From: Thermoproteota archaeon
GTDB lineage: Archaea; Thermoproteota; Thermoprotei_A; Sulfolobales; Pyrodictiaceae
Reading direction: 5' to 3'
DNA length: 64,000 nucleotides
Assembly (NCBI GenBank): GCA_013153145.1
Contig: JAADEY010000012.1
Coordinates: 1 to 64,000 of the forward strand
The translations under genes were made by a program, and so were the position numbers. Numbering within the stretch: the first letter of the stretch is position 1; every line of letters begins with the position of its first letter. Below the pieces are notes generated by a model that did no database searches, was not told where the DNA came from, and saw only the letters and a program-made list of their open reading frames with translations. This document shows, one piece after another, positions 1-64,000 of this stretch.

Positions 1-548
1 AGAGCCACCACTCCGCATGGCGTCACACCCTCCGACCTGAGCACTGCTATGCACGACTCGCACGGACACTCCATGCCGGTCAATGGGCACAACGGCCTCA
101 ACGGGTCCTCCAGCAATCCCTCCTCATACATCCTCACCAACAGCTCCACACGCCTCTCCTGCACAACACTGCCACCGTATGCCGCCGCGAGCTCGTTAAG
201 CCTCCTGGCTGCGGCGCGTACAGTCTCGCCATCCACGCGGAGTATCTGAGCCAGCCTAGCATACGCCAGGAGTAACTCGGCAGAAACAGAGCCGCCTCCT
301 AGAACTATGCCGCCAACCACGTACACATACTTCTCGCCGAGCTCATGGGCGATGTCGGGGCCTCCGGAGATGCAGATGAGCCCCCGGATGGAATGACAAA
401 CCCTCATCGCCTCGGCCATGGCCTCTTCATCGGCTGCCGAGACGATGGCGACGACCCAGCGCCCATCCTCGACCGCCTCCGGGGGGCCAGCCACCGCCCC
501 CCGGCTGGTCTTGAGCTGGGGGGTGAGGGCCTGGGACAAGGCTCTCAC
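1..548 (-). CDS. Hypothetical Cys-rich protein (3' end cut by window edge)
   Basis: The minus-strand frame is open from the window edge to a GTG at 548, giving about 182 residues so far. The first two thirds are alpha/beta-like (hydrophobic strands VVAIVSA and YVYVVGG with Gly-rich turns); the visible C-terminal part has a Cys cluster spaced C-x6-C-x-C-x2-C, then a further Cys, which suggests a metal or Fe-S site. Start choice: a TATA-like CATATAG at 574-580 lies about 29 nt upstream of the GTG, as for a leaderless mRNA. I do not recognise the family. Codon use matches real genes here (AGG, CTC, GAG). The true C-terminus lies outside the window. Confidence 0.6.
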   Translation of the reverse strand, partial: MRALSQALTPQLKTSRGAVAGPPEAVEDGRWVVAIVSAADEEAMAEAMRVCHSIRGLICISGGPDIAHELGEKYVYVVGGIVLGGGSVSAELLLAYARLAQILRVDGETVRAAARRLNELAAAYGGSVVQERRVELLVRMYEEGLLEDPLRPLCPLTGMECPCESCIAVLRSEGVTPCGVVA

Positions 549-573
549 AGGTATTAAGAGGGAAGGATACAAG

Positions 574-580
574 CTATATG
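574..580 (-). promoter_or_regulatory. TATA-like box of the first gene
   Basis: CATATAG on the minus strand sits about 29 nt before the GTG at 548, consistent with leaderless transcription. Inferred from position only. Confidence 0.35.
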
Positions 581-839
581 AATTTCGCTAGTGACAGTCT
601 ACCGAATACCCTTGACGAGATCCAGGGCGGGCCTTCGCCCCCTCTAATCACCTATGGTGTCTCAATGCCTGTTTACTCTGTCTCCTTGCCTGCACCACCC
701 GGGTATACCTAGGGTGGATCCCCGGGTTATAAGTTGTTCTCCACATAGAGAACGCCTATGAAACTACTACACAGGCTGTCTATGTCCTCGCCGCTGTCTC
801 CACGCTACAAAGCATACATGACTCCTAATAAACGTTTCC

Positions 840-975
840 GGCACCATAAACAATCCCTAGGCATAGACCATGAGCCCCGAAAACAAGGCGGGTCACGGGG
901 CTCGGCAATCCCCTCCCAGCCGGTCACAGCCCGCCCGGAGGGGCTCGACGCCCCTGGGCTCCCGACGGTCTCCTC
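840..975 (-). ncRNA. Candidate structured RNA, family unknown
   Basis: Downstream of a TTTTAAAT element (997-1004) on the minus strand come three successive hairpins: a 6-bp stem with loop GAGGAG, a 6-bp AGGGGC/GCCCCT stem with a 5-nt loop, and an exact 7-bp GAGCCCC/GGGGCTC stem with an 18-nt loop. GC content is much higher than in flanking intergenic DNA. It lacks the conserved GAGGAAAGUCC of RNase P RNA and the GGAAGG motif of SRP RNA. Both ends are estimates. Confidence 0.25.
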
Positions 976-996
976 ACCGCCCCCCATGCCGGTCTC

Positions 997-1004
997 TTTT
1001 AAAT
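997..1004. promoter_or_regulatory. Palindromic TATA box, possibly bidirectional
   Basis: TTTTAAAT reads almost the same on both strands. On the plus strand it would start transcription near 1026, about 20 nt before the TTG start at 1048; on the minus strand near 975, at the edge of the hairpin-rich segment. Confidence 0.35.
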
Positions 1005-1047
1005 GGGGGTTCTGGGGAGTGTTAACAGTTAATGGGCATGGGGTGGT

Positions 1048-1401
1048 TTGCCTAGGGATGAGGTGTTGTGGAGGAAGGCTCAGTGCCTGTACAGGGCTGC
1101 TGTTGGTGCTCCTAGTGTGGAGTTGAAGGCTTTGTTCGCGGTTATGGCTGCCCGGCTTGTTGTGCGTTCTCTGCTTGAGGGGCGTGGTGTTAGGGTTAGG
1201 CCTGGTAGGTTGAGGCTTGGTGTTATGCTTAGGTTGCTTGGTGAGAGGGGTTGTAGTGTTGAGGGTGTGTTGGGGGAGTGGGGGGAGGCTGTTGAGCTTG
1301 CTGATCGTGTCTGGTTTGAGGGTTTGAGGCCTGGTGTTGAGGGTGTTGGGCTCCTGCTTTCTCTTGTTGAGGGGTTGTTTGGGTTTCTTGGGTCTTGTTA
1401 G
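1048..1401 (+). CDS. Small helical hypothetical protein
   Basis: 117 residues from a TTG start, with GGTGG just upstream and a TATA box about 45 nt upstream. The sequence is almost wholly helical, rich in Leu, Val, Arg and Gly, with a conserved-looking start (DEVLWRKAQCLYRAA). A loose resemblance to HEPN-type helical bundles is an impression only: no RxxxxH catalytic motif is evident. Codon use (GTT, CTT, AGG) is typical of a real gene. Its 3' end overlaps that of the convergent DUF190 gene by 4 nt. Function unknown. Confidence 0.6.
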   Translation: MPRDEVLWRKAQCLYRAAVGAPSVELKALFAVMAARLVVRSLLEGRGVRVRPGRLRLGVMLRLLGERGCSVEGVLGEWGEAVELADRVWFEGLRPGVEGVGLLLSLVEGLFGFLGSC

Positions 1402-1736
1402 TGGTGTTTGCCTCCGTGGCCGTAGAAGACTACTTCTACCTCCTCTTTGGTTATTAGGCCTTCCTTGACGACCTCTTTTATCTTTGGGAGTATCTTCTCT
1501 ATCTTCTCGGGCTCGTCCACGGTCTCTATTACTAGGGGTAGGTCTTCTGATAGGCGGAGGACTGCTGGTAGGTGTATCATGCTGTGGCTCCCGTAGCCTG
1601 CTAGGCCTTTGAGGACTGTTGCTCCTCTTATGCCGTTGCTTCTTAGGAGGCGTAGTATGTAGAGGTAGAGTGGTGTGCCGTGGTACTTGTCTGATTCTCC
1701 TATGTATATGCGTAGGCGGATCCATTTAGAGGCCAT
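1398..1736 (-). CDS. DUF190 family protein (PII-like)
   Basis: 112 residues matching the DUF190 family, small proteins with a PII-like ferredoxin fold. Typical features are the N-terminal strand WIRLRIYIGESDKY, the segment GIRGATVLKGLAGYGSHS, and VIETVDEPEKIEKILP. The family is often found next to fluoride channels, as here: the ATG at 1736 overlaps the end of crcB by 11 nt, so the two are translationally linked. It is probably an accessory or regulatory subunit of fluoride export; its biochemical role is not established. Confidence 0.88.
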   Translation of the reverse strand: MASKWIRLRIYIGESDKYHGTPLYLYILRLLRSNGIRGATVLKGLAGYGSHSMIHLPAVLRLSEDLPLVIETVDEPEKIEKILPKIKEVVKEGLITKEEVEVVFYGHGGKHH

Positions 1737-2124
1737 GCCTGTACACCGTTAGGGCTAGTGTTCTCCCGATGTAGATGCCTATGAAGCCTAGTATTAGGCT
1801 TGCCGCGACGTATAGTATTGCTGAGAGCTGTAGGCCCTCGGCCCATAGCTCGAAGCCCTCGAAGGAGAAGGTTGAGAAGGTTGTGAATGAGCCGGCGAAC
1901 CCGGTTGCTATTAGGAGTCGCTGCTCCCTTGTGAAGACGTCGTAGAATATTGTTGAGTATAGGACGAAGCCTAGTAGTATGCAGCCCAGGAAGTTGACGA
2001 CTATTGTTCCTATTGGGAACTGTAGGCCGTCCTGGACTATCTTTGAGAGTATCCAGCGTGAGACCGCCCCTAGGAAGCCGCCGACGCCTACTAGTAGGAG
2101 GTCTCTGAGTGGGCCTGGCAGCAC
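1726..2124 (-). CDS. crcB: Fluoride ion channel/exporter CrcB (Fluc)
   Basis: 132 residues with four hydrophobic membrane segments, the usual length for one Fluc subunit, which works as a dual-topology dimer to expel fluoride. Family signatures are visible: GGFLGAVSRWIL at the N-terminus (about residues 15-26), GTIVVNFLGCILLG with the conserved Asn (about 39-52), and the GFAGSFTTFSTFSFE segment (about 76-90) that lines the pore. The GTG start gives a short N-terminus normal for the family. It overlaps the downstream DUF190 gene. Confidence 0.95.
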   Translation of the reverse strand: MLPGPLRDLLLVGVGGFLGAVSRWILSKIVQDGLQFPIGTIVVNFLGCILLGFVLYSTIFYDVFTREQRLLIATGFAGSFTTFSTFSFEGFELWAEGLQLSAILYVAASLILGFIGIYIGRTLALTVYRHGL

Positions 2125-2162
2125 CCGCTACACCGCTCCCGGGGTGGCTGGGGGTGGTGTTG

Positions 2163-2531
2163 TTAAGGGTTTGGGTTCTGCTGGTTGTTCTCAATAGAGC
2201 CTGGTTCTCCACTCTCTATCACTATGGGTCGTATATTTACCAGTGCCTCGACTATCTTCCTCCTCCCGCTGGCCAGGGCCCTCCAGAGCGTCCCCCTGGA
2301 TATGTTCATCCTCTTAGCGGCCTCCTCCTGGGTGAGGCCCTCGAGGTAGACTAGCCTCAGTGCCTCGAGCTCGTCTGGCCTTATGTGTACGGGTTCTGCC
2401 TCTATCCTCTCCCCGTGGTGGGTGAAGGGTATGAAGACTACCCTTGGGGGGCGGAACCATATGTGTCTGGGCTTGGGCCTCCTCCCAGGCCCCTTCCTGC
2501 CCCAGCACCAGCGCCATGGGGGGCCCTGCAC
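2163..2531 (-). CDS. DUF134/UPF0251 DNA-binding protein
   Basis: 122 residues. The N-terminal part (RPPRVVFIPF) and the helix-turn-helix at about residues 55-95 (DELEALRLVYLEGLTQEEAA, then SRGTLWRALASGRRKIVEAL) match the DUF134 family of sigma-like HTH proteins in archaea and bacteria. It likely regulates transcription; the target is unknown. The GTG start overlaps the stop of the upstream 91-residue gene (TAGTG), placing it last in the serS transcription unit. Confidence 0.85.
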   Translation of the reverse strand: MQGPPWRWCWGRKGPGRRPKPRHIWFRPPRVVFIPFTHHGERIEAEPVHIRPDELEALRLVYLEGLTQEEAAKRMNISRGTLWRALASGRRKIVEALVNIRPIVIESGEPGSIENNQQNPNP

Positions 2532-2806
2532 TAGCCCCTCTCCTCCATGCGTTTCTCTACCAGTGCCTTGGCCCTCCAGACCGGCATCTTTGAGTAGTGT
2601 TTGGCGGCCCTATATAGCTCGCGTAGCTCGTCGTCGGTGGCGTAGTCTACTGGGTAGCCTTCCCTCCCCTTCTCCTCCCAGCGCTGGTAGAGCTTCTCCA
2701 TTATCTGGGTTACCTTTGGGTCGCTGTAGAAGGCGGCTTTTATCCAGGAGTCCTTGGGCTCTATCAGCGCCTCTATCTCGTCGACTATCCTCCTCCTGTC
2801 CTTCAC
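2531..2806 (-). CDS. Conserved-looking hypothetical protein in serS operon
   Basis: 91 residues, charged and mainly helical, with no transmembrane segment. It overlaps the serS stop by 4 nt (ATGA-type overlap) and its own stop overlaps the DUF134 start, so it is co-translated between them. No family recognised; the segment [20 protein letters not shown] suggests an amphipathic helix. Codon use is normal for this genome. Confidence 0.7.
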
Positions 2807-4200
2807 TCCCTCTTCACCCTCCTGGCCGGGTATATGTAGTCCTTGGGTGCGCGGGGGAATATTTCGAGGTAGCGGCGGAGCACCTTGGGTATGGTGACTA
2901 CTCCGTCCTCGTCCTGGAAGTTCTCGAGTATCGCTGTTATGGTTCTTGTTGATGCTATTGCTGTCGCGTTGAGGGTGTGGACGTAGTCCCTCACCATCCC
3001 CTTCCTCCTCACGAGCCTTATCCTAAGCCTGTAGCTCTGCCAGTCGGTGCAGTTGCTTATGCTTGCCATCTCCCTGTACCTGCCCTGCGCAGGCATCCAT
3101 GCCTCTAGGTCGTATTTCTTCGCGGCCACGTGGCCTAGCTCGCCGGCGCAGACGTTGACAACCCTGTATGGTATCCCCAGCCCCCTGAACAGCTCCTCGG
3201 TGTTCTCCCTCAGCTCCTCGAGCATGTCCCAGCTCTCCTCGGGCTTTGAGTAGATGAATTGTTCTACTTTGTGGAACTGGTGTACCCTGAATATCCCCTT
3301 GAGGTCCCTGTTACCCGCGCCTGCTTCTCTGCGGAAGCATGGGCTTACTCCTACGAGTTTTATTGGGAGTTCTTCTTCTGGTATGTCTGTCTCCATGTAT
3401 AGTGCTGCTAGTGGGTGTTCGGCGGTTGCTATGAGGTATAGGTCTTCGTCTTTTATGCTGTATATCGCGTCTTTGAACGTCTCTATGTCTATTACGCCCA
3501 TGAGCACCTTGTACCTGACCATGTATGGTGGGAGGACTAGGCGGTATCCCTTCCGGGTCATGAAGTCTATGGCGTAGAGGAGGAGTGCCGCGTCTAGCCA
3601 GACTATGTCGTCGAACAGGTAGTAGAACCTTGACCCGGCTACCTGGGCTGCCTTGTATGTATCGCCTAGCGCCAACACCTTCTCGAGCATGTCTGCGTGG
3701 CCGACCGGCTTCCAGTCTATGACCTCGTGGGGTACCTTGAAGCCCCAGCGCTCGGTCTGCCTCCGGAACTCCTCTAGGTGGCCCCTCCAGACCCTCGGGA
3801 CTCCCCAGAACTTTATGGGTACGTTGTCGTCCTCCGTCTGGCCGTCTGGGACGCTCTCGTGGACTATGTTTGGTAGTGATAGGAGGAGTTTCTCCCTCTC
3901 CCTCGCTATCTCCTGGAGCTTCTTCTCGAGCTCCTCCCTCTCCCTTATGATCCTCTTGGCCTCCTCTATCAGCCTCCTCCTCTCCTCCGGGTCCCTAGCC
4001 TTGGCTATCATCCTGGTTACCTGGTTGTGCCTATGCCTTATCTCGTCCACGAGCCTCACGAGCCTCCGCCACTCGTTGTCTAGCCTCACAGCCTCATCGA
4101 CTACGCCGGGGTCCATGCCTCTACGCTTCAGGCTCTTCTTCAGCTCCTCGGGGTTTTCGCGGAGAAGCTTCAGGATGCTCCAGGGCAAGGCCCTATACAC
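2803..4200 (-). CDS. serS: Seryl-tRNA synthetase
   Basis: 465 residues, a class II aminoacyl-tRNA synthetase that charges tRNA-Ser. The first 110 or so residues form the charged antiparallel coiled coil that grips the long variable arm of tRNA-Ser. The catalytic domain carries motif 2 ([20 protein letters not shown]) and a motif 3 region ([19 protein letters not shown]) with the expected Arg. This is the common-type SerRS, not the rare methanogen form, which lacks this long coiled coil. It heads a three-gene unit with two small downstream genes. Confidence 0.96.
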
Positions 4201-4253
4201 ACCCCTCTATTGCATGGGCTCCAGGGATCCGTTAAAGCTGGATTGTGTGCGGG

Positions 4254-4634
4254 CTATTGCTGGTTCTGCTGGCTCTTCATCCTCCTTATCCATTCCTCTA
4301 CGACGTCGTAGCCGTATAGTTCTTTGAGCTTCTCCCTGCCCTCCCTGGTTATCCTTGTGGGGTCCCATGGTGGGTCGAAGACTAGTTCTACCTGCACGTC
4401 TTTCAGCTCTGGTACTAGGCGTTTCACTGTCTCCTCTGCCTGCATGAGGATTAGGCCTGCTATTGGGCAGCCTGGTGCTGTGAGGGTCATCTTGATGTAT
4501 GCCTTCTTGTCGGGGGTTACCTTGACGTCGTATACTAGGCCTAGGTCGACTACGTTTACCGGTATTTCGGGGTCGTAGACCTGCCTCAGCGCCTCTATGA
4601 CTTTCTGCCTCAGCTTCTCCGTGTCCTCTGTCAT
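4254..4634 (-). CDS. MIP18/PaaD-type Fe-S cluster assembly protein (DUF59)
   Basis: 126 residues of the DUF59/MIP18 family, which helps put Fe-S clusters on target proteins in the cytoplasm. Visible motifs are the family core DPEIPVNVVDLGLVYDVKV (about residues 20-38) and the conserved LTAPGCPIAGLI with its Cys (about 51-62), then DPPWDPTRIT. The ATG overlaps the upstream membrane-protein gene by 4 nt. With many radical SAM enzymes nearby, demand for Fe-S assembly is plausible. Confidence 0.9.
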   Translation of the reverse strand: MTEDTEKLRQKVIEALRQVYDPEIPVNVVDLGLVYDVKVTPDKKAYIKMTLTAPGCPIAGLILMQAEETVKRLVPELKDVQVELVFDPPWDPTRITREGREKLKELYGYDVVEEWIRRMKSQQNQQ

Positions 4635-4888
4635 GGCTTGCCCCTCCCTCCCTCTTCGCGTGTCTTTGGTGGCTTCTCCGGGGGCTTGATAACTCCTTTC
4701 TTTACGAGGGTGAGTACTATCGCTAGGGCGATGAAGGGTGATAGTGCCGCTAGTATGATGCCTATTGTTGCTGTCTGTGTGCCCTTCGTGTTTAGGTATA
4801 GTAGTACGCCTGCTATGAATACGGGTACTAGTATGGCGTTGTAGACTATCATGGCGTTTATGAGTGCCTCCGTCGCCGTCCTAGGCAT
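4631..4888 (-). CDS. Small two-helix membrane protein
   Basis: 85 residues with two strongly hydrophobic segments (about residues 10-30 and 37-62), a Thr/Gly linker between them, and a basic, Pro-rich C-terminal tail (PPEKPPKTREEGGRGK). It sits between the CinA-type gene (8-nt overlap) and the MIP18 gene (4-nt overlap), so the three are co-expressed. The family is not recognised and function is unknown. Confidence 0.65.
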   Translation of the reverse strand: MPRTATEALINAMIVYNAILVPVFIAGVLLYLNTKGTQTATIGIILAALSPFIALAIVLTLVKKGVIKPPEKPPKTREEGGRGKP

Positions 4889-5675
4889 GCTGCTCCACTC
4901 TCCCCCCTAGCCTGCTCAGCTCCTCGGCCGCCTCCCGGAGTATCTCCTTGGCCTCCTTCTCGGCTTCGCTGCACTCTCCTGCTGATAGGAGTATGCATAT
5001 CCTTATCCTCGGCTCCCCTATCTCGCGGCCCTCGGGGTGTGTCTTGATGTATGCTCTTGGGTGCTTCCTGGCTATCCTCTTTACTATTGGCGCCGCCTTG
5101 GACTCCATTACCCCCTCGACCCTTATGCAGTGCTCGACGACGCAGACTGGGGGCAGCAGTCTCCGCAGCACCGGCTCTATGTAGCGTGTGAACATCTCCT
5201 TCATCTCCGCGGGTACCCCGGGGAGTGCTGCCAGCGTGTAGCCGTCTGCCTCTATGAGTATGCCTGGCGCCGTGCCGATGGGGTTTGGTATCGGGGTGGC
5301 CCCCTCCGGGAGTATCGCCATCTTCCTCCTCTCGGGTGTTAGGGGTTCGCCGACAGCCCTGTACTTCTCCTCAACCATTCTGAGCGCCTCTGTGTTTAGC
5401 CTCAGCCTCCTGCCGAGCGCCCTGGCTATGAACTCTGCTGTGCGGTCGTCGTATGTCGGGCCTAGGCCCCCGGTGATTATGATTATCCTCGCCTTCTCCA
5501 CCGCCTCCCTTATCACCGGTACTGCCTCGTCCTCGGTGTCAGGCGCTACTATGATCCTGCGGACGTCCGCCCCTAGGAGGGTTAGCCTTGAGGCGAGCCA
5601 GGAGCCGTTGGTGTTGACCGTCCTCCCTATGCAGAGCTCTGTGCCGAGGTTGATTATCCATGCAGGGACGGCCAC
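4881..5675 (-). CDS. CinA-type/MoaB-like molybdopterin-binding domain protein
   Basis: 264 residues. The N-terminal two thirds match the CinA/MoCF-binding domain: LGTELCIGRTVNTNGSWLA (about residues 11-29) and ITGGLGPTYDDRTAE (about 68-82). Archaeal members consist of this domain plus a short extension, as here; the bacterial nicotinamide-nucleotide deamidase domain is absent. The family has been linked to ADP-ribose or nucleotide pyrophosphatase activity, but the function here is inferred only. A TATA-like GAATTAAGG about 25 nt before the GTG suggests leaderless expression. Confidence 0.85.
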   Translation of the reverse strand: MAVPAWIINLGTELCIGRTVNTNGSWLASRLTLLGADVRRIIVAPDTEDEAVPVIREAVEKARIIIITGGLGPTYDDRTAEFIARALGRRLRLNTEALRMVEEKYRAVGEPLTPERRKMAILPEGATPIPNPIGTAPGILIEADGYTLAALPGVPAEMKEMFTRYIEPVLRRLLPPVCVVEHCIRVEGVMESKAAPIVKRIARKHPRAYIKTHPEGREIGEPRIRICILLSAGECSEAEKEAKEILREAAEELSRLGGRVEQHA

Positions 5676-5819
5676 TAGCCATCAGCCACGAAGCCTTAAT
5701 TCACCCCGGCGTGAGTGAATAAACCACGCGCGCCGCCCCCCGGACAGCCCCGCGGCACGGGGCCTGGATGATGCCTGGGGGACTTGCCCTCCGCACCTCT
5801 CGCTGCGTTGAAAGGCCTT

Positions 5820-7142
5820 CTAGTAGAGGAGTAGGAGTGCTCCGTCCTTCACGGTGTTTACTGGGAACGTGTACTTGACTTCTACATAGTTCATCCTGAA
5901 CTCCTTGACCTTCTCCGCCACCTTGGCTGGCTCCTCCCCGTCTATGAGGACCTTCTTCATGAACTCTGCTATCTCCTCCATCTCCTGCTCCTTCATGCCC
6001 ACCCTGGTCATCTCCTGTACCCCGAGCCTGAGGCCGCTCGGATCCTTTATCGCGTCCGGCGGGTCGTAGGGTAGGAGGTTCTTGTTGACTATTATGTTGG
6101 CCTCCTCGAGCAGCTTGGCTGCCTTGGCTCCGCCGCCGAGGCTGCGCACGTCTAGCACCACCTGGTGGCTCTTGGTGTAGCCGAGGTGTTCTCCGAGTAC
6201 CTTGAACCCCCTCTCGGCGAGGGCCTCGGCCAGCTTCTTGGCGTTGCGGACTACCTGGTCTGCGTACTGCTCGCCGTAGTACTTCATCTCTAGTGCGGTG
6301 ACTCCTAGGGCTGGTAGGCGGTGTAGGTGGTGGTTGCTGACGAAGTAGGGGAAGACTGCTCTCGATATCTTCTTGTAGAGCTGCTTGTCGCGCGTCACTA
6401 TCACGCCTCCCTGCGGCCCCGGGAAGGTCTTGTGCGTCGAGGCTGTTAGGACGTCGGCTCCGTGGTCCAGCGGGTTCCTCCACCTCTTCCCGACGATGAG
6501 GCCCAGGACGTGGGCCGCGTCGTAGACTAGGCGTGCGCCCACAGAGTGGGCTGCCTCTGCTATCTCGCGTACCGGGTGGGGGAATAGGTAGAGGCTTGCG
6601 CCGAGGACCACGAAGGAGGGCGAGACATCCTCTATGAGCTTCACCGCCTTGTCGACGTCTATGTTGAGCTCCTCCATGTTGAAGGGCATCTCGACCTGCT
6701 CTATGCAGAGCGCCCCGAGCGTGCCGTACTTCGTGTGGCTCACATGGGCCCCGGCCTGCACCGGGGGGATCACGGCCTTCGAGCCGCAGGCGCCGAGGAC
6801 GCGGAAGACCGAGGCGTTTGCAGTGGTGCCGCTTATGGGCCGGACATCGGCGAAGCCTCCCCCGAGGAGCTCGGCCATGAGGCCCTGAACCCTCGACTCA
6901 ACCTCGTCGACGAACCTCGTGCCCTGGTAGTAGCGCTTGAAGGGCTTACCCTCAGCATACCGGTGCATCATGTCACTCATGTAGGCGGACTCTGCCAAGG
7001 GGCTCATCAGGTTCTCGCTTGCAATGAGGTTTATCGTCTCAAACCTCCTCCAGCGGTTATGCCTACGCGTGAACTCGAGTATCTCCACGAGCTCCCCGGG
7101 GAGCCCGGAGAGCATGGACTCCCAGGAACCAGTACTCGCCAT
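5820..7142 (-). CDS. glyA: Serine hydroxymethyltransferase
   Basis: 440 residues, a PLP enzyme interconverting serine and glycine and passing the C1 unit to a pterin carrier. The PLP lysine lies in [14 protein letters not shown] (Lys238); other signatures are [12 protein letters not shown] (about 38-49), [15 protein letters not shown] (about 60-74) and [11 protein letters not shown] (about 206-216). Length is normal for archaeal GlyA. It is transcribed alone, with a GGTTAAGG TATA-like element just upstream of the ATG. The 144 bp to the CinA gene hold no gene, only the small hairpin CCCCG/CGGGG. Confidence 0.96.
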
Positions 7143-7197
7143 GCCCGGACAGCCTTAACCTAGGAGACGCCGGAGCCCCAGTATTTCAACGGTTCCC

Positions 7198-7434
7198 TCA
7201 CAGTGGGGCCTCAGCCTCAACCCTCCTAGCAACGACCCCGCGGGAGCGGAGTATCGCTATAGCAGCCTCAACTATATCATAGGTGACGGGCACCCCGACC
7301 TCATCCTCGTGTCTCCGGAGCAGCCAGTAGGCCTCAACCTCGTCGCTCCACTCCCCCAAGTGCTTCTCCAAGACCTCAGCAGCCCTAAGCGGGGCGTTCA
7401 ACAGCTTCTCGTCGTAGTAGTCTCCCTTCCTCAC
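7198..7434 (-). CDS. Small hypothetical protein
   Basis: 78 acidic residues from a GTG start. A clear TATA box (GGTATAAATAGG, about 7445-7456) lies just upstream. No Cys, no membrane segment, no recognised motif; the tail (VEAAIAILRSRGVVARRVEAE) looks like the end of a small winged-helix or helical fold. It stands alone between glyA (same strand) and a divergent gene. Function unknown. Confidence 0.55.
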   Translation of the reverse strand: MRKGDYYDEKLLNAPLRAAEVLEKHLGEWSDEVEAYWLLRRHEDEVGVPVTYDIVEAAIAILRSRGVVARRVEAEAPL

Positions 7435-7444
7435 GGTCTTACCC

Positions 7445-7456
7445 GCCTATTTATAC
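7445..7456 (-). promoter_or_regulatory. TATA box upstream of small gene
   Basis: GGTATAAATAGG on the minus strand, a strong match to the archaeal TATA consensus, just before the GTG at 7434. Confidence 0.5.
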
Positions 7457-7583
7457 CTGGTAGTACCGGGCTCCTTATCTGTAGTTTCCTCTTCTCTGGC
7501 TGGGGAGGTGTAATGGTATTACTAAGGCTATGGGTTAAGACTACGAGGCATGATGGAATAGTTTCAGCTGGGGGAGTGAGACA

Positions 7584-8048
7584 GTGGCACTTGTCCTACC
7601 CCACCACTCGTCCAGCTACGACAACCTCCTGAACACCACCCTCTCCACCCCGGACGGGGAGGATGAGGCGCCCACCAGGATCCTGGATGAGGAGGAGAGT
7701 GTGGATGTCGAGATAGAGCTGTACATGTCCCTAGACCCTATGAGCGCTGAGCTGGAGGACGTCGTGGGGATGGTTGTCGAGAAGCTCCAGAAGCTCGGCT
7801 ACAGTGTGACCGTGACCCCGCAGGTCAGCTACTGGGGGTTCTCCGCCCCGGGTGCCTCCGGTACGCCGATGGTCGTCGTTAACGGCGTCGTCGCCTACGC
7901 TGCCAGGATCCCCGGGCCGGAGGAGCTGTTTGCACAGATACTCGCCATACTCGCCGGCCTATACCCGGAGGAGCAGGCATCCTCACCCTTCATGATGGGG
8001 CCTCATAGGCCCTCCCCCAGCGCCCTCGCCGCAGCCCCAGTGGGCTAG
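7584..8048 (+). CDS. Glutaredoxin-like fold protein lacking redox cysteines
   Basis: 154 residues from a GTG with GGGGAGTGA just upstream. The middle (about residues 43-125) follows the archaeal glutaredoxin pattern: strand VEIELYMS, helix, strand YSVTVTPQV, then GTPMVVVNG with the cis-Pro before the next strand. Where a CxxC would stand after the first strand the protein has SLDPMS, so it cannot do dithiol chemistry and may be a structural or binding variant. The N-terminal 40 residues are low complexity. Its last 66 nt overlap the convergent kinase gene. Confidence 0.65.
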   Translation: MALVLPHHSSSYDNLLNTTLSTPDGEDEAPTRILDEEESVDVEIELYMSLDPMSAELEDVVGMVVEKLQKLGYSVTVTPQVSYWGFSAPGASGTPMVVVNGVVAYAARIPGPEELFAQILAILAGLYPEEQASSPFMMGPHRPSPSALAAAPVG

Positions 8049-8900
8049 CCTCACGGCCTCGGCGGCGGATACCCTCTCGTACATGCATGTGCACCTCCTG
8101 CCCCCGAGGTACCTGCAGATAGCCTCGGCCGCCTCGACCACCGCGTCGAGGGGTTCTAGGCCGTCTAGGAGCCCTAGGAGTAGTCTTGCTGTGAACCCGT
8201 CTCCGAGGCCGGTTGGATCCTCCGCCTTCGGGCCGCACGCCTCAACGTAGTATAGGTTGTTGTTGACTGCTGCAAGGAGGCCCCGGTAGCCCATTGTGAG
8301 GACTAGGCTTCTGCCCGTCCTGGCTGCCTCTAGTAGGAGCCTTGCCGAGTGCTCTGCGCCTAGGTCGTCTATTCCCAGCTTGAAGACTATGTTCTCCCTC
8401 CTGCCCGCCATCGCTAGCAGCGCCTCCGCCCCGGCAGGGTCGTGGGCTATCCTGCCGTCGGGCAGCCTCCTCCTAGCGTATCCCTGGACGTCGACGACCA
8501 CGTAGGGGTAGGTCGAGGTTATGGCTGCGACGTGGTGGCTGGAGGCCTCACGGTATACCGGTGCTAGGAGTGCTGCCTCGCCGCTCCCGGTTGAGGGTAT
8601 CTCGCCGCAGAACGAGTCCATCACAAGCCTCCTCGTGGCCGCTCCGTCAACGTATAGTAGGTGGAAGACGGTGGTCATGCCCCTCGGCGGGGAGGCCAGC
8701 TCCGCCCCAGCACCCCCATAGCCCTTGACGACGACCTCCTCGCCGCCATGGCAGCCGTAGACGAGTACTCGGGCCTCTCCCCCCAGCAGCCTCGCCGCGT
8801 ACAGGCCGGGCCCCCCGGGCCTGGGGCCCCTCCAGCCGCCGTGGGGGGTGCGGATGTAGTCTATCGTGGGGTTCGCGTAGACGTGTATCTCGGGCCTCAA
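7983..8900 (-). CDS. PfkB-family sugar/nucleoside kinase
   Basis: 305 residues. The C-terminal signature DPTGLGDGFTARLLLGLL (about residues 230-247), with the catalytic Asp of GxGD, and the N-terminal IHVYANPTIDYI and GGPGLYAARLLGGEA place it in the ribokinase/PfkB family. The substrate cannot be told from sequence; archaeal members phosphorylate sugars, nucleosides or inositol. The 3' 66 nt are shared with the convergent glutaredoxin-like gene. The zinc-finger gene lies just upstream on the same strand. Confidence 0.85.
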   Translation of the reverse strand: MRPEIHVYANPTIDYIRTPHGGWRGPRPGGPGLYAARLLGGEARVLVYGCHGGEEVVVKGYGGAGAELASPPRGMTTVFHLLYVDGAATRRLVMDSFCGEIPSTGSGEAALLAPVYREASSHHVAAITSTYPYVVVDVQGYARRRLPDGRIAHDPAGAEALLAMAGRRENIVFKLGIDDLGAEHSARLLLEAARTGRSLVLTMGYRGLLAAVNNNLYYVEACGPKAEDPTGLGDGFTARLLLGLLDGLEPLDAVVEAAEAICRYLGGRRCTCMYERVSAAEAVRLAHWGCGEGAGGGPMRPHHEG

Positions 8901-8905
8901 GCCTG

Positions 8906-9118
8906 CTACTCCTCTTCCTCCTGCTCCTCCGGGTGCCTCACCGGCGCCTTCCTCTTATGCCTCATGTAGCCCTTTACATGGGCTAGTATGTGGCGGAGGA
9001 GATCCTCCGGGGTGAAGAAGTATGTGGCCTCGTCGCCGACGCCGCAGAGGGGGCAGGCCATTAGGCCCGTCTGCTTATCCCTCTTCACCCTCAGCCTCAC
9101 TCCGTGGTACTCTATCAC
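8906..9118 (-). CDS. Small C2H2-type zinc-finger protein
   Basis: 70 residues with CPLCGVGDEATYFFTPEDLL followed by RHILAHV, giving a Cys2-His2 pattern, then a basic stretch (RHKRKAP) and an acidic tail of Glu residues. Such small archaeal zinc-finger proteins bind nucleic acid or protein; the target is unknown. It ends 5 nt before the PfkB kinase start and is likely co-transcribed with it. Confidence 0.7.
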   Translation of the reverse strand: MIEYHGVRLRVKRDKQTGLMACPLCGVGDEATYFFTPEDLLRHILAHVKGYMRHKRKAPVRHPEEQEEEE

Positions 9119-9160
9119 CGTGTCCTCCCATACTGGCTCCCATTGGAGTGCCAGTGGGCG

Positions 9161-10531
9161 TCACCTCCCCGAGAGCTTCGCCTCGAACTCCTGTATGAGG
9201 CCGGTCACCTTCTCTACCCACTGGTCTAGGCTGCTAGGGGACTCCGGGTACTGTAGGTAGAGCTGCCTTATCCTCTTCATGTAGTCCGCCACGGTCTTCA
9301 ATTGTCTTAGGAGGCTCGGCCTCTTGAGGCCGCGGAGCATTATTAGGGCCTTCTCGACGACGCTGACCTTCAGCTCGCCGCGGCTGCTAACCTCCGTCAC
9401 GTCCATCTCCGGTATTAGGCGCTTCTCCATGCCGTAGTTGAGCTCGTCGTTGCTGAGCCTCTGGAGGAACCTGCGGAAGATGTCTAGGGCTGCCTGCTTA
9501 GCCCCTATGCTCGTCATGTACTCCATGTTTAGGCTCCAGAGGCACTCGGCGCTCCTGCAGCCCCTCTCTAGGGCGGATGTTATCGTCTGGGAGGCTAGGT
9601 AGGCGGCGTAGAAGGCGTATCCCATGCCCCCGCCGTGGACGGGGTTGACGTTGTAGGCTGCATCCCCTATGACTATGAGGCCATTGTCGACCATGCTGTT
9701 GCAGGGCCTCCTGGTGGGGACCGCTGCTCCGCCCGCCTCGACGACCTTGTACCTGCCCCTCACTATGTCTAGGTCCTTCAGCCTCTTGAAGAACGGTTTT
9801 GGTGAGAGCCCCCTACCGCCCTGCACTCCGAGGCCTATGTTGACCCTCTTCGCGCCCTCGGGGAAGAACCACCAGTATCCTCCTGGTGCGAGCTCCTGGT
9901 CGAGGTATATCCTTATTATCTCTGGCTCCTCTATCTCCCTGTCCTCGTAGACCCAAACCTCCCTGTAGGCTATGTTAGTGTCGAGTGGGGATAGCTCGTC
10001 GTCGACGAGGCTCCCGGGGAACCTCCTTGCCACGGCCCTCACGAAGCCGGTTGCATCGACCACTATCTGGGCCTTAGCTTCAACAACCATGCCGTCGGGC
10101 CTCACGACCCGTAGGCCGGTGACCGCCCCCTCCTTCACGATCGGTGCTATGACTGAGTGTTGGAGGTATAGCTCGACGCCCTTCTCGACTGCCTTGCCGA
10201 GGAGGTATTGGCCTAGCCTCCTCCTGTCAATGATGTAGCCCTCTCCGCCGACGCGGTACCTCGTCCTCCTATCGGGGGAGTAGATGTAGACCCCCTCGAC
10301 CCGCTGCCTCACAACCTCTGGTGGCGGCTGCGGCAGCCTGGCGTTCGTGAAGTGGTGTACTGCGACGGCGTCTCCGCAGGGCTTGCCCCATAGATCCTCC
10401 CATGGCCTTATCTCGATGACCCCTACCCTCAAGCCGGTGCCGGCGAGGTGGTAGGCTAGCACGGTGCCCGCAGGCCCAGCGCCCGCGATCAGGACGTCGA
10501 ACTTCGAGCCGTCCTGGAGAAGCTCCGCCAT
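9161..10531 (-). CDS. Geranylgeranyl reductase family FAD-dependent enzyme
   Basis: 456 residues from the ATG at 10531, chosen because GAGGAG lies 8 nt upstream and this avoids overlap with the divergent hsp20 promoter. The N-terminal FAD-binding motif is DVLIAGAGPAGTVLAYHLAG; the second FAD motif is GLIVIGDAAYNVNPVHGGGM. This matches the archaeal geranylgeranyl reductase group that saturates the isoprenoid chains of archaeal lipids, although homologues act on other substrates. About 45 further residues upstream are open but unlike the family. The Tes homologue elsewhere in the window acts in the same lipid pathway. Confidence 0.85.
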   Translation of the reverse strand: MAELLQDGSKFDVLIAGAGPAGTVLAYHLAGTGLRVGVIEIRPWEDLWGKPCGDAVAVHHFTNARLPQPPPEVVRQRVEGVYIYSPDRRTRYRVGGEGYIIDRRRLGQYLLGKAVEKGVELYLQHSVIAPIVKEGAVTGLRVVRPDGMVVEAKAQIVVDATGFVRAVARRFPGSLVDDELSPLDTNIAYREVWVYEDREIEEPEIIRIYLDQELAPGGYWWFFPEGAKRVNIGLGVQGGRGLSPKPFFKRLKDLDIVRGRYKVVEAGGAAVPTRRPCNSMVDNGLIVIGDAAYNVNPVHGGGMGYAFYAAYLASQTITSALERGCRSAECLWSLNMEYMTSIGAKQAALDIFRRFLQRLSNDELNYGMEKRLIPEMDVTEVSSRGELKVSVVEKALIMLRGLKRPSLLRQLKTVADYMKRIRQLYLQYPESPSSLDQWVEKVTGLIQEFEAKLSGR

Positions 10532-10595
10532 GATGCACTCCTCGGGCAATTCTTGTAAAGGGGGGTTCGGGGACATAACCATATCGGGGATTGCT

Positions 10596-11123
10596 GTGAG
10601 CTTCTGGAGGCGTAGGAGCATATTCGATATATTCGATGAGATGATGCGCGACATCGAGGAGATGTTCTACGACCTTGAGCGCGAGTTCGAGCGCTTCATG
10701 ACGGAGCGTAGGGGCGGCAAGGTGGAGCCCCTAATCTACGGGTTCAGGATATACATTGGGCCGGACGGCAAGCCCGTCATAGAGGAGTTCGGTAATGTTA
10801 AGAGGAAGGGCAGGAGGACTGTCATAAAGGAGGAGGTTGAGCCACTCGTAGACGTCTTCGAGGACGAGGACAAGGTGACAATCGTTGCTGAGCTGCCCGG
10901 CGTCGACAAGGACAAGATAGATATCAGGATAACGAAGGACAACAGGCTCATCATTAGGGCTAGGGACGAGAACCGCAAGTACTACAAGGAGATAGAGCTG
11001 CCCGCCAAGGTCAAGCCCGAGACGGCTAAGGCGAAGTACAAGAACGGCGTGCTGGAGATAGTCATCGAGAAGGAGAAGCCCAAGAAAGAGGAGGAAGAGG
11101 GCATAAAGGTCAAGGTCGAGTAA
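10596..11123 (+). CDS. Small heat-shock protein Hsp20 (alpha-crystallin family)
   Basis: 175 residues from the GTG at 10596 (CGGGGA upstream), giving the usual N-terminus FWRRRSIFDIFDEM. The alpha-crystallin domain covers about residues 85-165 with VDVFEDEDKVTIVAELPGVD and the C-terminal strand AKYKNGVLEIVIEKEK. It is an ATP-independent holdase that forms oligomers and protects proteins from aggregation. The tail (KKEEEEGIKVKVE) has the IxV-type motif used for oligomer contacts. Divergent from the reductase gene. Confidence 0.93.
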   Translation: MSFWRRRSIFDIFDEMMRDIEEMFYDLEREFERFMTERRGGKVEPLIYGFRIYIGPDGKPVIEEFGNVKRKGRRTVIKEEVEPLVDVFEDEDKVTIVAELPGVDKDKIDIRITKDNRLIIRARDENRKYYKEIELPAKVKPETAKAKYKNGVLEIVIEKEKPKKEEEEGIKVKVE

Positions 11124-11126
11124 GCA

Positions 11127-11657
11127 CTACCACTCTATGACGGCTGAGCCTCCGAGAGGATCATCTATCACAAGCTTGAACTTTTTGCGGCCCTCGAGGG
11201 CCTCCTCCAACTCCCTCCTCTTCTCCCTGCATGTATCCTCGTCGGCCTCGCCGCTCCTGCATAGGAAGTCTAGTACGTCGAGAAACCTCCTCAGCACCCC
11301 CTCCACGGTCGTTATGAAGCCCTGCGCTGCCGGGCCCGGCTTCATCTCGAGGCCCAGCTCGGGTATCCTTAGGGTTGCCGAGGATGCCTTCACTACCAGC
11401 TTGTTTAGGTCTTCGGGTTTCTCGACGCTGAACTCGACGTGTCTCTTCCCTTTGCCGTCGAGGAGCATTACGTCGCTCACCCTGTAGCCGCACCGGCTGC
11501 ACCTCCCGCTTGTCAGTAGTACTCTGCCCACGTGCGGCATGTCGTAGACGTGGTGTGTGATCTTCATTGGTGCCTGGCAGGCGGGGCAGGGTATTTCCTC
11601 CTCCCCGACGAGCGTGGGGCCGACCCGGCTCTCCTTCTTCTCGTCCTCGGGGTTCAT
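11127..11657 (-). CDS. ZPR1-type zinc-finger protein
   Basis: 176 residues with one ZPR1 module: a C4 zinc finger (CPACQAPM near residue 24, and SGRCSRCGYRVSDV near 51) followed by a beta-sandwich ending in GLEMKPGPAAQGFITTVEGVL and a helical pair. Eukaryotic ZPR1 has two modules and binds eEF1A; archaeal proteins have a single one and their role is unproven. Convergent with hsp20 (3-bp gap). A TATA-like GAATTTAACC lies about 40 nt upstream. Confidence 0.9.
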   Translation of the reverse strand: MNPEDEKKESRVGPTLVGEEEIPCPACQAPMKITHHVYDMPHVGRVLLTSGRCSRCGYRVSDVMLLDGKGKRHVEFSVEKPEDLNKLVVKASSATLRIPELGLEMKPGPAAQGFITTVEGVLRRFLDVLDFLCRSGEADEDTCREKRRELEEALEGRKKFKLVIDDPLGGSAVIEW

Positions 11658-11841
11658 GGCCGGTACTACCGTATATCGGATTGATGGTGGCTGGTTAAAT
11701 TCTCTCGGGCTGGGCTGTGGGGTGTTTATATGTGGATGTTAATCCGGGCTGGGGGCATTCTTCAAGCCCCGCCACCTATACTAGACTCTAAATAGCAGTT
11801 CCTCTAAACAGAAGTACCTGCATGACGGGGGCAAGCGTCCC

Positions 11842-12126
11842 TTGCGGCGCTGGAGTCGCCGATCAGACGATAATAGTATTGAAGTTATACAGCCCGAGGT
11901 CAAGAAGGTGGTTAGTGTCAAGCTTGACGTGGAGCTGATAGAGCAGCTTGATAGGTGCTGGCGCAGGCACGGCTACCGCTCGCGCAGCGAGTTCATCCGC
12001 GAGGCCATACTCTTCTACATGCAGTACAAGGATGCTGAGGAGGCCGCTAAGAAGAAGGAGAGCCGCATCGAGAGCGATGAAGCCCTTAAAGACCTGGAGG
12101 AGCTCCTGCAGGGGCTAGTGATATAG
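11842..12126 (+). CDS. Ribbon-helix-helix (CopG/NikR-like) regulator
   Basis: 94 residues from a TTG. Residues about 22-63 are a typical RHH DNA-binding domain: strand KKVVSVKLDVELIEQLDRCW, then helices around RSRSEFIREAILFYMQ. The tail is charged and helical, without the NikR metal-binding domain. Its stop (TAG) overlaps the GTG of the next radical SAM gene by 1 nt, so it probably belongs to that operon and may autoregulate it. A TATA-like CTCTAAATAG sits about 55 nt upstream. Confidence 0.82.
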   Translation: MRRWSRRSDDNSIEVIQPEVKKVVSVKLDVELIEQLDRCWRRHGYRSRSEFIREAILFYMQYKDAEEAAKKKESRIESDEALKDLEELLQGLVI

Positions 12127-13052
12127 TGGAGGCCCCCAGGCTCATCCGTGTTTCATTAGCCACTCTCCAATGCCTGGAGGAGGGGGTGTGCCGCAGCCCC
12201 ACCGCCTACCTCCTACTATACAGCCCCGATGGCTGCATGGCGTGGTGCAGGTACTGTACACAGTCTAGGTCGAGTAGGTGTTCGAGGAGGCTCTTGTCGA
12301 GGGTTACATGGCCTCTCGTCGAGCTCGAGCACGTGCTGGCGGGGCTCTGGAGGTTTAGGCACGTATGCCTCCAGTGCGTGTTGAAGCCGGGCTTCGCCTA
12401 TGAGGCGCTGGGTGTTGTGAGGGCTGTGAGGAGGAGCGGCTTCGGGGGCACAGTATCCGTCGCGATCAACCCCGTCGGGCGCGGTATTGTTGAGAGGCTT
12501 GCCGACCACGTCGACTATATAGGGGTAGGCCTTGACGCCTGCTCCCCCCGCGTGTTCTCTGAGATGTTGAAGCCTTATACGTGGAGTGTTTACCTCGACT
12601 TCGCCAAGACTTGTTCGAGGGTTCTCGGGGAGGGGATGGTGTCCGTCCACCTCATAGTAGGCCTCGGCGAGACGCCGAGGGAGTACCTGCAGGTCCTCGA
12701 GTGGATCTACTCCTCTGGGTGCAGGGCAGCGCTCTTCGCCTACACCCCCCTCCCCTGCCTCTCATACCGGGGCGGGAGGCCGGGCCTCCGCTACTACCGC
12801 TGGTGCCAGCTGGCCAGGAGGCTCGCAGAGGAGGGCCTCGACCCTGCACAGTACCTCGACCCGGACTCGCTGTGCATTAGGAGGGAGCCACCGGAGAGGG
12901 TCTACCCCGTCGCATTCCTCACGAGCGGCTGCCCGCACTGTACCAGACCCTACTACAACGAGTCTCCAAGGGATACGAGGCCATACAACTATCCATCGGT
13001 CGAGCCGCTGGCCGACTGGAGGAGCGAGGTGGAGGTGCTTAGGGGGTGCTGA
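12126..13052 (+). CDS. Radical SAM protein, candidate archaeal lipoyl synthase subunit (LipS-type)
   Basis: 308 residues. The radical SAM cluster motif is C-x3-C-x2-C at Cys37, Cys41, Cys44 (CMAWCRYC). A second conserved Cys pair near the C-terminus (SGCPHCTRPYYNE, Cys269 and Cys272), followed by a YNYP motif, resembles the auxiliary-cluster region I recall from the LipS1/LipS2 lipoyl synthases of Thermococcus. It overlaps the next radical SAM gene by 7 nt, and such pairing fits the two-component enzyme. Older annotation would call it biotin-synthase-like. The lipoyl role is inferred. Confidence 0.6.
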   Translation: MEAPRLIRVSLATLQCLEEGVCRSPTAYLLLYSPDGCMAWCRYCTQSRSSRCSRRLLSRVTWPLVELEHVLAGLWRFRHVCLQCVLKPGFAYEALGVVRAVRRSGFGGTVSVAINPVGRGIVERLADHVDYIGVGLDACSPRVFSEMLKPYTWSVYLDFAKTCSRVLGEGMVSVHLIVGLGETPREYLQVLEWIYSSGCRAALFAYTPLPCLSYRGGRPGLRYYRWCQLARRLAEEGLDPAQYLDPDSLCIRREPPERVYPVAFLTSGCPHCTRPYYNESPRDTRPYNYPSVEPLADWRSEVEVLRGC

Positions 13053-13909
13053 GACCCATCCTATTCACGCCCGGCAGCTCCTACCCCGCCATCAGCGTGA
13101 CGGGGCGCTGGTGCGGCCTGATGTGCAGCTACTGCAGGGCGAGGTACCTCAGGGGGATGCTTGACGTCGAGGTGCTGCGCCGGCCAGGCATGCATGGGGA
13201 GTGGGTCGGCGTGCTTGTGAGCGGGGGCTTCGACCGCTACGGGAGGCTCCCCGTCCCGGGATGGCTGCCGGGCGTGCTTAGGGAGTTGAGGAGGAGGGGG
13301 CTCATAGTATCAGTGCATTGCCTGAACCCGGAGGGTGGCTGTGAGCGGCTGATCCTGGAGGATGCGGTGGACTACGTGGATCTCGAGGTCCCGGTGTCGC
13401 GGAGGCATGTAGAGTTGATGGGGCTTGGGGAGGGGCTGCCGGATGCGATGGAGTGGCTGGAGCGTATGCGTGTCGAGTACGCCCCCCACCTGCTCATAGG
13501 CTTGCCTGGCGTGGATGAGTCGGAGGAGCTGACCGCCGTGGATAGGCTCACCTCATACGTGTTCGACGTAGCCGTGTTCATAGTCTTCATACCCACGAAG
13601 GGGACCCCGCTATGGTGTGCCAGTGCACCGGGGCCCGGGAGGGTACTGAGGGTTCTGCGCTACGCCTCTGATAGGCTGGGGGCGGAGATCGCCCTCGGCT
13701 GCATGAGGCCCTACGCGTTGAAAAGGATGCTTGACCCCTTCCTCGCCGCAGTAGGGGGCCTCGTTGATAGGCTTGCTACCCCCTATAGGGGTTTGGCACG
13801 TGTATCTTCAGCTTACCGCGTTCTCCAGGCATGTTGCTCGATACCCTCTCGGTTCTTGACAAGTGTTCCTCGATCTCGGCTAGGGCCGCGTAGAGCTCCC
13901 TCCTCATAG
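13046..13909 (+). CDS. Radical SAM protein, candidate partner lipoyl synthase subunit (LipS-type)
   Basis: 287 residues from a GTG overlapping the previous gene's stop. The radical SAM motif is at Cys23, Cys27, Cys30 (CGLMCSYCRARYL), preceded by PAISVTG, which resembles the archaeal LipS group. Further motifs are VSGGFDRYGRLP and LLIGLPGV. Together with the upstream gene it probably forms a two-protein sulfur-insertion enzyme. The last 45 or so residues (Arg/Ser-rich) lie in sequence shared with the convergent HTH gene (134-nt overlap) and may be a non-conserved extension. Confidence 0.58.
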   Translation: MLRPILFTPGSSYPAISVTGRWCGLMCSYCRARYLRGMLDVEVLRRPGMHGEWVGVLVSGGFDRYGRLPVPGWLPGVLRELRRRGLIVSVHCLNPEGGCERLILEDAVDYVDLEVPVSRRHVELMGLGEGLPDAMEWLERMRVEYAPHLLIGLPGVDESEELTAVDRLTSYVFDVAVFIVFIPTKGTPLWCASAPGPGRVLRVLRYASDRLGAEIALGCMRPYALKRMLDPFLAAVGGLVDRLATPYRGLARVSSAYRVLQACCSIPSRFLTSVPRSRLGPRRAPSS

Positions 13910-14243
13910 CCTCGGTGCATGCCTCGACATCCCTCCTCAGCCTCTCCAAGACCTCCTTCTTGTCGCTTATGTAGTACTTCGACCTCGGCCTGCCCACCGA
14001 CTGTTTCTTGGCTCTCCGCCTGCTCGCAAAACCTAGCTCCACCAGCTTGTTGAGTGAGCGGTTGACGGTCGCCTTGCTGAGGCTCATCTCTGCGGCGAGG
14101 GTGTCGACGTCGTACTCGTTGCCCTTTAGGAGGCGTAGGAGTATCTGTATGTCTGTCTCGGAGAAGTCGTAGCAGAACCTCAACACGTCGCTTAGGGTTA
14201 TCTCTCTACCGGAGGGCGCCCTGGATCGCCTACGCATGAGCAT
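13776..14243 (-). CDS. TrmB/MarR-like HTH transcriptional regulator
   Basis: 155 residues. A winged helix-turn-helix spans about residues 28-95: FSETDIQILLRLLKGNEYDV, then LAAEMSLSKATVNRSLNKLVELGF, and a basic wing (RRRAKKQSVGRPRSKYYIS). A helical segment (EVLERLRRDVEACTEAM) probably dimerises. It resembles archaeal TrmB/ArsR-type regulators; the effector is unknown. The 3' 134 nt overlap the convergent radical SAM gene. AT-rich DNA with TATA-like ATAAATAAAATAAAGG lies upstream. Confidence 0.75.
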   Translation of the reverse strand: MLMRRRSRAPSGREITLSDVLRFCYDFSETDIQILLRLLKGNEYDVDTLAAEMSLSKATVNRSLNKLVELGFASRRRAKKQSVGRPRSKYYISDKKEVLERLRRDVEACTEAMRRELYAALAEIEEHLSRTERVSSNMPGERGKLKIHVPNPYRG

Positions 14244-14291
14244 CGTTTCCCTCCAAAGCTAGCCTGGTCTACTCCAGTTACAAGTATCTTC

Positions 14292-14310
14292 CTTTATTTT
14301 ATTTATGTGT
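14292..14310 (-). promoter_or_regulatory. AT-rich promoter element of the HTH gene
   Basis: The minus strand reads a run of A/T containing AAATAAAATAAAGG about 50-65 nt before the ATG at 14243, the most AT-rich stretch in the region and a likely TATA box. Confidence 0.35.
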
Positions 14311-14372
14311 TTCGTAGTTAAGCAATCTGCTACGCCTAGGATAAGCCCCGTGGATCTAAATAAAATCACTAT

Positions 14373-14969
14373 TCACGTCGCTGTAGAAACAATACCTATA
14401 ATGCCTTCCCTTATCATTGCCACAGCGATTGCCGTCAGTATGAGCGACATTATCTTGGCCAGCGCGACTCCACCACTCCTCCCGAGAACCCTCAGCATCA
14501 CGTCGCTGTGTACTAGCAGTGCTAGCGTGACGAGTATGTTGACTGCTATAGCTATCATTGTCGGTATGAGGCCATACACGGACTTTATGTAGAGCGTTGT
14601 GGCTATGGCTGCCGGGCCTGCGAGGAGCGGTGTCGCTAGGGGGACTATGGCGAGTGACTCCTCGTCCTCGGCCCTTATGGCGCCTGCCTCAGTGAACCCC
14701 ATTATTCCCGCTATGCCGTAGATTAGGAGGATTATCCCGCCGGCCACCTTGAAGTCGTTTACCGTTATGCCGAAGTACTCGAAGATGAAGTCTCCGAGGA
14801 GGGCGAAGGCTACCAGTATGACTGCGGCAACCTGTATACTCCTTAGGATTATCCTTCTCCTCCTCTTCGGGTTTATCGAGATGGTCGCGGCGTAGAAGAT
14901 GGGTGCGTTGCCTATCGGGTCTATCGCTATGAGGAGCATTATTATTGCCTTAGCCAGCCCCCCTAGCAT
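14373..14969 (-). CDS. MarC-family integral membrane protein
   Basis: 198 residues with about six hydrophobic segments. The N-terminal signature LIAIDPIGNAPIFYAAT (about residues 12-28) and GGIILLIYGIAGIMG are typical of MarC/UPF0056. The family was once linked to antibiotic resistance, but its transported substrate is unknown. The start overlaps the upstream Cys-rich gene by 20 nt, so the pair is co-transcribed. Confidence 0.9.
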   Translation of the reverse strand: MLGGLAKAIIMLLIAIDPIGNAPIFYAATISINPKRRRRIILRSIQVAAVILVAFALLGDFIFEYFGITVNDFKVAGGIILLIYGIAGIMGFTEAGAIRAEDEESLAIVPLATPLLAGPAAIATTLYIKSVYGLIPTMIAIAVNILVTLALLVHSDVMLRVLGRSGGVALAKIMSLILTAIAVAMIREGIIGIVSTAT

Positions 14970-15309
14970 GGCCTGCCAGCCTCTCCAGGGCCTCTGACGC
15001 CTTTAGGGCTAGGCTCCGTGTACACTTCTCCATGCATTCCTCGATGCAGCGTTCCTCGTCCTCCGCCTCCCTGCATTCATGGTATCTACAGTTGGCCCTG
15101 CAGGCCCTCTCCGAGGGGACTACGACGTATATCCCGCGGCCAGCCATGAGTATCTCGAGCACGTTGACTACTCCCGCCCGGTTCAACACCCTCGTGACGT
15201 CTCGTGGGTCGTCTACCCCTCTCTGGAACACGAAGAACCCCAGCGTCCTCAACGCCTCGGCTATCCTGGCTGCTAGTTCTGCGTCCCCGTTATCCTTTAA
15301 ACTCCTCAA
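14950..15309 (-). CDS. Small Cys-rich hypothetical protein
   Basis: 119 residues from the TTG at 15309, preferred because a strong GGAGGGGGGAG lies just before it; the longer open frame upstream reads against the divergent gene. Residues 1-70 look alpha/beta (ALRTLGFFVFQRG, NVLEILMAGRGIYVVV). Then come six Cys in a helical segment (ACRANCRYHECREAEDEERC, IEECMEKC), a likely metal site. Upstream of and overlapping marC. Family not recognised. Confidence 0.6.
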   Translation of the reverse strand: MRSLKDNGDAELAARIAEALRTLGFFVFQRGVDDPRDVTRVLNRAGVVNVLEILMAGRGIYVVVPSERACRANCRYHECREAEDEERCIEECMEKCTRSLALKASEALERLAGHARGAG

Positions 15310-15337
15310 CGTGTCTCCCCCCTCCAGGTGTCTGTTG

Positions 15338-15574
15338 GTGGCTAGGAGGCTGCCCTCAATATATCTCGAGGGACTCGCCGCCACCGGGCATGTAGTTGAT
15401 GCTCGCCTAGAGGAGTGTGAGGTTCCTGGGAGGGTGAAGATAGTCTGTAGGCTTAGGGATGGTGGTCTGGTTGAGTCGCAGTGTATTGATGAGAGGGGTG
15501 CGCGTAGGCTGCTCTTCTCCATCAAGGAGTATATCAGGTTGTCGAGGGTGATTGTTAGGGGGCAAGGGGCTTGA
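15338..15574 (+). CDS. Small hypothetical protein
   Basis: 78 residues from the GTG at 15338 (an in-frame TTG lies one codon earlier). Codon use is clearly coding on this strand (GAG GAG TGT GAG GTT, AGG CTT AGG GAT). The protein is beta-rich (RVKIVCRLRDGGLVESQCID) with a helical end (LLFSIKEYIRLSRVIV). It is divergent from the Cys-rich gene (28-nt spacer) and overlaps the convergent nucleotidyltransferase-like gene by 20 nt. No family recognised. Confidence 0.5.
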   Translation: MARRLPSIYLEGLAATGHVVDARLEECEVPGRVKIVCRLRDGGLVESQCIDERGARRLLFSIKEYIRLSRVIVRGQGA

Positions 15575-16530
15575 TGTAGCCCGGCTCCCTCCTATCGCCT
15601 ACTAGCAGGGCTGGCTCGCCGTCGACCACTACGTGGAGCCCCCTCACCTCGAACACTCCCCCCTCGAAGAGTGCCGGCTTGTATAGCCCGTCAAGAACTA
15701 TTATGGCGTTGTAGCCGTCGCAGCCCTCGTACTCCTCCACGATGGACGGGTATGAAGCGACGCTCCTCTGCATCGGCTCCACCCTCGCGATACACCTCCC
15801 CCGGCCCCCCGTGTATGTTATCGTCCTTCTCCACGGCTCCCCGGGCACCTGTATCGAGATGGAGGCTGTGTATCCCTCGTAGTGCATCCTGGCCCACGGC
15901 CTGTATAGCCTCTCCACGAGGCTCGCGGGGAGCCCCCTGCTCCGTGCCTCCCTCTCAGCCCATGCGGCTACCTCGCTTCCCTGTAGGGGTGTTCCGGGCG
16001 GGTCTTCTAGCAGTAGACTTGTAGCCGCGGTGTAGCTGTGAATGACGATGTCTATGTCTGAGGCTGCGTGCTGGGCCTCTAGTAGGAGTGAGCCGGTTAT
16101 CCCTGCGCCGCGGCATCCCCGTGTTATGCTGCATGCGAGGCTGGCTGCTGCTTCAGCTAGCCTGCACCATGGCCTCCTGGCCGCCTCGAGGAGGGCTTCC
16201 TCGGAGGAGTAGTGTATCAGTGTCTTGCCGGAGACCGTCGGCACGTCTACGTCGAAGAAGGGGTCGTGTACCAGCCTGGCCGCGGATGAGGCTACTTCGC
16301 GCGGGGCGTAGGTGTCTATGAGTCTCCGCAGCCTCCCGCCCCAGGGGGTTATCCAGGGTGTCTCGGCTGACTCATCTACGATGTACTTGAGCGGGGCTAT
16401 TGGCGCGCCGATCCCCGTGTATGCTATGTGGAGGTGTATGGTGTTGTTCTCGGCGTCTAGGATTAGGTCGCCGGGCCTGAGGATTAGCCTGTGGCTGAGT
16501 ATGTCTAGGAGTGTTGTGGGCCTCGCCCAT
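15555..16530 (-). CDS. Nucleotidyltransferase-like protein with an unresolved start
   Basis: About 325 residues directly downstream of ppsA. The segment ITGSLLLEAQHAASDIDIVI fits the GS...SDIDxxI pattern of MNT-type nucleotidyltransferases. The coding frame has no ATG, GTG or TTG between the ppsA stop and the conserved part. An ATG at 16530-16528 stands exactly where a start is expected but is out of frame by one base: it reads ATGGGCGAGG, whereas ATGGCGAGG would continue as MARPTTLLDIL. Either a one-base error or mutation, or a non-canonical start. Coordinates assume the ATG. Substrate unknown. Confidence 0.6.
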
Positions 16531-16549
16531 GGGGGATAAAAACCGCCGG

Positions 16550-18955
16550 TTACTCCTCCTCCCCCAGTAGGTACTCCTCCTCTAGTCTTGCGAGGCGCTG
16601 GAGCATTACCTTCCTCTCTATGCTTGCTACGAGCCTCCTCGTCCTTATGACTGCGTCTGGGTTGACGCTTATGCTGTCTATGCCTAGCCTCACCAGGAAC
16701 TCTACTATCTCCGGGTAGTAGCTTGGCGCCTGCCCGCATATGGATACCGTCCTGCCGTACCTGTGCGCTCCCTTGATAATCATCTCTATCGCCTTGAGGA
16801 CTGCTGGGTCGCGCTCGTCGAAGTAGCCCGCCTCTGCTAGTAGCTGTGAGTCGCGGTCGACTCCTAGGACTAGCTGGGTTAGGTCGTTGCTTCCTATGCT
16901 GAAGCCGTCTACGAGCTTCGCGAACTCGTCTATTAGTAGTGCTACGCTGGGCACCTCAGCCATTATCCATACCTTGAAGTCTCTGCTCCTCTTCAGTCCC
17001 TCCTCCTCCATTATCTTTAGAACTCTCTCAACCTCCCAGGTTGTCCTCACGAATGGTATCATTACCCATACGTTCTTGAGGCCCATCTCCTCCCTAACCT
17101 TCCTTATCGCCTGCACCTCTAGGCGGAAGCCGCGCTCGTATGCTGGGTGTATGTATCTTGATGCTCCGCGCCAGCCTATCATCGGGTTCCTCTCCTCGGG
17201 CTCGTACTTCTCTCCTCCCTTCAGCCTCCTGTACTCGTTGGACTTGAAGTCGCTGAACCTCACCACGACGGGCCTCGGGTATATGGCTGAGGCTACCTTC
17301 GCTATGCCCTCGGCGAGCTTGTCGACGAAGAGCTGTGGCTTACCGGTGTCTATGAGGTATAGTGGGTGGTATCCTATCCACTCGCCTATGATGAACTCTA
17401 TCCTCATTAGGCCTATGCCGTCGAATGGTAGGTCTAGGTACTTCTCTATGGCCTCCGGCTCTCCTAGGTTCATGTATATCTTTGTAGCCGTCACCGGGTA
17501 GAGGTCCTTGAGTATCTCCTTTATCCTCGGCAGGACAACCGCCTTCTCTGCCGCCTCCTCCTTCTTCTTGCCTATCTCGACCCTGCCCTCGTAGACTACT
17601 CCGCGGGTCGCGTCCACGGTCACGACCATGCCGGTCTTTATCACCTTGGTCGCGTTGCCGGTGCCGACGATACATGGTATTCCGAGCTCCCTTGAGACTA
17701 TTGCTGCGTGGCTGGTTATGCCTCCCTCGTCGGTGACTATTGCCGCCGCCTTCTTCATCAATGGTACCCAGTCTGGGTCGGTCATCTTGGTTACGAGTAT
17801 CTCTCCCTTCTTGAAGCGCATTGCCTCCTCGCTGTGGGGGTCGAGGATCACCTTTGCTACTCCGACCGCTATGCCTGGGCTCGCTGGCAGGCCGCGGACG
17901 AGCACCTTCGCCTTCTCTATGCTTACCGGCTTCTCCTCGGCCTTGGCCCTGGCCTTCCTCGCGCTCCAGACGGTCTCGTATCTAGCCTGCACGATGAACA
18001 CGTTGTCGGGGAACTTTAGATCCTTGTCTATGGCCCACTCGATGTCCATTGCATGGTTGTAGTGCTTCTCTATCTTGATCCCGTACTCTGCGAGCTTCAG
18101 CACCTCCTCGTCTGTCAGGCTTGGCGCCTTGGCCTTCTCTGGTGGTAGCTCTATCACCTTGTTCTTCTTCTCCTTGGGGTCGTAGACGACTGCTATCTTC
18201 TTGTAGTTTATCTTCTTGTCGATTATCTTCAGTGTCTTCTTATCAACTATGAACTCGTCGGGTGTAACCATGCCTCCGACGACAGCCTCTCCAAGCCCCC
18301 AGGAGGACTCGATGACTATTACGTTGGGGTCTCCGGTTGCGGGGTGTAGGGTGAACATTACTCCCGCTGACTTCGCGTTGACCATCTTCTGTACCACTAC
18401 GGCCATCAAGGCCTTCTCGTGGCTTATCCCGTGCTGTACGCGGTAGAAGATTGCCCTTGGGGTGAAGAGGCTTGACCAGCACTTCTTAACCTTCTCTACT
18501 ACCTCGTCCTCGCCGCTCACGTTGAGGTATGTCTCCTGCTGGCCTGCGAAGCTCGCCTCGGGCATGTCTTCTGCGGTTGCGCTGCTCCTAACGGCTACGA
18601 GTGGGTCCTTGATGCCTAGCTTCTCGGATAGCTGGCGGTAGTACTTCCTTATCTCCTCCTCTATGTACTCCGGCATCTTCTGTGTCTCAATCATCCTCCT
18701 TATCTCCTTGCTGGTCTTCTCGAGCTCCTCCGTGTTGTTTACATCGAGCTTGTCGAGCATCTCCTTGATCTTCTTCCATATGCCGGTCTCCTCGAGGAAC
18801 TTCTTGTAGGCGATGCTTGTGACTATGAAGCCTGGTGGGACTGGGACGCCCGCGGCCGTCATCTCGCCGAGGTTCGCGCCCTTGCCTCCGACGAGAAGTG
18901 TGTCCTTTGCGCGTACCTCGTCGATCCATACAACTAGTTTCTCGTTACCGGGCAT
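16550..18955 (-). CDS. ppsA: Phosphoenolpyruvate synthase
   Basis: 801 residues; makes PEP from pyruvate and ATP with release of AMP and phosphate, the entry step of gluconeogenesis. Domains in order: N-terminal ATP-binding ([11 protein letters not shown] at about residues 22-32), swivelling phosphohistidine domain with catalytic His416 in [12 protein letters not shown], and the C-terminal PEP/pyruvate TIM barrel ending in the SICGQAPS motif with its active-site Cys. Full length. The promoter has AATTAAAG about 45 nt upstream and a GGAGAGAGG ribosome site before the ATG. Confidence 0.97.
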
Positions 18956-18997
18956 TCCTCTCTCCGTATTAGAGAAGAAGGCTGGGGGTATGAGTAG

Positions 18998-19005
18998 AAT
19001 TAAAG
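18998..19005 (-). promoter_or_regulatory. TATA box of ppsA
   Basis: CTTTAATT on the minus strand lies about 45 nt before the ppsA ATG, leaving room for a 20-nt leader with the GGAGAGAGG ribosome-binding site. Confidence 0.45.
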
Positions 19006-19056
19006 GTATCCCTGCCTCCTGCTAATACATCCCTTTTATCGCCGAAACCCTCCAGG

Positions 19057-19422
19057 CTACTCCTTACCCTTCTCCTCTTCCTCAAACCTCACTATAGGTG
19101 TCACAATCCTGTACTCCCTGCCATACTCATCACCCACTATCACGACGACGCGGTCGACGTTCTCATGCGGCCCGAAATAAATCCTGAGCCTATCACCCGG
19201 GGGGATGACTGCGTCAACGTTTATCCTCTCACGTATATGCCTCTTCGCGGACTTCGTGGGCTCTATGCTTCCAGGCTCGTAGACCAGGGTTGTGATTGTA
19301 TGCTCCACCTCCAGGGCCTTGACGTGGAGGTGGCATGGCGTATTATTGTTGACCTGTATGTATCCCTCGACGAGGCTTACGGTGACTGCACCCGGCTTGG
19401 AGATACACTTCTCAACGGACAC
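19057..19422 (-). CDS. Hypothetical beta-rich protein
   Basis: 121 residues from a GTG. The pattern of alternating hydrophobic residues (AVTVSLVEGYIQVNN, DRLRIYFGPHENVDRVVVIV) suggests an immunoglobulin-like or other beta-sandwich fold; the tail is acidic and charged. No signal peptide or membrane segment. Standalone upstream of ppsA on the same strand, with a 100-bp gap. Family not recognised. Confidence 0.6.
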   Translation of the reverse strand: MSVEKCISKPGAVTVSLVEGYIQVNNNTPCHLHVKALEVEHTITTLVYEPGSIEPTKSAKRHIRERINVDAVIPPGDRLRIYFGPHENVDRVVVIVGDEYGREYRIVTPIVRFEEEEKGKE

Positions 19423-19495
19423 GGGGAAGCCCGGTTACAGGGTGTATCGTGGGAGAGTAATAGTGGGTTTCCTCAGCCTCGGTGGAGGCTCCTCA

Positions 19496-19525
19496 CGGCC
19501 CCCTAGGCTATCCTGGGGGCTCGGG
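19496..19525. terminator. GC-rich hairpin downstream of moeA
   Basis: GGCCCCC and GGGGGCT arms around TAGGCTATCCT can fold into a 6-7 bp stem. With the hairpin at 19585-19609 it lies in the 220-bp gap after the moeA stop, so both may stabilise or end that transcript. No gene is seen in this gap. Confidence 0.25.
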
Positions 19526-19584
19526 GACGTGCAAACTACATCACTGGCCCTCCTACCTGCTGGCTGTATTGGCGGGTGAGGAGA

Positions 19585-19609
19585 AACCCCGTCTCTTGAC
19601 CCCGGGGTT
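19585..19609. terminator. Hairpin just after moeA
   Basis: AACCCCG (19585-19591) and CGGGGTT (19603-19609) pair exactly over 7 bp with an 11-nt loop, 36 nt beyond the moeA stop on the minus strand. Confidence 0.3.
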
Positions 19610-19644
19610 GCGGGGGGTGATGTATGCACCGGTTGCCGACGCCG

Positions 19645-21414
19645 CTACACGGCCTCTGTTGATGCTATTGTCTCCGCTACTTCTCTCGCCTCTCTCCGGT
19701 AGTATATGGTGAGCCTCTGTCTCAGCGTCGTGGCTGTGGCTGCTTCTTCCGGGGTATTGTCTGTTGCTGGTAGTAGTGCTGCGTCTAGGTAGCCGTTTGC
19801 AAGGAGCCATGCCGCCGCCCTCGTGGTGCTGCATGGTATGTAGTGTTTCGCGTGTATGAGGCTGGACTGTATCCTCGCGAGCGTCGATGTCGGGGGGTAT
19901 GCTGGTAGTGTTGCCGGGTTCCGGCTTCTCGTTACCAGTTTCAGCGTTCTTGTTGTCTCGATGACCTCGTAGCCTGGTGGCGGCTCAACCTCGTCCTCGG
20001 AGTCGATGACTGCTATGCTGCATGCCCTCCTTTGTAGCGCCTCTATAGCCAGCTGGCTCCCTGCCTCCAGTATCTTTACCCGGGCACCGCTCGACGCTAT
20101 GGCGTTGAGCGTCTTTCTCCCCAGTAGCTCTGCTACTATCACCCTCGTGTTCCTCCAGTATGGGTTTAGTAGCGCCGCGGTGACTATGGCTCCGGGTTCT
20201 AGGCCTCCGTGGAGGCCTGCTGGTATTGTTATCTCGGCGTCGCCTCGTGAGAAGCATGTTATCATGTAGCTCTCGCAGGGTAGCGGGATTGCTGGGGCTG
20301 CTGTGCCCTCGCCTGGCTCGAGGAGGAGAACGGGCCTCGTCGTGTGTCTTCCGCGTGCGGGGAATGCTGGGGCCAGTAGCTCTGCCTTAACCGTGCCTGC
20401 CGCCTGCCTTGGGGGCGCCATTGCGGCCTCTGCCAGTATCTTTAGGACTACCTTCTCGGTTACGTTTAGTGCTGATGCTGGGTTGCCTGGGAGCCCTATT
20501 ACGGGTTTGCCTGCCACTATTGCGAGTATTGTTGGCTTGCCCGGCTTCAGCTTGAGGCCGTGTGCTATGATGATGCCTTCGTCTGCAACCACCCTGTACA
20601 CTATGTCCTCGGTTCCGGCGGAGGTTCCTCCTATGAAGAGCACCATGTCGGATGTCTCCAGCGCCTCTCGTAGAGCCTGCCTCAACGCCTCCTCGTCGTC
20701 CGGCACGATGCCTGCCCTCTCTATGTCTACGCAGCAGCTCTGCAGCATCGCCTCCACTGCCCTAGAGGATGACTCGTACACCTTGCCTGGGGGTGGTGTC
20801 TCCGGCTTCCCCGTTGGCTCGAGCAGCTCCACCCCCGTCGGTATGATTGTTATCTTCGGCCTGTAGATCCTTGCCTTGGTGATTCCCTGCGCCGAGAGTG
20901 CCGCTGCCAGTGCGGGGGTGACGGGTGTGCCTCTCGGGGCTATGATGTCTCCTGGGGATGCATCGCTGCAGGGCCATGCGACGTTGTCGCCGAAGCCTGC
21001 CTCCTCGTAGACTAGTATCCAGCCGTCCCTCTCCTCCGCGTGCTCCACCGGCACGACGGCCGTGGCGTTTGGCGGTATGCCCGCCCCCGTGTCGACCTCG
21101 ACTGCCTCTCCCGGGCCGATTGGCCTTGACCAGTACTCGCCTATCCTGGCCCTGCCCACTAGCCTTAGTCTCCTCGGCGACGAGTAGTCGGCGCCGAGCG
21201 TGTCCTCGTAGCGGACCGCGTAGCCGTCCATTATGCTTCTCGGGAAGTGTGGCACCGGTACGGCTGCCTGGATGGTCTCGGCTAGTATGCAGCCCGCCGC
21301 CCTGCCTACCTCGCTCAGTATTGTTGATGGCTTGTAGCCTGCTCCGAGTAGCTCCTTTATCATCTTGGTTATCGCGGTCTCCGGCTCCATTAGGGAGTGG
21401 AGTATTCTCCTCAT
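19645..21414 (-). CDS. moeA: MoeA with C-terminal PBP-like domain
   Basis: 589 residues. Residues 1-400 are MoeA (molybdopterin molybdotransferase, last step of Mo/W cofactor synthesis): FPRSIMDGYAVRYEDT (about 58-73), the MoCF motif FIGGTSAGTEDIVYRV and GLPGNPASALNV. The remaining 190 residues form a periplasmic-binding-protein-like domain (LIHAKHYIPCSTTRAAAWLL), a known archaeal fusion that may sense the metal oxyanion or cofactor. It follows the first moeA by 9 nt. Confidence 0.9.
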   Translation of the reverse strand: MRRILHSLMEPETAITKMIKELLGAGYKPSTILSEVGRAAGCILAETIQAAVPVPHFPRSIMDGYAVRYEDTLGADYSSPRRLRLVGRARIGEYWSRPIGPGEAVEVDTGAGIPPNATAVVPVEHAEERDGWILVYEEAGFGDNVAWPCSDASPGDIIAPRGTPVTPALAAALSAQGITKARIYRPKITIIPTGVELLEPTGKPETPPPGKVYESSSRAVEAMLQSCCVDIERAGIVPDDEEALRQALREALETSDMVLFIGGTSAGTEDIVYRVVADEGIIIAHGLKLKPGKPTILAIVAGKPVIGLPGNPASALNVTEKVVLKILAEAAMAPPRQAAGTVKAELLAPAFPARGRHTTRPVLLLEPGEGTAAPAIPLPCESYMITCFSRGDAEITIPAGLHGGLEPGAIVTAALLNPYWRNTRVIVAELLGRKTLNAIASSGARVKILEAGSQLAIEALQRRACSIAVIDSEDEVEPPPGYEVIETTRTLKLVTRSRNPATLPAYPPTSTLARIQSSLIHAKHYIPCSTTRAAAWLLANGYLDAALLPATDNTPEEAATATTLRQRLTIYYRREAREVAETIASTEAV

Positions 21415-21423
21415 CCCAGCTGG

Positions 21424-22641
21424 TCACCTCACTGCGTGGATAAGGTGGGCCTCCACCACGTCCCCCGGCTTCTTTGAAACCTCGTCCTCCCCGACGACTA
21501 TGAGGGCGTCTGCTGTTGCTAGTAGGCTGGCCTTACCGGCCCCCCTCCTCTGGATTGGGTCGAGGGAGCCGCCGCGCAGCGTGGCGTAGTATAGCTCTGT
21601 GATGCCCGGCGTTGACGCTATGGGTTTCAGTGTGGGTAGTCTAACTACTGGTGAGGGTGGCCATGCCGCGCCATAGGCGGTCATTATCAGCGGCTCTATG
21701 AGCATGTATAGCTGGCTCCAGGCTGAGAGGGGGAGCCCGCTCAGCGCTGCGACGACCCTATCCCTGGAGACCGCTATTGCCGCCGCCCTGCCAGGCCTCA
21801 TGCGGAAGCCGTGCCAGAACCTCCAGCCCCTCTCCTCAGCGAGCCTCCGTAGGCTCGTGGCGGCGACGTCGCCCTTGCCGGGCCCCGTGCCCCCGCATGA
21901 GAGTACCAGGTGGTTTGTGGCTGTGAGCTCCTCGTACTCCTGGTATACTCTTGCGGGGTTGTCTGGTAGCCTCTTCACGGTGGTTACTTCCACGCCTATG
22001 CGCCTAAGCCTTGCAGCCACTAGCCTGCATGTAGAGTTGTACACCATGCCTGGCCTCCACTCCTCCCCGGGCTCTAGTAGCTCGTCGCCTATGCATAGTA
22101 CTGCTGCCTTCAGTTCCTCCCATACAGTGGCCTCGGCTATTCCCTGCGACGCGAGGAGCGCTACATGAGCCTCGTTTATCCTCGTACCCTCGGATAGGAG
22201 CTCGCTGCCAGCCCTTACATCCTCTCCCCGCCTCGCGACGGCGTAGCCGGGCTTCGGGGCCCTGTAGACCAGGAGGCTTCCATTAACCTCCCTGCACCAC
22301 TCGAGGGGCACGACGGTGTCCGCTCCCTCCGGGATGCAGTCCTTCATCTCGACGGGCACCGCTGTGCCGGGTGATACGCTGTCGCCGGGTCTTAGGAGGC
22401 GGAGTTTCACGGGGGTTGAGGGGGAGGCGTACATCACGTCCTGGTAGCGGACTGCGTAGCCGTCTAGGACGGGCTTGTCGCATGGGGGGACGTCCAGCAC
22501 CGCCTTGATGCTTGAGGCGAGGTAGCGGCCGACGGCGTCCACTAGGTCTACGTCTTCTCTCCCTAGGCGGGGCCGGTAGAGGCTGGACGCCTCGGCTAGG
22601 TAGTCCTTGATGCCCGTGAGCTCGTGGCCTAGGTAGCTCAA
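21424..22641 (-). CDS. moeA: MoeA paralogue
   Basis: 405 residues from the TTG at 22641, chosen for the GGAGG 6 nt upstream and the normal MoeA N-terminus; the longer open frame overlaps the divergent ATPase gene. Motifs: CDKPVLDGYAVRYQDV, VLSCGGTGPGKGDVAATSLR and ALSGLPLSAWSQLYML. The usual GNP of the second motif is replaced by GLPLSA, so catalysis may differ from its neighbour. Tandem MoeA genes in archaea may serve Mo and W separately; that is an inference. First gene of the two-gene operon. Confidence 0.88.
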   Translation of the reverse strand: MSYLGHELTGIKDYLAEASSLYRPRLGREDVDLVDAVGRYLASSIKAVLDVPPCDKPVLDGYAVRYQDVMYASPSTPVKLRLLRPGDSVSPGTAVPVEMKDCIPEGADTVVPLEWCREVNGSLLVYRAPKPGYAVARRGEDVRAGSELLSEGTRINEAHVALLASQGIAEATVWEELKAAVLCIGDELLEPGEEWRPGMVYNSTCRLVAARLRRIGVEVTTVKRLPDNPARVYQEYEELTATNHLVLSCGGTGPGKGDVAATSLRRLAEERGWRFWHGFRMRPGRAAAIAVSRDRVVAALSGLPLSAWSQLYMLIEPLIMTAYGAAWPPSPVVRLPTLKPIASTPGITELYYATLRGGSLDPIQRRGAGKASLLATADALIVVGEDEVSKKPGDVVEAHLIHAVR

Positions 22642-22690
22642 GGCCTCCCTCCTTCCCTGAACCCGGGTGTGGTGGAGCGCCGGGGGAGGG

Positions 22691-22736
22691 TTAGCAGAGT
22701 AACTCCTCTTCACGGCCCTGCCTGGGGCTCTGCTAA
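22691..22736. promoter_or_regulatory. Inverted repeat in the moeA promoter
   Basis: TTAGCAGAG (22691-22699) and CTCTGCTAA (22728-22736) are exact 9-bp inverted copies 28 nt apart. The distal arm overlaps the probable moeA TATA element (GGTTTTAGC on the minus strand). Position suggests an operator for a dimeric regulator of the moeA operon; it could also fold as a leader hairpin if transcription starts further upstream. Confidence 0.4.
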
Positions 22737-22810
22737 AACCGGGCTCGTCACTCCCTCCGTCCCGGCGTCCCGTGGTCTTGTTGTGTTCTGGTAGCCTGAT
22801 ATTACGGTTA

Positions 22811-22818
22811 GATATAAC
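22811..22818 (+). promoter_or_regulatory. TATA box of the MoxR operon
   Basis: GATATAAC lies about 45 nt upstream of the GTG at 22860, with GGGGAGGT between them as ribosome-binding site. Confidence 0.5.
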
Positions 22819-22859
22819 CCTCCTCTCTACGTTTGTTCTATGCGAGGGGAGGTAGGCTA

Positions 22860-23996
22860 GTGGAGTGTGGATTGCTGAAAACCGTGAAGAGGTTTTACGA
22901 GCTCCTGCATGAGCCATTCGTGGGTAGGGAGGATGAGGCTAGGGCTATAGTGCTTGGCATACTTGCTAGGGAGCACGTCGTCTTGATAGGCGAGCCCGGA
23001 ACGGCGAAGTCGGCTCTTGCTAGGAGGGCCGCCGAGCTCATAAAGGCCAGGTTCTTCAAGTACTTGCTGACCAAGTATACGGAGCCCGCCGAGCTCTTCG
23101 GCCCCCTGGACCTCAAGGCCTTGAGGGAGGGGAAGTATATCCGTATAACGAGGGGTAAGCTCCCCGAGGCCGAGATAGTCTTCCTCGACGAGGTCTTCAA
23201 CGCGAACAGCGCCATACTGAACGCCCTGCTCAGCATAATGCAGGAGAGGGTCTGGTACGACGGCTACTCGGAGATAAGGGTGCCGCTATGGACGCTGATA
23301 GGTGCTAGTAACAGGGTTCCGGACGAGCCGGAGCTCGACGCCGTCTATGACAGGTTCCTGGTGAGGCAGTATACGCGGCCCCTCCCGGAGAACAAGTGGG
23401 CCGACCTGCTTGAGGCCGGGTGGCGTATAGAGGCCGGGCTCGTCAAGACACCGGAGCCCGTGCTGGACATGGATAGCATTAGGAAGGTGCATGAGCTCAT
23501 ATACCAGGTTGATATATCGCCGATAAAGCATAAGCTCCTCAAGCTCTACGCGGTCTTCGAGGAGAGGGGCATACATCTAACCGATCGTAGGAAGGCGAAG
23601 GCGTTGAAGATTATAGCTGCCAACGCCCTCCTTGAGGGGAGGATGACCGCCACCGAGGAGGATCTCGTTGTCTTGAAGTATGTTGCGCCGAGGGATATTG
23701 AGGACTTCGACAGGATAACCGTGATACTCTCGGAGGAGCTGAAGATGCCGGAGAAGTATATGAAGGAGCTGACCGACATAAGGGTTAACGTGAGGGAGGC
23801 CGCGAGGCTTGCCTCTCTCCTCCGCAGCTACGACCCCAGGCTGGTGGATCTATTCCGTAGCCTAAAGATAGCTAAGAGCAGGGTTAAGTCGATACTCAAT
23901 GAGGTCGATGATAAGAATGTTAGGGAGCTGGCTAACCAGGTTATAAAGGAGATTGATGACGTTCTCGAGAAGATATCATACAAGCTGGGGATATAG
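22860..23996 (+). CDS. MoxR-type AAA+ ATPase
   Basis: 378 residues from the GTG at 22860 (GGGGAGGT 7 nt upstream). Walker A is GEPGTAKSALAR (about residues 49-60), Walker B is IVFLDEVFNANSAILNAL, sensor 1 is LIGASNR, and a lid domain follows. MoxR ATPases act as chaperones that insert cofactors or remodel complexes, usually with a VWA protein, which here follows 2 nt downstream. This pair is comparable to RavA-ViaA; the client is unknown. Divergent from the moeA operon. Confidence 0.92.
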   Translation: MECGLLKTVKRFYELLHEPFVGREDEARAIVLGILAREHVVLIGEPGTAKSALARRAAELIKARFFKYLLTKYTEPAELFGPLDLKALREGKYIRITRGKLPEAEIVFLDEVFNANSAILNALLSIMQERVWYDGYSEIRVPLWTLIGASNRVPDEPELDAVYDRFLVRQYTRPLPENKWADLLEAGWRIEAGLVKTPEPVLDMDSIRKVHELIYQVDISPIKHKLLKLYAVFEERGIHLTDRRKAKALKIIAANALLEGRMTATEEDLVVLKYVAPRDIEDFDRITVILSEELKMPEKYMKELTDIRVNVREAARLASLLRSYDPRLVDLFRSLKIAKSRVKSILNEVDDKNVRELANQVIKEIDDVLEKISYKLGI

Positions 23997-23998
23997 CC

Positions 23999-25324
23999 TT
24001 GCCCGACTTCATTAAAGGGGTGAGGCTCGAGGAGCCACCGGTAAGGTACCGCGGCGAGCGGATCCTATCCCTACTCGAGAAGCTGCATGAGGGTGGATCC
24101 TCAAACATAAAGGACGTCGACTTCATGGACGAGTACCTCGCAGCAGCGGTCTACTACCTCTTCTTCCTGCCGGCACCGATACTCGCTGAGGCGGAGCACA
24201 AGGATCCGCGCAGGGCTAAGCAGTACGCCCTCCTCCGCCTACTAGCAAGCAGCCCCAAGCTGAGCATGGTGCGCAGGAAGACCATAGCAGACTCGACGAC
24301 AAGCACCGTGGCCTCGGCCGTCTTCCTGGAGCACCTGCTCCGCGAGTTATCGAAGAACAGTGAGTCTACGCGTAGCAGCGGTGGATCCAGGGAGGAGGGG
24401 GTGAGGCACTCCAATAGGCCTAGCATGTCGAACTACATGCTGCAGCAGGCTGTGGAGAAGGCTCTTGAGGCTACACACGACATCGCGAGGCAGGCGAGGG
24501 AGATCAAGAACCTCACGGCAAGGTTCACCGCCGGCACGGGTTCTATACTCTCGCTGGAGGATAGCGTCGCGGAGGTGTTGAAGCTTGCTAAGAACACTGA
24601 TGTGAAGATAATACTGGAGGCGTTGAGGTCGATACAGGATATAGACGCGTATATCAAGAGGAGGCTCGTTAGGAGCCCACGCGGCGAGCTCGACGGCTAC
24701 GAGCTCGGCAGCGACGTCGAGAGAATAGTGCCGTCGGAGCTCGCGCTCCCATATGAGGCCTTCTCCGTGAAGCTTGCTGAGAGCAGCCTCCTGCTTTACC
24801 GGAAAGTGCTGCCAGAGACACGCGGCCCCTTCCACATACTACTGGATAAGAGCGGGAGTATGATGGGGCTCAAGATCATATGGGCTAAGGCTGTCGCCAT
24901 AGCGCTTGCGCAGAGGGCTGCGAGGGAGAGGAGGCCGTTCATGATAAGGTTCTTTGACAGCATACCATATCCCTTGATGAAGATAGGTAAGCGTGTCCGG
25001 GGCAGGGATGTCGTGAAGATGCTCGAGTATCTTGCGAGGATAAGGGCTAACGGCGGCACCGATATAACGAGGGCTATACTGACCGCAACGGAGGACATCG
25101 CCTCAATGAAGAGCTTCAGCCAGAGTGACATAGTGTTGATAACTGATGGCGAGGACAAGATAGCTATCGACGCGGTTAGGAGGAGCCTTGCCAGGGTGAA
25201 GGCGAGGCTCCACACGGTGATGGTTCACGGCAATAACTTCGACTTGAAGTCCATCTCCACCACATACATGACTGTTACGAGGCTTGATAAGGAGAGTGCA
25301 TTAAAAGTTATTGTGCATGTTTAG
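23999..25324 (+). CDS. VWA-domain protein (CoxE/ViaA-like)
   Basis: 441 residues from a TTG. The N-terminal half is helical and charged. The C-terminal half is a von Willebrand A domain with the metal-ion site DKSGSMMG (about residue 281) and further metal-site parts NGGTDITRAI and ITDGEDK. It is the usual partner of the MoxR ATPase encoded 2 nt upstream, acting as its adaptor to clients. The final 17 nt overlap the convergent acyl-CoA synthetase gene. Confidence 0.9.
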   Translation: MPDFIKGVRLEEPPVRYRGERILSLLEKLHEGGSSNIKDVDFMDEYLAAAVYYLFFLPAPILAEAEHKDPRRAKQYALLRLLASSPKLSMVRRKTIADSTTSTVASAVFLEHLLRELSKNSESTRSSGGSREEGVRHSNRPSMSNYMLQQAVEKALEATHDIARQAREIKNLTARFTAGTGSILSLEDSVAEVLKLAKNTDVKIILEALRSIQDIDAYIKRRLVRSPRGELDGYELGSDVERIVPSELALPYEAFSVKLAESSLLLYRKVLPETRGPFHILLDKSGSMMGLKIIWAKAVAIALAQRAARERRPFMIRFFDSIPYPLMKIGKRVRGRDVVKMLEYLARIRANGGTDITRAILTATEDIASMKSFSQSDIVLITDGEDKIAIDAVRRSLARVKARLHTVMVHGNNFDLKSISTTYMTVTRLDKESALKVIVHV

Positions 25325-26699
25325 CCCTCCACCTAACATACCATTCCAGCGCGTGGAGGGCCTCCGCCGCCTCGTATGGAGACTCATAGACCGGTATGCC
25401 CTCCGCGGCGAACTGGTAGAATATCTCGTGCTTGCCTACGTAGACGAGTAGGAGGGGTTTACCCCTCTCCCTCGCATGCCTCAGTATATCCTCCATGCCT
25501 TTTGCCAGCTCCTCGCCCTTCATGTTTGGAAGCTCGGCGAACATCGCCAGCACCGCGGATGCGTCGGGGGCGTCTACGGCCGCGTGGAGTACTTCGAGGT
25601 ACGTGTCGGTTGTTATGGAGGCAGTCGTGTCTATCGGGTTCAGTGTGCTCGCGAACCAGGGCAGCATCGACCTTATCTTTGACCTCGTCTCGGGGCTTAG
25701 CTTTGCGAGCGTCACACCAAGCTCCTCCATGGCGTCGACGGCGAGTACCCCCAGGCCGCCGCCGTTCGTGACTATCATCACTCCGCGCCATGGCTGGGGA
25801 GGTATGGGCTGCAGCGAGAATAGTAGTGAGGCGTCTAGGAGGCCGGAGAGGCTCCTAACCATGAATACCCCCGCCTTCCTGAAGGCCGCCTGGTAGATGC
25901 TGACGTCGCCCGCCATGGAGCCCGTGTGCGAGGCCACTGCCTTGGAGCCGCGCTTGGACCTCCCCGCCTTGATCGCGACTATAGGCTTCTTCTTCGCCGC
26001 GTGGCGGGCGGCCTCTATGAAGGCCCTGCCGCGCAGCGGTCTTAGGCCCTCAACGTAGAGTGCTATGACTCTCGTATGCTCGTCTTCCCCGAGAACCCAT
26101 ATAGCGTCGGCGAAGTCTATGTCTGACATGTTGCCGAGGCTGAGCATGGCCGAGAAGCCTAGGCCCTTGACGCCCATGAAGCGGTATAGCAGTGCTAGGC
26201 CGAGTGCACCGCTCTGCGTTATGACTGCGACGCTGCCGCGCGGCACCTCGGGTGGTCCGAAGGTCGCGTTGAGGCCTATTGGGGTGTATATTACTCCAAA
26301 GACGTTTGGCCCGACTATCCTCATACCGCAGCTCTTAGCCGTCTCGACTACCCTCCTCTCCAGCTCGTGGTTTCCGACCTCGCTGAAGCCGGAGCTTATG
26401 ATGACCGATACCTTCACGCCCTTCTTGCAGGCGTCGCAGACCACGTCGGGGACCTTCGGCGCGGGTATCGCGATGACCGCCATGTCGACGCTGTCCGGTA
26501 TCGCCGTCAGCCTCGGGTAGCATTTGAGGCCGAGGATCTGCTTTGCAAGGGGGTTGACGGGGTATATCTTCCCCTTGTAGCTTGCAACTAGGTTCCTCAA
26601 GATGCTGTGGCCGACCTTGCCGGGGTGGCGGGATGCACCGACTACAGCGACGCTTGAGGGTCTGAACAGCTCCCATAGTACTGTGTGTTGTCGGCTCAT
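25308..26699 (-). CDS. NDP-forming acyl-CoA synthetase, alpha subunit
   Basis: 463 residues from the ATG at 26699, chosen for the GAGGAG upstream and normal family length. Motifs: CoA-binding Rossmann domain VAVVGASRHPGKVGHSILRN (about residues 15-34), succinyl-CoA-ligase-like ITQSGALGLALL, and the phosphorylated His in SHTGSMAGD. The enzyme makes ATP (or GTP) and free acid from acyl-CoA during peptide fermentation in hyperthermophiles. The ATP-grasp beta subunit is not in this window. Downstream of the TatD-like gene (10-nt gap). Confidence 0.9.
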   Translation of the reverse strand: MSRQHTVLWELFRPSSVAVVGASRHPGKVGHSILRNLVASYKGKIYPVNPLAKQILGLKCYPRLTAIPDSVDMAVIAIPAPKVPDVVCDACKKGVKVSVIISSGFSEVGNHELERRVVETAKSCGMRIVGPNVFGVIYTPIGLNATFGPPEVPRGSVAVITQSGALGLALLYRFMGVKGLGFSAMLSLGNMSDIDFADAIWVLGEDEHTRVIALYVEGLRPLRGRAFIEAARHAAKKKPIVAIKAGRSKRGSKAVASHTGSMAGDVSIYQAAFRKAGVFMVRSLSGLLDASLLFSLQPIPPQPWRGVMIVTNGGGLGVLAVDAMEELGVTLAKLSPETRSKIRSMLPWFASTLNPIDTTASITTDTYLEVLHAAVDAPDASAVLAMFAELPNMKGEELAKGMEDILRHARERGKPLLLVYVGKHEIFYQFAAEGIPVYESPYEAAEALHALEWYVRWRAKHAQ

Positions 26700-26709
26700 A
26701 CTTCTCTCC

Positions 26710-27570
26710 TCAGGGTATTTGGACATGATACGCCTTAACAATATTATCCACGTTGAGACGGTACAGTAGCTCCTCCCCAACAACACCCTTCTCCAGGAGC
26801 TTCTTCTCCGCCTCCACGACCTGCCATGGGCAGGAGGATACGCAGGGCCTCTTAGGGTCATCTATGAAGTCCGACTCTATCATTACCCCCTCCCCGGTGA
26901 TGCCGGGGAGTACGGCCTCGAGCAGCCTCTCCTTCCCCGGCAGCGTCGCCCAGTACCCCCTAAGCGTGGCCTCGGCTGCAACCCTCCTGCTCGCATGGTG
27001 GAACACCAGCTGGGATGGCTTGACGCCCGTTATCCTCGCGAGCTTGTCGATTGTTAGTACTGTCGCCTCCCCCGCGTTCTCTAGGTGTAGGTGGATTAGC
27101 AGGTCGTTGTCCCTCGCCTCCTCGAAAGCCCTGAGCATGACGTACTCCGCGACGGCTACACGCTCCGGCATCGTCTTGTAGTGGGGTCTGCCGACCTCCC
27201 CTATCCCGTCGAGCAGTCCCTCCCTACACTTCTTAGCGATGTAGTCGATTACCTTGTCGGCGAGCCTCGCCACCTCCCCGGGCTGCATCCCCTGGGAGAC
27301 GAGGCTGTCTACTTCAGCCGGGTGGAAGCCCGCCAGGCATGATACCGTGAGTCCCTCCTCCCTCGCCTCCCTGCACTCCCTTATAGTGATGTCAACGGCC
27401 TTCAAGTGGTCCTCTAGGCTCCCGCCGAGCCCGTAGTGCCAGGGCGGCAGCGAGACTATAGCCATGAACCATCCTCCGACGCTGCGGAACTTCCTTGCAA
27501 TTCTCCTGGCGCCCATGCCGGTTACGGGGTTGCTGTGGGCATGCGCGTCGGCGTAGAGAAGCCTTGGCAT
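26710..27570 (-). CDS. TatD-like metal-dependent hydrolase (COG1831 type)
   Basis: 286 residues of the amidohydrolase superfamily. Metal ligands visible: DAHAHSNP at the N-terminus (about residues 8-15), ClAGFHPAE (about 88-96), the Glu of GIGEVGRPH, HLHLENAG, and FHHASRR. The set fits the archaeal COG1831 group of predicted metal-dependent hydrolases; the substrate is unknown. The ATG forms half of a CATATG at 27568-27573 that is also an ATG on the other strand. Confidence 0.85.
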   Translation of the reverse strand: MPRLLYADAHAHSNPVTGMGARRIARKFRSVGGWFMAIVSLPPWHYGLGGSLEDHLKAVDITIRECREAREEGLTVSCLAGFHPAEVDSLVSQGMQPGEVARLADKVIDYIAKKCREGLLDGIGEVGRPHYKTMPERVAVAEYVMLRAFEEARDNDLLIHLHLENAGEATVLTIDKLARITGVKPSQLVFHHASRRVAAEATLRGYWATLPGKERLLEAVLPGITGEGVMIESDFIDDPKRPCVSSCPWQVVEAEKKLLEKGVVGEELLYRLNVDNIVKAYHVQIP

Positions 27571-27603
27571 ATGGGGTCAGCCCTCACACGGTTCTTCAGC
27601 CAG

Positions 27604-27621
27604 GCCCCCAGTGCTGGGGGC
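27604..27621. repeat. Perfect short palindrome in divergent intergenic DNA
   Basis: GCCCCCA (27604-27610) and TGGGGGC (27615-27621) pair exactly around GTGC. It lies between the TatD-like gene and the SpoIIM-like gene, upstream of a TTTATAG element at 27682. It may be an operator or an RNA hairpin. Confidence 0.35.
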
Positions 27622-27729
27622 TGCTGTCTGGCCCGAGATCGCTCATCACGCCCAAGGCTTTCTCCTGGGCCGCGGTTCCCATTTATAGTTCTCCGGGTAC
27701 ATGGCCCCGAGTTTACTGGTGAAGCGGGG

Positions 27730-28200
27730 CTGCCGGTATCGTCTAGGCTTGTTGCACTGGCCGTCATCGCTGTCTTCCTCATAGGCGTTGCCTCGGGCGC
27801 GATGGCTAGGGGTGGAGGAGTGCAGGCTACTAGGTATACTGCGCTTACGGAGGTCTTCCAGGCGGCGATAGATACTGCCGCCGTCGTCGTCATAGTATGG
27901 GCTGGATCCATCATACTGCTGCCGGGCGTCCTAGGGCTCTACATGGCGTCGGCGAGCATAGGCGTTGAGCTTGCAAGGCCGAGCCTACAGCTCCTACCAT
28001 ACTATGTAGCGTCGGGCTGGCCCCAGGTCGCCGCCCTGCTGCTTGCAGGGTATAGTGGCCTAAGGATGGCTGCAGACCTCCTATCCGGGGGCAGGCTCGA
28101 CCTCCGGCCTAGGATTAGGGAGCTTGTGGCCGCACTCCTCTTGGCCCTCCTCGGGGCACCATACTCCTATATTGTAAGCAGCTTCCTAGGCCTAGCCTAG
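27730..28200 (+). CDS. SpoIIM/DUF95-like membrane protein, start unresolved
   Basis: About 156 residues with three or four membrane segments (VALAVIAVFLIGVASG, TAAVVVIVWAGSIILLPGVLGLYM and others). The stretch SGWPQVAALLLAGYSGLRMA resembles the HGxxELPAxxLAGxxGLR signature of SpoIIM-type proteins, often linked to membrane remodelling or transport. No ATG, GTG or TTG lies in frame between the TATA-like TTTATAG (27682) and the first membrane helix; the nearest ATG is at 27571, but its extra 50 residues look non-coding. The start here (CTG) is a placeholder. Confidence 0.5.
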   Translation: MPVSSRLVALAVIAVFLIGVASGAMARGGGVQATRYTALTEVFQAAIDTAAVVVIVWAGSIILLPGVLGLYMASASIGVELARPSLQLLPYYVASGWPQVAALLLAGYSGLRMAADLLSGGRLDLRPRIRELVAALLLALLGAPYSYIVSSFLGLA

Positions 28201-28250
28201 GGGCCTGTGTTTTAATAGTCCCCCAGCCTACTAGCTTATTAGGGATTCTT

Positions 28251-29165
28251 TTGAGCCTCCCAGGATACCCTCTACTAGGTAGGTACCCCCCGGCCGTTAT
28301 TCTGCTGAACACCGAACCCGTCGGTGAGGCCCTACACGCCCTTGACCGTCGTGGCGTGAGGCATGCTCCTATAGTGGATTCGGAACGTAAGCTTGTAGGG
28401 CTCGTCACCATCGATACCCTTGTAGACTTCATAGCAGGCGCGAAGCACAGGGAGATAGTTGAGGGCGTGTTCGGCGGCGACCTTGCACGCGCCTTCCGCG
28501 AGACCCTCATAGACCGTGTGATGTACCCTAACCCTCCGTACGCCGTGCTCGGCAGGACTGGGCTTGACGAGGTTCTCGAGGTGTTCACTAAGGGTAAGAG
28601 CACAGCGCTACCCGTGACCCTGCCGGATAAGACGGTTGTAGGCATTATAACGACGAAGCATTTCGTCGACATGATCCATACGGGGAACATCTACGTCTCG
28701 GTCGCCGAGGTGATGAGGAGGGAGACGCATGCAATGCCGACGACTTCAACGGTGCTGGACGTGGCTAGGGAGATGAGCGAGCATAGGGTGAGGCATATAC
28801 CGCTCGTAAGCGACGAGAACCGTGTCGAGGGTATAGTCTCGGCGAGGGATATTGTGAGGTACTTCGCCTCAGAGGACGTAGAGGAGATGATGGAGCGCGG
28901 CGAGCTCGACGCGGTATACTCTACGCCCGCGATGGCCATAGCAACGAGGAACCTCGTAACCGTAGGGCCAAACAAGGACGTGTCGAGAGCACTCCGCGAG
29001 ATGCAGAGGCACGGCATTAGCAGCGTGCTTGTAGTCGAGGACGGCGTCCTCCGGGGCATAGTAACCGACAAGGATATCGTGGAGAGGCTCCCGGCGAGGA
29101 TAGGGGTCGATATGTTCATAGACACGCTCAAGGCAGCCATAGTCTTCGCTAGGCTCTACGCCTAG
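28251..29165 (+). CDS. Protein with four CBS domains
   Basis: 304 residues built of two CBS pairs. Repeats are visible as EALHALDRRGVRHAPIVD, EVLEVFTKGKSTALPVT, DVAREMSEHRVRHIPLVSDE and ALREMQRHGISSVLVVEDG, each followed by GIVT- or GIIT-like ends. CBS pairs bind adenine nucleotides and act as energy or ligand sensors; with no catalytic domain attached, this protein probably regulates a partner. A TTG start. A radical SAM gene follows after 38 bp. Confidence 0.9.
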   Translation: MSLPGYPLLGRYPPAVILLNTEPVGEALHALDRRGVRHAPIVDSERKLVGLVTIDTLVDFIAGAKHREIVEGVFGGDLARAFRETLIDRVMYPNPPYAVLGRTGLDEVLEVFTKGKSTALPVTLPDKTVVGIITTKHFVDMIHTGNIYVSVAEVMRRETHAMPTTSTVLDVAREMSEHRVRHIPLVSDENRVEGIVSARDIVRYFASEDVEEMMERGELDAVYSTPAMAIATRNLVTVGPNKDVSRALREMQRHGISSVLVVEDGVLRGIVTDKDIVERLPARIGVDMFIDTLKAAIVFARLYA

Positions 29166-29203
29166 ACAGGAGGCGGGGGCCGGGGTCAAGCCGATTAACC
29201 AGG

Positions 29204-30391
29204 ATGCGCCGGGGAGCCCCTAAGCGGGAGGAGGGTTTGTTCGACCTATACCCATACGCCCCGCCGAGTGTATGGATGAGGCTGAGGCCGGACGCTGTAG
29301 CGATCTGGAGTGATGAGGAGGTTAAGCGTAGGCTTTCATGGTACTACATGGTTATGAGGGATGAGGCCCCGGCGAGGTTCATGATAGCGAAGTATCTCGA
29401 GGCGCCTGACCCACCATACAGCCTCGATACAGACGAGCTATGGAGGCTTCACGACAAGCTCGCAGTGGAGCACCGCAAGCTATGGATGGAGGCCCGCCGG
29501 GGATCCCTTAGCCTGCACGACGACTTCTTCCGCTCGAAGCCGGAGTACAGCTACCTATCAGTCAAGATAGAGCTCGCCCAGAGGATCGTGAGGAAGTGCC
29601 ACTTCTGCGAGAGGAGGTGCATGGTTAACAGGGTGTCTGGGCCGGGGTTCTGTGGGGTCGATGCACACACGTATGTGCATTCATGGTTCCACCACCTCGG
29701 CGAGGAGGCGCCACTGGTTCCAAGCGGCACAATATTCTATGGTGGTTGCAACTTCCGCTGCGTCTACTGCCAGAACTACGACATTAGCCAGGAGGCGCCG
29801 AGGGCCGGCAGCATTGTTGATGCCCGGAGGCTTGCACAGATACAGCGGGAGCTCAGGATACATGGTGCTAGGAATATAAATCATGTGGGCGGCGACCCCA
29901 CCCCCAACATACACACGATACTGGAGTCCTTCGAGTATCTCGACGTTAACACGCCGCAGCTCTGGAACAGCAACATGTACATGACGCCCGAGGCCATGAA
30001 GCTCCTAGCCGACGTGATAGACATATGGCTGCCGGACTTCAAGTATGGTAACGACAAGTGTGCTAAGAGGCTGTCAGCTGCACCATACTACGTTGAGGTT
30101 GTCGTTAGGAACCTCGTCATAGCCGTGGATAACGGCGACATGATAATAAGGCACCTCGTGCTCCCCGGCCATGTACAGTGCTGCTCCAAGCCTGTCATGA
30201 GGCTTATAGCCTCCAGGCTCCCGGTCGACCGTATACTAGTGAACATTATGGATCAATATAGGCCCGAGTACCTCGTCGCCAGGTACCCTGACCGCTGGCC
30301 GGAGATAGCGAGGAGGCCGAGGGCGTCCGAGCTGCGGGAGGTCTACGAGTATGCCAGGAGCCTCGGGATACTCTTCGAGCCGCTAAGCTAG
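29204..30391 (+). CDS. PflX-like radical SAM protein (COG1313 type)
   Basis: 395 residues. The radical SAM motif is at Cys182, Cys186, Cys189 (CNFRCVYCQNYDISQ). Before it comes a Cys group (Cys132, 135, 139, 150; KCHFCERRC and GFCG) that probably binds an extra metal centre. This layout and the later NPQLWNSNMY-like and DIWLPDFKYG motifs match COG1313, relatives of pyruvate-formate-lyase-activating enzyme with unknown target. The 3' end overlaps convergent pyrD by 9 nt. Confidence 0.88.
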   Translation: MRRGAPKREEGLFDLYPYAPPSVWMRLRPDAVAIWSDEEVKRRLSWYYMVMRDEAPARFMIAKYLEAPDPPYSLDTDELWRLHDKLAVEHRKLWMEARRGSLSLHDDFFRSKPEYSYLSVKIELAQRIVRKCHFCERRCMVNRVSGPGFCGVDAHTYVHSWFHHLGEEAPLVPSGTIFYGGCNFRCVYCQNYDISQEAPRAGSIVDARRLAQIQRELRIHGARNINHVGGDPTPNIHTILESFEYLDVNTPQLWNSNMYMTPEAMKLLADVIDIWLPDFKYGNDKCAKRLSAAPYYVEVVVRNLVIAVDNGDMIIRHLVLPGHVQCCSKPVMRLIASRLPVDRILVNIMDQYRPEYLVARYPDRWPEIARRPRASELREVYEYARSLGILFEPLS

Positions 30392-31285
30392 CGCGGCGCC
30401 AATTATCTCCTCCACGCTCCTATAACCCTCCTTCTCCAGGTAGCCCCGTATGCCATCAACTATCTCCCGGAAGACGTGGAGGCCCTTGATAGTGGCTGTG
30501 CCTACCTGTACTGCGCTCGCCCCTGCGAGCATTAGCTCGACTGCGTCTCTCCAGTCCTCGACGCCTCCAACCCCTATTATGCATGGCCTCAGCTCCCTAT
30601 AGACCATGTATACCGCCGCGACGGCCACGGGGTGGATCGCCTTCCCGGACAAGCCTCCGACCCCGTGGCCTAGGACCGGCCTCCTGGTGTACACGTCTAT
30701 CTTCATCGCTTTGACTGTGTTTATGAGTGTGAGGAACCTTGCTCCCCTCTCAAGCATCTCGGCCGCTACATCGACGAGGTTGTCCATTACGCCGAGCTTG
30801 ACTCCTACTGGTATTGTTGTCGTTGACGCCGCTGCCTCGACCACTGCTCCGAGAAGCCTTAGGTGCCTGGCGGGTGAGCCCCCGTGGACGGGGCTGTGTG
30901 GACAGCTCGCATTCACCTCTATCAGTGCCGCGCCATGCTCCTCGGCGACCGCCGCGAGTACCTCCGCCTCCCTTATGCTGGCTGCAGCTATACTAACAAC
31001 CACTGGTTTGCCGACACCCTTCAGCCTGTCGAGTAGGTTCCTCAAACCATCTATACCGGTGTTCCTTAGGCCGACGGCGTTGATTAGGCCGCATTCCACG
31101 GGAACCGCTATGGGTGTCGGGTAGCCCGGCAGCGGCATATAGGTGAACGTCTTCGTTACGAGGGCGCCCGCCCCCGCCTCGGCGACGCGTAGCAGCAGCT
31201 CGGGCTTGGAGCCGTATAGGCCGCTCGCATTCATCAGCGGGTTCTCGAGCTCGACGCCCGCCACCCTAACCCTTAGGCTCGCCAT
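30383..31285 (-). CDS. pyrD: Dihydroorotate dehydrogenase, class 1B catalytic subunit
   Basis: 300 residues; oxidises dihydroorotate to orotate with FMN. Motifs: NPLMNASGLYG (about 15-25), VEVNASCPHSPVHGG with the active-site Cys, LINTVKAMKID, and GGLSGKAIHPVAV. Class 1B enzymes pass electrons to an FAD/2Fe-2S subunit, and pyrK lies in the same operon. It overlaps pyrC by 20 nt and is the last gene of the pyrimidine operon. Confidence 0.95.
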   Translation of the reverse strand: MASLRVRVAGVELENPLMNASGLYGSKPELLLRVAEAGAGALVTKTFTYMPLPGYPTPIAVPVECGLINAVGLRNTGIDGLRNLLDRLKGVGKPVVVSIAAASIREAEVLAAVAEEHGAALIEVNASCPHSPVHGGSPARHLRLLGAVVEAAASTTTIPVGVKLGVMDNLVDVAAEMLERGARFLTLINTVKAMKIDVYTRRPVLGHGVGGLSGKAIHPVAVAAVYMVYRELRPCIIGVGGVEDWRDAVELMLAGASAVQVGTATIKGLHVFREIVDGIRGYLEKEGYRSVEEIIGAALA

Positions 31286-32498
31286 GCACTACACCCTCCC
31301 TCCTCTGTGCCGGCGGCTTGAAGGGGTTTAGGGGGTTGAAGCTCCTCTCGCCGACCACGCCATCCTCAGCTGCTAGGCAGCCTCCTATGAAGACTGCCTT
31401 GGGGGCTCCTCTCGCCTCCATCATCCAGTATGGGGTTTCCTTTGCCTTGCTGAACATGTTTCCTATTATCCTCCTCCGTTCACGCGTGTCTATGACCAGT
31501 ATGTTGGCCCTTGCCCCGGGGGCGAGCACCCCGTAGAGGTCTCTGATGCCGAGTATTCTTGCAGGGTTTCTGGAGGCCAGTGCGACGTAGTCGTCTAGGC
31601 TTAGGGCGCCGGCCGCGACCAGCCCGTAGAGCAGCCATGGCCAGTGCTCGATGCCTGCAATCCCTGGAGGGCAGATGAGGTAGTCCATTGACTTCTCCCG
31701 TGACGTGTGTGGAGCGTGGTCGCTCGCGATGCAGTCGATATCCCCCTCGATTACCCTGAGGAGCATGTCCCATGGCCTCCGCCTCCTCGGTGGGTTGACC
31801 TTGCAGAGGCAGTCCCGGCATTGGAGGCTGTAGATGTAGTTCACCGTGGTGTCTATGGTTGCTCCGATGCTCCTCGCCGCCCTAATCGTCGAGGGGCTTG
31901 TTACGTGTGTGACGTGGAGCCTCGCGCTGTGCAGGGTGTCTGCGGCGAGTAGCACCGCTGCGGCCTCCATGTACTCGTGCCGCAGCACGGCCCTTTGCTC
32001 GTCGCTATCCGCGTGCACCTTGTCTGCTTCCGGCAGTTCTGGGTGGAGTACGACTAGAAGGTCTCGGGGGATCAGTGGCGAGAGCCTGGCCAGGACGTCC
32101 ATGTCTCGTGGGTATATCTTCAGCCCCGCGATGGGTCTTGAGAGGAGGCTGCGCAGAGTACTCTTCTCCTCGGGCAGCCCGGCGTATACCCCGTAGTCCG
32201 TGTAGCTCCTCGCCTCCAGTATGGATAGCTTCGCGTCGAGTGCTTCTGGGCTCTTAAGCGGCGGCAAGGTATTGGGCATGTCGACGACGAGCGTTATGCC
32301 TGCCGAGAGTGCAGCTTTCGTCCCACTCTCCTCATCCTCCTTATAGCTTAGCCTGAGGCCGCGGAGGTGCACGTGGAGGTCGATGAGGCCGGGAACTACA
32401 TAGCGGCTCCCTGCATTGTATATCCTGCCGCCAGGCGGCGGGTTGGCTGAGAAGCCCTTCACTGTGCCGCCGCTTATGAGTATACATGCGTCACGCAT
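31266..32498 (-). CDS. pyrC: Dihydroorotase
   Basis: 410 residues, type I dihydroorotase, which closes carbamoyl aspartate to dihydroorotate. Metal ligands: IDLHVHLRG (HxH, about residues 40-48), a Lys in GLKIYPRDMD that should be carboxylated, VVLHPELPE, LHVTHVTS, and the Asp in SDHAPHTSREK. Length and motifs are normal. Located between pyrK (44-bp gap) and pyrD (20-nt overlap). Confidence 0.95.
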   Translation of the reverse strand: MRDACILISGGTVKGFSANPPPGGRIYNAGSRYVVPGLIDLHVHLRGLRLSYKEDEESGTKAALSAGITLVVDMPNTLPPLKSPEALDAKLSILEARSYTDYGVYAGLPEEKSTLRSLLSRPIAGLKIYPRDMDVLARLSPLIPRDLLVVLHPELPEADKVHADSDEQRAVLRHEYMEAAAVLLAADTLHSARLHVTHVTSPSTIRAARSIGATIDTTVNYIYSLQCRDCLCKVNPPRRRRPWDMLLRVIEGDIDCIASDHAPHTSREKSMDYLICPPGIAGIEHWPWLLYGLVAAGALSLDDYVALASRNPARILGIRDLYGVLAPGARANILVIDTRERRRIIGNMFSKAKETPYWMMEARGAPKAVFIGGCLAAEDGVVGERSFNPLNPFKPPAQRREGVVHGEPKG

Positions 32499-32542
32499 CC
32501 CTCTGGACGTGTAGATGAGGCCGCAGACCGCGTCGTACTCGT

Positions 32543-33301
32543 CTAGCAGGCCTTACACCTCGCCTGGAACCAGCTGGAGAGGAGGCGTGCCTCGACCCCG
32601 GGCCCCTCGCGGCAGAGGCGGAGACTGGTGCCTGGGATGAGGCAGCTTCCGCAGAAGCCTAGGCCGCATATAGTCTCCTCCTCCAGTACGAGGATCGTCT
32701 TGCCGAGTACTCCTCGCCTCTTCATCTCGGCATATGCTGCACACAGCATCGGTGTTGGGCCTGCTGCTATTATGAGGCTATATGAGGCTGGCTCAATCCT
32801 ATAGGAGTCTATGGCTTCGATTACTGTTCCCCGCACGCCTATGCTTCCATCATCGCTGGCCACGAGCACACAGCCTATGCCTGTGTCGAAGTAGTATTCC
32901 CTAGACCTTACCCCGAGGAGCAGTGTTGAGGGGTGGTGCCTGGCGTAGAACGCTAGGGGTGCGACGCCGACGCCGCCTGCCAGGAGCAGTGCTCTGCCTC
33001 CCCGAGGCGGGGGCGGTAGGGGCTTGCCGAGGGGTCCTAGAAGGCCGATCCTCCTCGGTGCCTCCTCCACTATTATCCTAGTTGTCTCGCCCCTCTCCTT
33101 GACGAGGAACCATATCGTTCGCTGTGAGTAGTTGTATACAGAGAGGGGTACGGCCTCGACCCCTGGGACGTGAAACATGTAGAATTGGCCTGGGAGCGGT
33201 TGTCTTTGGGGCTCTTCGAGGAGACGGTATGCTAGTATGGCTGTGTCCCGTGCAACCCTCCTATGCTCGATGAGCTCCGCGGCTATATACGATGCCTCCA
33301 T
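32543..33301 (-). CDS. pyrK: Dihydroorotate dehydrogenase electron-transfer subunit
   Basis: 252 residues from the ATG at 33301, whose first base is the last of the pyrI stop (TAATG). An N-terminal beta-barrel binds FAD (GQFYMFHVPG, then PLSVYN), the central NAD(H) domain has LLLAGGVGVAPLAFYA, and the C-terminus carries the 2Fe-2S cluster: CGLGFCGSCLIPGTSLRLC. It lets PyrD use NAD+ as electron acceptor. About 19 additional upstream residues are open but overlap pyrI. Confidence 0.93.
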   Translation of the reverse strand: MEASYIAAELIEHRRVARDTAILAYRLLEEPQRQPLPGQFYMFHVPGVEAVPLSVYNYSQRTIWFLVKERGETTRIIVEEAPRRIGLLGPLGKPLPPPPRGGRALLLAGGVGVAPLAFYARHHPSTLLLGVRSREYYFDTGIGCVLVASDDGSIGVRGTVIEAIDSYRIEPASYSLIIAAGPTPMLCAAYAEMKRRGVLGKTILVLEEETICGLGFCGSCLIPGTSLRLCREGPGVEARLLSSWFQARCKAC

Positions 33302-33777
33302 TACGTGATCAACCCTGGTATCTCTTCCTCCCTGACGAGCGTGCCGCAGTACTTGCACTGGAGTATAAGGGGTTTCTCCGACACCTTCCTGAACACGGGG
33401 GTTATTGGTTCACGCTCCTTCCTCGTTATACATGTAGGGTTGGGGCAGCGGAGTATCCCCTTTATCTCGTCGGGGAGCCTCACCTTTACCTTCTCGACTA
33501 CCCTGTAGTCCTTAATGATGTTTATCGTCGCCTCAGGGGCTATGAGTGCTATCTTGTCGACCTCGCCCCGTTCAAGCATCCTCCCCTCAACCTTCACGAT
33601 GTCCTTCCTGCCTAGCTTCCTACTCTCAACATTCATCACGACCGCGATCCTGTAGCCCTCAGCCCCCGTTATGCCCAGTATGCGTAGGACGAGGAGCGCC
33701 CTGCCTGCCGGTATATGGTCTATGACTGTGCCGTCCCGTATCCTCCTCACTAGGAGGCCTTCGCCCTCGCCGCCCAC
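33301..33777 (-). CDS. pyrI: Aspartate carbamoyltransferase regulatory subunit
   Basis: 158 residues. The N-terminal allosteric domain has [16 protein letters not shown] (about 9-24) and the C-terminal zinc domain has CPNPTC and LQCKYCG, the four zinc Cys that contact PyrB. Its presence implies feedback control of the pathway by nucleotides such as CTP. It starts 5 bp after pyrB. Confidence 0.96.
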
Positions 33778-33782
33778 GGCTC

Positions 33783-34724
33783 CTACACCTCCACGCCCGA
33801 GATCAGTGCTAGGAGTGCCATGCGTAGTGGGATTGCGAGCCTGGCCTCCTCGTAGTAGGCGGCGTACTTTGAGTTATCCAGAGCCGGGTCGACCTCGTCT
33901 ACCTTGGGTAGTGGGTGTAGTATCTTTAGGCTATCCTTCCCCCTCTCCTCGACTAGCTTGAGGGTTACCTTGTAGCTTCCCTTGACCCTCTCGTATTCCT
34001 CTGGGTCGGGGAACCTCTCCTTCTGTATCCTAACGACATAGAGTACGTCAAGCTCGTGTATTACATCCCTCAACGAGTCTACCTCCTCGTAGGGGGTACC
34101 CATCCTATCCAGGACCATCTTCACCTCCGGCCTGGGTTTGAGCAGGGGCGGGGCTATGAGGTAGACTTTAGAGGGCTTGAACCTAGTCAAGCCGAGTATG
34201 AAGCTGGACGCTGCCCTCGAGTACCTCAAGTCGCCGAGAACCCCATAGGTGAGCCCATCTATTGTCCCGAAGAGCCTCAGCACCGTGTAGAGGTCTACCA
34301 TCGCCTGCGTTGGGTGGTGTTGTCTCCCGTCACCAGCGTTTATGACGGGGCTCTCAGCTATCTCTGAGGCGAAGAGGGCTGCGCCCTCATAGCGGTGCCT
34401 CACAATTATTATGTCAGAGTATGCGTCAAGCATCCTTATTGTATCCGCGAAGCTCTCCCCCTTAGCTACGCTCGTAGACTCCTCCGCCGCAAAGCCTATT
34501 GTCACGGCTCCGAGCCTCTTTGCTGCTAGCTCGAAGCTGAGCCTCGTCCTGGTTGAGGGCTCGAAGAAGGCCAGTGAGACCACCTGGTCTGTTAACAGCT
34601 TGGGGACATAGCCTCTATGCATGAACTTATCCATTTTATCCGCGGCGTCGAAGAGTACCTCGAGCTCATCGCGTGTGAAGTCGAGTATGCTGATTACATC
34701 TCGTCCTTTGAACGGGGTGGTCAA
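33783..34724 (-). CDS. pyrB: Aspartate carbamoyltransferase catalytic subunit
   Basis: 313 residues; condenses carbamoyl phosphate with aspartate, the committed step of pyrimidine synthesis. Motifs: [20 protein letters not shown] carbamoyl-phosphate loop (about 53-72), [21 protein letters not shown] and the C-terminal [15 protein letters not shown] start. It forms a complex with PyrI encoded next to it. Confidence 0.96.
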
Positions 34725-34744
34725 TGCTGCTCACCAGGAGGGGC

Positions 34745-35347
34745 TCATAGTATTGTTTCTCGGAGGCTTCGGAATTCTTTCTCGGTTATCATTCCACTCT
34801 TCAGCATAGATGCTAAGATTTCGCTTAAAGTTGTGAGGGATAGTAGTTCCACACCCTCCCTTGCGAGGTTCTCACGTGCACCCTGCCCACGGTCGACTAT
34901 CACGAGGGCATACTCCACCACTCCGCCTTCGCTGCGTAGAGCCCTTACTCCGTGGAGGAGGCTTCCACCGGTCGTGGCGACGTCATCGACGATGAGTATG
35001 CGGCGTCCCCTACACTCCGCGCCTTCAACCATCCTGCCCAGGCCGTGGCCCTTGCCCCTACTCCTCACGTAGGCTAGGGGCTTCGAGTAGTGTGCCGCTA
35101 GGAGCGTTGCCCATGGGATCCCGGCAGTCGCTAGGCCCGCTATGACGTCTACATCGTCTATTATGTCTGCTATTCTGGCTGCGAGCAGGCTGGTTATCGT
35201 TGCTCTTGCCTCCGGGTCGCCTAGGAGCCTCCTAGCATCGATGTAGATGTGTGAGGTTGCTCCCGAGGATAGGCGGAACTCTCCTACCAGTATTGCGTTG
35301 CATCTGCGGAGGTGCTTTAGGACTAGGTCTGCTGCGGCTCCCTGCAT
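34745..35347 (-). CDS. pyrE: Orotate phosphoribosyltransferase
   Basis: 200 residues; joins orotate to PRPP to make OMP. The PRPP-binding motif is RRILIVDDVATTGGSLLHGV (about 113-132), preceded by the loop with conserved basic residues YVRSRGKGHGLG. N-terminal segment SGATSHIYIDARRLLGDPEA is typical. It overlaps the end of pyrF by 25 nt and lies 20 bp before pyrB. Confidence 0.95.
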   Translation of the reverse strand: MQGAAADLVLKHLRRCNAILVGEFRLSSGATSHIYIDARRLLGDPEARATITSLLAARIADIIDDVDVIAGLATAGIPWATLLAAHYSKPLAYVRSRGKGHGLGRMVEGAECRGRRILIVDDVATTGGSLLHGVRALRSEGGVVEYALVIVDRGQGARENLAREGVELLSLTTLSEILASMLKSGMITEKEFRSLRETIL

Positions 35348-35988
35348 GCCCTCCGGCAGCGGCGCTGCTGCTCCAATATATTCCTAGCCGTCTGCAGCGG
35401 GTTTTCCGATGAGGTGATTGCGCGCCCCACTATCTCGTAGTCGGCGCCGGCGCAGATGGCGTCCCCCGGCGACGCCCCCTGAGCCCCTATACCTGGTGAT
35501 AGTATGGCTACGCTGCAGCCGAGCCTCCTCCTAACTCTTCTAATGATGTTCGGCCTCGTTGCCGGCGCCACTACTCCCCAGGGCTTCACGGCCTCTATCA
35601 CTTCGAGTACGTCTTCGAGAACCTTGTCGTAGATCCTTGAGCCTGGATGGGACATGGAGGCTATTACGACTAGTTTCATGCCCATCCTCCTGCATTCCTC
35701 GGCCAGTATGTCGAGGGCCGACTCAAGCCCTACGAATCCATGGGCTATTACAGCGTCCACTAGGCCTGCAAGCCTCCTGGCGGTCAGCGCCATTACATGG
35801 CCTATATCGGCGAGCTTCATGTCAGCCACCCAGAGGGCGTCGCTGCACCGGCTCCTAGCCCTGCGCAGCCCCTCGAGCCCCACGTCGAGGAGTAGTGGGA
35901 CGCCGATCTTGAAGCCGCTAGCCACTCCACAGAGGGTGTCGACGAGCCCGAGGCTCTGGGGCTTGTCCAGCGCCACTATAAGGGTCAA
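35323..35988 (-). CDS. pyrF: Orotidine 5'-phosphate decarboxylase
   Basis: 221 residues; decarboxylates OMP to UMP. Signatures: LIVALDKPQSLGLVD at the N-terminus, the catalytic VADMKLADIGHVM (Asp-x-Lys-x2-Asp, about 54-66), and the phosphate-binding ILSPGIGAQGASPGDAICAG and YEIVGRAIT. First gene of the seven-gene pyrimidine operon, from a TTG start. Confidence 0.95.
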   Translation of the reverse strand: MTLIVALDKPQSLGLVDTLCGVASGFKIGVPLLLDVGLEGLRRARSRCSDALWVADMKLADIGHVMALTARRLAGLVDAVIAHGFVGLESALDILAEECRRMGMKLVVIASMSHPGSRIYDKVLEDVLEVIEAVKPWGVVAPATRPNIIRRVRRRLGCSVAILSPGIGAQGASPGDAICAGADYEIVGRAITSSENPLQTARNILEQQRRCRRACREPQQT

Positions 35989-36003
35989 TGGATCTGCTCC
36001 ACC

Positions 36004-36050
36004 CCGGTAGGGGCATGTGGCCGGCTGGGCGGGGTATTGTAGTCTACCGG
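36004..36050. promoter_or_regulatory. Inverted repeat in the divergent pyr promoter region
   Basis: CCGGTAG (36004-36010) and CTACCGG (36044-36050) flank the space between pyrF and the divergent radical SAM gene. A symmetric site spanning a shared promoter could bind a dimeric regulator. Only 7 bp per arm, so chance cannot be excluded. Confidence 0.3.
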
Positions 36051-36059
36051 TGAGGATCC

Positions 36060-37739
36060 TTGACGCGGTTCGTCATACTGGACGGCTATACTGATGAGCC
36101 GGCGGGCTTCGGGGTTCCCCCATACATCGATGTCTACCCGCGCTACATAGCTGGCGCCATTTGGCACTGCGTCCCCGACGCCATTATAGACTACTGGACC
36201 GTCGATGAGGCCAGGGCCAGGATTCATGACTTCCTACGCTCCGCCTCGCAGGCCAGGATGGTAGTCGTCGTGGCGGGGGCCGTGGTGCCCGGGAGGTACC
36301 TCGGCGGCAGCCCGTTGACGGGGCGTGAGGCCGCTAGCTGGTTCTCCGCCCTCCGGGGGCCAGTGAAGATCCTTGCAGGCCCCGTTGCACGCTACGGCTT
36401 CGGCAATATTGGCGGGGGCTTTGTCCGTGTATTGCCGAGGGAGGTTAGGAGTGTCTTTGACTATGTTGTCGTAGGGGATCCGGATCTATTCGTCTACAGG
36501 CTGCTTAGCGAGGGTGAGGAGGCTGCGGATGAGCGTGAGAGGTGGAATGACACCAGGCTGATGGATATCTTCGCAGTCAAGGGCGCTGCTATTGTAGAGC
36601 AGCACCCCTGCCACGGCTATAATCTGGTTGCAGAGCTTGAGACGTACCGCGGCTGCCCAAGGTACCTTACGGGTGGCTGCAGCTTCTGTGTAACTAAGAA
36701 TTATGGGAGGCCCCTCCAGAGGCCCGTGGAGGCTGTTGTCAGGGAGGTTGAGGCGCTTTATAGGCATGGTGTTAGGCATTTCAGGGTTGGGAGGCAGGCG
36801 GACATACTCGTCTATGGCAGTCCCCAGCTCGGTGTTGAGGAGTGGCCTAAGCCTAGCCCGGAGGCGATCCGTAGGCTCTTTCATGGAATAAGGTGCGTTG
36901 CGCCCGGGCTCTACACGCTACACATAGATAACGTGAACCCCGGCACTATTGTGAGGCATGAGAAGGAGAGTATCGAGACTCTGAAGGTAATAGTTGAGTA
37001 TCACACGCCTGGCGACGTCGCGGCAATGGGTATTGAGACTGCTGATCCAAGGGTGGTTAAGATGAATAACTTGAAGGTGTATCCGGAGGATGCATTGAAG
37101 GCCGTGAGGATAGTTAACCGGGTTGGGGGTAAGAGGGGCTATAATGGGCTCCCCGAGCTGCTGCCTGGAGTGAACTTCGTGCTCGGGCTTATTGGGGAGT
37201 CTAGGGAGACGTTTAGGCTGAACATCGAGTTCCTCGAGAGGATTATGAGGGAGGGGCTGCTGGTTAGGAGGATCAATGTACGCGAGGTACTCATACTCCC
37301 CGGCACGAGGATGTGGAGCCACGGCGACTGGGAGCTGCGGCGCCACCGCCGCATGATAAAGTCGTTCAAGAAGAGGGTCTCCGCGTTATCGGAGGAGTTT
37401 CTCCGGAGGCTCCTGCCCAGGGGCTCGGTGCTTAGGTGGCTCTACGTTGAGGGGTTCGATGAGAGGAGGGGAGTGACGTTCGCCAGGCAGGCTGGAAGCT
37501 ACCCCCTGGTGGCTGAACTGCCGTGCAGGCTTGTCTGCCGCGGAGTAGTTGATGTAGCCGTCTACGACTACACGGCTAGGAGTATCCGGGCCCTTCCAAT
37601 CCCTCTCGACCCCGGGGCGCCGACCAGCATTCTTGCTAGGCTGCTTGGGCGGGGGCTTGCTGTGCGTGTTAAGAGGGGGATTGGGGAGCTAAGACCCTAT
37701 GTTCTCCGTGGAGGACATGTCTGCTCGGGGCCTACATGA
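36060..37739 (+). CDS. Radical SAM protein of COG1031 type
   Basis: 559 residues from a TTG with GGTGAGG upstream. The cluster motif is unusual: Cys199, then Cys207 and Cys210 in [15 protein letters not shown], a long C-x7-C-x2-C spacing that is known for this archaeal group. N-terminal residues 1-150 form a B12-domain-like alpha/beta region without the cobalamin DxHxxG motif. Motifs after the cluster include [14 protein letters not shown] and [11 protein letters not shown]. The substrate is unknown. Divergent from the pyr operon. Confidence 0.85.
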
Positions 37740-37745
37740 CCAGAC

Positions 37746-37756
37746 CTCTTATATAA
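37746..37756 (+). promoter_or_regulatory. TATA box of the tes-like gene
   Basis: CTTATATAACG lies about 24 nt before the GTG at 37775, suggesting a leaderless mRNA and supporting that start. Confidence 0.5.
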
Positions 37757-37774
37757 CGCTCGTAGACTAGTTGA

Positions 37775-39601
37775 GTGAAACCCAGGATATGGAACAGTGT
37801 GGAAGGGGATTCTGTGTTGAGCGATCAGCATGTCGTCAAGGCAGAGACGGGTGTCTTTAGGGAGGAGGAGGGCTACGTCGAGATAGCGGGCAGGAGGATA
37901 CCCATCGGTGGCCCGGTTCCACGTTTGAGGGAGAACGAGAAGCTCGTCACATACACCCTCAGCCTCTGCCCCCGCTGCTACCGCCTCCTCCCAGCCATAG
38001 TCTTCGAGAGGGACGGCGAGATACTGATAAGGAAGGAGTGCCCCGAGCACGGCGAGTTCGAGGAAGTATACTACAGCGATGCAGGCCTATACCACCGCTT
38101 CTTCCGCTACATCGAGGAGGGCAGGGGCACGAAGGCCTATGTCCCGTTGACGGCGCCATGCCCCTTCAACTGCGGGCTCTGCCCCCGCCACATGAACCAC
38201 ACAGCGCTTGCAAACATAGTGCTGACCAACCGGTGTAACCTTAGCTGCTGGTACTGCTTCTTCTACGCCGAGAAGGCTGGCTACGTGTACGAGCCGGGCA
38301 TTGACGAGATCAGGATGATGGTTCGGAGGCTCCGCGAACAAGGGGTGACTATGGCTATACAGTTGACCGGCGGCGAGCCGACGTTGAGGGATGACCTGCC
38401 AGAGATAATAAAGGTGTTGAAGGAGGAGGGCGTGACACATATCCAGCTCAACACAAACGGGATCAAGTTCGCACAGTTGTACTTCGAGAAGGGGCTCGAG
38501 GAGGCAGCAGCATATACTAAGATGCTTAGAGAGGCTGGTGTAAACACGATATACCTTAGCTTCGACGGCGTGACTCCCCGTACGAACCCGAAGAACCACT
38601 GGGAGATACCCTACATATTCAAGGTCTTCCGCGAGGCCGGCATGACGAGCGTAGTCCTAGTACCCACGGTGATAAGAGGGGTGAACCTGCATGAGATGGG
38701 TGCAATACTAAGGTTTGCAGGCAAACACATGGATATAGTGAGGGGCGTCAACTTCCAGCCAGTGAGCCTAACCGGCATGCTGAAGAAGGAGGAGAGGAGG
38801 CAGCTAAGGGTCACCATACCGGATGTCATAAAGGCTGTCGAGGAGCAGACTGATGGACAGATACCTAAGAGCGCCTGGTACCCGATACCGACTGCAGCCA
38901 AGTTCGCCTACTTCCTTGAGAGTATAACTGGGGAGGCTCACTTCTGCATGGCTAACCACCCTGCATGCGGAGCCGCTACATACGTCTATGTAGAGAGGAA
39001 GCCGGATGGCACCGTCAAGCGCTTCATACCGATAACAGAGTTCCTCGACGTAGAGGGCTTCATAGAATACATTGAGGAGAAGACCGGCGAGTTTATGAGG
39101 GAGAAGCTGCCCGGCCAGTCGGGCTTCAAGAAGATGATGAAGCTGTCTAAGCTCGCGCTCGACTTGAGGAAGTTCATTGACAGGTCTAAGTTGCCGCCGG
39201 AGATTGATTTCTGGAAGCTGCTCTTCAACGTTATTGTTAAGAGGAACTACGACGCGCTCGGCAAGGTTCACTACACCCTCCTATTCCTCGGCATAATGCA
39301 CTTCATGGACCTCTACAACTATGATGTCATGAGGGTTAGGAGGTGCAACATACACTACCTAACACCCGACGGCCGCCTAATACCATTCTGCACTTTCAAC
39401 GTACTCAACGACCTCTACCGCGACTACGTGCAGAGCAAGTATAGGATCAGCCTGGAGGAGTACGCCGCGAAGCATGGAGGAGAGGTCTCGCCGAAGTATG
39501 ATCGCTCAAAGTACATCAAGCAGATCCTAAGCGACCCGCTCTACTACGAGACTTATAGAGGGGTAGTCCCGGAGGAACTCCTAAAGCCCAGGCAGGAATG
39601 A
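37775..39601 (+). CDS. tes: Radical SAM tetraether synthase homologue (Tes)
   Basis: 608 residues. Radical SAM motif at Cys154, Cys158, Cys161 (NRCNLSCWYCFFYA). N-terminal Cys (CPRCYRLLPA at 65-68, CPEHGE at 89) and CPFNCGLCPRH (129-136) are the extra metal ligands of the Tes/MJ0619 family, which joins two archaeol tails into membrane-spanning tetraether (GDGT) lipids. Other matching motifs are VRGVNFQPVSLTG, VEEQTDGQIPKSAWYPIPT and IHYLTPDGRLIPFCTFN. About 100 residues longer than the methanogen form at the N-terminus and in a middle insert. Expected at the membrane surface. Confidence 0.85.
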   Translation: MKPRIWNSVEGDSVLSDQHVVKAETGVFREEEGYVEIAGRRIPIGGPVPRLRENEKLVTYTLSLCPRCYRLLPAIVFERDGEILIRKECPEHGEFEEVYYSDAGLYHRFFRYIEEGRGTKAYVPLTAPCPFNCGLCPRHMNHTALANIVLTNRCNLSCWYCFFYAEKAGYVYEPGIDEIRMMVRRLREQGVTMAIQLTGGEPTLRDDLPEIIKVLKEEGVTHIQLNTNGIKFAQLYFEKGLEEAAAYTKMLREAGVNTIYLSFDGVTPRTNPKNHWEIPYIFKVFREAGMTSVVLVPTVIRGVNLHEMGAILRFAGKHMDIVRGVNFQPVSLTGMLKKEERRQLRVTIPDVIKAVEEQTDGQIPKSAWYPIPTAAKFAYFLESITGEAHFCMANHPACGAATYVYVERKPDGTVKRFIPITEFLDVEGFIEYIEEKTGEFMREKLPGQSGFKKMMKLSKLALDLRKFIDRSKLPPEIDFWKLLFNVIVKRNYDALGKVHYTLLFLGIMHFMDLYNYDVMRVRRCNIHYLTPDGRLIPFCTFNVLNDLYRDYVQSKYRISLEEYAAKHGGEVSPKYDRSKYIKQILSDPLYYETYRGVVPEELLKPRQE

Positions 39602-39768
39602 TGCCTGGCCGCCTATGCTGAAAGGCTGATGAATCTTTTACGGCCTGACCGCCGACACGTCGTGGGGCTCAGTCAGCCGCCACACCTTCATCCCTATTTT
39701 GGTCTAGGGTTCGGAACGTTCATCACAGTCCCAGATACGCGTGAGCCTCCTTGGAGGGGTGATATGTA

Positions 39769-40509
39769 TTGCTGGTCGACGTGCACTGCCACCTCCACGA
39801 GTATGGTGACGGGGAGATAGAGGATATCCTATCCGGGTTCAACGGCGTAATAGTAGCGGTCAGCGACGACTATGAGTCATCGCTACGCACACTCGCACTG
39901 GCAGAGAAGCATCCCGGGAGGATCATACCATGCCTAGGGCTTCACCCATGGGAGGTTAAGGGTGTTGAGGCTGTCGAGGAGGCTGAACGCATAGCCAGCC
40001 TCATAGTGGAGCGGGGGGTTCCATGCATAGGGGAGGTTGGGCTCGACAAGAAGTTCTGCCCAGACACCATCGAGGTTCAGAGGAGGGTGTTTGAGGTCTT
40101 CCTCCGGGCGGCCGTCGAGGCCGACGCGTTCATGAATATTCACTCACCCGGTGCATGGGGCGACGTGCTAGCACTGCTCCGAGAGCATGGTGTTGAGAGG
40201 GCTAACTTTCACTGGTACACCGGGCCCCTGGCCGTGCTGGATGAGATCGTCAGCGCCGGGTACACTGTCTCGATAAACCCCGCCGTGAGGATACAGGTTA
40301 AGCACCAGAGGGTCGTCGTCCATGCCCCGCTGCATGCATTGCTTACTGAGTCGGATGCACCCTACGAGTATAGGGGGATGAGGCTCTCCCCTCTCATGAT
40401 CGGGGAGGTCGTCAATCATATCGCAAGACTGAAGGGCGTCGACCCTGCTGCGGTTGAGGAGGCTGTCGAGGCGAATTTTAGGCGAGTTCTACGCCTCCCT
40501 CCGGCTTAA
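39769..40509 (+). CDS. TatD-family nuclease/hydrolase
   Basis: 246 residues from a TTG with GGAGGGGTGA upstream. Metal-site motifs: VDVHCHLHEYG at the N-terminus, GLHPWEV, GEVGLDKKF, FMNIHSPG, NFHWYTGP and LLTESDAPYEY near the end. This is the full TatD pattern of Mg/Zn-dependent DNases or hydrolases. The 167 bp before it hold no gene; they contain GAATCTTTTACGG and two CTGA/TGATGA-like words not arranged as a C/D box RNA. Confidence 0.9.
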   Translation: MLVDVHCHLHEYGDGEIEDILSGFNGVIVAVSDDYESSLRTLALAEKHPGRIIPCLGLHPWEVKGVEAVEEAERIASLIVERGVPCIGEVGLDKKFCPDTIEVQRRVFEVFLRAAVEADAFMNIHSPGAWGDVLALLREHGVERANFHWYTGPLAVLDEIVSAGYTVSINPAVRIQVKHQRVVVHAPLHALLTESDAPYEYRGMRLSPLMIGEVVNHIARLKGVDPAAVEEAVEANFRRVLRLPPA

Positions 40510-41200
40510 CCCTAACAATTGTTATCCTGCCGGTCGCCGGCAGCGCCACATTAACTACTAGGACGCCGTGAACCACTGCTGTATGGCGCTTGGAGTTGTG
40601 TGCATGCCCGTGTATAGCTGCATCTGGTCTTGCCTCTGCAATTGCTTTCTCGAAGAGCTTGGATCCCATCTCCGGCCATATTCTGCTAGGCTCTCCTTCA
40701 AGTGTTGCGTAGGTGGGGGCATAGTGTGATAGTAGGATTACGTGGCTACACTGCCCCCTAAGCCTCTTGAGCGTCTCTGCAGCCTTCAACGCCCTCCTCC
40801 GGTATGTGCTCGTTATCCATGGCATGTGCCTCCTCTGCCACCTTGTAGGCCTGTCAAGGGAGCCGCGCGTGCCATAGATGCATACCCTTGCATCCTCCCC
40901 CTCGACCACCGTGTAGTCGTCGTCCAGCCACGTGATCTCCGGGTACCTTCTCCTATACTCCTCCTCGGTCCCCATGTACTCCTCGTTCCCGTAGACCGCT
41001 ATAACCCGTATATCGCCGCACCTACTCCTAGTGGCCATGATCACCGTCTTAAGGGCGTCTACGCGGCCCTTCAGAACCATGTCGCCTGCCCAGAGCATCG
41101 CCGCTGCCTCCCTACACGCATGCGCCGCCTTGGATAACGCTGCAATGTATTGGAATAGGTACTTGGGGGAGTGTACATCGCTCACTGCCAGAAGCAGCAC
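40478..41200 (-). CDS. Calcineurin-like metallophosphoesterase
   Basis: 240 residues with the dimetal-site motifs SDVHSPKYL (about 7-15), WAGDMVLKG (about 42-50), YGNEEYMG, LLSHYAPTYAT and IHGHAHNSKRH in order. This archaeal group is related to phosphodiesterases acting on nucleic acids or nucleotides; the substrate is unknown. It shares 1 nt with the upstream DUF72 gene and overlaps the convergent TatD gene by 32 nt. Confidence 0.9.
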   Translation of the reverse strand: MLLLAVSDVHSPKYLFQYIAALSKAAHACREAAAMLWAGDMVLKGRVDALKTVIMATRSRCGDIRVIAVYGNEEYMGTEEEYRRRYPEITWLDDDYTVVEGEDARVCIYGTRGSLDRPTRWQRRHMPWITSTYRRRALKAAETLKRLRGQCSHVILLSHYAPTYATLEGEPSRIWPEMGSKLFEKAIAEARPDAAIHGHAHNSKRHTAVVHGVLVVNVALPATGRITIVRVKPEGGVELA

Positions 41201-42003
41201 TAGGCCGCCCCACCTCCCCGCTCCTCGTACTTCAAGGCCTCCTCCAGTAGGCTCTTAAACATCCTGGCATTGTCCAGCATGTCGTGGTTGTTGTTGAAGT
41301 ATGCGTACACTGCTTCTCCTCCAAGGCCTAGTATCTTCTCCGCAGCCTCCCTCAACTCCTCAGCACTGTACCGGTAAGCATACCATATCATCCTCCCATG
41401 GAATCTTACATAGACGTATGGCCCACTCCTAACATAGAAGACACCTATGGGGCTGTCTATCGACACGACTGTGAAGCCAAGCCTCCTCGCCCACTCAATG
41501 TACTGCCCGGTATACCATGCCGGGTCCCTCCACTCCACGGCGAGCCTCCAGCCCAGGTTGACGTGCTTCACGAAGGACTCTAGCCGCTTGATGTAGTGGC
41601 TGGTCGGCTTGAATCTCGGCGGTAGCTGGAGGAGGTAGAAGTCGGTGTACTTGTCGAGGGGCTCGAACCTCTTTATGAAGACCTGCCAGAACCTATATGA
41701 CTTCTCCGATAACACGTACCGGTGGGTTATCAGGCCATGTATCTTGATTGCCCAGCGTAGCCCACTCTTCTCGGAGAGGCGAGCCCAGGACTTCACCATC
41801 CAGGGCGGTGGGAGCCTGTAGAAGCTCATGTTCAGCTCAACTGTGTCGAGGCCGGAGTGCTCTATGTACCAGCGGAGGCCGTCAGGGTTCCAGGAGTAGC
41901 TCCAGCCCGATGTACCGACGTGGATGTGGCGCGGTGACGTCCCGGCCCCAGTCACTCCACGCGGGGATCCGCCCCGCAGTCCTGGGGCCCTCCATGTACA
42001 CAT
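41200..42003 (-). CDS. DUF72/YecE-family protein
   Basis: 267 residues of the TIM-barrel DUF72 family: HVGTSGWSYSWNPDG (about 28-42), TVELNMSFYRLPPP, WAIKIHGLITH, LLQLPPRFKP, VEWRDPAWY and YAYFNNNHDMLD near the end. Its biochemical function is unknown. The ATG at 42003 lies about 25 nt after a minus-strand AGTATAAACC element, as for a leaderless mRNA; a GTG 16 codons later is an alternative start. Confidence 0.9.
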   Translation of the reverse strand: MCTWRAPGLRGGSPRGVTGAGTSPRHIHVGTSGWSYSWNPDGLRWYIEHSGLDTVELNMSFYRLPPPWMVKSWARLSEKSGLRWAIKIHGLITHRYVLSEKSYRFWQVFIKRFEPLDKYTDFYLLQLPPRFKPTSHYIKRLESFVKHVNLGWRLAVEWRDPAWYTGQYIEWARRLGFTVVSIDSPIGVFYVRSGPYVYVRFHGRMIWYAYRYSAEELREAAEKILGLGGEAVYAYFNNNHDMLDNARMFKSLLEEALKYEERGGGAA

Positions 42004-42024
42004 CTGCTCGTCACCGGGCCTGGT

Positions 42025-43038
42025 TTATACTGCTCGCTCCCTATGCCTGGCTGCGTTGATTAGGTCGCTGAGCAGCGCTCCTGCCGTCGGTGATGGCCCA
42101 CCGCCGGGCCCTGTAACCTCTATCATGTAGTCCTCGACCTCTATGGTTACTGCGTTCATGTTCCAGGCCACGCGGGCTGCTGCTAGGCTGGTGCCTATCT
42201 TCTCGGGGCGCACGTATGCTTTCTCCGGATCCAGGTAGGCGATGTACTTCACCCTCACGTCTTCTCCTGGGCTCCTCACCTCCTCCTCGGGTATCGCTGT
42301 CAGTGGTGTCCTTGCGACATCGTTTATGCTTCTAGGGTAGCCGAGTATGGTTGAGAGTATTGCTAGCTTCGCGGCTGGGTCGTAGCCTTCAATGTCTATG
42401 CTGGGGTCGGGCTCTGCTATGCCCTCCTCCTGCGCCCTCCTTATCGCCTCTTTCATCGAGTAGCCCTCCTCGACGAGGGTTAGTATGTAGTTGGTGGTTG
42501 CATTGAGGACCCCGATTAGCCTCTTCACCCTCCTGCCTGCGAGGCCGTAGGCGAGCCATACGAGCGGCGTCCCAGCCATCACCGTCGCTGATAGGTATAG
42601 GCGCTGCCCGGCGGACGGCAGGCCATAGCTCACTATGAGGTCTGGCCTAAGGGCTAGCGGTGCCTTGTTGGCCGTCACTATTACTGCACCGGAGTAGATG
42701 AGCTCTATGAACCGCTTGTTGATTGGGTGTGACTCATCGTAGATGCTTGGGGTCGCCTCGACGATTATGTCTCCTGCACGCCACGTCTCAGCCACGTTCA
42801 GGGCCTTTGACCCGACGCTTCCGAGGCTTGAGCGTGGTAGCTTCAAGAGCTCCTCGATCCTCTGCGCGTCTATCCCGTCGGGCTTGTAGATGCCGCCGGT
42901 CGAGTCGTATACGCCGCAGACCCTGATGTCGAGGGCGTCTAGCAGGCTGCTTTTTGAGAGGAGTAGGCGTGTGAAGGCCCTTCCTATGTTGCCGAACCCG
43001 TCTACATGTATGCAGATGTGCCTCACTCGTTCCGCCAC
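42025..43038 (-). CDS. hom: Homoserine dehydrogenase
   Basis: 337 residues; reduces aspartate semialdehyde to homoserine for threonine and methionine synthesis. NAD(P)-binding N-terminus HVDGFGNIGRAFTRLLL, then VIVTANKAPLAL with the conserved Asn-Lys, and the catalytic region GVLNATTNYILTLVEEG followed by EPDPSIDIEGYDPAAKLAIL. It has no ACT domain, so is a short form. A GTG start; shares the CATTAAAT element at 43067-43074 with the divergent glycosyltransferase gene. Confidence 0.95.
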   Translation of the reverse strand: MAERVRHICIHVDGFGNIGRAFTRLLLSKSSLLDALDIRVCGVYDSTGGIYKPDGIDAQRIEELLKLPRSSLGSVGSKALNVAETWRAGDIIVEATPSIYDESHPINKRFIELIYSGAVIVTANKAPLALRPDLIVSYGLPSAGQRLYLSATVMAGTPLVWLAYGLAGRRVKRLIGVLNATTNYILTLVEEGYSMKEAIRRAQEEGIAEPDPSIDIEGYDPAAKLAILSTILGYPRSINDVARTPLTAIPEEEVRSPGEDVRVKYIAYLDPEKAYVRPEKIGTSLAAARVAWNMNAVTIEVEDYMIEVTGPGGGPSPTAGALLSDLINAARHRERAV

Positions 43039-43066
43039 CCGTGTGGTCTTGTTGCCTGGGGTGAAG

Positions 43067-43074
43067 CATTAAAT
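43067..43074. promoter_or_regulatory. Probable shared TATA element of hom and the PMT gene
   Basis: CATTAAAT reads ATTTAATG on the other strand. It lies about 21 nt before the GTG at 43092 (plus) and about 32 nt before the hom GTG at 43038 (minus). Confidence 0.4.
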
Positions 43075-43091
43075 CCGGGTCTTCCCTACCG

Positions 43092-43218
43092 GTGGGTCAC
43101 CTGGAGGATGAGCTAGAGGTAGCTGAGCGTCGCTACGCTATGAGGAGGCTGAGCTACGCTGACACGGGTAAGTGGTTTTGCTCGGGTTGCTGCGGTCCTG
43201 GCTATTATCGCTATAGGT
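43092..43218 (+). other. Out-of-frame N-terminal part of the PMT glycosyltransferase
   Basis: The frame from GTG 43092 reads MGHLEDELEVAERRYAMRRL and on through SYADTGKWF, then breaks at TTTT (43176-43179). Dropping one T joins it to ARVAAVLAIIAIGVSV, the first membrane helix, which is otherwise open without any ATG, GTG or TTG before 43219. Together the halves form a normal PMT-family N-terminus: cytoplasmic segment, then helix 1. Confidence 0.55.
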
Positions 43219-45387
43219 GTGTCCGTTACATCGTTCATACTCTATTCTAACGGCTATGCTAGGAGTGCAGGTATTAGGGACTATATCAGTGATGAGTGCT
43301 GGTATGTGCCGGCCACGGTTAACATACTGCGCAGGGTCTTCCACGTAACGCCCATCCCCTGCAGTAACGGCGTCTGCACGTATACGGTGATTGTCAACGA
43401 TACATGCCCGGTCGGCTTCGTCGAGGATCTCCTGGGCGGCGCCGGTATAAGGATTGTTAATAAGACGTTCAAGAATCTTCACGCCTTTGCCGTCGAGTCG
43501 AGTAAGCCGCTTAGCCTCGCTGAGCTGCGGAGGCTTGCCGATGACTGTGTCTCCGACCTCGTCCCCGGCATACTCCCCGACAAGCAGGGCATCAATACCT
43601 ATATGAACTATGAGCATCCGCTTCTTGCGAAGTACTTTATCGCCATAGGCCTTGTCGAGGGCCACATGGAGCCGTGGGCGTGGAGGCTTCCAAGCTTCAT
43701 AGCCGGCGTCGTGATAGTGGTTGCCGTCATTGCTTCATCCGCTGCACTAGCGTATGGTGAGGGTGTTGTCCAGGCTGGCCTTGCTGTCCTCGTCGCATCG
43801 GTTGCATTGTCTATGGATCCGGCGTTGAGGGCTATGAGTAGTGTAGCGATGCTTGACGTCTACATAGGCTTGTTCACCATACTCTCCGTCGTCGTGCTGA
43901 TATATGATAGGCTGATGCTTAGCGCCCTCTTCGCCGGCCTAGCCGCATCAGTGAAGTACTCCGGTGGCTTCATCATCCTCGGTGTCCTACCCCTCCTCTG
44001 TATGCGTGGACGTTGGCGCGATGCACTGAGGTACCTGGTGGTGGCGGCCGTCTCCTTCATTGCTGTCAACCTCCCGCTCATACTCTACCTCGGCCCGGCG
44101 GGCTGGGTTAGGCAGCTTGCAAGCGCTCTCTCCTGGCATACGACTAGCAGGCCTAGTGGGCCGCCATACACTAATCCTATAGGGTTGATCCTCGGGGAGG
44201 CGCCCTTCACCCTATACTATGTCGGGAGTAGGCCTCTGCTTGTGGCATACGCTAACCCGTTCGAGGCGACGGCGGCCGCGGTCACCTCGCTCATTTCGGT
44301 CGTATCGTTTATCATGGCGTGGAGGCTTGGCGGGGACGAGCCCATCGTCATTGATAAGCTCTCCTTCGCGTACCTGGGCATACTCTTGGGCTACGTGTTG
44401 ACCTACATAGCTGGCAACCATACGCTCTACAGCTTCTATACGGTTCAGTTCACGCCGCTAGCCGCACTCATCCTCGCTGTGCTCGTCGGGAGGTTCGGCG
44501 AGTTCATTGAGAGGCTGAAGAGGTGTGCCGGTCTCCTGTCGGAGTGGGGCTCCTCGCCCCTAGCCCCTATAAGTGTGGCGCGGCTAGTCCTTGTGGCCGG
44601 CCTCCTGCAGTCATGGCTCCTCGTGGCCGCGCTGCACGCGTCTCCAGCCTATCCGGGCCTCTTCGGCTTCCTCGCTGCCGCCGCTGCTGGGGTGGAGGCT
44701 AGGAAGTACTGGCTGGCCGTCTTCCTCATGGCTGCCGCCAGCATCTACCTCTTCTACAAGTTCCTGAGGGTTACGGGGCTCAGGCGGGCGGCGGTCTCCT
44801 CGGTCTTGTACTGGTTTGCTGTCGCCGCTGGTAGGGGTGACATCTACACAGCTATTGCGCCCGTGTACACGGTTACCCCCATAGGCCTCATCGACTACTA
44901 TGTGCTTGGCTTCCTCTCCCCCACGCCACTAGTGCTCCTGGCCCTAGCGCCAGCTATGCGTAGCCCTAGGGGCTGGAGGCAGGCTGCGTCGGGCGCCCTG
45001 GCGTTCATCAGTGGATCCCTCTGCTCGGCTGTGCTCTCATACCTCCTTGGCGGAGGAGCGAGCTGGCCTGCAGTGGTTATGTGGCTCCTACACCTCCTCC
45101 TCGGCGTCGTAGGCGTGGCGGCGGCCGTGGCTATGAGCAGGCGGGTCGACGCAGTGTTATCATCGATATACATGGCCCTCTACTCAGTCTACACGCCTGG
45201 CGCCGCCCTCCTACCAGTCTACAGGGGTTATGGTGGTAAGGCAATCCTCGTCTCCGCATGGCTCGTGATCCTGGCCGCCCTGGTCTACCCCGTCGCGCCC
45301 ACCGCAGGGCTGATACTGGAGGCTGTGATAGTCTGCCTTGGTGCTGCAGAGTTTGTGGCGTCCATGGCTCGTCGAGGGACTGGCTAG
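43219..45387 (+). CDS. PMT-type membrane glycosyltransferase
   Basis: 722 residues from the GTG used here, with about twelve or more membrane helices. The first extracytoplasmic loop holds the catalytic Asp-Glu (DYISDECWYVPATVN), and NYEHPLLAKYFIAIGL matches the EHPPLAK motif of the PMT/ArnT (GT39-like) group, which moves a sugar from a polyprenyl-phosphate donor onto protein or lipid. The GTG falls inside helix 1, so the true protein almost certainly begins upstream, across an apparent one-base frameshift near 43176-43179. It overlaps the next gene by 50 nt. Confidence 0.8.
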   Translation: MSVTSFILYSNGYARSAGIRDYISDECWYVPATVNILRRVFHVTPIPCSNGVCTYTVIVNDTCPVGFVEDLLGGAGIRIVNKTFKNLHAFAVESSKPLSLAELRRLADDCVSDLVPGILPDKQGINTYMNYEHPLLAKYFIAIGLVEGHMEPWAWRLPSFIAGVVIVVAVIASSAALAYGEGVVQAGLAVLVASVALSMDPALRAMSSVAMLDVYIGLFTILSVVVLIYDRLMLSALFAGLAASVKYSGGFIILGVLPLLCMRGRWRDALRYLVVAAVSFIAVNLPLILYLGPAGWVRQLASALSWHTTSRPSGPPYTNPIGLILGEAPFTLYYVGSRPLLVAYANPFEATAAAVTSLISVVSFIMAWRLGGDEPIVIDKLSFAYLGILLGYVLTYIAGNHTLYSFYTVQFTPLAALILAVLVGRFGEFIERLKRCAGLLSEWGSSPLAPISVARLVLVAGLLQSWLLVAALHASPAYPGLFGFLAAAAAGVEARKYWLAVFLMAAASIYLFYKFLRVTGLRRAAVSSVLYWFAVAAGRGDIYTAIAPVYTVTPIGLIDYYVLGFLSPTPLVLLALAPAMRSPRGWRQAASGALAFISGSLCSAVLSYLLGGGASWPAVVMWLLHLLLGVVGVAAAVAMSRRVDAVLSSIYMALYSVYTPGAALLPVYRGYGGKAILVSAWLVILAALVYPVAPTAGLILEAVIVCLGAAEFVASMARRGTG

Positions 45388-45967
45388 CGGCTCCCTGAGG
45401 CTCTACACCTCCAACGCCTACAAGAGGTTCTTCGCCGGCGTCTCGGCATCCCTCTACAGGGCTGGGGGCGTTATACTTCTCACCGACGACGAGCTCCTGG
45501 CAGCGACGACCACCGCTATGGGTGGCTTGGCGAGGAGGTGCAGCGAGGCCGCCACCGCTGAGAGGGTGGTGTTGGCATGGTGCAGCAGCATGCCCGCGGA
45601 GGCCGACGTCGTGCTTGCCTGGAGGAGGCTTAAGGGTCTCAGGAGGGCTGATGTCAGCCTCCTGGATGATGGAAGCTACTTGGTTCTCGTCGAGGACGTC
45701 GGTGCCTCGAGGATAGTTGTGACGGGTGAGGGGGCCGTAGAGGAGAGCCCGTTCACGGGTATGGAGGAGGAGGCCTTCCGTGTACTATGGAGCGCCTACA
45801 ATGAATACGGTCCCTTCAAGCTTAGGGATGCGTGTAGAGTCTTGGAGGCAGAGCTGGGCCTTAGCCGTGTGGAGGCTAGGAGGCTCGTCGAGGGCCTCAT
45901 CGCTAAAAAGCTTATGAGCCGTGAGCCTGGCGGCTATCTCCGTCCGAGGATCCGGCCTCCTCTATGA
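45338..45967 (+). CDS. Hypothetical protein downstream of the glycosyltransferase
   Basis: 209 residues from a TTG; a second TTG five codons later is also possible. The first half is alpha/beta (GGVILLTDDELLAATTTAMG, ADVSLLDDGSYLVLVEDV). The second half resembles a winged helix (EEAFRVLWSAYNEYGPFKLRD, VEARRLVEGLIAKKLMSREPGG). It overlaps the PMT gene by 50 nt and convergent leuS by 56 nt. It may be a soluble, possibly DNA-binding partner; family not recognised. Confidence 0.6.
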   Translation: MVLQSLWRPWLVEGLASGSLRLYTSNAYKRFFAGVSASLYRAGGVILLTDDELLAATTTAMGGLARRCSEAATAERVVLAWCSSMPAEADVVLAWRRLKGLRRADVSLLDDGSYLVLVEDVGASRIVVTGEGAVEESPFTGMEEEAFRVLWSAYNEYGPFKLRDACRVLEAELGLSRVEARRLVEGLIAKKLMSREPGGYLRPRIRPPL

Positions 45968-48944
45968 CTATTGCTGGTCTCAGTGGGACGGCTGCACGTG
46001 CCTTCTGCCTAGGTACCTTGTCACCGGCCTCGTCAAGGTATACTATGACTATCTCTTCTGCCCCGGTCAGCGTCTTTATATAGTCCTTTAGCTCTTCGAG
46101 CGCCTTCTTCTCGTCAAACTCCTTCATTGAGGCTATGAGTGCCTTTACGTCGCGGTCGACGGGCATTAGTGCCTCGTAGAGCTTCCTTGCCTTGAAGGCG
46201 GCCTCCTTCCTCTCCTCCCTAGGTATTAGGGGCATTATCGACCTTATTACCTCCTTCATCGCCTTGCGGTCTAACTGCCCCCTCGCAACCGCTGATGCAA
46301 GCACCCAGTGACTCGGCTTCGACACTGCTATGATGACTCTCGGCCTGCTTATCTTGGCTAGCTTCAGTATCTCCTTTATGTCCTCGACGACCCTATCGGC
46401 GTAGTATACTGTTAGCTCTGCGAAGGGATCCCTCATATCCGCGTGCGGCACCGGCCACGCCGCCGTCGACACGAAGCCCTCTCCGCCCAGGATCCTCCAC
46501 ATCTCCTCGGCGAAGTGCGGCACTATTGGGGCTAGCATGCGTATCCACGCGCTTATATAGTCCTTCAGCACTGATCCTGGCTTGCCGCCGCCCAGGAGGG
46601 TGAAGTACTTCTTAACATCCTTGGGCATCTCGTATAGAAGTATTATGGAGGCGGTTCTTAGGCGGAGGTTCTCGAAGGCGTTAGTCACCGCCTCGATGCG
46701 GTCCTGGAGTATGCTGCGTAGCCAGCGGTCGGCTAGCCTCTCCGCGCCTCCGTGGAGCTCGGTCTTCGCGACGTCCTCCACGATGCCTTTTATGGAGCGG
46801 AGCTGCGACATTACGGAGAGTGCTACCTCGTGCGTGAAGTCTACATCCTGTAGTAGCTCGGCTGCTGATAGTAGTACCGCCCTGACCGTGTCTGGGCCGT
46901 AGACGCGTATCGCTCTTCTCAGCGGTATTATGTTGCGGAGGCTCTTACTCATCTTCTTTCCTTGTAGGAGTACGAAGCCGTTGACGACTATCTGTCTCGG
47001 CCACTTATCCCTCGGGAATATGGCGACATGGTTGAATATGAAGAAGGTCAGGTGGTTGGGTACTAGGTCTCTACCGCTATGCCTGGAGTCGACCGGGTAC
47101 CAGTAGTCGAACTCCCTGCGCAGCTCCTTGAGCAGCTTTACGGGTACGCCGGTCTCCTTGGACACCTCTTCTACGTCTCCCTTACCCAGGTATACGTAGT
47201 CCCAGAACACCGGCTTGAGCTTCTCGGGGTCTATGCCTGCCTGCCTTAGCTTATAGTTGATCGTGTAGAAGGCCATGTATATCGTCGAGTCACTGAGGCT
47301 CTCTATAACCCAGCTCGGATCCCATGGCAGGGGTGTCCCGAGCCCCCTAGTCCTGGCCGCCGCCCTCATCTGGAGCCAGTCTATCACGTTTAGGAACTCG
47401 CGCCTCATCTCCTCCGGGAGTATCCTCATTGTTAGTACCAGCTCCTTCGCCTTAGCCTTCCACTCCGGGTCGGAGTACTTGAGGAACCACTGGTCGTGGA
47501 GTATCTTGACGACTACCTCTGTGCCGCAGCGGCAGTAGACGGGTTTGTTTAGTATCTCATACATCTTATCGGCGTAGCCTAGCGCCTCCAGCCAGGCCCG
47601 TGTCGCCTCTCTGGCCTCGGGCACGCTCCTGCCTGCTATCCAGGCCTTTACAGGTGCAACTATGAAGCGGCGTACATCGCTGGGCGAGTCACGGTAGACG
47701 TACTCGATTATGTCGTCGCGCATATAGCCATAGTGATACTCTGAGCTGTAGAGCTTCTTCGTGGCCTCGTCTAGGAGGCTGCGATCCTCCTGCGCCTTCA
47801 CGCCGAGCTGCTCAACTATATCCCTGGCCGGGATCTCGGAGAAGCCCTTCACCCTGATGAGCGGCCTCGGCCTAAGCTCTTCGGGGTCTACCCCGAGTTT
47901 CTTCAGCTCCTCCGGGTTCTGTAGCAGATCCCGCAGTGCTGCGTAGTCGTAGGGGGCGTGGGCGGGTACGCTCATAACCACGCCGGTTGCCGTTGACTCG
48001 TCGACGAAGCTTGCGGGCAGTATCGGCACCTTCTCGCCCGTCGCCGGGTTCACCACACGCTTCCCCATTAGGCTCCTTGCGTCAATCTTCTCGATTACCT
48101 TCACATTCAGCTTCTGGAAGCCGAGCTTATACGCCGCCTTAGCGCTGACAAGCCACTTGGAGCCGTCAACCTCTGCTATGACGTACTCTGCTTCGGGGTT
48201 CAGCCAGATATTCGTCACGCCGAAGACGGTCTCCGGCCTAAGTGTCGCCGCTGGCAGGTAGACGTCGCTGCCCTCTAGGCGGAATAGTATCAGTACGAAC
48301 TCGCCTATCTCTGGCTCGACGTCTCCCTTAGTGTCGTGCATGCCTACGGGCATGTTGTGTTTGGGGCACCACCCTACCGGGTGGGTTCCCTGCACGAGGT
48401 AGCCTTTAGCCTTGAGCCTGAGGAACTGCCATGTTATCATCTTCTGGAAGTCGGGGTCTATTGTTGTGAACTCCCTCCTCCAGTCAATACTATACCCCAT
48501 CTCCTTCATAGCCTGCTTGGCCTCGTTATGGAAGTACCTGGCTAGTGCTAGTGGGTCGCCGAGCTTAGGTATGACCTCCGGCGGTACGTCGTAGACCTCT
48601 ATGAATAGGTCTATCAGCTGCTTATCCCCGTTTGCGACGGCCTCGGCCATGGTTAGTATCGGGGTACCCGTGTAGTGGAAGCCCATGGGAAACAGCACGT
48701 TGAAGCCCTGCATCCGCTTAAACCTTGCATAGGCGTCTGCGATGGTATACGTCCTTGCATGGCCTATGTGTGGTGGGCTGTTGGGGTACGGGAAGGCGGC
48801 TGTTATGAAGAACTTTGGCTTCTCCGGCTCAACCCTCGGCTCGAAGATGTGTGCACTGCTCCACTCCTTCTGCCACTTTGAGGCGATGTCGAACAGCCAT
48901 GCCGCGAACTCGTTAACCGGCTTACGCTGCTTCGCTATCTCCAC
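45912..48944 (-). CDS. leuS: Leucyl-tRNA synthetase
   Basis: 1010 residues, a class I aminoacyl-tRNA synthetase of the archaeal/eukaryotic type. HIGH motif in SPPHIGHARTYTIADAYA (about 58-75), an editing (CP1) insertion with STATGVVMSVPAHAPYDYAA, and KMSKS in GKKMSKSLRNIIPL. The C-terminal domain is long, as is usual in archaea. GTG start; the TTTAATATAAG element at 48986-48996 serves as promoter on this strand. The 3' 56 nt overlap the convergent hypothetical gene. Confidence 0.97.
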   Translation of the reverse strand: MEIAKQRKPVNEFAAWLFDIASKWQKEWSSAHIFEPRVEPEKPKFFITAAFPYPNSPPHIGHARTYTIADAYARFKRMQGFNVLFPMGFHYTGTPILTMAEAVANGDKQLIDLFIEVYDVPPEVIPKLGDPLALARYFHNEAKQAMKEMGYSIDWRREFTTIDPDFQKMITWQFLRLKAKGYLVQGTHPVGWCPKHNMPVGMHDTKGDVEPEIGEFVLILFRLEGSDVYLPAATLRPETVFGVTNIWLNPEAEYVIAEVDGSKWLVSAKAAYKLGFQKLNVKVIEKIDARSLMGKRVVNPATGEKVPILPASFVDESTATGVVMSVPAHAPYDYAALRDLLQNPEELKKLGVDPEELRPRPLIRVKGFSEIPARDIVEQLGVKAQEDRSLLDEATKKLYSSEYHYGYMRDDIIEYVYRDSPSDVRRFIVAPVKAWIAGRSVPEAREATRAWLEALGYADKMYEILNKPVYCRCGTEVVVKILHDQWFLKYSDPEWKAKAKELVLTMRILPEEMRREFLNVIDWLQMRAAARTRGLGTPLPWDPSWVIESLSDSTIYMAFYTINYKLRQAGIDPEKLKPVFWDYVYLGKGDVEEVSKETGVPVKLLKELRREFDYWYPVDSRHSGRDLVPNHLTFFIFNHVAIFPRDKWPRQIVVNGFVLLQGKKMSKSLRNIIPLRRAIRVYGPDTVRAVLLSAAELLQDVDFTHEVALSVMSQLRSIKGIVEDVAKTELHGGAERLADRWLRSILQDRIEAVTNAFENLRLRTASIILLYEMPKDVKKYFTLLGGGKPGSVLKDYISAWIRMLAPIVPHFAEEMWRILGGEGFVSTAAWPVPHADMRDPFAELTVYYADRVVEDIKEILKLAKISRPRVIIAVSKPSHWVLASAVARGQLDRKAMKEVIRSIMPLIPREERKEAAFKARKLYEALMPVDRDVKALIASMKEFDEKKALEELKDYIKTLTGAEEIVIVYLDEAGDKVPRQKARAAVPLRPAIVIEEAGSSDGDSRQAHGS

Positions 48945-48985
48945 AACAATTACGCAATCACCATGCCTGCGTGGCAGTCCACTAC

Positions 48986-48996
48986 TTTAATATAAG
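48986..48996. promoter_or_regulatory. Bidirectional TATA element between leuS and hxlB
   Basis: TTTAATATAAG matches the archaeal TATA consensus on both strands. It lies about 45 nt before the leuS GTG and about 65 nt before the hxlB ATG, which has GGGAGGGAG upstream. Confidence 0.45.
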
Positions 48997-49058
48997 CTTT
49001 CCCTAAGCCCGGGTCAAGACTAATAAGGAGTGGCTGGAATCGGTACCGGGAGGGAGGC

Positions 49059-49670
49059 ATGGAGTACGTTGTAAAAACAATGCACGAGATAGCCACATTC
49101 ATAACTAAAACAATAGAGTTGTTGAAGCCGAACCAGGTCGACAAGATGATAGACACTCTCGTAGAGGTCTACGCACGGCGCGGAGAATCCAAGATCCTCG
49201 TCATGGGTGCTGGCAGGAGTGGCCTCGTCGGCCGCGCCTTCGCGATGAGGCTCATGCATCTAGGCTATGACGTGCACGTCCTCGGCGACACAATAGTCCC
49301 CAGCATAGGCAAGAAGGATCTCGTGATAGCGATCTCTGGATCCGGGAGGACACAGCTAATAGTCACCGCCGCTGAGGCTGCGAAGAAGGTAGGGGCAAAG
49401 ATAATAGCGATAACAAGCTACCCGGACAGCCCCCTAGGCCGCCTCGCAGACATAGTCGTAGAGATACCTGGGAGGACGAAGCTGCGCGGCTTGGAGCTGG
49501 ACTACTTCGCCAGGCAGATACTAGGCATACACGAGCCACTAGCACCGCTGGGAACCCTCTTCGAGGACACCGCACTAGTATTCCTAGACGGGGTCATAGT
49601 GGAGCTCATGCATAGGCTAGGGAAGACGGAGGACGATCTCCGCGCACGCCATGCAAACATAGAGGTCTAG
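49059..49670 (+). CDS. hxlB: 6-phospho-3-hexuloisomerase
   Basis: 203 residues, a SIS-domain isomerase interconverting 3-hexulose-6-phosphate and fructose-6-phosphate. Motifs: [20 protein letters not shown] (about 47-66), [16 protein letters not shown] with the phosphate-binding Ser/Thr (about 89-104), and [16 protein letters not shown]. Archaea use this with hexulose-phosphate synthase to make ribose phosphates in place of the oxidative pentose pathway; that partner gene is not in the window. GGGAGGGAG ribosome site. Confidence 0.92.
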
Positions 49671-49692
49671 GAGGCAAGGGTATACGGGATTC

Positions 49693-50637
49693 ATGAGGCT
49701 CCAGGTAGTAAGGAGGTTTGATCCCTGGAGCAGCCCGCTTTGCACATGCCCTCCCAAATACAGCCTACAGCCCTACACCGGCTGTAGCCACTACTGCCTA
49801 TACTGCTACGCCACATCATACATCGGGAGGAGGCCGAGCACCCCTAAGAAGCACCTTATCGAGAGGCTGCGCAGGGATCTTAGGAGGCTGCCCGAAGGCT
49901 CGCTCATAGAGCTCTCGACGAGTAGCGACCCCTACCCCCCGGTAGAGGAGAGGCTCCGCCTGACTAGGACGTGCCTGGAGCTGATACTCGGGAAGGGGTT
50001 CCGCGTGCTCATAACCACTAAGGGTAGCCTCGTCGCACGCGACGCCGAGCTATTGTCGAGGGGGTCGGCGGCCGTCATGATCACGATAACGACGATGGAC
50101 TCTGGGCTTGCATCAAGGCTTGAGCCGGGCGCACCGCCTCCGAGGGATAGGGTGGAGGCTCTGCGGAGGCTTGCAGAGGCCGGTGTACCGGTGGGGGTTA
50201 GGCTTGACCCTATACTGCCGGGCCTCAACGACGATGAGGACTCTATACGTGAAGTCCTTGAAGCCGTCAGGGAGGCTGGGGCGGTGACCGTTACATGCTC
50301 GACCTATAAGGCGAGGCCGGACAACCTCCGCAGAGTTGTAGATGCATTCCCAGAGCTGGCGGAGAGGTATAGGAGGCTGTACCGTGAGGAGGGCAGCTGG
50401 ATCCACGGCTACTGGTACCTCCCGCAGAGGCTCAGGCGCATCATCCTGGAGAGGGCTAGGAGGATAGCCCTGTCGCTCGGCCTAGGCTTCGCGACCTGCA
50501 GGGAGGGGTTCAGCTACATGAATACTGCTGGATCATGTGATGGCTCACACCTCATAAGGGCGGGTTTGCCTAGAGGTCTGAGGGGGAGAAGGCTTGACGA
50601 GTGGGGTGGATGGGGGAGAGGGGGTAGTCAGGCTTAG
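49693..50637 (+). CDS. SplB-like radical SAM protein (COG1533)
   Basis: 314 residues. Radical SAM motif at Cys31, Cys35, Cys38 (GCSHYCLYCYA), then ELSTSSDPYPPVEERLRLTR, which matches the SPL-like group. Later motifs: ITTKGSLVARD, VMITITTMD, GVPVGVRLDPILPGLN. Unlike true spore photoproduct lyases, this archaeal branch has no known substrate. It lies 22 bp after hxlB and overlaps the following small gene by 44 nt. A second family member is at 57.2 kb. Confidence 0.88.
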   Translation: MRLQVVRRFDPWSSPLCTCPPKYSLQPYTGCSHYCLYCYATSYIGRRPSTPKKHLIERLRRDLRRLPEGSLIELSTSSDPYPPVEERLRLTRTCLELILGKGFRVLITTKGSLVARDAELLSRGSAAVMITITTMDSGLASRLEPGAPPPRDRVEALRRLAEAGVPVGVRLDPILPGLNDDEDSIREVLEAVREAGAVTVTCSTYKARPDNLRRVVDAFPELAERYRRLYREEGSWIHGYWYLPQRLRRIILERARRIALSLGLGFATCREGFSYMNTAGSCDGSHLIRAGLPRGLRGRRLDEWGGWGRGGSQA

Positions 50638-50911
50638 GCTTGTGTGCCGTAGTGGCGATTACTGGTGCTATACCCTCCGCTCCTGGTTCAACGAGGTTAA
50701 GGACATCCTTGAGGGCGAGTACAACGTTAAACTGGAGCTGGCAGAGGAGCCTAACGAGGAGGTTGAGGCACCCCTCATAGTTGACGAGTCGGGAGACATA
50801 GTGGTTGCCGGTGTGCCGGAGGAGCCCGGCTACCTCATTGAGGAGTTGAAGCTCTACCTCGACCGTAGATTCTATCCCAGCAGTCGAGACATATCCTCAC
50901 GACAGGGTTAA
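50594..50911 (+). CDS. Small acidic hypothetical protein, thioredoxin-like features
   Basis: 105 residues from a TTG within the end of the SplB-like gene. RLVCRSGDYWC gives a Cys-x6-Cys after the first strand, followed by a helix, and VEAPLIVDESGDIVVAGVP has a Pro in the position of the thioredoxin cis-Pro. This suggests a thioredoxin/glutaredoxin-like fold, but identity is unproven. The last 77 nt overlap the convergent zinc-binding gene. Confidence 0.6.
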   Translation: MTSGVDGGEGVVRLRLVCRSGDYWCYTLRSWFNEVKDILEGEYNVKLELAEEPNEEVEAPLIVDESGDIVVAGVPEEPGYLIEELKLYLDRRFYPSSRDISSRQG

Positions 50912-51107
50912 GCTGTTTTGAGCAGTTCTCGCATATTATTCTCCCACAGTAGGGGCATGTAGCAACCGCGAACCTCTCACCACACCTCATACACAAAGCC
51001 TCCCTGCATAAGACGCACACACCACCGGAGATGTGCTTCTCGCAGAACGGCTGGCCACACCTACTGCACCTAGCCTTTGCAGGGGCTCCGCAGATATAGC
51101 ACCTCAT
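50835..51107 (-). CDS. Multi-zinc-finger protein (B-box/zinc-ribbon-like)
   Basis: 90 residues with about fourteen Cys arranged as CxxC pairs: CYICGAPAKARCSRCGQPFC, CVLCREALCMRCGERF, ATCPYCGRIICENC and RICLDCWDRIYG, plus EKHISGG in the style of a B-box. It probably binds three or more zinc ions and acts in nucleic-acid or protein binding. It shares 4 nt with the upstream gene; the last 77 nt overlap the convergent gene. Confidence 0.78.
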   Translation of the reverse strand: MRCYICGAPAKARCSRCGQPFCEKHISGGVCVLCREALCMRCGERFAVATCPYCGRIICENCSKQLNPVVRICLDCWDRIYGRGRASTPQ

Positions 51108-51487
51108 TTCGCACCAGCCTTCTTGGCCTTCAACTCTGCTATTATCGCTCGTGCCTGCCGTAATGCCTTCTCAAGCTTATCCTTGGAGGGCGCATATATC
51201 TTGACCATGTAGTGGTACTCGTCCCTGGGCTTAACAAGCACAATAACATCAGCATCGAGCACGCGGTAGAGCCTCGTTATGAACTTTGTTACCTTGGATG
51301 CCGATACCTTCAGCTCCGCGCTGGGCATGCCGCTGTCGAGCTTTGGAGGGTTCACACACTCGGCAACCATCCCATATGGCGTCGTCTTGCTCTTCCTCCT
51401 CCTCTTACCACTAGACGCCGACTGTAGACTATAGACCTCCTTTATCCTCAGCCACGCGGATCTATGTCTGAGGTAGATCGGCATCAC
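51104..51487 (-). CDS. Basic hypothetical protein, possibly nucleic-acid binding
   Basis: 127 residues with high Lys/Arg content (SGKRRRKSKTT near residue 27, many Lys at the C-terminus). The middle (SAELKVSASKVTKFITRLYRVLDADVIVLVKPRDEYHYMVKIY) has an alpha/beta pattern. The N-terminus overlaps the upstream gene by 26 nt and the end overlaps the zinc-finger gene by 4 nt, so the three form one transcript. Not recognised; it is not SRP19. Confidence 0.65.
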   Translation of the reverse strand: MMPIYLRHRSAWLRIKEVYSLQSASSGKRRRKSKTTPYGMVAECVNPPKLDSGMPSAELKVSASKVTKFITRLYRVLDADVIVLVKPRDEYHYMVKIYAPSKDKLEKALRQARAIIAELKAKKAGAK

Positions 51488-51848
51488 TCCTTAACCTCCT
51501 ATACTCGTTATCATTAATCACTCCGAGAACGTCGCGCATCACGCCCTTCTTCACTAGTCTCTCGTACGTACGCCAGATCCTCTTAACGGTTACGAAGCCC
51601 GTGTAGAAGCCCCTAGCCTTCAAGAGCTCGTAGACTAGGTCGGGGAAGCCGTCGGGATGCCCTATGTACATAGCAGCGGCCTCCCGCACAGCCCTCGCTA
51701 TATCGCTTCCATGTGGGTACGGGAGCCTGCGGCCCCTCCTCCTACCGTGTTGTAGCAGGCCTGCTCTGCGCTCCTCCTCGAGAACCTCCTCTATAACATC
51801 GTCGGGTGCTTCAAGGAGAGGATCGTGTTTCTTCAAGCTCCCCTTCAA
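51462..51848 (-). CDS. Hypothetical helical protein, first gene of a three-gene unit
   Basis: 128 residues, basic and helical. The N-terminal part has the acidic helix DDVIEEVLEEERRAGL and then RRRGRRLPYPHGSDIARAV; the C-terminal part (LVYELLKARGFYTGFVTVKRIWRTYERLVKKGV) reads like a winged-helix domain. It may bind nucleic acid. Followed by two overlapping genes (basic protein and zinc-finger protein). Family not recognised. Confidence 0.6.
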   Translation of the reverse strand: MKGSLKKHDPLLEAPDDVIEEVLEEERRAGLLQHGRRRGRRLPYPHGSDIARAVREAAAMYIGHPDGFPDLVYELLKARGFYTGFVTVKRIWRTYERLVKKGVMRDVLGVINDNEYRRLRSDADLPQT

Positions 51849-51905
51849 TATATGTGTGCAGGGGAGCCTAATTTAGACTGAAATACATGGCCTCCAGAGA
51901 AGAGG

Positions 51906-52169
51906 CTAGGCTGATGCTGCGACATACTCAACGGCCATGTTGGCCGCCAGCGACTCAACTACTCTCTCGATTACCTCGTCTATATCTGCGTCAAGGTCTA
52001 CGGGAACGCCGTTGACCGATACTGCTGTCTTCCCTCCCCAGCCTCCCAGGTACATGTGGACGGCGAAGCCTATCTCCTCGAGGGCTCCTAGGAGGGCGGC
52101 GATCGACTCCATTTTCTCGTTGACGTCACAGCCAATGTTTATGACGAGGTACACGTTCACCACGACCAC
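51906..52169 (-). CDS. Small hypothetical alpha/beta protein
   Basis: 87 residues from the GTG at 52169 (other GTGs at 52163 and 52160 are equally possible); the longer open frame upstream looks non-coding. Pattern: strand VYLVINIGCDVNEKM, helix ESIAALLGALEEIGF, strand AVHMYLGGWGGKTAVSVNGV, acidic helix DLDADIDEVIERVVESLA. A thioredoxin- or ferredoxin-like fold is possible. One Cys only. Function unknown. Confidence 0.5.
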   Translation of the reverse strand: MVVVNVYLVINIGCDVNEKMESIAALLGALEEIGFAVHMYLGGWGGKTAVSVNGVPVDLDADIDEVIERVVESLAANMAVEYVAASA

Positions 52170-52337
52170 TGCACCCCGCGTGTACGCAGCCCCACTATGT
52201 ACTACGGGGCGTCTCACCCGCGAAGTGACCAGGGAGATAGTATTAGCTGGCCGGAGCCCCATGCTATCCCTGGCAGGGGGTGGACTGCCCCGCGCCACGG
52301 GGCTGGATGAGAACCCCCGCGCGTCGGGCATATACAC

Positions 52338-52523
52338 TTACTTGCATTCATAGTTCTCGTACACCAGGTTGAAGCGCTCTGCGAGCCTGCATAGCTCACC
52401 GCGGGGCACGACCGCGACTCCTCCAGACTCGGTCCTCACTATGGCTATGTCCTTCCTCAGCTCGACGACCGCCTTCTCAGGTTTCTTTGGGCGGCCTATG
52501 AGCCAGACTGGCTCCTTTGTCAC
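52338..52523 (-). CDS. Small hypothetical protein
   Basis: 61 residues from a GTG with GGGGAG upstream and a TTTTTAACC TATA-like element about 60 nt upstream. The sequence (KAVVELRKDIAIVRTESGGVAVVPRGELCRLAERF) suggests a small beta-barrel or SH3-like fold followed by a helix. No family recognised; function unknown. Confidence 0.55.
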   Translation of the reverse strand: MTKEPVWLIGRPKKPEKAVVELRKDIAIVRTESGGVAVVPRGELCRLAERFNLVYENYECK

Positions 52524-52621
52524 GCCGTCTTCTCCCCTTCTAGTATCTGCCTAGAGAATGGGGGTTGAGTGGTTAAAAACGGGGTGAGTTTTGGGGCGGG
52601 TTTACTGCTTCAATTCTTATC

Positions 52622-52975
52622 CTAGTTTACTGGATGCATGTTCAGTAGCTCTAGGTGCTCTCTCTTGAGCCTCTTGAACTTCTTGAGGAGCGCTAGGAGC
52701 TTATCGGCTCCCGGCATGTCTATTGTCGCGTAGTATCCTCCGCGTATCTCGATGAGTATTCCCCTATCCCTTAGCCTGTGGAGGGCCTTCCTTAGCCTGT
52801 CCTCGCCCGCTATTCCGCTGAATGCTTCTCTCAACTCTTTCCAGGATACTGGTCTTCCCTTGCGCTTGATGTAGTCATGCACTAGCTCTACCAGCTCCTC
52901 GTCGTGGGGTGCCTTGAACACCACTACCTCGTTGTCCTCGTATACTACACTTAGCTCGACGCTCACCGGTATCAC
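52622..52975 (-). CDS. Winged-helix-like hypothetical protein
   Basis: 117 residues from a GTG. After an N-terminal beta segment (SVELSVVYEDNEVVVFKAPH), residues about 28-95 read as a winged helix: LVHDYIKRKGRPVSWKELRE, then RLRKALHRLRDRGILIEIRGGYYATID. A basic C-terminal helix follows. Probably DNA binding; target unknown. A GATATATACC TATA box about 30 nt upstream suggests a near-leaderless mRNA. Confidence 0.65.
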   Translation of the reverse strand: MIPVSVELSVVYEDNEVVVFKAPHDEELVELVHDYIKRKGRPVSWKELREAFSGIAGEDRLRKALHRLRDRGILIEIRGGYYATIDMPGADKLLALLKKFKRLKREHLELLNMHPVN

Positions 52976-53002
52976 CCAATAAAAGCTTTACCCCATCGGG
53001 GG

Positions 53003-53012
53003 TATATATCTG
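53003..53012 (-). promoter_or_regulatory. TATA box of the winged-helix gene
   Basis: GATATATACC on the minus strand, centred about 30 nt before the GTG at 52975. Confidence 0.45.
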
Positions 53013-53067
53013 GTTTGCTCTAGAGACGTGTGTCTCGCCCATAAACAAGATTGTTGACAAGCTTAGC

Positions 53068-54669
53068 TCAGAAGGCGAGATGAGCGAAACTGTACAGCAT
53101 ATAGGGTGCAGCAATAGCAGCGATAAACGCCGCTATCACCGCCCATACAACGGGCTTGCCGCGCTTCATGAAGTATGTTACCTCGGCGAAACACCTACCC
53201 CATACCGTGACACGCTCGACAAGTATCTCGTGAACCACCCCCACAACCCTTTTGAGCGATAATACTGCCTGCTTAACTGCCTCGACTATGAGTCCCGTCG
53301 CAGCCTCTATGTTTGAGAGCGTGTAGCTTGGAACTCCCGGCTTAACCCCGGAGCATAGGTGGTCGTCTATTGTTGCCAGGACCCCGTCTACTCCATGCAC
53401 CTTCATAATCTCCTCAACAACCTCCCTGACACCCTTAACGGCGTTGTTGGAGTAGGCTAGGAGTATTCCAGTGAAGGTATCATCGCATCGTGCAACGAAG
53501 GCTTGGAGGAAGCCTCCGCAGAGACCGAGCCTTGACGCCGTCTCCTCTGATACCGGTATCTCTACGAGTGACACTTCTAGCTCCTTGCACTTCCTCGTAG
53601 CCAGCTTAGACAGTTCATCCACCAACGTGTTTATCTCCTTGCTTGTAGGCCACCTCGACTGCTCCTCGTTGTGCAGGTCGACGGTGGGCGTCGCCGTTAC
53701 CGGCAGTCTGAGGTCATCTATCCCGACCCGCGGCCTATCGATCACGAGTATTGGTGGGTTTCCTGGCAGGCTCTTGACACGGAATCCGGCCACCTCGACA
53801 CACTGAGCCATCATTGCGCCTGACTCGGTGCTCGTCCTGCATGCCCTGCTGGCGGCATCCGCTATCAGTTTAGCAAGCCTATTAGACTCCTCGACGCTTG
53901 CAACGTCGAGCTCGTGGCCCACGGTGCCATGCAGCACCATGACGGGGTGGTCTGCATATTCACGTATCCTGTAGGGTAGTGTGCTGCTCCCTGCTGCGCG
54001 GAAGGGGCCGAAGTGGACTCCCGGAATTATTATTGAGATGCAGCCGCCGTCCTCGAGCTTGTATGATAGTATGTGTGTGTATGTCTCGCGCCTCTCACAC
54101 CCCATTATCTTGGCGACCATCTCGTAGTCGTCGGCAAGCCATGCACGTAGGTGTGCTGTCACCACGCGCATCAGTCTTATGCCGCGCTTGGGGCCGAACA
54201 GGATTGTTGAGACTATAATTGGTGTCAGTGCCAGCGCCGATCCTATGAGGTATGCTTCTAGGAACCTTATCCCGGCAAGCGCTGTGAGTATGACTCCGGT
54301 TGCAGGGTATAGTAGTAGTCTCTGCAGGCTCGGGGCTACACCTATGGCGAATGACGTCATGAAGCCCGTTAGGAGGGGGTAGGCGATTAATCCGTAGCCT
54401 ACACCATAGATATAGGTATAAGCTGTCGAGACGAGGCCTACGAGGAAGTGTAGCCAGCACAGCCTCCTAGCAGTTGCAACACCACGGCCCGCGAGGATCC
54501 GGAGGGCTGCCAGCTCAGCCACACCCAGCAATATCATGAACGCGCCGAGCAGCCTTGAGGCCCTTACATAGGCTGCATCAACAACCGCCGAGAGCACTAC
54601 TGGCAGTATGATTGACCTAGGCAACGCGAAGGCGAACTTGTAGTAGTAGCGCTCCAGCCCCGTGCCCAC
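53068..54669 (-). CDS. DUF2070 membrane protein
   Basis: 533 residues. The N-terminal 190 form about six membrane helices; a soluble domain of about 300 residues follows with the family motifs IIPGVHFGPFRAAGSSTLPYRI, VLHGTVGHELDVAS and ATIDDHLCSGVKPG; one more helix ends the protein (VIAAFIAAIAAPYMLY). The DUF2070 family is archaeal and uncharacterised. His/Asp-rich motifs suggest a metal-dependent hydrolytic site, which is inference. Transcribed alone. Confidence 0.88.
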   Translation of the reverse strand: MGTGLERYYYKFAFALPRSIILPVVLSAVVDAAYVRASRLLGAFMILLGVAELAALRILAGRGVATARRLCWLHFLVGLVSTAYTYIYGVGYGLIAYPLLTGFMTSFAIGVAPSLQRLLLYPATGVILTALAGIRFLEAYLIGSALALTPIIVSTILFGPKRGIRLMRVVTAHLRAWLADDYEMVAKIMGCERRETYTHILSYKLEDGGCISIIIPGVHFGPFRAAGSSTLPYRIREYADHPVMVLHGTVGHELDVASVEESNRLAKLIADAASRACRTSTESGAMMAQCVEVAGFRVKSLPGNPPILVIDRPRVGIDDLRLPVTATPTVDLHNEEQSRWPTSKEINTLVDELSKLATRKCKELEVSLVEIPVSEETASRLGLCGGFLQAFVARCDDTFTGILLAYSNNAVKGVREVVEEIMKVHGVDGVLATIDDHLCSGVKPGVPSYTLSNIEAATGLIVEAVKQAVLSLKRVVGVVHEILVERVTVWGRCFAEVTYFMKRGKPVVWAVIAAFIAAIAAPYMLYSFAHLAF

Positions 54670-54773
54670 AGCCTCCTCAGCCTCACCAGGGTTGTCAGGG
54701 GGCTTAGCCGGCTAGTGTGCTCAGCAGCTTATCTCTCGTGCAGAGACCTGGTTTAAAGTGCTTTCAGCTACGC

Positions 54774-55088
54774 CTAGGGAGGTATTGCTGTGCCGGCTGC
54801 CTGGTGTGCTAGTAGGCTCGGGAGTAGGAAGAATAGGGCTGCGACTATCACGACGAGTATTATTGCTAGTATCATTAGCCATTTGGCCGTCTCGGGGTTT
54901 GAGGCCAGTACTATGGGGATGGGGCCGATGATTATGACTGCGCCTCCCTCGCCGCGTACCCTGCCGCCGCCTGTAAGGATTGGTAGCAGTATGCCTAGCA
55001 GGGCGATCCCTACACCTATGAAGATGAGGAGCATACCTATACCGATGAGCTTGCCATAGATCCCGCCGCCTGGAAGGCCGTCACTCAA
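54774..55088 (-). CDS. DUF131-type membrane protein
   Basis: 104 residues from the TTG at 55088; the longer frame to 55175 overlaps the divergent methyltransferase promoter. Two membrane segments (IGIGMLLIFIGVGIALLGIL and WLMILAIILVVIVAALFFLL) flank the GGAVIIIGPIPIVLASNPET motif typical of the DUF131/TIGR00304 archaeal family. Function unknown. Same strand as and upstream of the DUF2070 gene, but 105 bp apart. Confidence 0.72.
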   Translation of the reverse strand: MSDGLPGGGIYGKLIGIGMLLIFIGVGIALLGILLPILTGGGRVRGEGGAVIIIGPIPIVLASNPETAKWLMILAIILVVIVAALFFLLPSLLAHQAAGTAIPP

Positions 55089-55134
55089 TTTCCGGGGCCC
55101 CGGTCGCCGTCTACGTGTGGGGCGAGTATAGGAT

Positions 55135-55707
55135 TTGCTTAGCACGAGGCCTATAGTGCCCTGGGTGCCCTCCAAGAGCGAGGTTCTCGACGCGATACTG
55201 GGTATACTGAGGCCCAGGAGGGGTGATGTGTTCCTAGACCTTGGCTGCGGGGATGCAAGGATAGCTGCCGCGGTCGCTAAGAGGTTCTCGGTATACTCTA
55301 TCTGCGTCGAGTTGAAGGATAGGCTTCTCGAGAAGGCTAAGAGGAGGGTTAGCGAGGAGGGGGTAGGCCATCTCGTCGAGGTTGTCCAGTCAGACCTCTA
55401 CGAATACCCGTTGAAGGGCGTCAATATAATATACATGTACCTCCTCACCAGCGCTAACTACGCGTTGAGGGAGAGGCTTGAGAAGGAGCTGGATCCAGGC
55501 ACGGTGATAATCAGCCTGGACTTCCCGATTCCGGGCTGGCAGCCCGTCTGCGTGCTTCAGCTGCCATGTTCCTGGCAGAGATACCTCTACATCTACGTGA
55601 AGGGGTACTCCGACACTAAGGCCGGCGACCCCCTTAAGCTATTGGGTGGGAGGATAGATGAGGATCTCCTTGCGGGTTGTAGGGGCGGCTACACGTCGTT
55701 CCCCTAG
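55135..55707 (+). CDS. aKMT-like protein-lysine methyltransferase
   Basis: 190 residues from a TTG. SAM-binding motif I is [18 protein letters not shown] (about 33-50), with acidic motif [15 protein letters not shown]. The start [12 protein letters not shown], and the later [27 protein letters not shown] and FPIPGWQP, match aKMT, the broad-specificity lysine methyltransferase of Sulfolobales, which is thought to modify many proteins in thermophiles. The C-terminus is about 25 residues longer. The last 4 nt overlap convergent cysS. Confidence 0.8.
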
Positions 55708-57149
55708 ATGTACCTCCATAGGGTCTTCCCGCCGGGCTGGTCTGATAGCAGTATGCCGAGTGAGCGTAGCTTATCCCTTATGTAGTCTGCTAGGTCGTAG
55801 AGCTTCCGCTTCCGGAGCTCTGACCTCACCTCCACGAGGAGGTCTATCAAGTCCTCCTCGATTCCACGCCTAGCCTCCCTGGCCTGCTCTCCTAGGACTC
55901 CGAACACCTTGTCGAACTCCGTGAACAGTCTTAGCGCTAGCCTCGCAAGGGTTACGTTCTCTGTCTCCGCTATCTCGGTATTCACTATCTTCACAAGCCC
56001 CATCACCGCTGACAGCGCCTTCGGCGTGTTGAAGTCGTTGCTCATAGCTTCATGGAACTCGCGGTGCACAGCAAGTATCCTCCTAGCAACCTCCTCCTCC
56101 CTGCTGCCCAGCCTTGCCTCCGGCGTGCCGGAAGCTATCCTGGCCGCTAGGCTCACCGCGCCCTCAATACGCCTCAGCATTGCACGGTACTGCTCGAGTA
56201 TATCCTCCCTGAAGTCCAGCTGGCTCCTATAATGCGCGCTGAGCAGCCATAGCCTCAGGAGCCTTGGGCCCCACTTCTTCAGGGCTTCGCGCAGCGGGAT
56301 TATGTTGCCCAGGCTCTTACTCATCTTCTCGCCGCCTATGGTGAGGTAGCCTGTATGCATCCAGTACCTGACCCAGGGGGATACTCCGAGGGCTGCCTCG
56401 GACTGCGCCCTCTCGTTCTCGTGGTGGGGGAATATGAGGTCCTGGCCTCCGCCGTGGATGTCGAAGCTGCTGCCAAGGTACTTGGTCGCCATCACGCTGC
56501 ACTCTATATGCCAGCCCGGCCTCCCCTTACCCCATGGAGCCTCCCAGTACGGCTCCCCCGGTTTCCATGCCTTCCAGAGTGCGAAGTCGTAGGGCTTCTT
56601 CTTCTCCTTTATGAACTCCTCCTCCTGTCTCCACTCCTCCTTGTTGACCCTCCCGCTGAGCCTCCCATAGTCGGGGTACTTGTCGACGCTGAAGTATACG
56701 CTGCCGCTGGGTGTTGTGTAGGCGTATCCTTTCTCTATGAGTATCTCTATGAACTCTATTATCTCCTTTATGTGGTGGGTTACCCTCGGGCTTACATCGA
56801 TTCTTATCCCTAGGCTCTCTATTGCCTCGAAGTAGTCCCTGCTGTACTCCTCGACTATCTCGCGCCAGTCACGCCCCTCCTCCCTGGCCCTCCTTATGAT
56901 CTTATCATCTATGTCGGTTATGTTCTGTACATGTATAACCGTGAAGCCTCTCAACTCGAGGTATCTCTTAATAGCGTCGAACGCTACATAGGTTCTCGCA
57001 TGCCCTAGGTGAGTATAGTCGTAGACTGTTGGACCGCATACATACATGCGCACAACTCCGCGCATCAATGGCTCGAAGCGCTCCAGCCTCCTACCAAGCG
57101 TATTGAACACTTTTATCTCGGGCAGCTCGACCAAAGGGCTAAAGGACAC
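55704..57149 (-). CDS. cysS: Cysteinyl-tRNA synthetase
   Basis: 481 residues, class I. Zinc and active-site motifs: [20 protein letters not shown] (HIGH variant, about 37-56), [31 protein letters not shown] and KMSKS in [14 protein letters not shown]. Full length. Its presence shows direct charging of tRNA-Cys, not the SepRS pathway of methanogens. Divergent from the second SplB-like gene. Confidence 0.97.
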
Positions 57150-57188
57150 TCATAGACACCATGGTATGCAATTAACCGGAGCAGTATA

Positions 57189-58373
57189 ATGGTTATCTGC
57201 GGGTGCATGCGGACAGCCATGAGACGCGTATTCGGCGGCAAGCTAGTAGAGGAGGCCCTACGCCGTAAGGAGCATCTGAGAAGTCTTGTGGGCTCGAAGC
57301 TGGACGATGAGCAGCGGAGGAGGGCTATAAGGGATCCCCATGCCAGGAGGAGGCCTAGACCATGCGGGATGACTATCCATACGAGCATTGGGTGCAGCTT
57401 CGGCTGCATCTACTGCTATGTGCCCGACATGGGGTTCCCGATGAAGCCTAGGCCATACCCCCTAGAGCCCCTGGAGCTCGTCTATGCTCTGCTGCACAAC
57501 GAGTATATCGTGCCCGGGAGATGGGGCACGCTGATGGCGTTTGGATCCGTCACGGAGCCTTTCCAGCCAGAGGCTGTTGAGAGGACGCTGGGCTATATGG
57601 ATGCCATAAGGAGGTACATGGATAACCCTATACAGTTCTCCACGAAGGCCAGCATAAGTGATGAAGTTGCTGACATGATCCTCGAGGCGTCACGGGGCGT
57701 TGTTGACGCGCTCATAACGATTGTGACGCTCACGAAGCACCGTATCCTCGAGCCGGGGGCTCCTCCGCCATCGGAGAGGCTTGAGACTGCCGAGCGGCTA
57801 TCCCGGAGGGGGCTCCATGTAACCCTCTTCCTGCGCCCCATAATCCCCTGCGTCGTCTCGGCCAGCGAGCTGAGGCGCATAGTCCTGCAGGCCGCTAGGC
57901 ATGGTGTAAGGGGCGTAGTGGCCGGCTCGCTTAGGGTTACACGGGGCATCCTTGATAGACTGAGGCTGAAGGGGTTGAGGATAGACTGTATACTCTCAAG
58001 GCTGCCGCGTCAGCCAAGGGGTAGGGAGCAAGTACCAATACAGACGGCCGACCTCAAGAGGGTAGTGCTTGACGCTGCATCCACAGCCAGGCTGAAGTTC
58101 TACCCCTCGGCGTGCGCGTCAAGCGTAGAGGCACACGCAGTCTCCTGCTACATGTGTAGGCACGGCCCCTGCGGCGACCCATCAAAACTCCCGGTACTGG
58201 ATGAGGATGGCGTCAGGGACGCTGTTGAATACTTCGGGCTAAGACCACTCCGTATAGACGTTGGAAGGTTCACGATACGCGTGGAGGTGGCGGGGAGGCG
58301 GGTAGCCCCCTGGGTCTCGGAGGTCTTGTCGACGCTTTCGAAGCGCCGCTTCATCCTAGTCGGCCGCAGGTAG
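57189..58373 (+). CDS. SplB-like radical SAM protein (second copy)
   Basis: 394 residues from an in-frame start just before ICGCM. Radical SAM motif at Cys69, Cys73, Cys76 (GCSFGCIYCYVPDMG). Later: FGSVTEPFQPEAVERTLG, QFSTKASISDEV, ITIVTLTKHRILEPGAPPPS and LFLRPIIPCVV, all of the COG1533 pattern. A C-terminal Cys group (SCYMCRHGPCGD) may bind a second cluster. It is longer than the copy at 49.7 kb and only distantly like it. Substrate unknown. Confidence 0.87.
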   Translation: MVICGCMRTAMRRVFGGKLVEEALRRKEHLRSLVGSKLDDEQRRRAIRDPHARRRPRPCGMTIHTSIGCSFGCIYCYVPDMGFPMKPRPYPLEPLELVYALLHNEYIVPGRWGTLMAFGSVTEPFQPEAVERTLGYMDAIRRYMDNPIQFSTKASISDEVADMILEASRGVVDALITIVTLTKHRILEPGAPPPSERLETAERLSRRGLHVTLFLRPIIPCVVSASELRRIVLQAARHGVRGVVAGSLRVTRGILDRLRLKGLRIDCILSRLPRQPRGREQVPIQTADLKRVVLDAASTARLKFYPSACASSVEAHAVSCYMCRHGPCGDPSKLPVLDEDGVRDAVEYFGLRPLRIDVGRFTIRVEVAGRRVAPWVSEVLSTLSKRRFILVGRR

Positions 58374-58451
58374 ATCCAGCAAATAGTTCTGCACGGTGTC
58401 CTGGGGCCTCCCCCGGTCCGTGAATACTTCATCGCTGTATGCTCTGCCTTA

Positions 58452-58472
58452 AGGGGCCGGTCATCGGCCCCT
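58452..58472. terminator. Perfect hairpin between convergent genes
   Basis: AGGGGCCG (58452-58459) and CGGCCCCT (58465-58472) pair exactly over 8 bp with a GTCAT loop, in the 107-bp gap between two convergent genes. Position fits a two-way transcription end or mRNA-protecting structure. No T-run follows, so the mechanism is uncertain. Confidence 0.5.
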
Positions 58473-58480
58473 ACTAGTAA

Positions 58481-58894
58481 TCATGCCGCCCTCTTAGCTG
58501 GCGGTGATAGGTTGACGCGTTTTATGGGGAGTTTGAGGTGCTCGGCTATGAGCCTGGCTATCCAGGCGTACTCTGGGTTCCCTTTACTGTACCTTAGCTT
58601 GAGCTTGCGGTAGACGGCTCGGAAGAGGAGTGCACCGGCCGGGTCGTAGACCTCTATGTAGCCTTTAACGATACCCCTCCAGTTCTTTGTAAAGCATGCC
58701 TGCACTGCGTAGGCGTCGTCAGGCACCTCAATGTGGAGGCGGTACGCCTTACCCCTGGCGTATGTTGGTTTGAGTTCCTCCCGCAGCCTTATCCTGGGCT
58801 TTATTATCTTCCCCTCCCTGTCAACCACCAGCGCTATACAGCGTGTCATGTGTAGGCCCTTCCTGCTCTTACTCTGCTCCTCCCTCAGAACCAC
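58481..58894 (-). CDS. Hypothetical basic protein
   Basis: 137 residues from the GTG at 58894, which has GGGAG upstream; an ATG at 58849 would give 122 residues and remove the overlap with the previous gene. Beta-rich and basic (CIALVVDREGKIIKPRIRLRE, YIEVYDPAGALLFRAVYRKLKLRY). One Cys pair, far apart. No family recognised; function unknown. Probably co-transcribed with the upstream 100-residue gene. Confidence 0.6.
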   Translation of the reverse strand: MVLREEQSKSRKGLHMTRCIALVVDREGKIIKPRIRLREELKPTYARGKAYRLHIEVPDDAYAVQACFTKNWRGIVKGYIEVYDPAGALLFRAVYRKLKLRYSKGNPEYAWIARLIAEHLKLPIKRVNLSPPAKRAA

Positions 58895-59171
58895 TACTCC
58901 CAGGACTCCTCACCTCTACGAGTAATCTTGGAGGGCTGCACTCTACCTTGGGTTCCCCGTCGAGTACTATTGTGATCCATCTCGGATCCAGTCCCGAGGG
59001 TATCCTTGCATGCGCCTTAACCTCTACGTCTCTTATATCGCTACACTTCCTTTCGCTCACCAGCCTCGACTCCTTATAGGTCTTGACGACGACCTCAAAC
59101 ATGCCCGCCTTCTGCCTCATGTGCAGGATTGTCTTAGCCTGCAAGCCTTGCCACCACCCTCTCTCCTTCAC
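58869..59171 (-). CDS. Small hypothetical protein
   Basis: 100 residues from a GTG. Alternating charged and hydrophobic residues (MFEVVVKTYKESRLVSERKC, DVEVKAHARIPSGLDPRWITIVLDGEP) indicate a beta-sheet protein with a Gly/Ser-rich acidic tail. A minus-strand CTATAAAGG TATA box lies about 18 nt upstream. It overlaps the downstream gene by 26 nt. Family not recognised. Confidence 0.55.
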   Translation of the reverse strand: MKERGWWQGLQAKTILHMRQKAGMFEVVVKTYKESRLVSERKCSDIRDVEVKAHARIPSGLDPRWITIVLDGEPKVECSPPRLLVEVRSPGSSGSEGGAE

Positions 59172-59190
59172 CGTGCTGCTCCAGGGGCCT

Positions 59191-59538
59191 TTATAGTGAG
59201 AGTTCTGTGAGGAGCCTCTCTGCCTCGTTGCCGAGCTCTATTAGTATTGATGCTACCATGGGGTCATCCACCTCTCTTAGGAGGTTGCGTGCATCTATGA
59301 GGGTCTCCTTAACATCCCTCAGCATTGACGGTATCTTCGCGCCCAGGAAGGCATATGTCTCTAGCCTTATCTTCAGCCTCTCCAGCTGTAGTTCAAGGTT
59401 CTTTAAGTACTCACACTGCTTCTCGTGGCAGTGTTTTTCGAGTCTCCGAACCCTCGCCAGCGCTGTGGTCAGCATCGCCATCATCCTTGCGAGGCGGTGC
59501 AGTGATGTCAAGCCTCTCCTCTCCCCGTTTCTATCCAC
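59191..59538 (-). CDS. Coiled-coil hypothetical protein with ESCRT-III-like helix pattern
   Basis: 115 residues, wholly helical. The middle (YLKNLELQLERLKIRLETYA) followed by FLGAKIPSMLRDVKETLIDARNLL recalls the core helices of archaeal ESCRT-III/CdvB proteins, where an RLE-rich helix is followed by repeated hydrophobic and Lys residues, but the protein is about half their length and has no MIM motif. The likeness may simply reflect coiled-coil composition. A Cys pair (CHEKQC) is present. Function unknown. Confidence 0.5.
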   Translation of the reverse strand: MDRNGERRGLTSLHRLARMMAMLTTALARVRRLEKHCHEKQCEYLKNLELQLERLKIRLETYAFLGAKIPSMLRDVKETLIDARNLLREVDDPMVASILIELGNEAERLLTELSL

Positions 59539-59559
59539 CTGCTTCCCGGGGGTTATCCT

Positions 59560-59841
59560 TTAACCTCTAGGCTTGCTACCCTTCCTCTTCGAGATGTACC
59601 GGGCTATGTTGGCTAGCGCTATAATGAATGCTAGCGCGTTCAATGCTGTGAATATGGGGTCTCCCAGCATGTACGCGTAGAGTGTCAGCAGGAGGCTGCC
59701 GGCGGCGTAGAGTATACTCAGCTCTATTGGCGGGATGCTTCGGAGAGCCACCACCCAGCCAGCTATAATTAATATCATCCCTGCGAGCCCGACTGCTAGG
59801 GCCGCCACTGGAGACCCTCCCCCGCCGCGGACTGCAAGCAT
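59560..59841 (-). CDS. Small three-helix membrane protein
   Basis: 93 residues with three hydrophobic segments (AALAVGLAGMILIIAGWVVAL, ILYAAGSLLLTLYAYML, IFTALNALAFIIALANIARYI) and a basic tail (SKRKGSKPRG) that should face the cytoplasm. It starts near the CATATAAT element shared with the divergent gene. Not recognised; function unknown. Confidence 0.6.
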   Translation of the reverse strand: MLAVRGGGGSPVAALAVGLAGMILIIAGWVVALRSIPPIELSILYAAGSLLLTLYAYMLGDPIFTALNALAFIIALANIARYISKRKGSKPRG

Positions 59842-59846
59842 ATAAT
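59839..59846. promoter_or_regulatory. TATA box between divergent small genes
   Basis: CATATAAT lies about 40 nt before the TTG at 59881, with GGGGAGAGGA between. It also abuts the start of the minus-strand membrane gene. Confidence 0.45.
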
Positions 59847-59880
59847 AAGGCAGGTGGTGTTGTGGGCGGCGGGGAGAGGA

Positions 59881-60240
59881 TTGACGACCGCCAGGGAGGC
59901 TTTCGTTGCTAAGAAGCTTAGGCAGAGGTATGGTGTGGTTGGGAGCGTCGCCGGCCTATATGTGAGGGCTGGCTACTCTGTAAGGGTTGGCGTGCAGACT
60001 AAGGCTGGTGTCGCCGATGTCTTTGCAGTCAAGGAGGGGGTGAAGCTGGCGATCAAGGTATTGACTGAGTCGAAGCCATATGGCAGGGATGTTGTCGAGC
60101 TCGCCAAGAAGATAGCGGGGGAGCTCGGCGCAAAGCCCGTCATAGTGCTCTACGGCGCCGGGCCGAGGCTCACTGAGGAGGCTGTCAAGGCGGCTGAGGA
60201 GGCTGGTGTCAGCGTTAGAAGGGTTAGACCCGGGCATTGA
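59881..60240 (+). CDS. Hypothetical protein, nuclease-like alpha/beta fold
   Basis: 119 residues from the TTG at 59881 (GGGGAGAGG upstream); a longer frame begins at 59854. The order [20 protein letters not shown] then [12 protein letters not shown] has the D...IxK spacing of PD-(D/E)xK restriction-endonuclease-like folds, and the C-terminus ([20 protein letters not shown], then VSVRRV) fits the last strands. That is a fold guess. The 3' 17 nt overlap convergent argF. Confidence 0.6.
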
Positions 60241-61162
60241 GCAGGTATGCTAGTACTGCTTTTTGAACATGCAGCCTGTTCTCCGCCTGTAGCCATACAA
60301 TGCTTCTCTCAGATTCAATGACGTCGTCCGTTACTTCCTCGCCGCGGTGCGCTGGGAGGCAGTGCATGAAGTACGCCTTGCCCGCCTCTTTCATCAGCTT
60401 CCCGTTAACCTGGTATGGTCTTAGGATTCTCTTCTTCTCCTCGGCCAGCGCCTCCTCCCCCATGCTCACCCATACATCCGTGTAGACTATGTCCGCGCCC
60501 TTCACAGCCTCTACCGGGTCGTGCAGGACTGTTATCCTGGAGCCCGTGTCTGCCGCGTATCTCTCCGCGACCTCGAGTATTCTTTCGTCGGGCTTCAGCT
60601 CCGGCGGGCATGCCACTGTCATGTTTACCCCTAGCATGGATGCTGCTAGTATTAGGCTGTGCGCGACGTTGTCCCTACCGTCGCCTATGAAGACGAGGTT
60701 TACTCCTCTCAGCCTGCCCAGGATCTCCCATATAGTGAACATGTCGCTTATAGCTTGCAGCGGGTGCTCATAGTCGCTGAGCATGTTTATAACCGGCACT
60801 GAAGAGTACCTTGCGAGTTCCACTAGGTCTTCATGCCTATACACTCTAGCCGCTATAGCGTCGACGTACCTGGAGAGCACCCTTGCAGTATCTTTTAGCG
60901 GTTCACCCCTCGAGAGCTGCATCGCCTTCTTTGTCAACACTATTGGGTGTCCGCCGAGCTGGACGACTGCGAGCTCCATGCTTACTCTAGTCCTTGTGCT
61001 TGGCTTCTCGAAGATCAATGCAACACTCCTGCCCCTCAGAACTGGTATGATTCTCTCCCCTGCCATGTATCGTGCCTTGAGCATTCTGGCTATCCTCAAT
61101 ACCTGCCTAAGCTCGAAGGGCTCTAGGTCGGAGACCGAGACCAGGTGCCTTACCCGTTTCAT
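60224..61162 (-). CDS. argF: Ornithine carbamoyltransferase
   Basis: 312 residues from the ATG at 61162 (GGGAGTGG upstream). Carbamoyl-phosphate loop [21 protein letters not shown] (about 51-71), [30 protein letters not shown] and the ornithine-binding [11 protein letters not shown] near the end. It makes citrulline from ornithine and carbamoyl phosphate for arginine synthesis or degradation. No other arginine gene lies nearby. TATA-like CCTAAAGC about 45 nt upstream. Confidence 0.96.
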
Positions 61163-61221
61163 GCCACTCCCGCACCATACATGCCTATGCCGTTGGGACA
61201 CGCTTTAGGTGTGGCGTCAGT

Positions 61222-61246
61222 TCATGGGAGTTTCTTCATCCCATGA
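61222..61246. promoter_or_regulatory. Inverted repeat upstream of argF
   Basis: TCATGGGA (61222-61229) and TCCCATGA (61239-61246) are exact 8-bp inverted copies 9 nt apart. They lie just upstream of the probable argF TATA element (about 61205-61212), where an operator would be expected; alternatively they form an RNA hairpin at the end of the preceding gene. Confidence 0.4.
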
Positions 61247-61280
61247 GGCGTGGTCTGGGACCGCTTTCCTCTTCATCCAT

Positions 61281-61297
61281 CCCTAGTGCTGCTAGGG
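61281..61297 (-). terminator. Hairpin overlapping a stop codon
   Basis: CCCTAG (61281-61286) and CTAGGG (61292-61297) pair over 6 bp around TGCTG. The arm at 61292-61294 is the TAG stop of the upstream minus-strand gene, so the hairpin sits at that mRNA's 3' end. Confidence 0.35.
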
Positions 61298-61636
61298 GTG
61301 GGGTGTTATGAGTACATCACTGCACTTGCCCCGTATTATCCTCATTATTTTCTCCACTGAGGCCACTAGGCTCTCGGCATCCCTGCACGAGACCGTCAAC
61401 TCTACCGCCACCGCCGGGATGATGCCTAGTGGGAGCTCTGAGAGCCTTGTAGGCGGTGTCGGGCTGCGTGGCACTGCCTTGACGAGGCAGTCGCCGAGCG
61501 CTGCGAGTAGCCATACTGCCTCATAGAGTACCCTGGCTTCCTTGCCAAGTTCATCCGCTAATGCCTTTAGGCATCTGGTCATCGGGCCTGGCTGCCTTGA
61601 TGTAATTGTGGCTGTGTGGGTGTAGCATGTCTCCAT
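61292..61636 (-). CDS. Hypothetical protein upstream of argF
   Basis: 114 residues. N-terminal strand and helix (CYTHTATITSRQPGPMTRCL, ALADELGKEARVLYEAVWLL), a Pro-rich loop (PRSPTPPTRLSELP), then IPAVAVELTVSCRDAESLVA and a final helix, giving a possible ferredoxin-like fold. Four Cys without metal-site spacing. It lies 129 bp from argF on the same strand. Family not recognised. Confidence 0.55.
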   Translation of the reverse strand: METCYTHTATITSRQPGPMTRCLKALADELGKEARVLYEAVWLLAALGDCLVKAVPRSPTPPTRLSELPLGIIPAVAVELTVSCRDAESLVASVEKIMRIIRGKCSDVLITPHP

Positions 61637-61725
61637 TTCAGTCTCCGGCGTTGCTGTGATTAGGCAAGGATTTATAGCTAGCTGGGTTTCAGTGGTGTGG
61701 GGGCTGATCGGTCCTGCACTACAAG

Positions 61726-62523
61726 GTGCCTGTTAAGGCGCTCCACCGCGTCCTTGAGGTTCTTGTGGCCCCCAAGCCATGTTGCCATGAATTGATGCGC
61801 GGCCTTCGAAGATACACCGCCTCGCTCATGGCGTCAGTGGTGCATGTGCCGCGTGCCCTTGAGTGGGGGGTTGCGGCGGCCAAGGAGGGGGTGAGGGAGG
61901 GGCTCGGCGAGATAATTAGGAGTGCCGTCAACGACGCGTTGACTGTTACTGAGCCCTGCAGTGTGACTCTGAGTACGGCTGTGCTGCTGTACTCGGCCGC
62001 GTATAGTTATGCCTCTGAGCGTGGATTGAGGGGTGAGGCTGGCCTCCTTGACGCGGCTGAGCGCGTATTGAGGGTCTCGACGGTGAACGACGCTGTCAAC
62101 CTCTATGCAGCTGTTGAGGCTGGTGAACCCGTCCTGGCGGAGTGTCTTGAGGATCTGGGTGTGAGTAGGAGGAGGGTTGAGTACGAGGATATGAGCCTCG
62201 AGGATCTCCTGGCGTATATTGCGAGATGCAGCAGGTATGCACTACTCTCCTTTGGACGTGAGTTTAGGAGGCTCGTGACCGCGATGCTCCGGGGCTGGGG
62301 CACCGTCTCCGATAACCCGTTGAAGGCATATGCACTCGCATTAACACTCTATGGAGATGCCGAGGCGAGGGGGGCTGCGGAGGAGCTTCTTAAGGCGTCG
62401 TCGGAGAGGCAGTACTTGGAGCTTGTGAGGAGGCTGAACAAGTACTGTAGGCTTAAGGGCGTGGATTACAGCCCCGTTGCCGTTGGGGCGGCGGCCGCCG
62501 TCTACGTCGCCAGCCTGGTGTGA
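61726..62523 (+). CDS. Helical hypothetical protein
   Basis: 265 residues from a GTG, nearly all alpha-helical, with a Cys pair near the start (KPCCHELMRGLRRYTASL). No membrane segment or catalytic motif is apparent. GATTTATAGC about 55 nt upstream is a likely TATA box. The stop lies 10 nt before the heme O synthase gene on the same strand, suggesting an operon, but no functional link can be shown. Family not recognised. Confidence 0.65.
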   Translation: MPVKALHRVLEVLVAPKPCCHELMRGLRRYTASLMASVVHVPRALEWGVAAAKEGVREGLGEIIRSAVNDALTVTEPCSVTLSTAVLLYSAAYSYASERGLRGEAGLLDAAERVLRVSTVNDAVNLYAAVEAGEPVLAECLEDLGVSRRRVEYEDMSLEDLLAYIARCSRYALLSFGREFRRLVTAMLRGWGTVSDNPLKAYALALTLYGDAEARGAAEELLKASSERQYLELVRRLNKYCRLKGVDYSPVAVGAAAAVYVASLV

Positions 62524-62533
62524 GGGCGTCCCT

Positions 62534-63415
62534 ATGCAGAAGCTGGCAACACTCGTAAGGGTTTTGGATGGCCTCATAAAGTTTAGGCAGACACTCCTAC
62601 TCACCGCGTCCATGTATGCAGCGTTTCTCGTCGCGGGGGGCTATGCTAAGCCCCTCCAGCTACACGTCACAATACTCCTCCTCGGCTTTCTCTCGATAGC
62701 CGCGACAACCGCCGTGAACATGTTCTTTGACCGGGATATAGACGCTATGATGAATCGTACAGCGCACCGGCCCCTACCCCGGGGGGTTGTTGAGCCGCGC
62801 ATAGTGCTCTACGTGTCTGTAATGCTCGTAGCTATATGCGTGGCTGCTGGAGCCATCTATGTAAACCAGTACTTCGCGGCGTCAATCGCGGCTGGGTTCT
62901 TCTTCGATATAGTAGCCTACACGCTGCTACTGAAACGCCGCACCCCGCTAAGCATAGTGGCCGGCTCACTTGCAGGTGGTGCACCCTCATTCGGCGGCTG
63001 GGCCGCTGCCCGCGGAGCGCCGGGCGTCGGTGCACTCGCCTTCTCTATGCTGATAGTCGCGTGGGTTCCTGCACACATCTGGTTCCTAGCACTATACTAC
63101 CGCGACGACTATAGGGCCGCTAATGTACCGATGCTGCCCGTCATAACCGGGCCGGCGACCGTCGGTGTCGCCGTGGCGTTTGCCTCCATCTTCCAGGCCT
63201 ACAGCGTCGCAATACTCTACGCGTCACATGATGTAGGGCTTGCACCACTGGTTTACGGCATACTTGCCTCACTGCATACATTCAAGCTGAGCATGGATGT
63301 CTGCAGCGGGAAGCCAGAGTATATGAGGGCGTTTAAGCTAGTCAACATGCATCTGGGGATACTGTTAATCATCATGATGCTCGACGCTGTGCTTGGGAGG
63401 CCTTTCGGAATCTAG
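62534..63415 (+). CDS. ctaB: Heme O synthase (protoheme IX farnesyltransferase)
   Basis: 293 residues from the ATG at 62534, with seven to nine membrane helices, of the UbiA superfamily. Asp-rich motifs: NMFFDRDIDAMMNRTAHRPL (about 61-80) and the second loop region with RRTPLSIVAGSLAGGAPSFGGWAA. WVPAHIWFLALYYRDDYRAANVPMLPV is diagnostic for the heme O synthase branch. It adds a prenyl chain to heme B for heme-copper oxidases, implying respiration with a terminal oxidase somewhere in the genome. Confidence 0.9.
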   Translation: MQKLATLVRVLDGLIKFRQTLLLTASMYAAFLVAGGYAKPLQLHVTILLLGFLSIAATTAVNMFFDRDIDAMMNRTAHRPLPRGVVEPRIVLYVSVMLVAICVAAGAIYVNQYFAASIAAGFFFDIVAYTLLLKRRTPLSIVAGSLAGGAPSFGGWAAARGAPGVGALAFSMLIVAWVPAHIWFLALYYRDDYRAANVPMLPVITGPATVGVAVAFASIFQAYSVAILYASHDVGLAPLVYGILASLHTFKLSMDVCSGKPEYMRAFKLVNMHLGILLIIMMLDAVLGRPFGI

Positions 63416-63458
63416 GTTCACGAATAGTAAGGTTTAATGAACACCCCCGCGTAGAGTT

Positions 63459-63539
63459 ATGATTGAGAACAGAGGGGCCAGGTGTAGAAGCCTAGTCCTA
63501 GCCTCAGTCAAGCCCTCCCACGCAAACGACTATGAGTGA
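63459..63539 (+). CDS. Possible 26-residue leader peptide
   Basis: An ATG at 63459 lies about 23 nt after a GGTTTAATG TATA-like element, the right distance for a leaderless mRNA. The frame encodes 26 residues (MIENRGARCRSLVLASVKPS, then HANDYE) and its TGA overlaps the GTG start of the zinc-ribbon gene (GTGA). This arrangement suggests translational coupling. Too short to be sure it is translated. Confidence 0.3.
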   Translation: MIENRGARCRSLVLASVKPSHANDYE

Positions 63540-63778
63540 GGTGCAGTGGTATAATGGAGAGGCCGAGCTGCCCCAGGTGTAGGACGAGGCTCGAGTACAG
63601 GATGGAGGCGGAGATAGGGGATGGTAGTAGGAGGGTGATAAGGTACTACTATAGGTGCCCACGCTGCGGCTACCGTATATACGACTCAGTCATTGTGGTT
63701 AAGAAGAATGGCTCGAAGACTATCCTCGAGCTGACGGAGCCCATCTACGCCGTTGCTAGGAGAATAGCAATCCACTAA
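63536..63778 (+). CDS. Small zinc-ribbon protein
   Basis: 80 residues from the GTG at 63536, or 74 from the ATG at 63554, which has GAGGTG upstream. One zinc ribbon: CPRCRTRLEYRMEAE and later YRCPRCGYRIYDSV, four Cys in two CxxC knuckles about 28 residues apart, as in TFIIS- or RPA12-like ribbons but without a DE active dipeptide. A basic helix ends the protein. Probably nucleic-acid binding; role unknown. Confidence 0.7.
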   Translation: MRCSGIMERPSCPRCRTRLEYRMEAEIGDGSRRVIRYYYRCPRCGYRIYDSVIVVKKNGSKTILELTEPIYAVARRIAIH

Positions 63779-63853
63779 TCCATGCACCTTTTTAAACCAT
63801 ACCCGGGCACCGCCGCCCCTCAATGACGATGCCCCGGCGAGAGGGCTCCCCTC

Positions 63854-64000
63854 GTGTCAAGGTACAATATCCTCGGCAGGCTCGTATCCTTCGTTAGGGA
63901 TCTCCGCCGGCTTGCAAGGATAGCTAACGCGCACTCCATTGCCAGGAGGATGTTCGTTACAAACGCCTTCGACGGCCTCCTCGCAGCCCTTGGTGTCGTC
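63854..64000 (+). CDS. VIT1/CCC1-family transporter, N-terminal part (cut by window edge)
   Basis: 49 residues visible from a GTG: MSRYNILGRLVSFVRDLRRL, then RIANAHSIARRMFVTNAFDG, LLAALGVV. The segment RRMFVTNAFDGLLAALGVV is typical of the first membrane helix of VIT1/CCC1 proteins, which move Fe2+ or Mn2+. A CTTTTTAAACC TATA box (about 63787-63797) lies upstream. The rest is outside the window, so function rests on this motif. Confidence 0.6.
   Translation, partial: MSRYNILGRLVSFVRDLRRLARIANAHSIARRMFVTNAFDGLLAALGVV

Follow-up and report, generated by a model that had tools for sequence, protein, structure and literature searches.

A predicted C/D box guide sRNA on the minus strand of a GC-rich intergenic region in a Pyrodictiaceae genome

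What does a GC-rich stretch of archaeal DNA encode when no gene can be recognized in it? The question is raised by positions 573–1047 of the window, the 64 000-nucleotide stretch of DNA analysed here, which opens a contig of assembly G000 (1.19 Mb, 79% complete). The first-pass annotation described a gene-free region of about 500 bp and proposed a possible non-coding RNA within it. ORF analysis gives 475 bp without a recognizable gene, and an RNA gene is indeed predicted there. It belongs to the opposite strand and to a well-known class, and is recognized by boxes and guides rather than by hairpins. The minus strand at 983–897 is very probably an archaeal C/D box guide sRNA for 23S rRNA, a reading to which we assign, from sequence, a probability of about 0.88. 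The predicted function is to guide fibrillarin to 2′-O-methylate 23S rRNA. C/D sRNAs are well known, and this gene adds an example to that kind.

The intergenic region and its hairpins

Four features define the setting.

3–572, minus strand: ORF, left border of the 475-bp gap
1048–1401, plus strand: ORF, right border of the 475-bp gap
872–903, no strand: GAGCCCC/GGGGCTC hairpin of the first-pass annotation, overlapping box D and the 3′ terminal stem of the sRNA; unconserved
997–1004, no strand: TTTTAAAT, the clearest TATA-like site; promoter status predicted from sequence

The two ORFs are divergent and flank the sRNA. Neither has a Pfam, NCBIfam or PHROG family above threshold, and they have almost no match among 57 relatives; the plus-strand ORF has a single weak one (E 0.0086, in G001). 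Positions 840–975 have a GC content of 0.68, which 3.5% of the window's 136-nt tiles reach. The 64-kb window contains no tRNA. At 1398–2124 (minus strand), a DUF190 gene adjoins a CrcB-like gene of the fluoride exporter family, a pair present in all 12 fetched family loci with DUF190. This synteny stops short of 573–1047, and a search for serS gained no useful neighbour. A DNA similarity search with the whole intergenic region returned short matches only from 58 genomes. The best foreign match, 20 of 20 bases in G013, is the box C of a relative's sRNA.

The first explanation to be weighed is a plus-strand ncRNA of a new structured type, in which three hairpins follow a TATA box at 840. In its favour, no gene occupies this GC-rich region, and the hairpins are real. 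The exact stem GAGCCCC (872–878)/GGGGCTC (897–903) exists, and with a flanking G–C comprises 8 pairs around a 16-nt loop; perfect stems of at least 8 pairs with loops of 3–20 number 16 in the window. The imperfect inverted repeat at 897–954 is the window's second most stable 58-mer and is stable on both strands. The most stable, 475–532, lies mostly within the minus-strand ORF at 3–572. The fold of 897–954 is better than that of 199 of 200 dinucleotide shuffles, a count that applies to a region chosen after being seen. However, three consecutive hairpins cannot form together: 872–903 and 897–954 have 897–903 in common and are mutually exclusive, and the hairpins at 908–946 and 938–956 overlap over 938–946. 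Nor is the whole stretch unusually stable, since 840–990 folds like dinucleotide shuffles on both strands (z −0.32 on the plus strand, −0.99 on the minus strand). The further hairpins noted at 620–720 are chance-like (z −0.06; 91 of 200 shuffles equally stable). No Rfam family matches the region.

The relatives bear on this explanation as well. Conservation of the stems had been named as the check, and relatives were found that keep the minus-strand box C, guides and box D, not the GAGCCCC/GGGGCTC stem or the other plus-strand stems. One arm of that stem coincides with the end of box D and the 3′ arm of the terminal stem. The second arm falls beyond the RNA and, by eye, has no counterpart after box D at two related loci, L099 and L182. 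A plus-strand gene is very unlikely. Most likely, the hairpins are a by-product of the GC-rich terminal stem, spacer and guide of the sRNA, whose D guide can pair with its own spacer as part of the strongest hairpin in the first-pass annotation. No ACA follows the 897–954 hairpin on either strand, by eye, as would be expected of an H/ACA sRNA.

No good candidate was found for the TATA box that was thought to drive the hairpins from about 840. The site TTTTAAAT fits the plus-strand gene at 1048. As a promoter of the minus-strand sRNA it is possible but too close, its centre lying about 18–20 nt from the RNA start. Training a promoter model on genes of the window yielded no TATA motif, and the sequence offers no convincing promoter for the sRNA.

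Another conceivable occupant is an RNase P RNA or SRP RNA that has diverged. RNase P RNA (RF00373) has no match in the window or in G000, yet it is present in 13 of 13 good relatives. Against this, Rfam gives no match in the window at gathering or relaxed thresholds, and nothing related in 500–1150 at E up to 10. The RNase P RNAs of the relatives match the full model and measure about 290–330 nt, and G000 is an incomplete assembly in which rRNA has no match either; both absences are probably due to its 79% completeness. The archaeal SRP RNA (RF01857) has no match in the window and is found in the genome on another contig, C31. The earlier judgement that neither RNA fits is borne out, and we give this explanation no credence.

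Anatomy of the predicted sRNA

The predicted RNA has the following parts, in order from its 5′ end after the gene itself. R2 is a covariance model described below.

897–983, minus strand: C/D box sRNA gene, predicted core from stem to stem, 87 nt (R2 match, apparent orthologues L099 and L182, guide–rRNA pairing)
979–983, minus strand: 5′ arm of the terminal stem, GGGGC, pairing with 897–901; five stem pairs covary over 47 loci
971–977, minus strand: box C, GUGAGGA (consensus RUGAUGA), from sequence and a pattern search of 20 family genomes
960–969, minus strand: D′ guide core, ACCGUCGGGA, pairing with G003 23S rRNA 1452–1461 with one G–U
955–958, minus strand: expected place of box D′, 12 nt after box C, reading CCCA not CUGA
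940–954, minus strand: hairpin spacer GGGGC-GUCGA-GCCCC between D′ and C′, fold −12 kcal/mol
922–928, minus strand: degenerate box C′, UGUGACC, with place and UGAC core as in L095–L097, L099 and L002
907–916, minus strand: D guide core, GGAGGGGAUU, 10 Watson–Crick pairs with G003 23S rRNA 1484–1493
902–905, minus strand: box D, CCGA (consensus CUGA); in most of 47 loci its second base is the partner of box C's variable base
897–901, minus strand: 3′ arm of the terminal stem, GCCCC, from sequence and covariation over 47 loci

Boxes C and D and the GGGGC/GCCCC terminal stem of the window sequence stand in kink-turn (k-turn) geometry. Box C has a single change from consensus, at the 3b position that pairs with box D. 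Box D also has one change, which matches that of box C, and the same is seen in most of the 47 loci. The putative boxes D′ and C′ are at the expected places but off consensus; at other loci D′ reads CUGA or CCGA at the same 12-nt spacing after box C. Hairpin-like spacers also occur, by eye, in L095–L097. Archaeal C/D sRNAs are usually 50–70 nt long (PMC7994747). What makes the window sRNA longer than usual is its spacer, which is complementary to its D guide; in the G008 and G003 orthologues, the stretches that align measure 75 and 76 nt. A free C/D descriptor gave four matches in the window and six in its reversed copy, hence no excess.

Comparison with known C/D sRNAs (2015; PMC4644070) brings out shared and divergent traits. 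Common to both are the terminal k-turn, a D guide with at least nine consecutive Watson–Crick pairs over the +5 site and, for the window RNA putatively, a second guide whose site lies within 100 nt on the same rRNA. The window RNA differs in box C (GUGAGGA, not RUGAUGA) and box D (CCGA, not CUGA), in D′ and C′ that are hard to recognize, in the hairpin spacer between them and in its length.

Relatives, apparent orthologues and the kink-turn

Rfam is blind to this gene, and likewise returned no match for 20 related loci; the covariance check proposed earlier led to relatives by way of purpose-built models. The first model, R1, was made from the single minus-strand window sequence, and its foreign matches were weak. 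The best of them, L082 (E 6.9e-5), was dropped as lying inside a coding ORF. The weaker matches L083 (0.006) and L087 (0.48) gave the lead: both lie between long genes and have GGCGGTGARGAGACCG in common. The layout of L083 is textbook-like, with GGGGC, GUGAAGA, a 12-nt guide, CCGA, GUGAGGA, a guide, CUGA, an extra A and GCCCC. With up to one mismatch allowed, a pattern derived from it matched 12 places, spread over 8 of the 20 family genomes; the backward control matched 5. Besides the window, seven of these places have an sRNA layout and lie between long ORFs; of the seven, one shares sequence with an antisense ORF of 95 aa and another is close to the end of its contig. The remaining four lack the layout by eye.

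R2 was built from seven sequences. Its best matches are its own seeds, and its match at 897–985 is circular, the window sequence being one of them. At E ≤ 0.5, R2 has matches, the weak ones unvetted, in 31 genomes out of 58; these comprise 18 of the 20 family genomes and 13 of the 38 others. Forty matches were fetched. One of these, L164, has no convincing boxes. Family loci with the sRNA layout or R2 matches include L095–L099, L002, L102, L182 and others, all unannotated. They have the same terminal stem, boxes C and D and k-turn pairs as the window RNA; the D guide core is common to L099 and L182, whereas most of the others have different guides. Further C/D sRNA candidates in the family are indicated by R2.

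L099 in G008 and L182 in G003, in another genus, are apparent orthologues of the window RNA. L182 (G003:C1:1323983–1324058) is matched by R2 at E 5e-9 without being a seed. The window/G008 alignment reads GGC.GTGAGGAGACCG..GGGAG ... GGAGGGGATT.CCGAGCC. Both orthologues adjoin a phosphomutase-like gene (named by eye), unlike the window RNA with its own neighbours. In open-access literature, judged by title and the start of the abstract, no paper on C/D sRNAs of Pyrodictium, Pyrolobus or Hyperthermus was found; subscription papers are mostly outside that scope.

An alignment of 47 R2 matches (A5) supports the terminal structure, within the limits of a sample that was fitted to that structure and is hence favourable. 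All seven terminal-stem and k-turn pairs show changes on both sides, and 93.6% of cells are paired, compared with 84.7% after shuffling and 33–63% when the structure is slid. At 3b:3n, formed by the variable bases of boxes C and D, the 46 lettered loci have 39 G–C, two A–U, one G–U and four non-standard combinations. Archaeal box C/D k-turns have a strong propensity to U:U at this position, according to Ashraf et al. 2017 (PMC5689011). As far as can be judged from sequence, the window RNA has the sheared G·A and A·G pairs and the G–C at 4b:4n of the k-turns described there, and differs in its G–C at 3b:3n. A Watson–Crick 3b·3n pair prevents folding in metal ions alone, according to PMC4382518.

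In a 400-kb sample of G003, the free descriptor found 24 matches (L204–L223 among them), 14 with G:C and 4 with U:U; the reversed sequence gave seven, one of them G:C. Samples of 200 kb showed no excess over the reversed control in G007 (7/7), G009 (4/4) and G026 (4/4), and little in G021 (5/2). Because of this, the claim for G–C at 3b:3n rests on G003 and on loci selected by the model. It is a hint of a lineage variant, from one genome, not a rule. If general, the variant would be of interest for k-turn folding and for studies of L7Ae; apart from it, the gene would be an ordinary housekeeping gene.

Guides, targets and the proposed mechanism

Ribosomal RNA genes were found in one of five genomes tried, G003, whose rRNA is the reference for all pairing. 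By the rule given in PMC4644070, a C/D guide makes at least nine consecutive Watson–Crick pairs over the +5 site; a double guide has sites within 100 nt, and the nine-pair rule is then relaxed to allow G–U. The window D guide makes 10 such pairs with AAUCCCCUCC in G003 23S rRNA, over the +5 base, its fifth base facing C1487, which a pairwise alignment equates with E. coli C1289. The D′ guide pairs with UCCCGGCGGU, its 10 pairs including the single G–U, and its fifth base lies opposite C1455 (E. coli 1258). This site is 32 nt upstream of the D site, a spacing within the relaxed double-guide rule. Double guides make up about half of known C/D sRNAs.

Controls and relatives put these matches in proportion. 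Ten pairs were also reached by 162 of 5000 shuffled D guides (3.2%), and the same level by 16 of the 502 15-mers that precede any CCGA in the window. The window D guide match, taken by itself, is only suggestive. It is the orthologues and the second guide that give the target assignment its weight. The window, L099 and L182 share one D guide core; it is complementary to a single 23S site, with 12 pairs in each orthologue. Pairing of the D′ guide within 100 nt of the D site was equalled by 12 of 2000 shuffled guides. In the orthologues the D′ guide reads CU in place of the window's UC, and 10–11 pairs can still form; a CUGA further on in the orthologues implies a different D′ guide, with 11–12 pairs near LSU 3095. 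The LSU region could be located in 26 of the 58 genomes. Of 22 that were examined, a set without G016 (a partial match from the family), 18 have an intact D target and 15 an intact D′ target; all five family members in the set have both. Across the fetched R2 loci, six without box D by pattern were excluded, and 17 of the 34 remaining D guides have at least nine pairs with G003 rRNA, compared with 11.8% of shuffled guides.

These figures also bear on the suggestion that a GC-rich intergenic stretch merely resembles a C/D sRNA by chance. Single tests are modest, as for the D guide, and GC-rich models draw false matches, such as the best foreign match of R1 inside a coding gene. Such coincidence is nevertheless extremely unlikely, given that box C, box D, the stem, two guides with sites 32 nt apart and two orthologues with 12 pairs all agree.

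The working of the predicted sRNA can be outlined as follows. (i) The RNA would be transcribed from the minus strand, and boxes C and D at its ends would fold into a k-turn closed by the GGGGC/GCCCC stem. (ii) L7Ae, Nop5 and fibrillarin would then bind, as expected from other members of the family. (iii) The guide before box D would pair with the 23S rRNA, where the window organism's own molecule presumably carries a site identical to that of G003. (iv) Fibrillarin would 2′-O-methylate the rRNA C that faces the guide's fifth base (C1487 in G003, E. coli C1289). (v) The D′ guide would perhaps direct a second methylation, at C1455, or only hold the rRNA. On this reading, an unannotated intergenic region in the genome of a hyperthermophile is accounted for, and 23S rRNA is predicted to be methylated at one or two sites.

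The spacer between D′ and C′ raises the question of whether the gene is active. At 929–954 (minus strand) it includes CCCCUCCG, which is also part of the 23S target of this sRNA, and seven of its bases are complementary to the D guide, a length equalled in 93 of 5000 shuffles and compared with three and four bases in the orthologues. In isolation, the D guide of the sRNA folds onto this spacer, so that the RNA can mask its own guide. A decayed copy, descended from a working gene and inactivated by loss of D′/C′ and by self-masking, would account for this insertion, for boxes D′ and C′ that are off consensus and for an RNA longer than usual. Yet box C, box D, the terminal stem and the 10-base guide core are intact, C′ is off consensus in both orthologues too, and the terminal stem is longer than that of the G008 orthologue. 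We consider decay quite unlikely. A more elaborate proposal would make masking a function: the target piece CCCCUCCG in the D′–C′ spacer, whose length exceeds that of the orthologous spacers, would lock the D guide until protein or heat opens the hairpin, and the lineage would have largely replaced U:U with G–C, making folding dependent on protein. This is a long shot.

The predicted guide sRNA at 983–897 is accompanied by further candidates. One lies in the window at 19568–19644 (plus strand), with GUGAGGA, CCGA and a GGC/GCC stem; it is matched by R2 at E 9e-6 without being a seed, and its guides have no nine-pair match in G003 rRNA. Two more belong to the same assembly, L162 (G000:C8:46225–46361) and L163 (G000:C12:3117–3261), whose D guides make nine pairs each with G003 SSU rRNA, near 662 and 983. 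In another group (L095, L096, L097, L002, L165–L169 and L171), the D′ guide can form 9–12 pairs at LSU 2059 and, in some members, the D guide pairs at LSU 2090. L095–L097 and L002 adjoin a TIP49-like gene (named by eye), and these sRNAs, unlike that of the window, pair with LSU 2059 and 2090. Finally, L098 in G003 is the same locus as L083 and L201, and its D guide makes 13 of 13 pairs with the organism's own 16S rRNA at 406.
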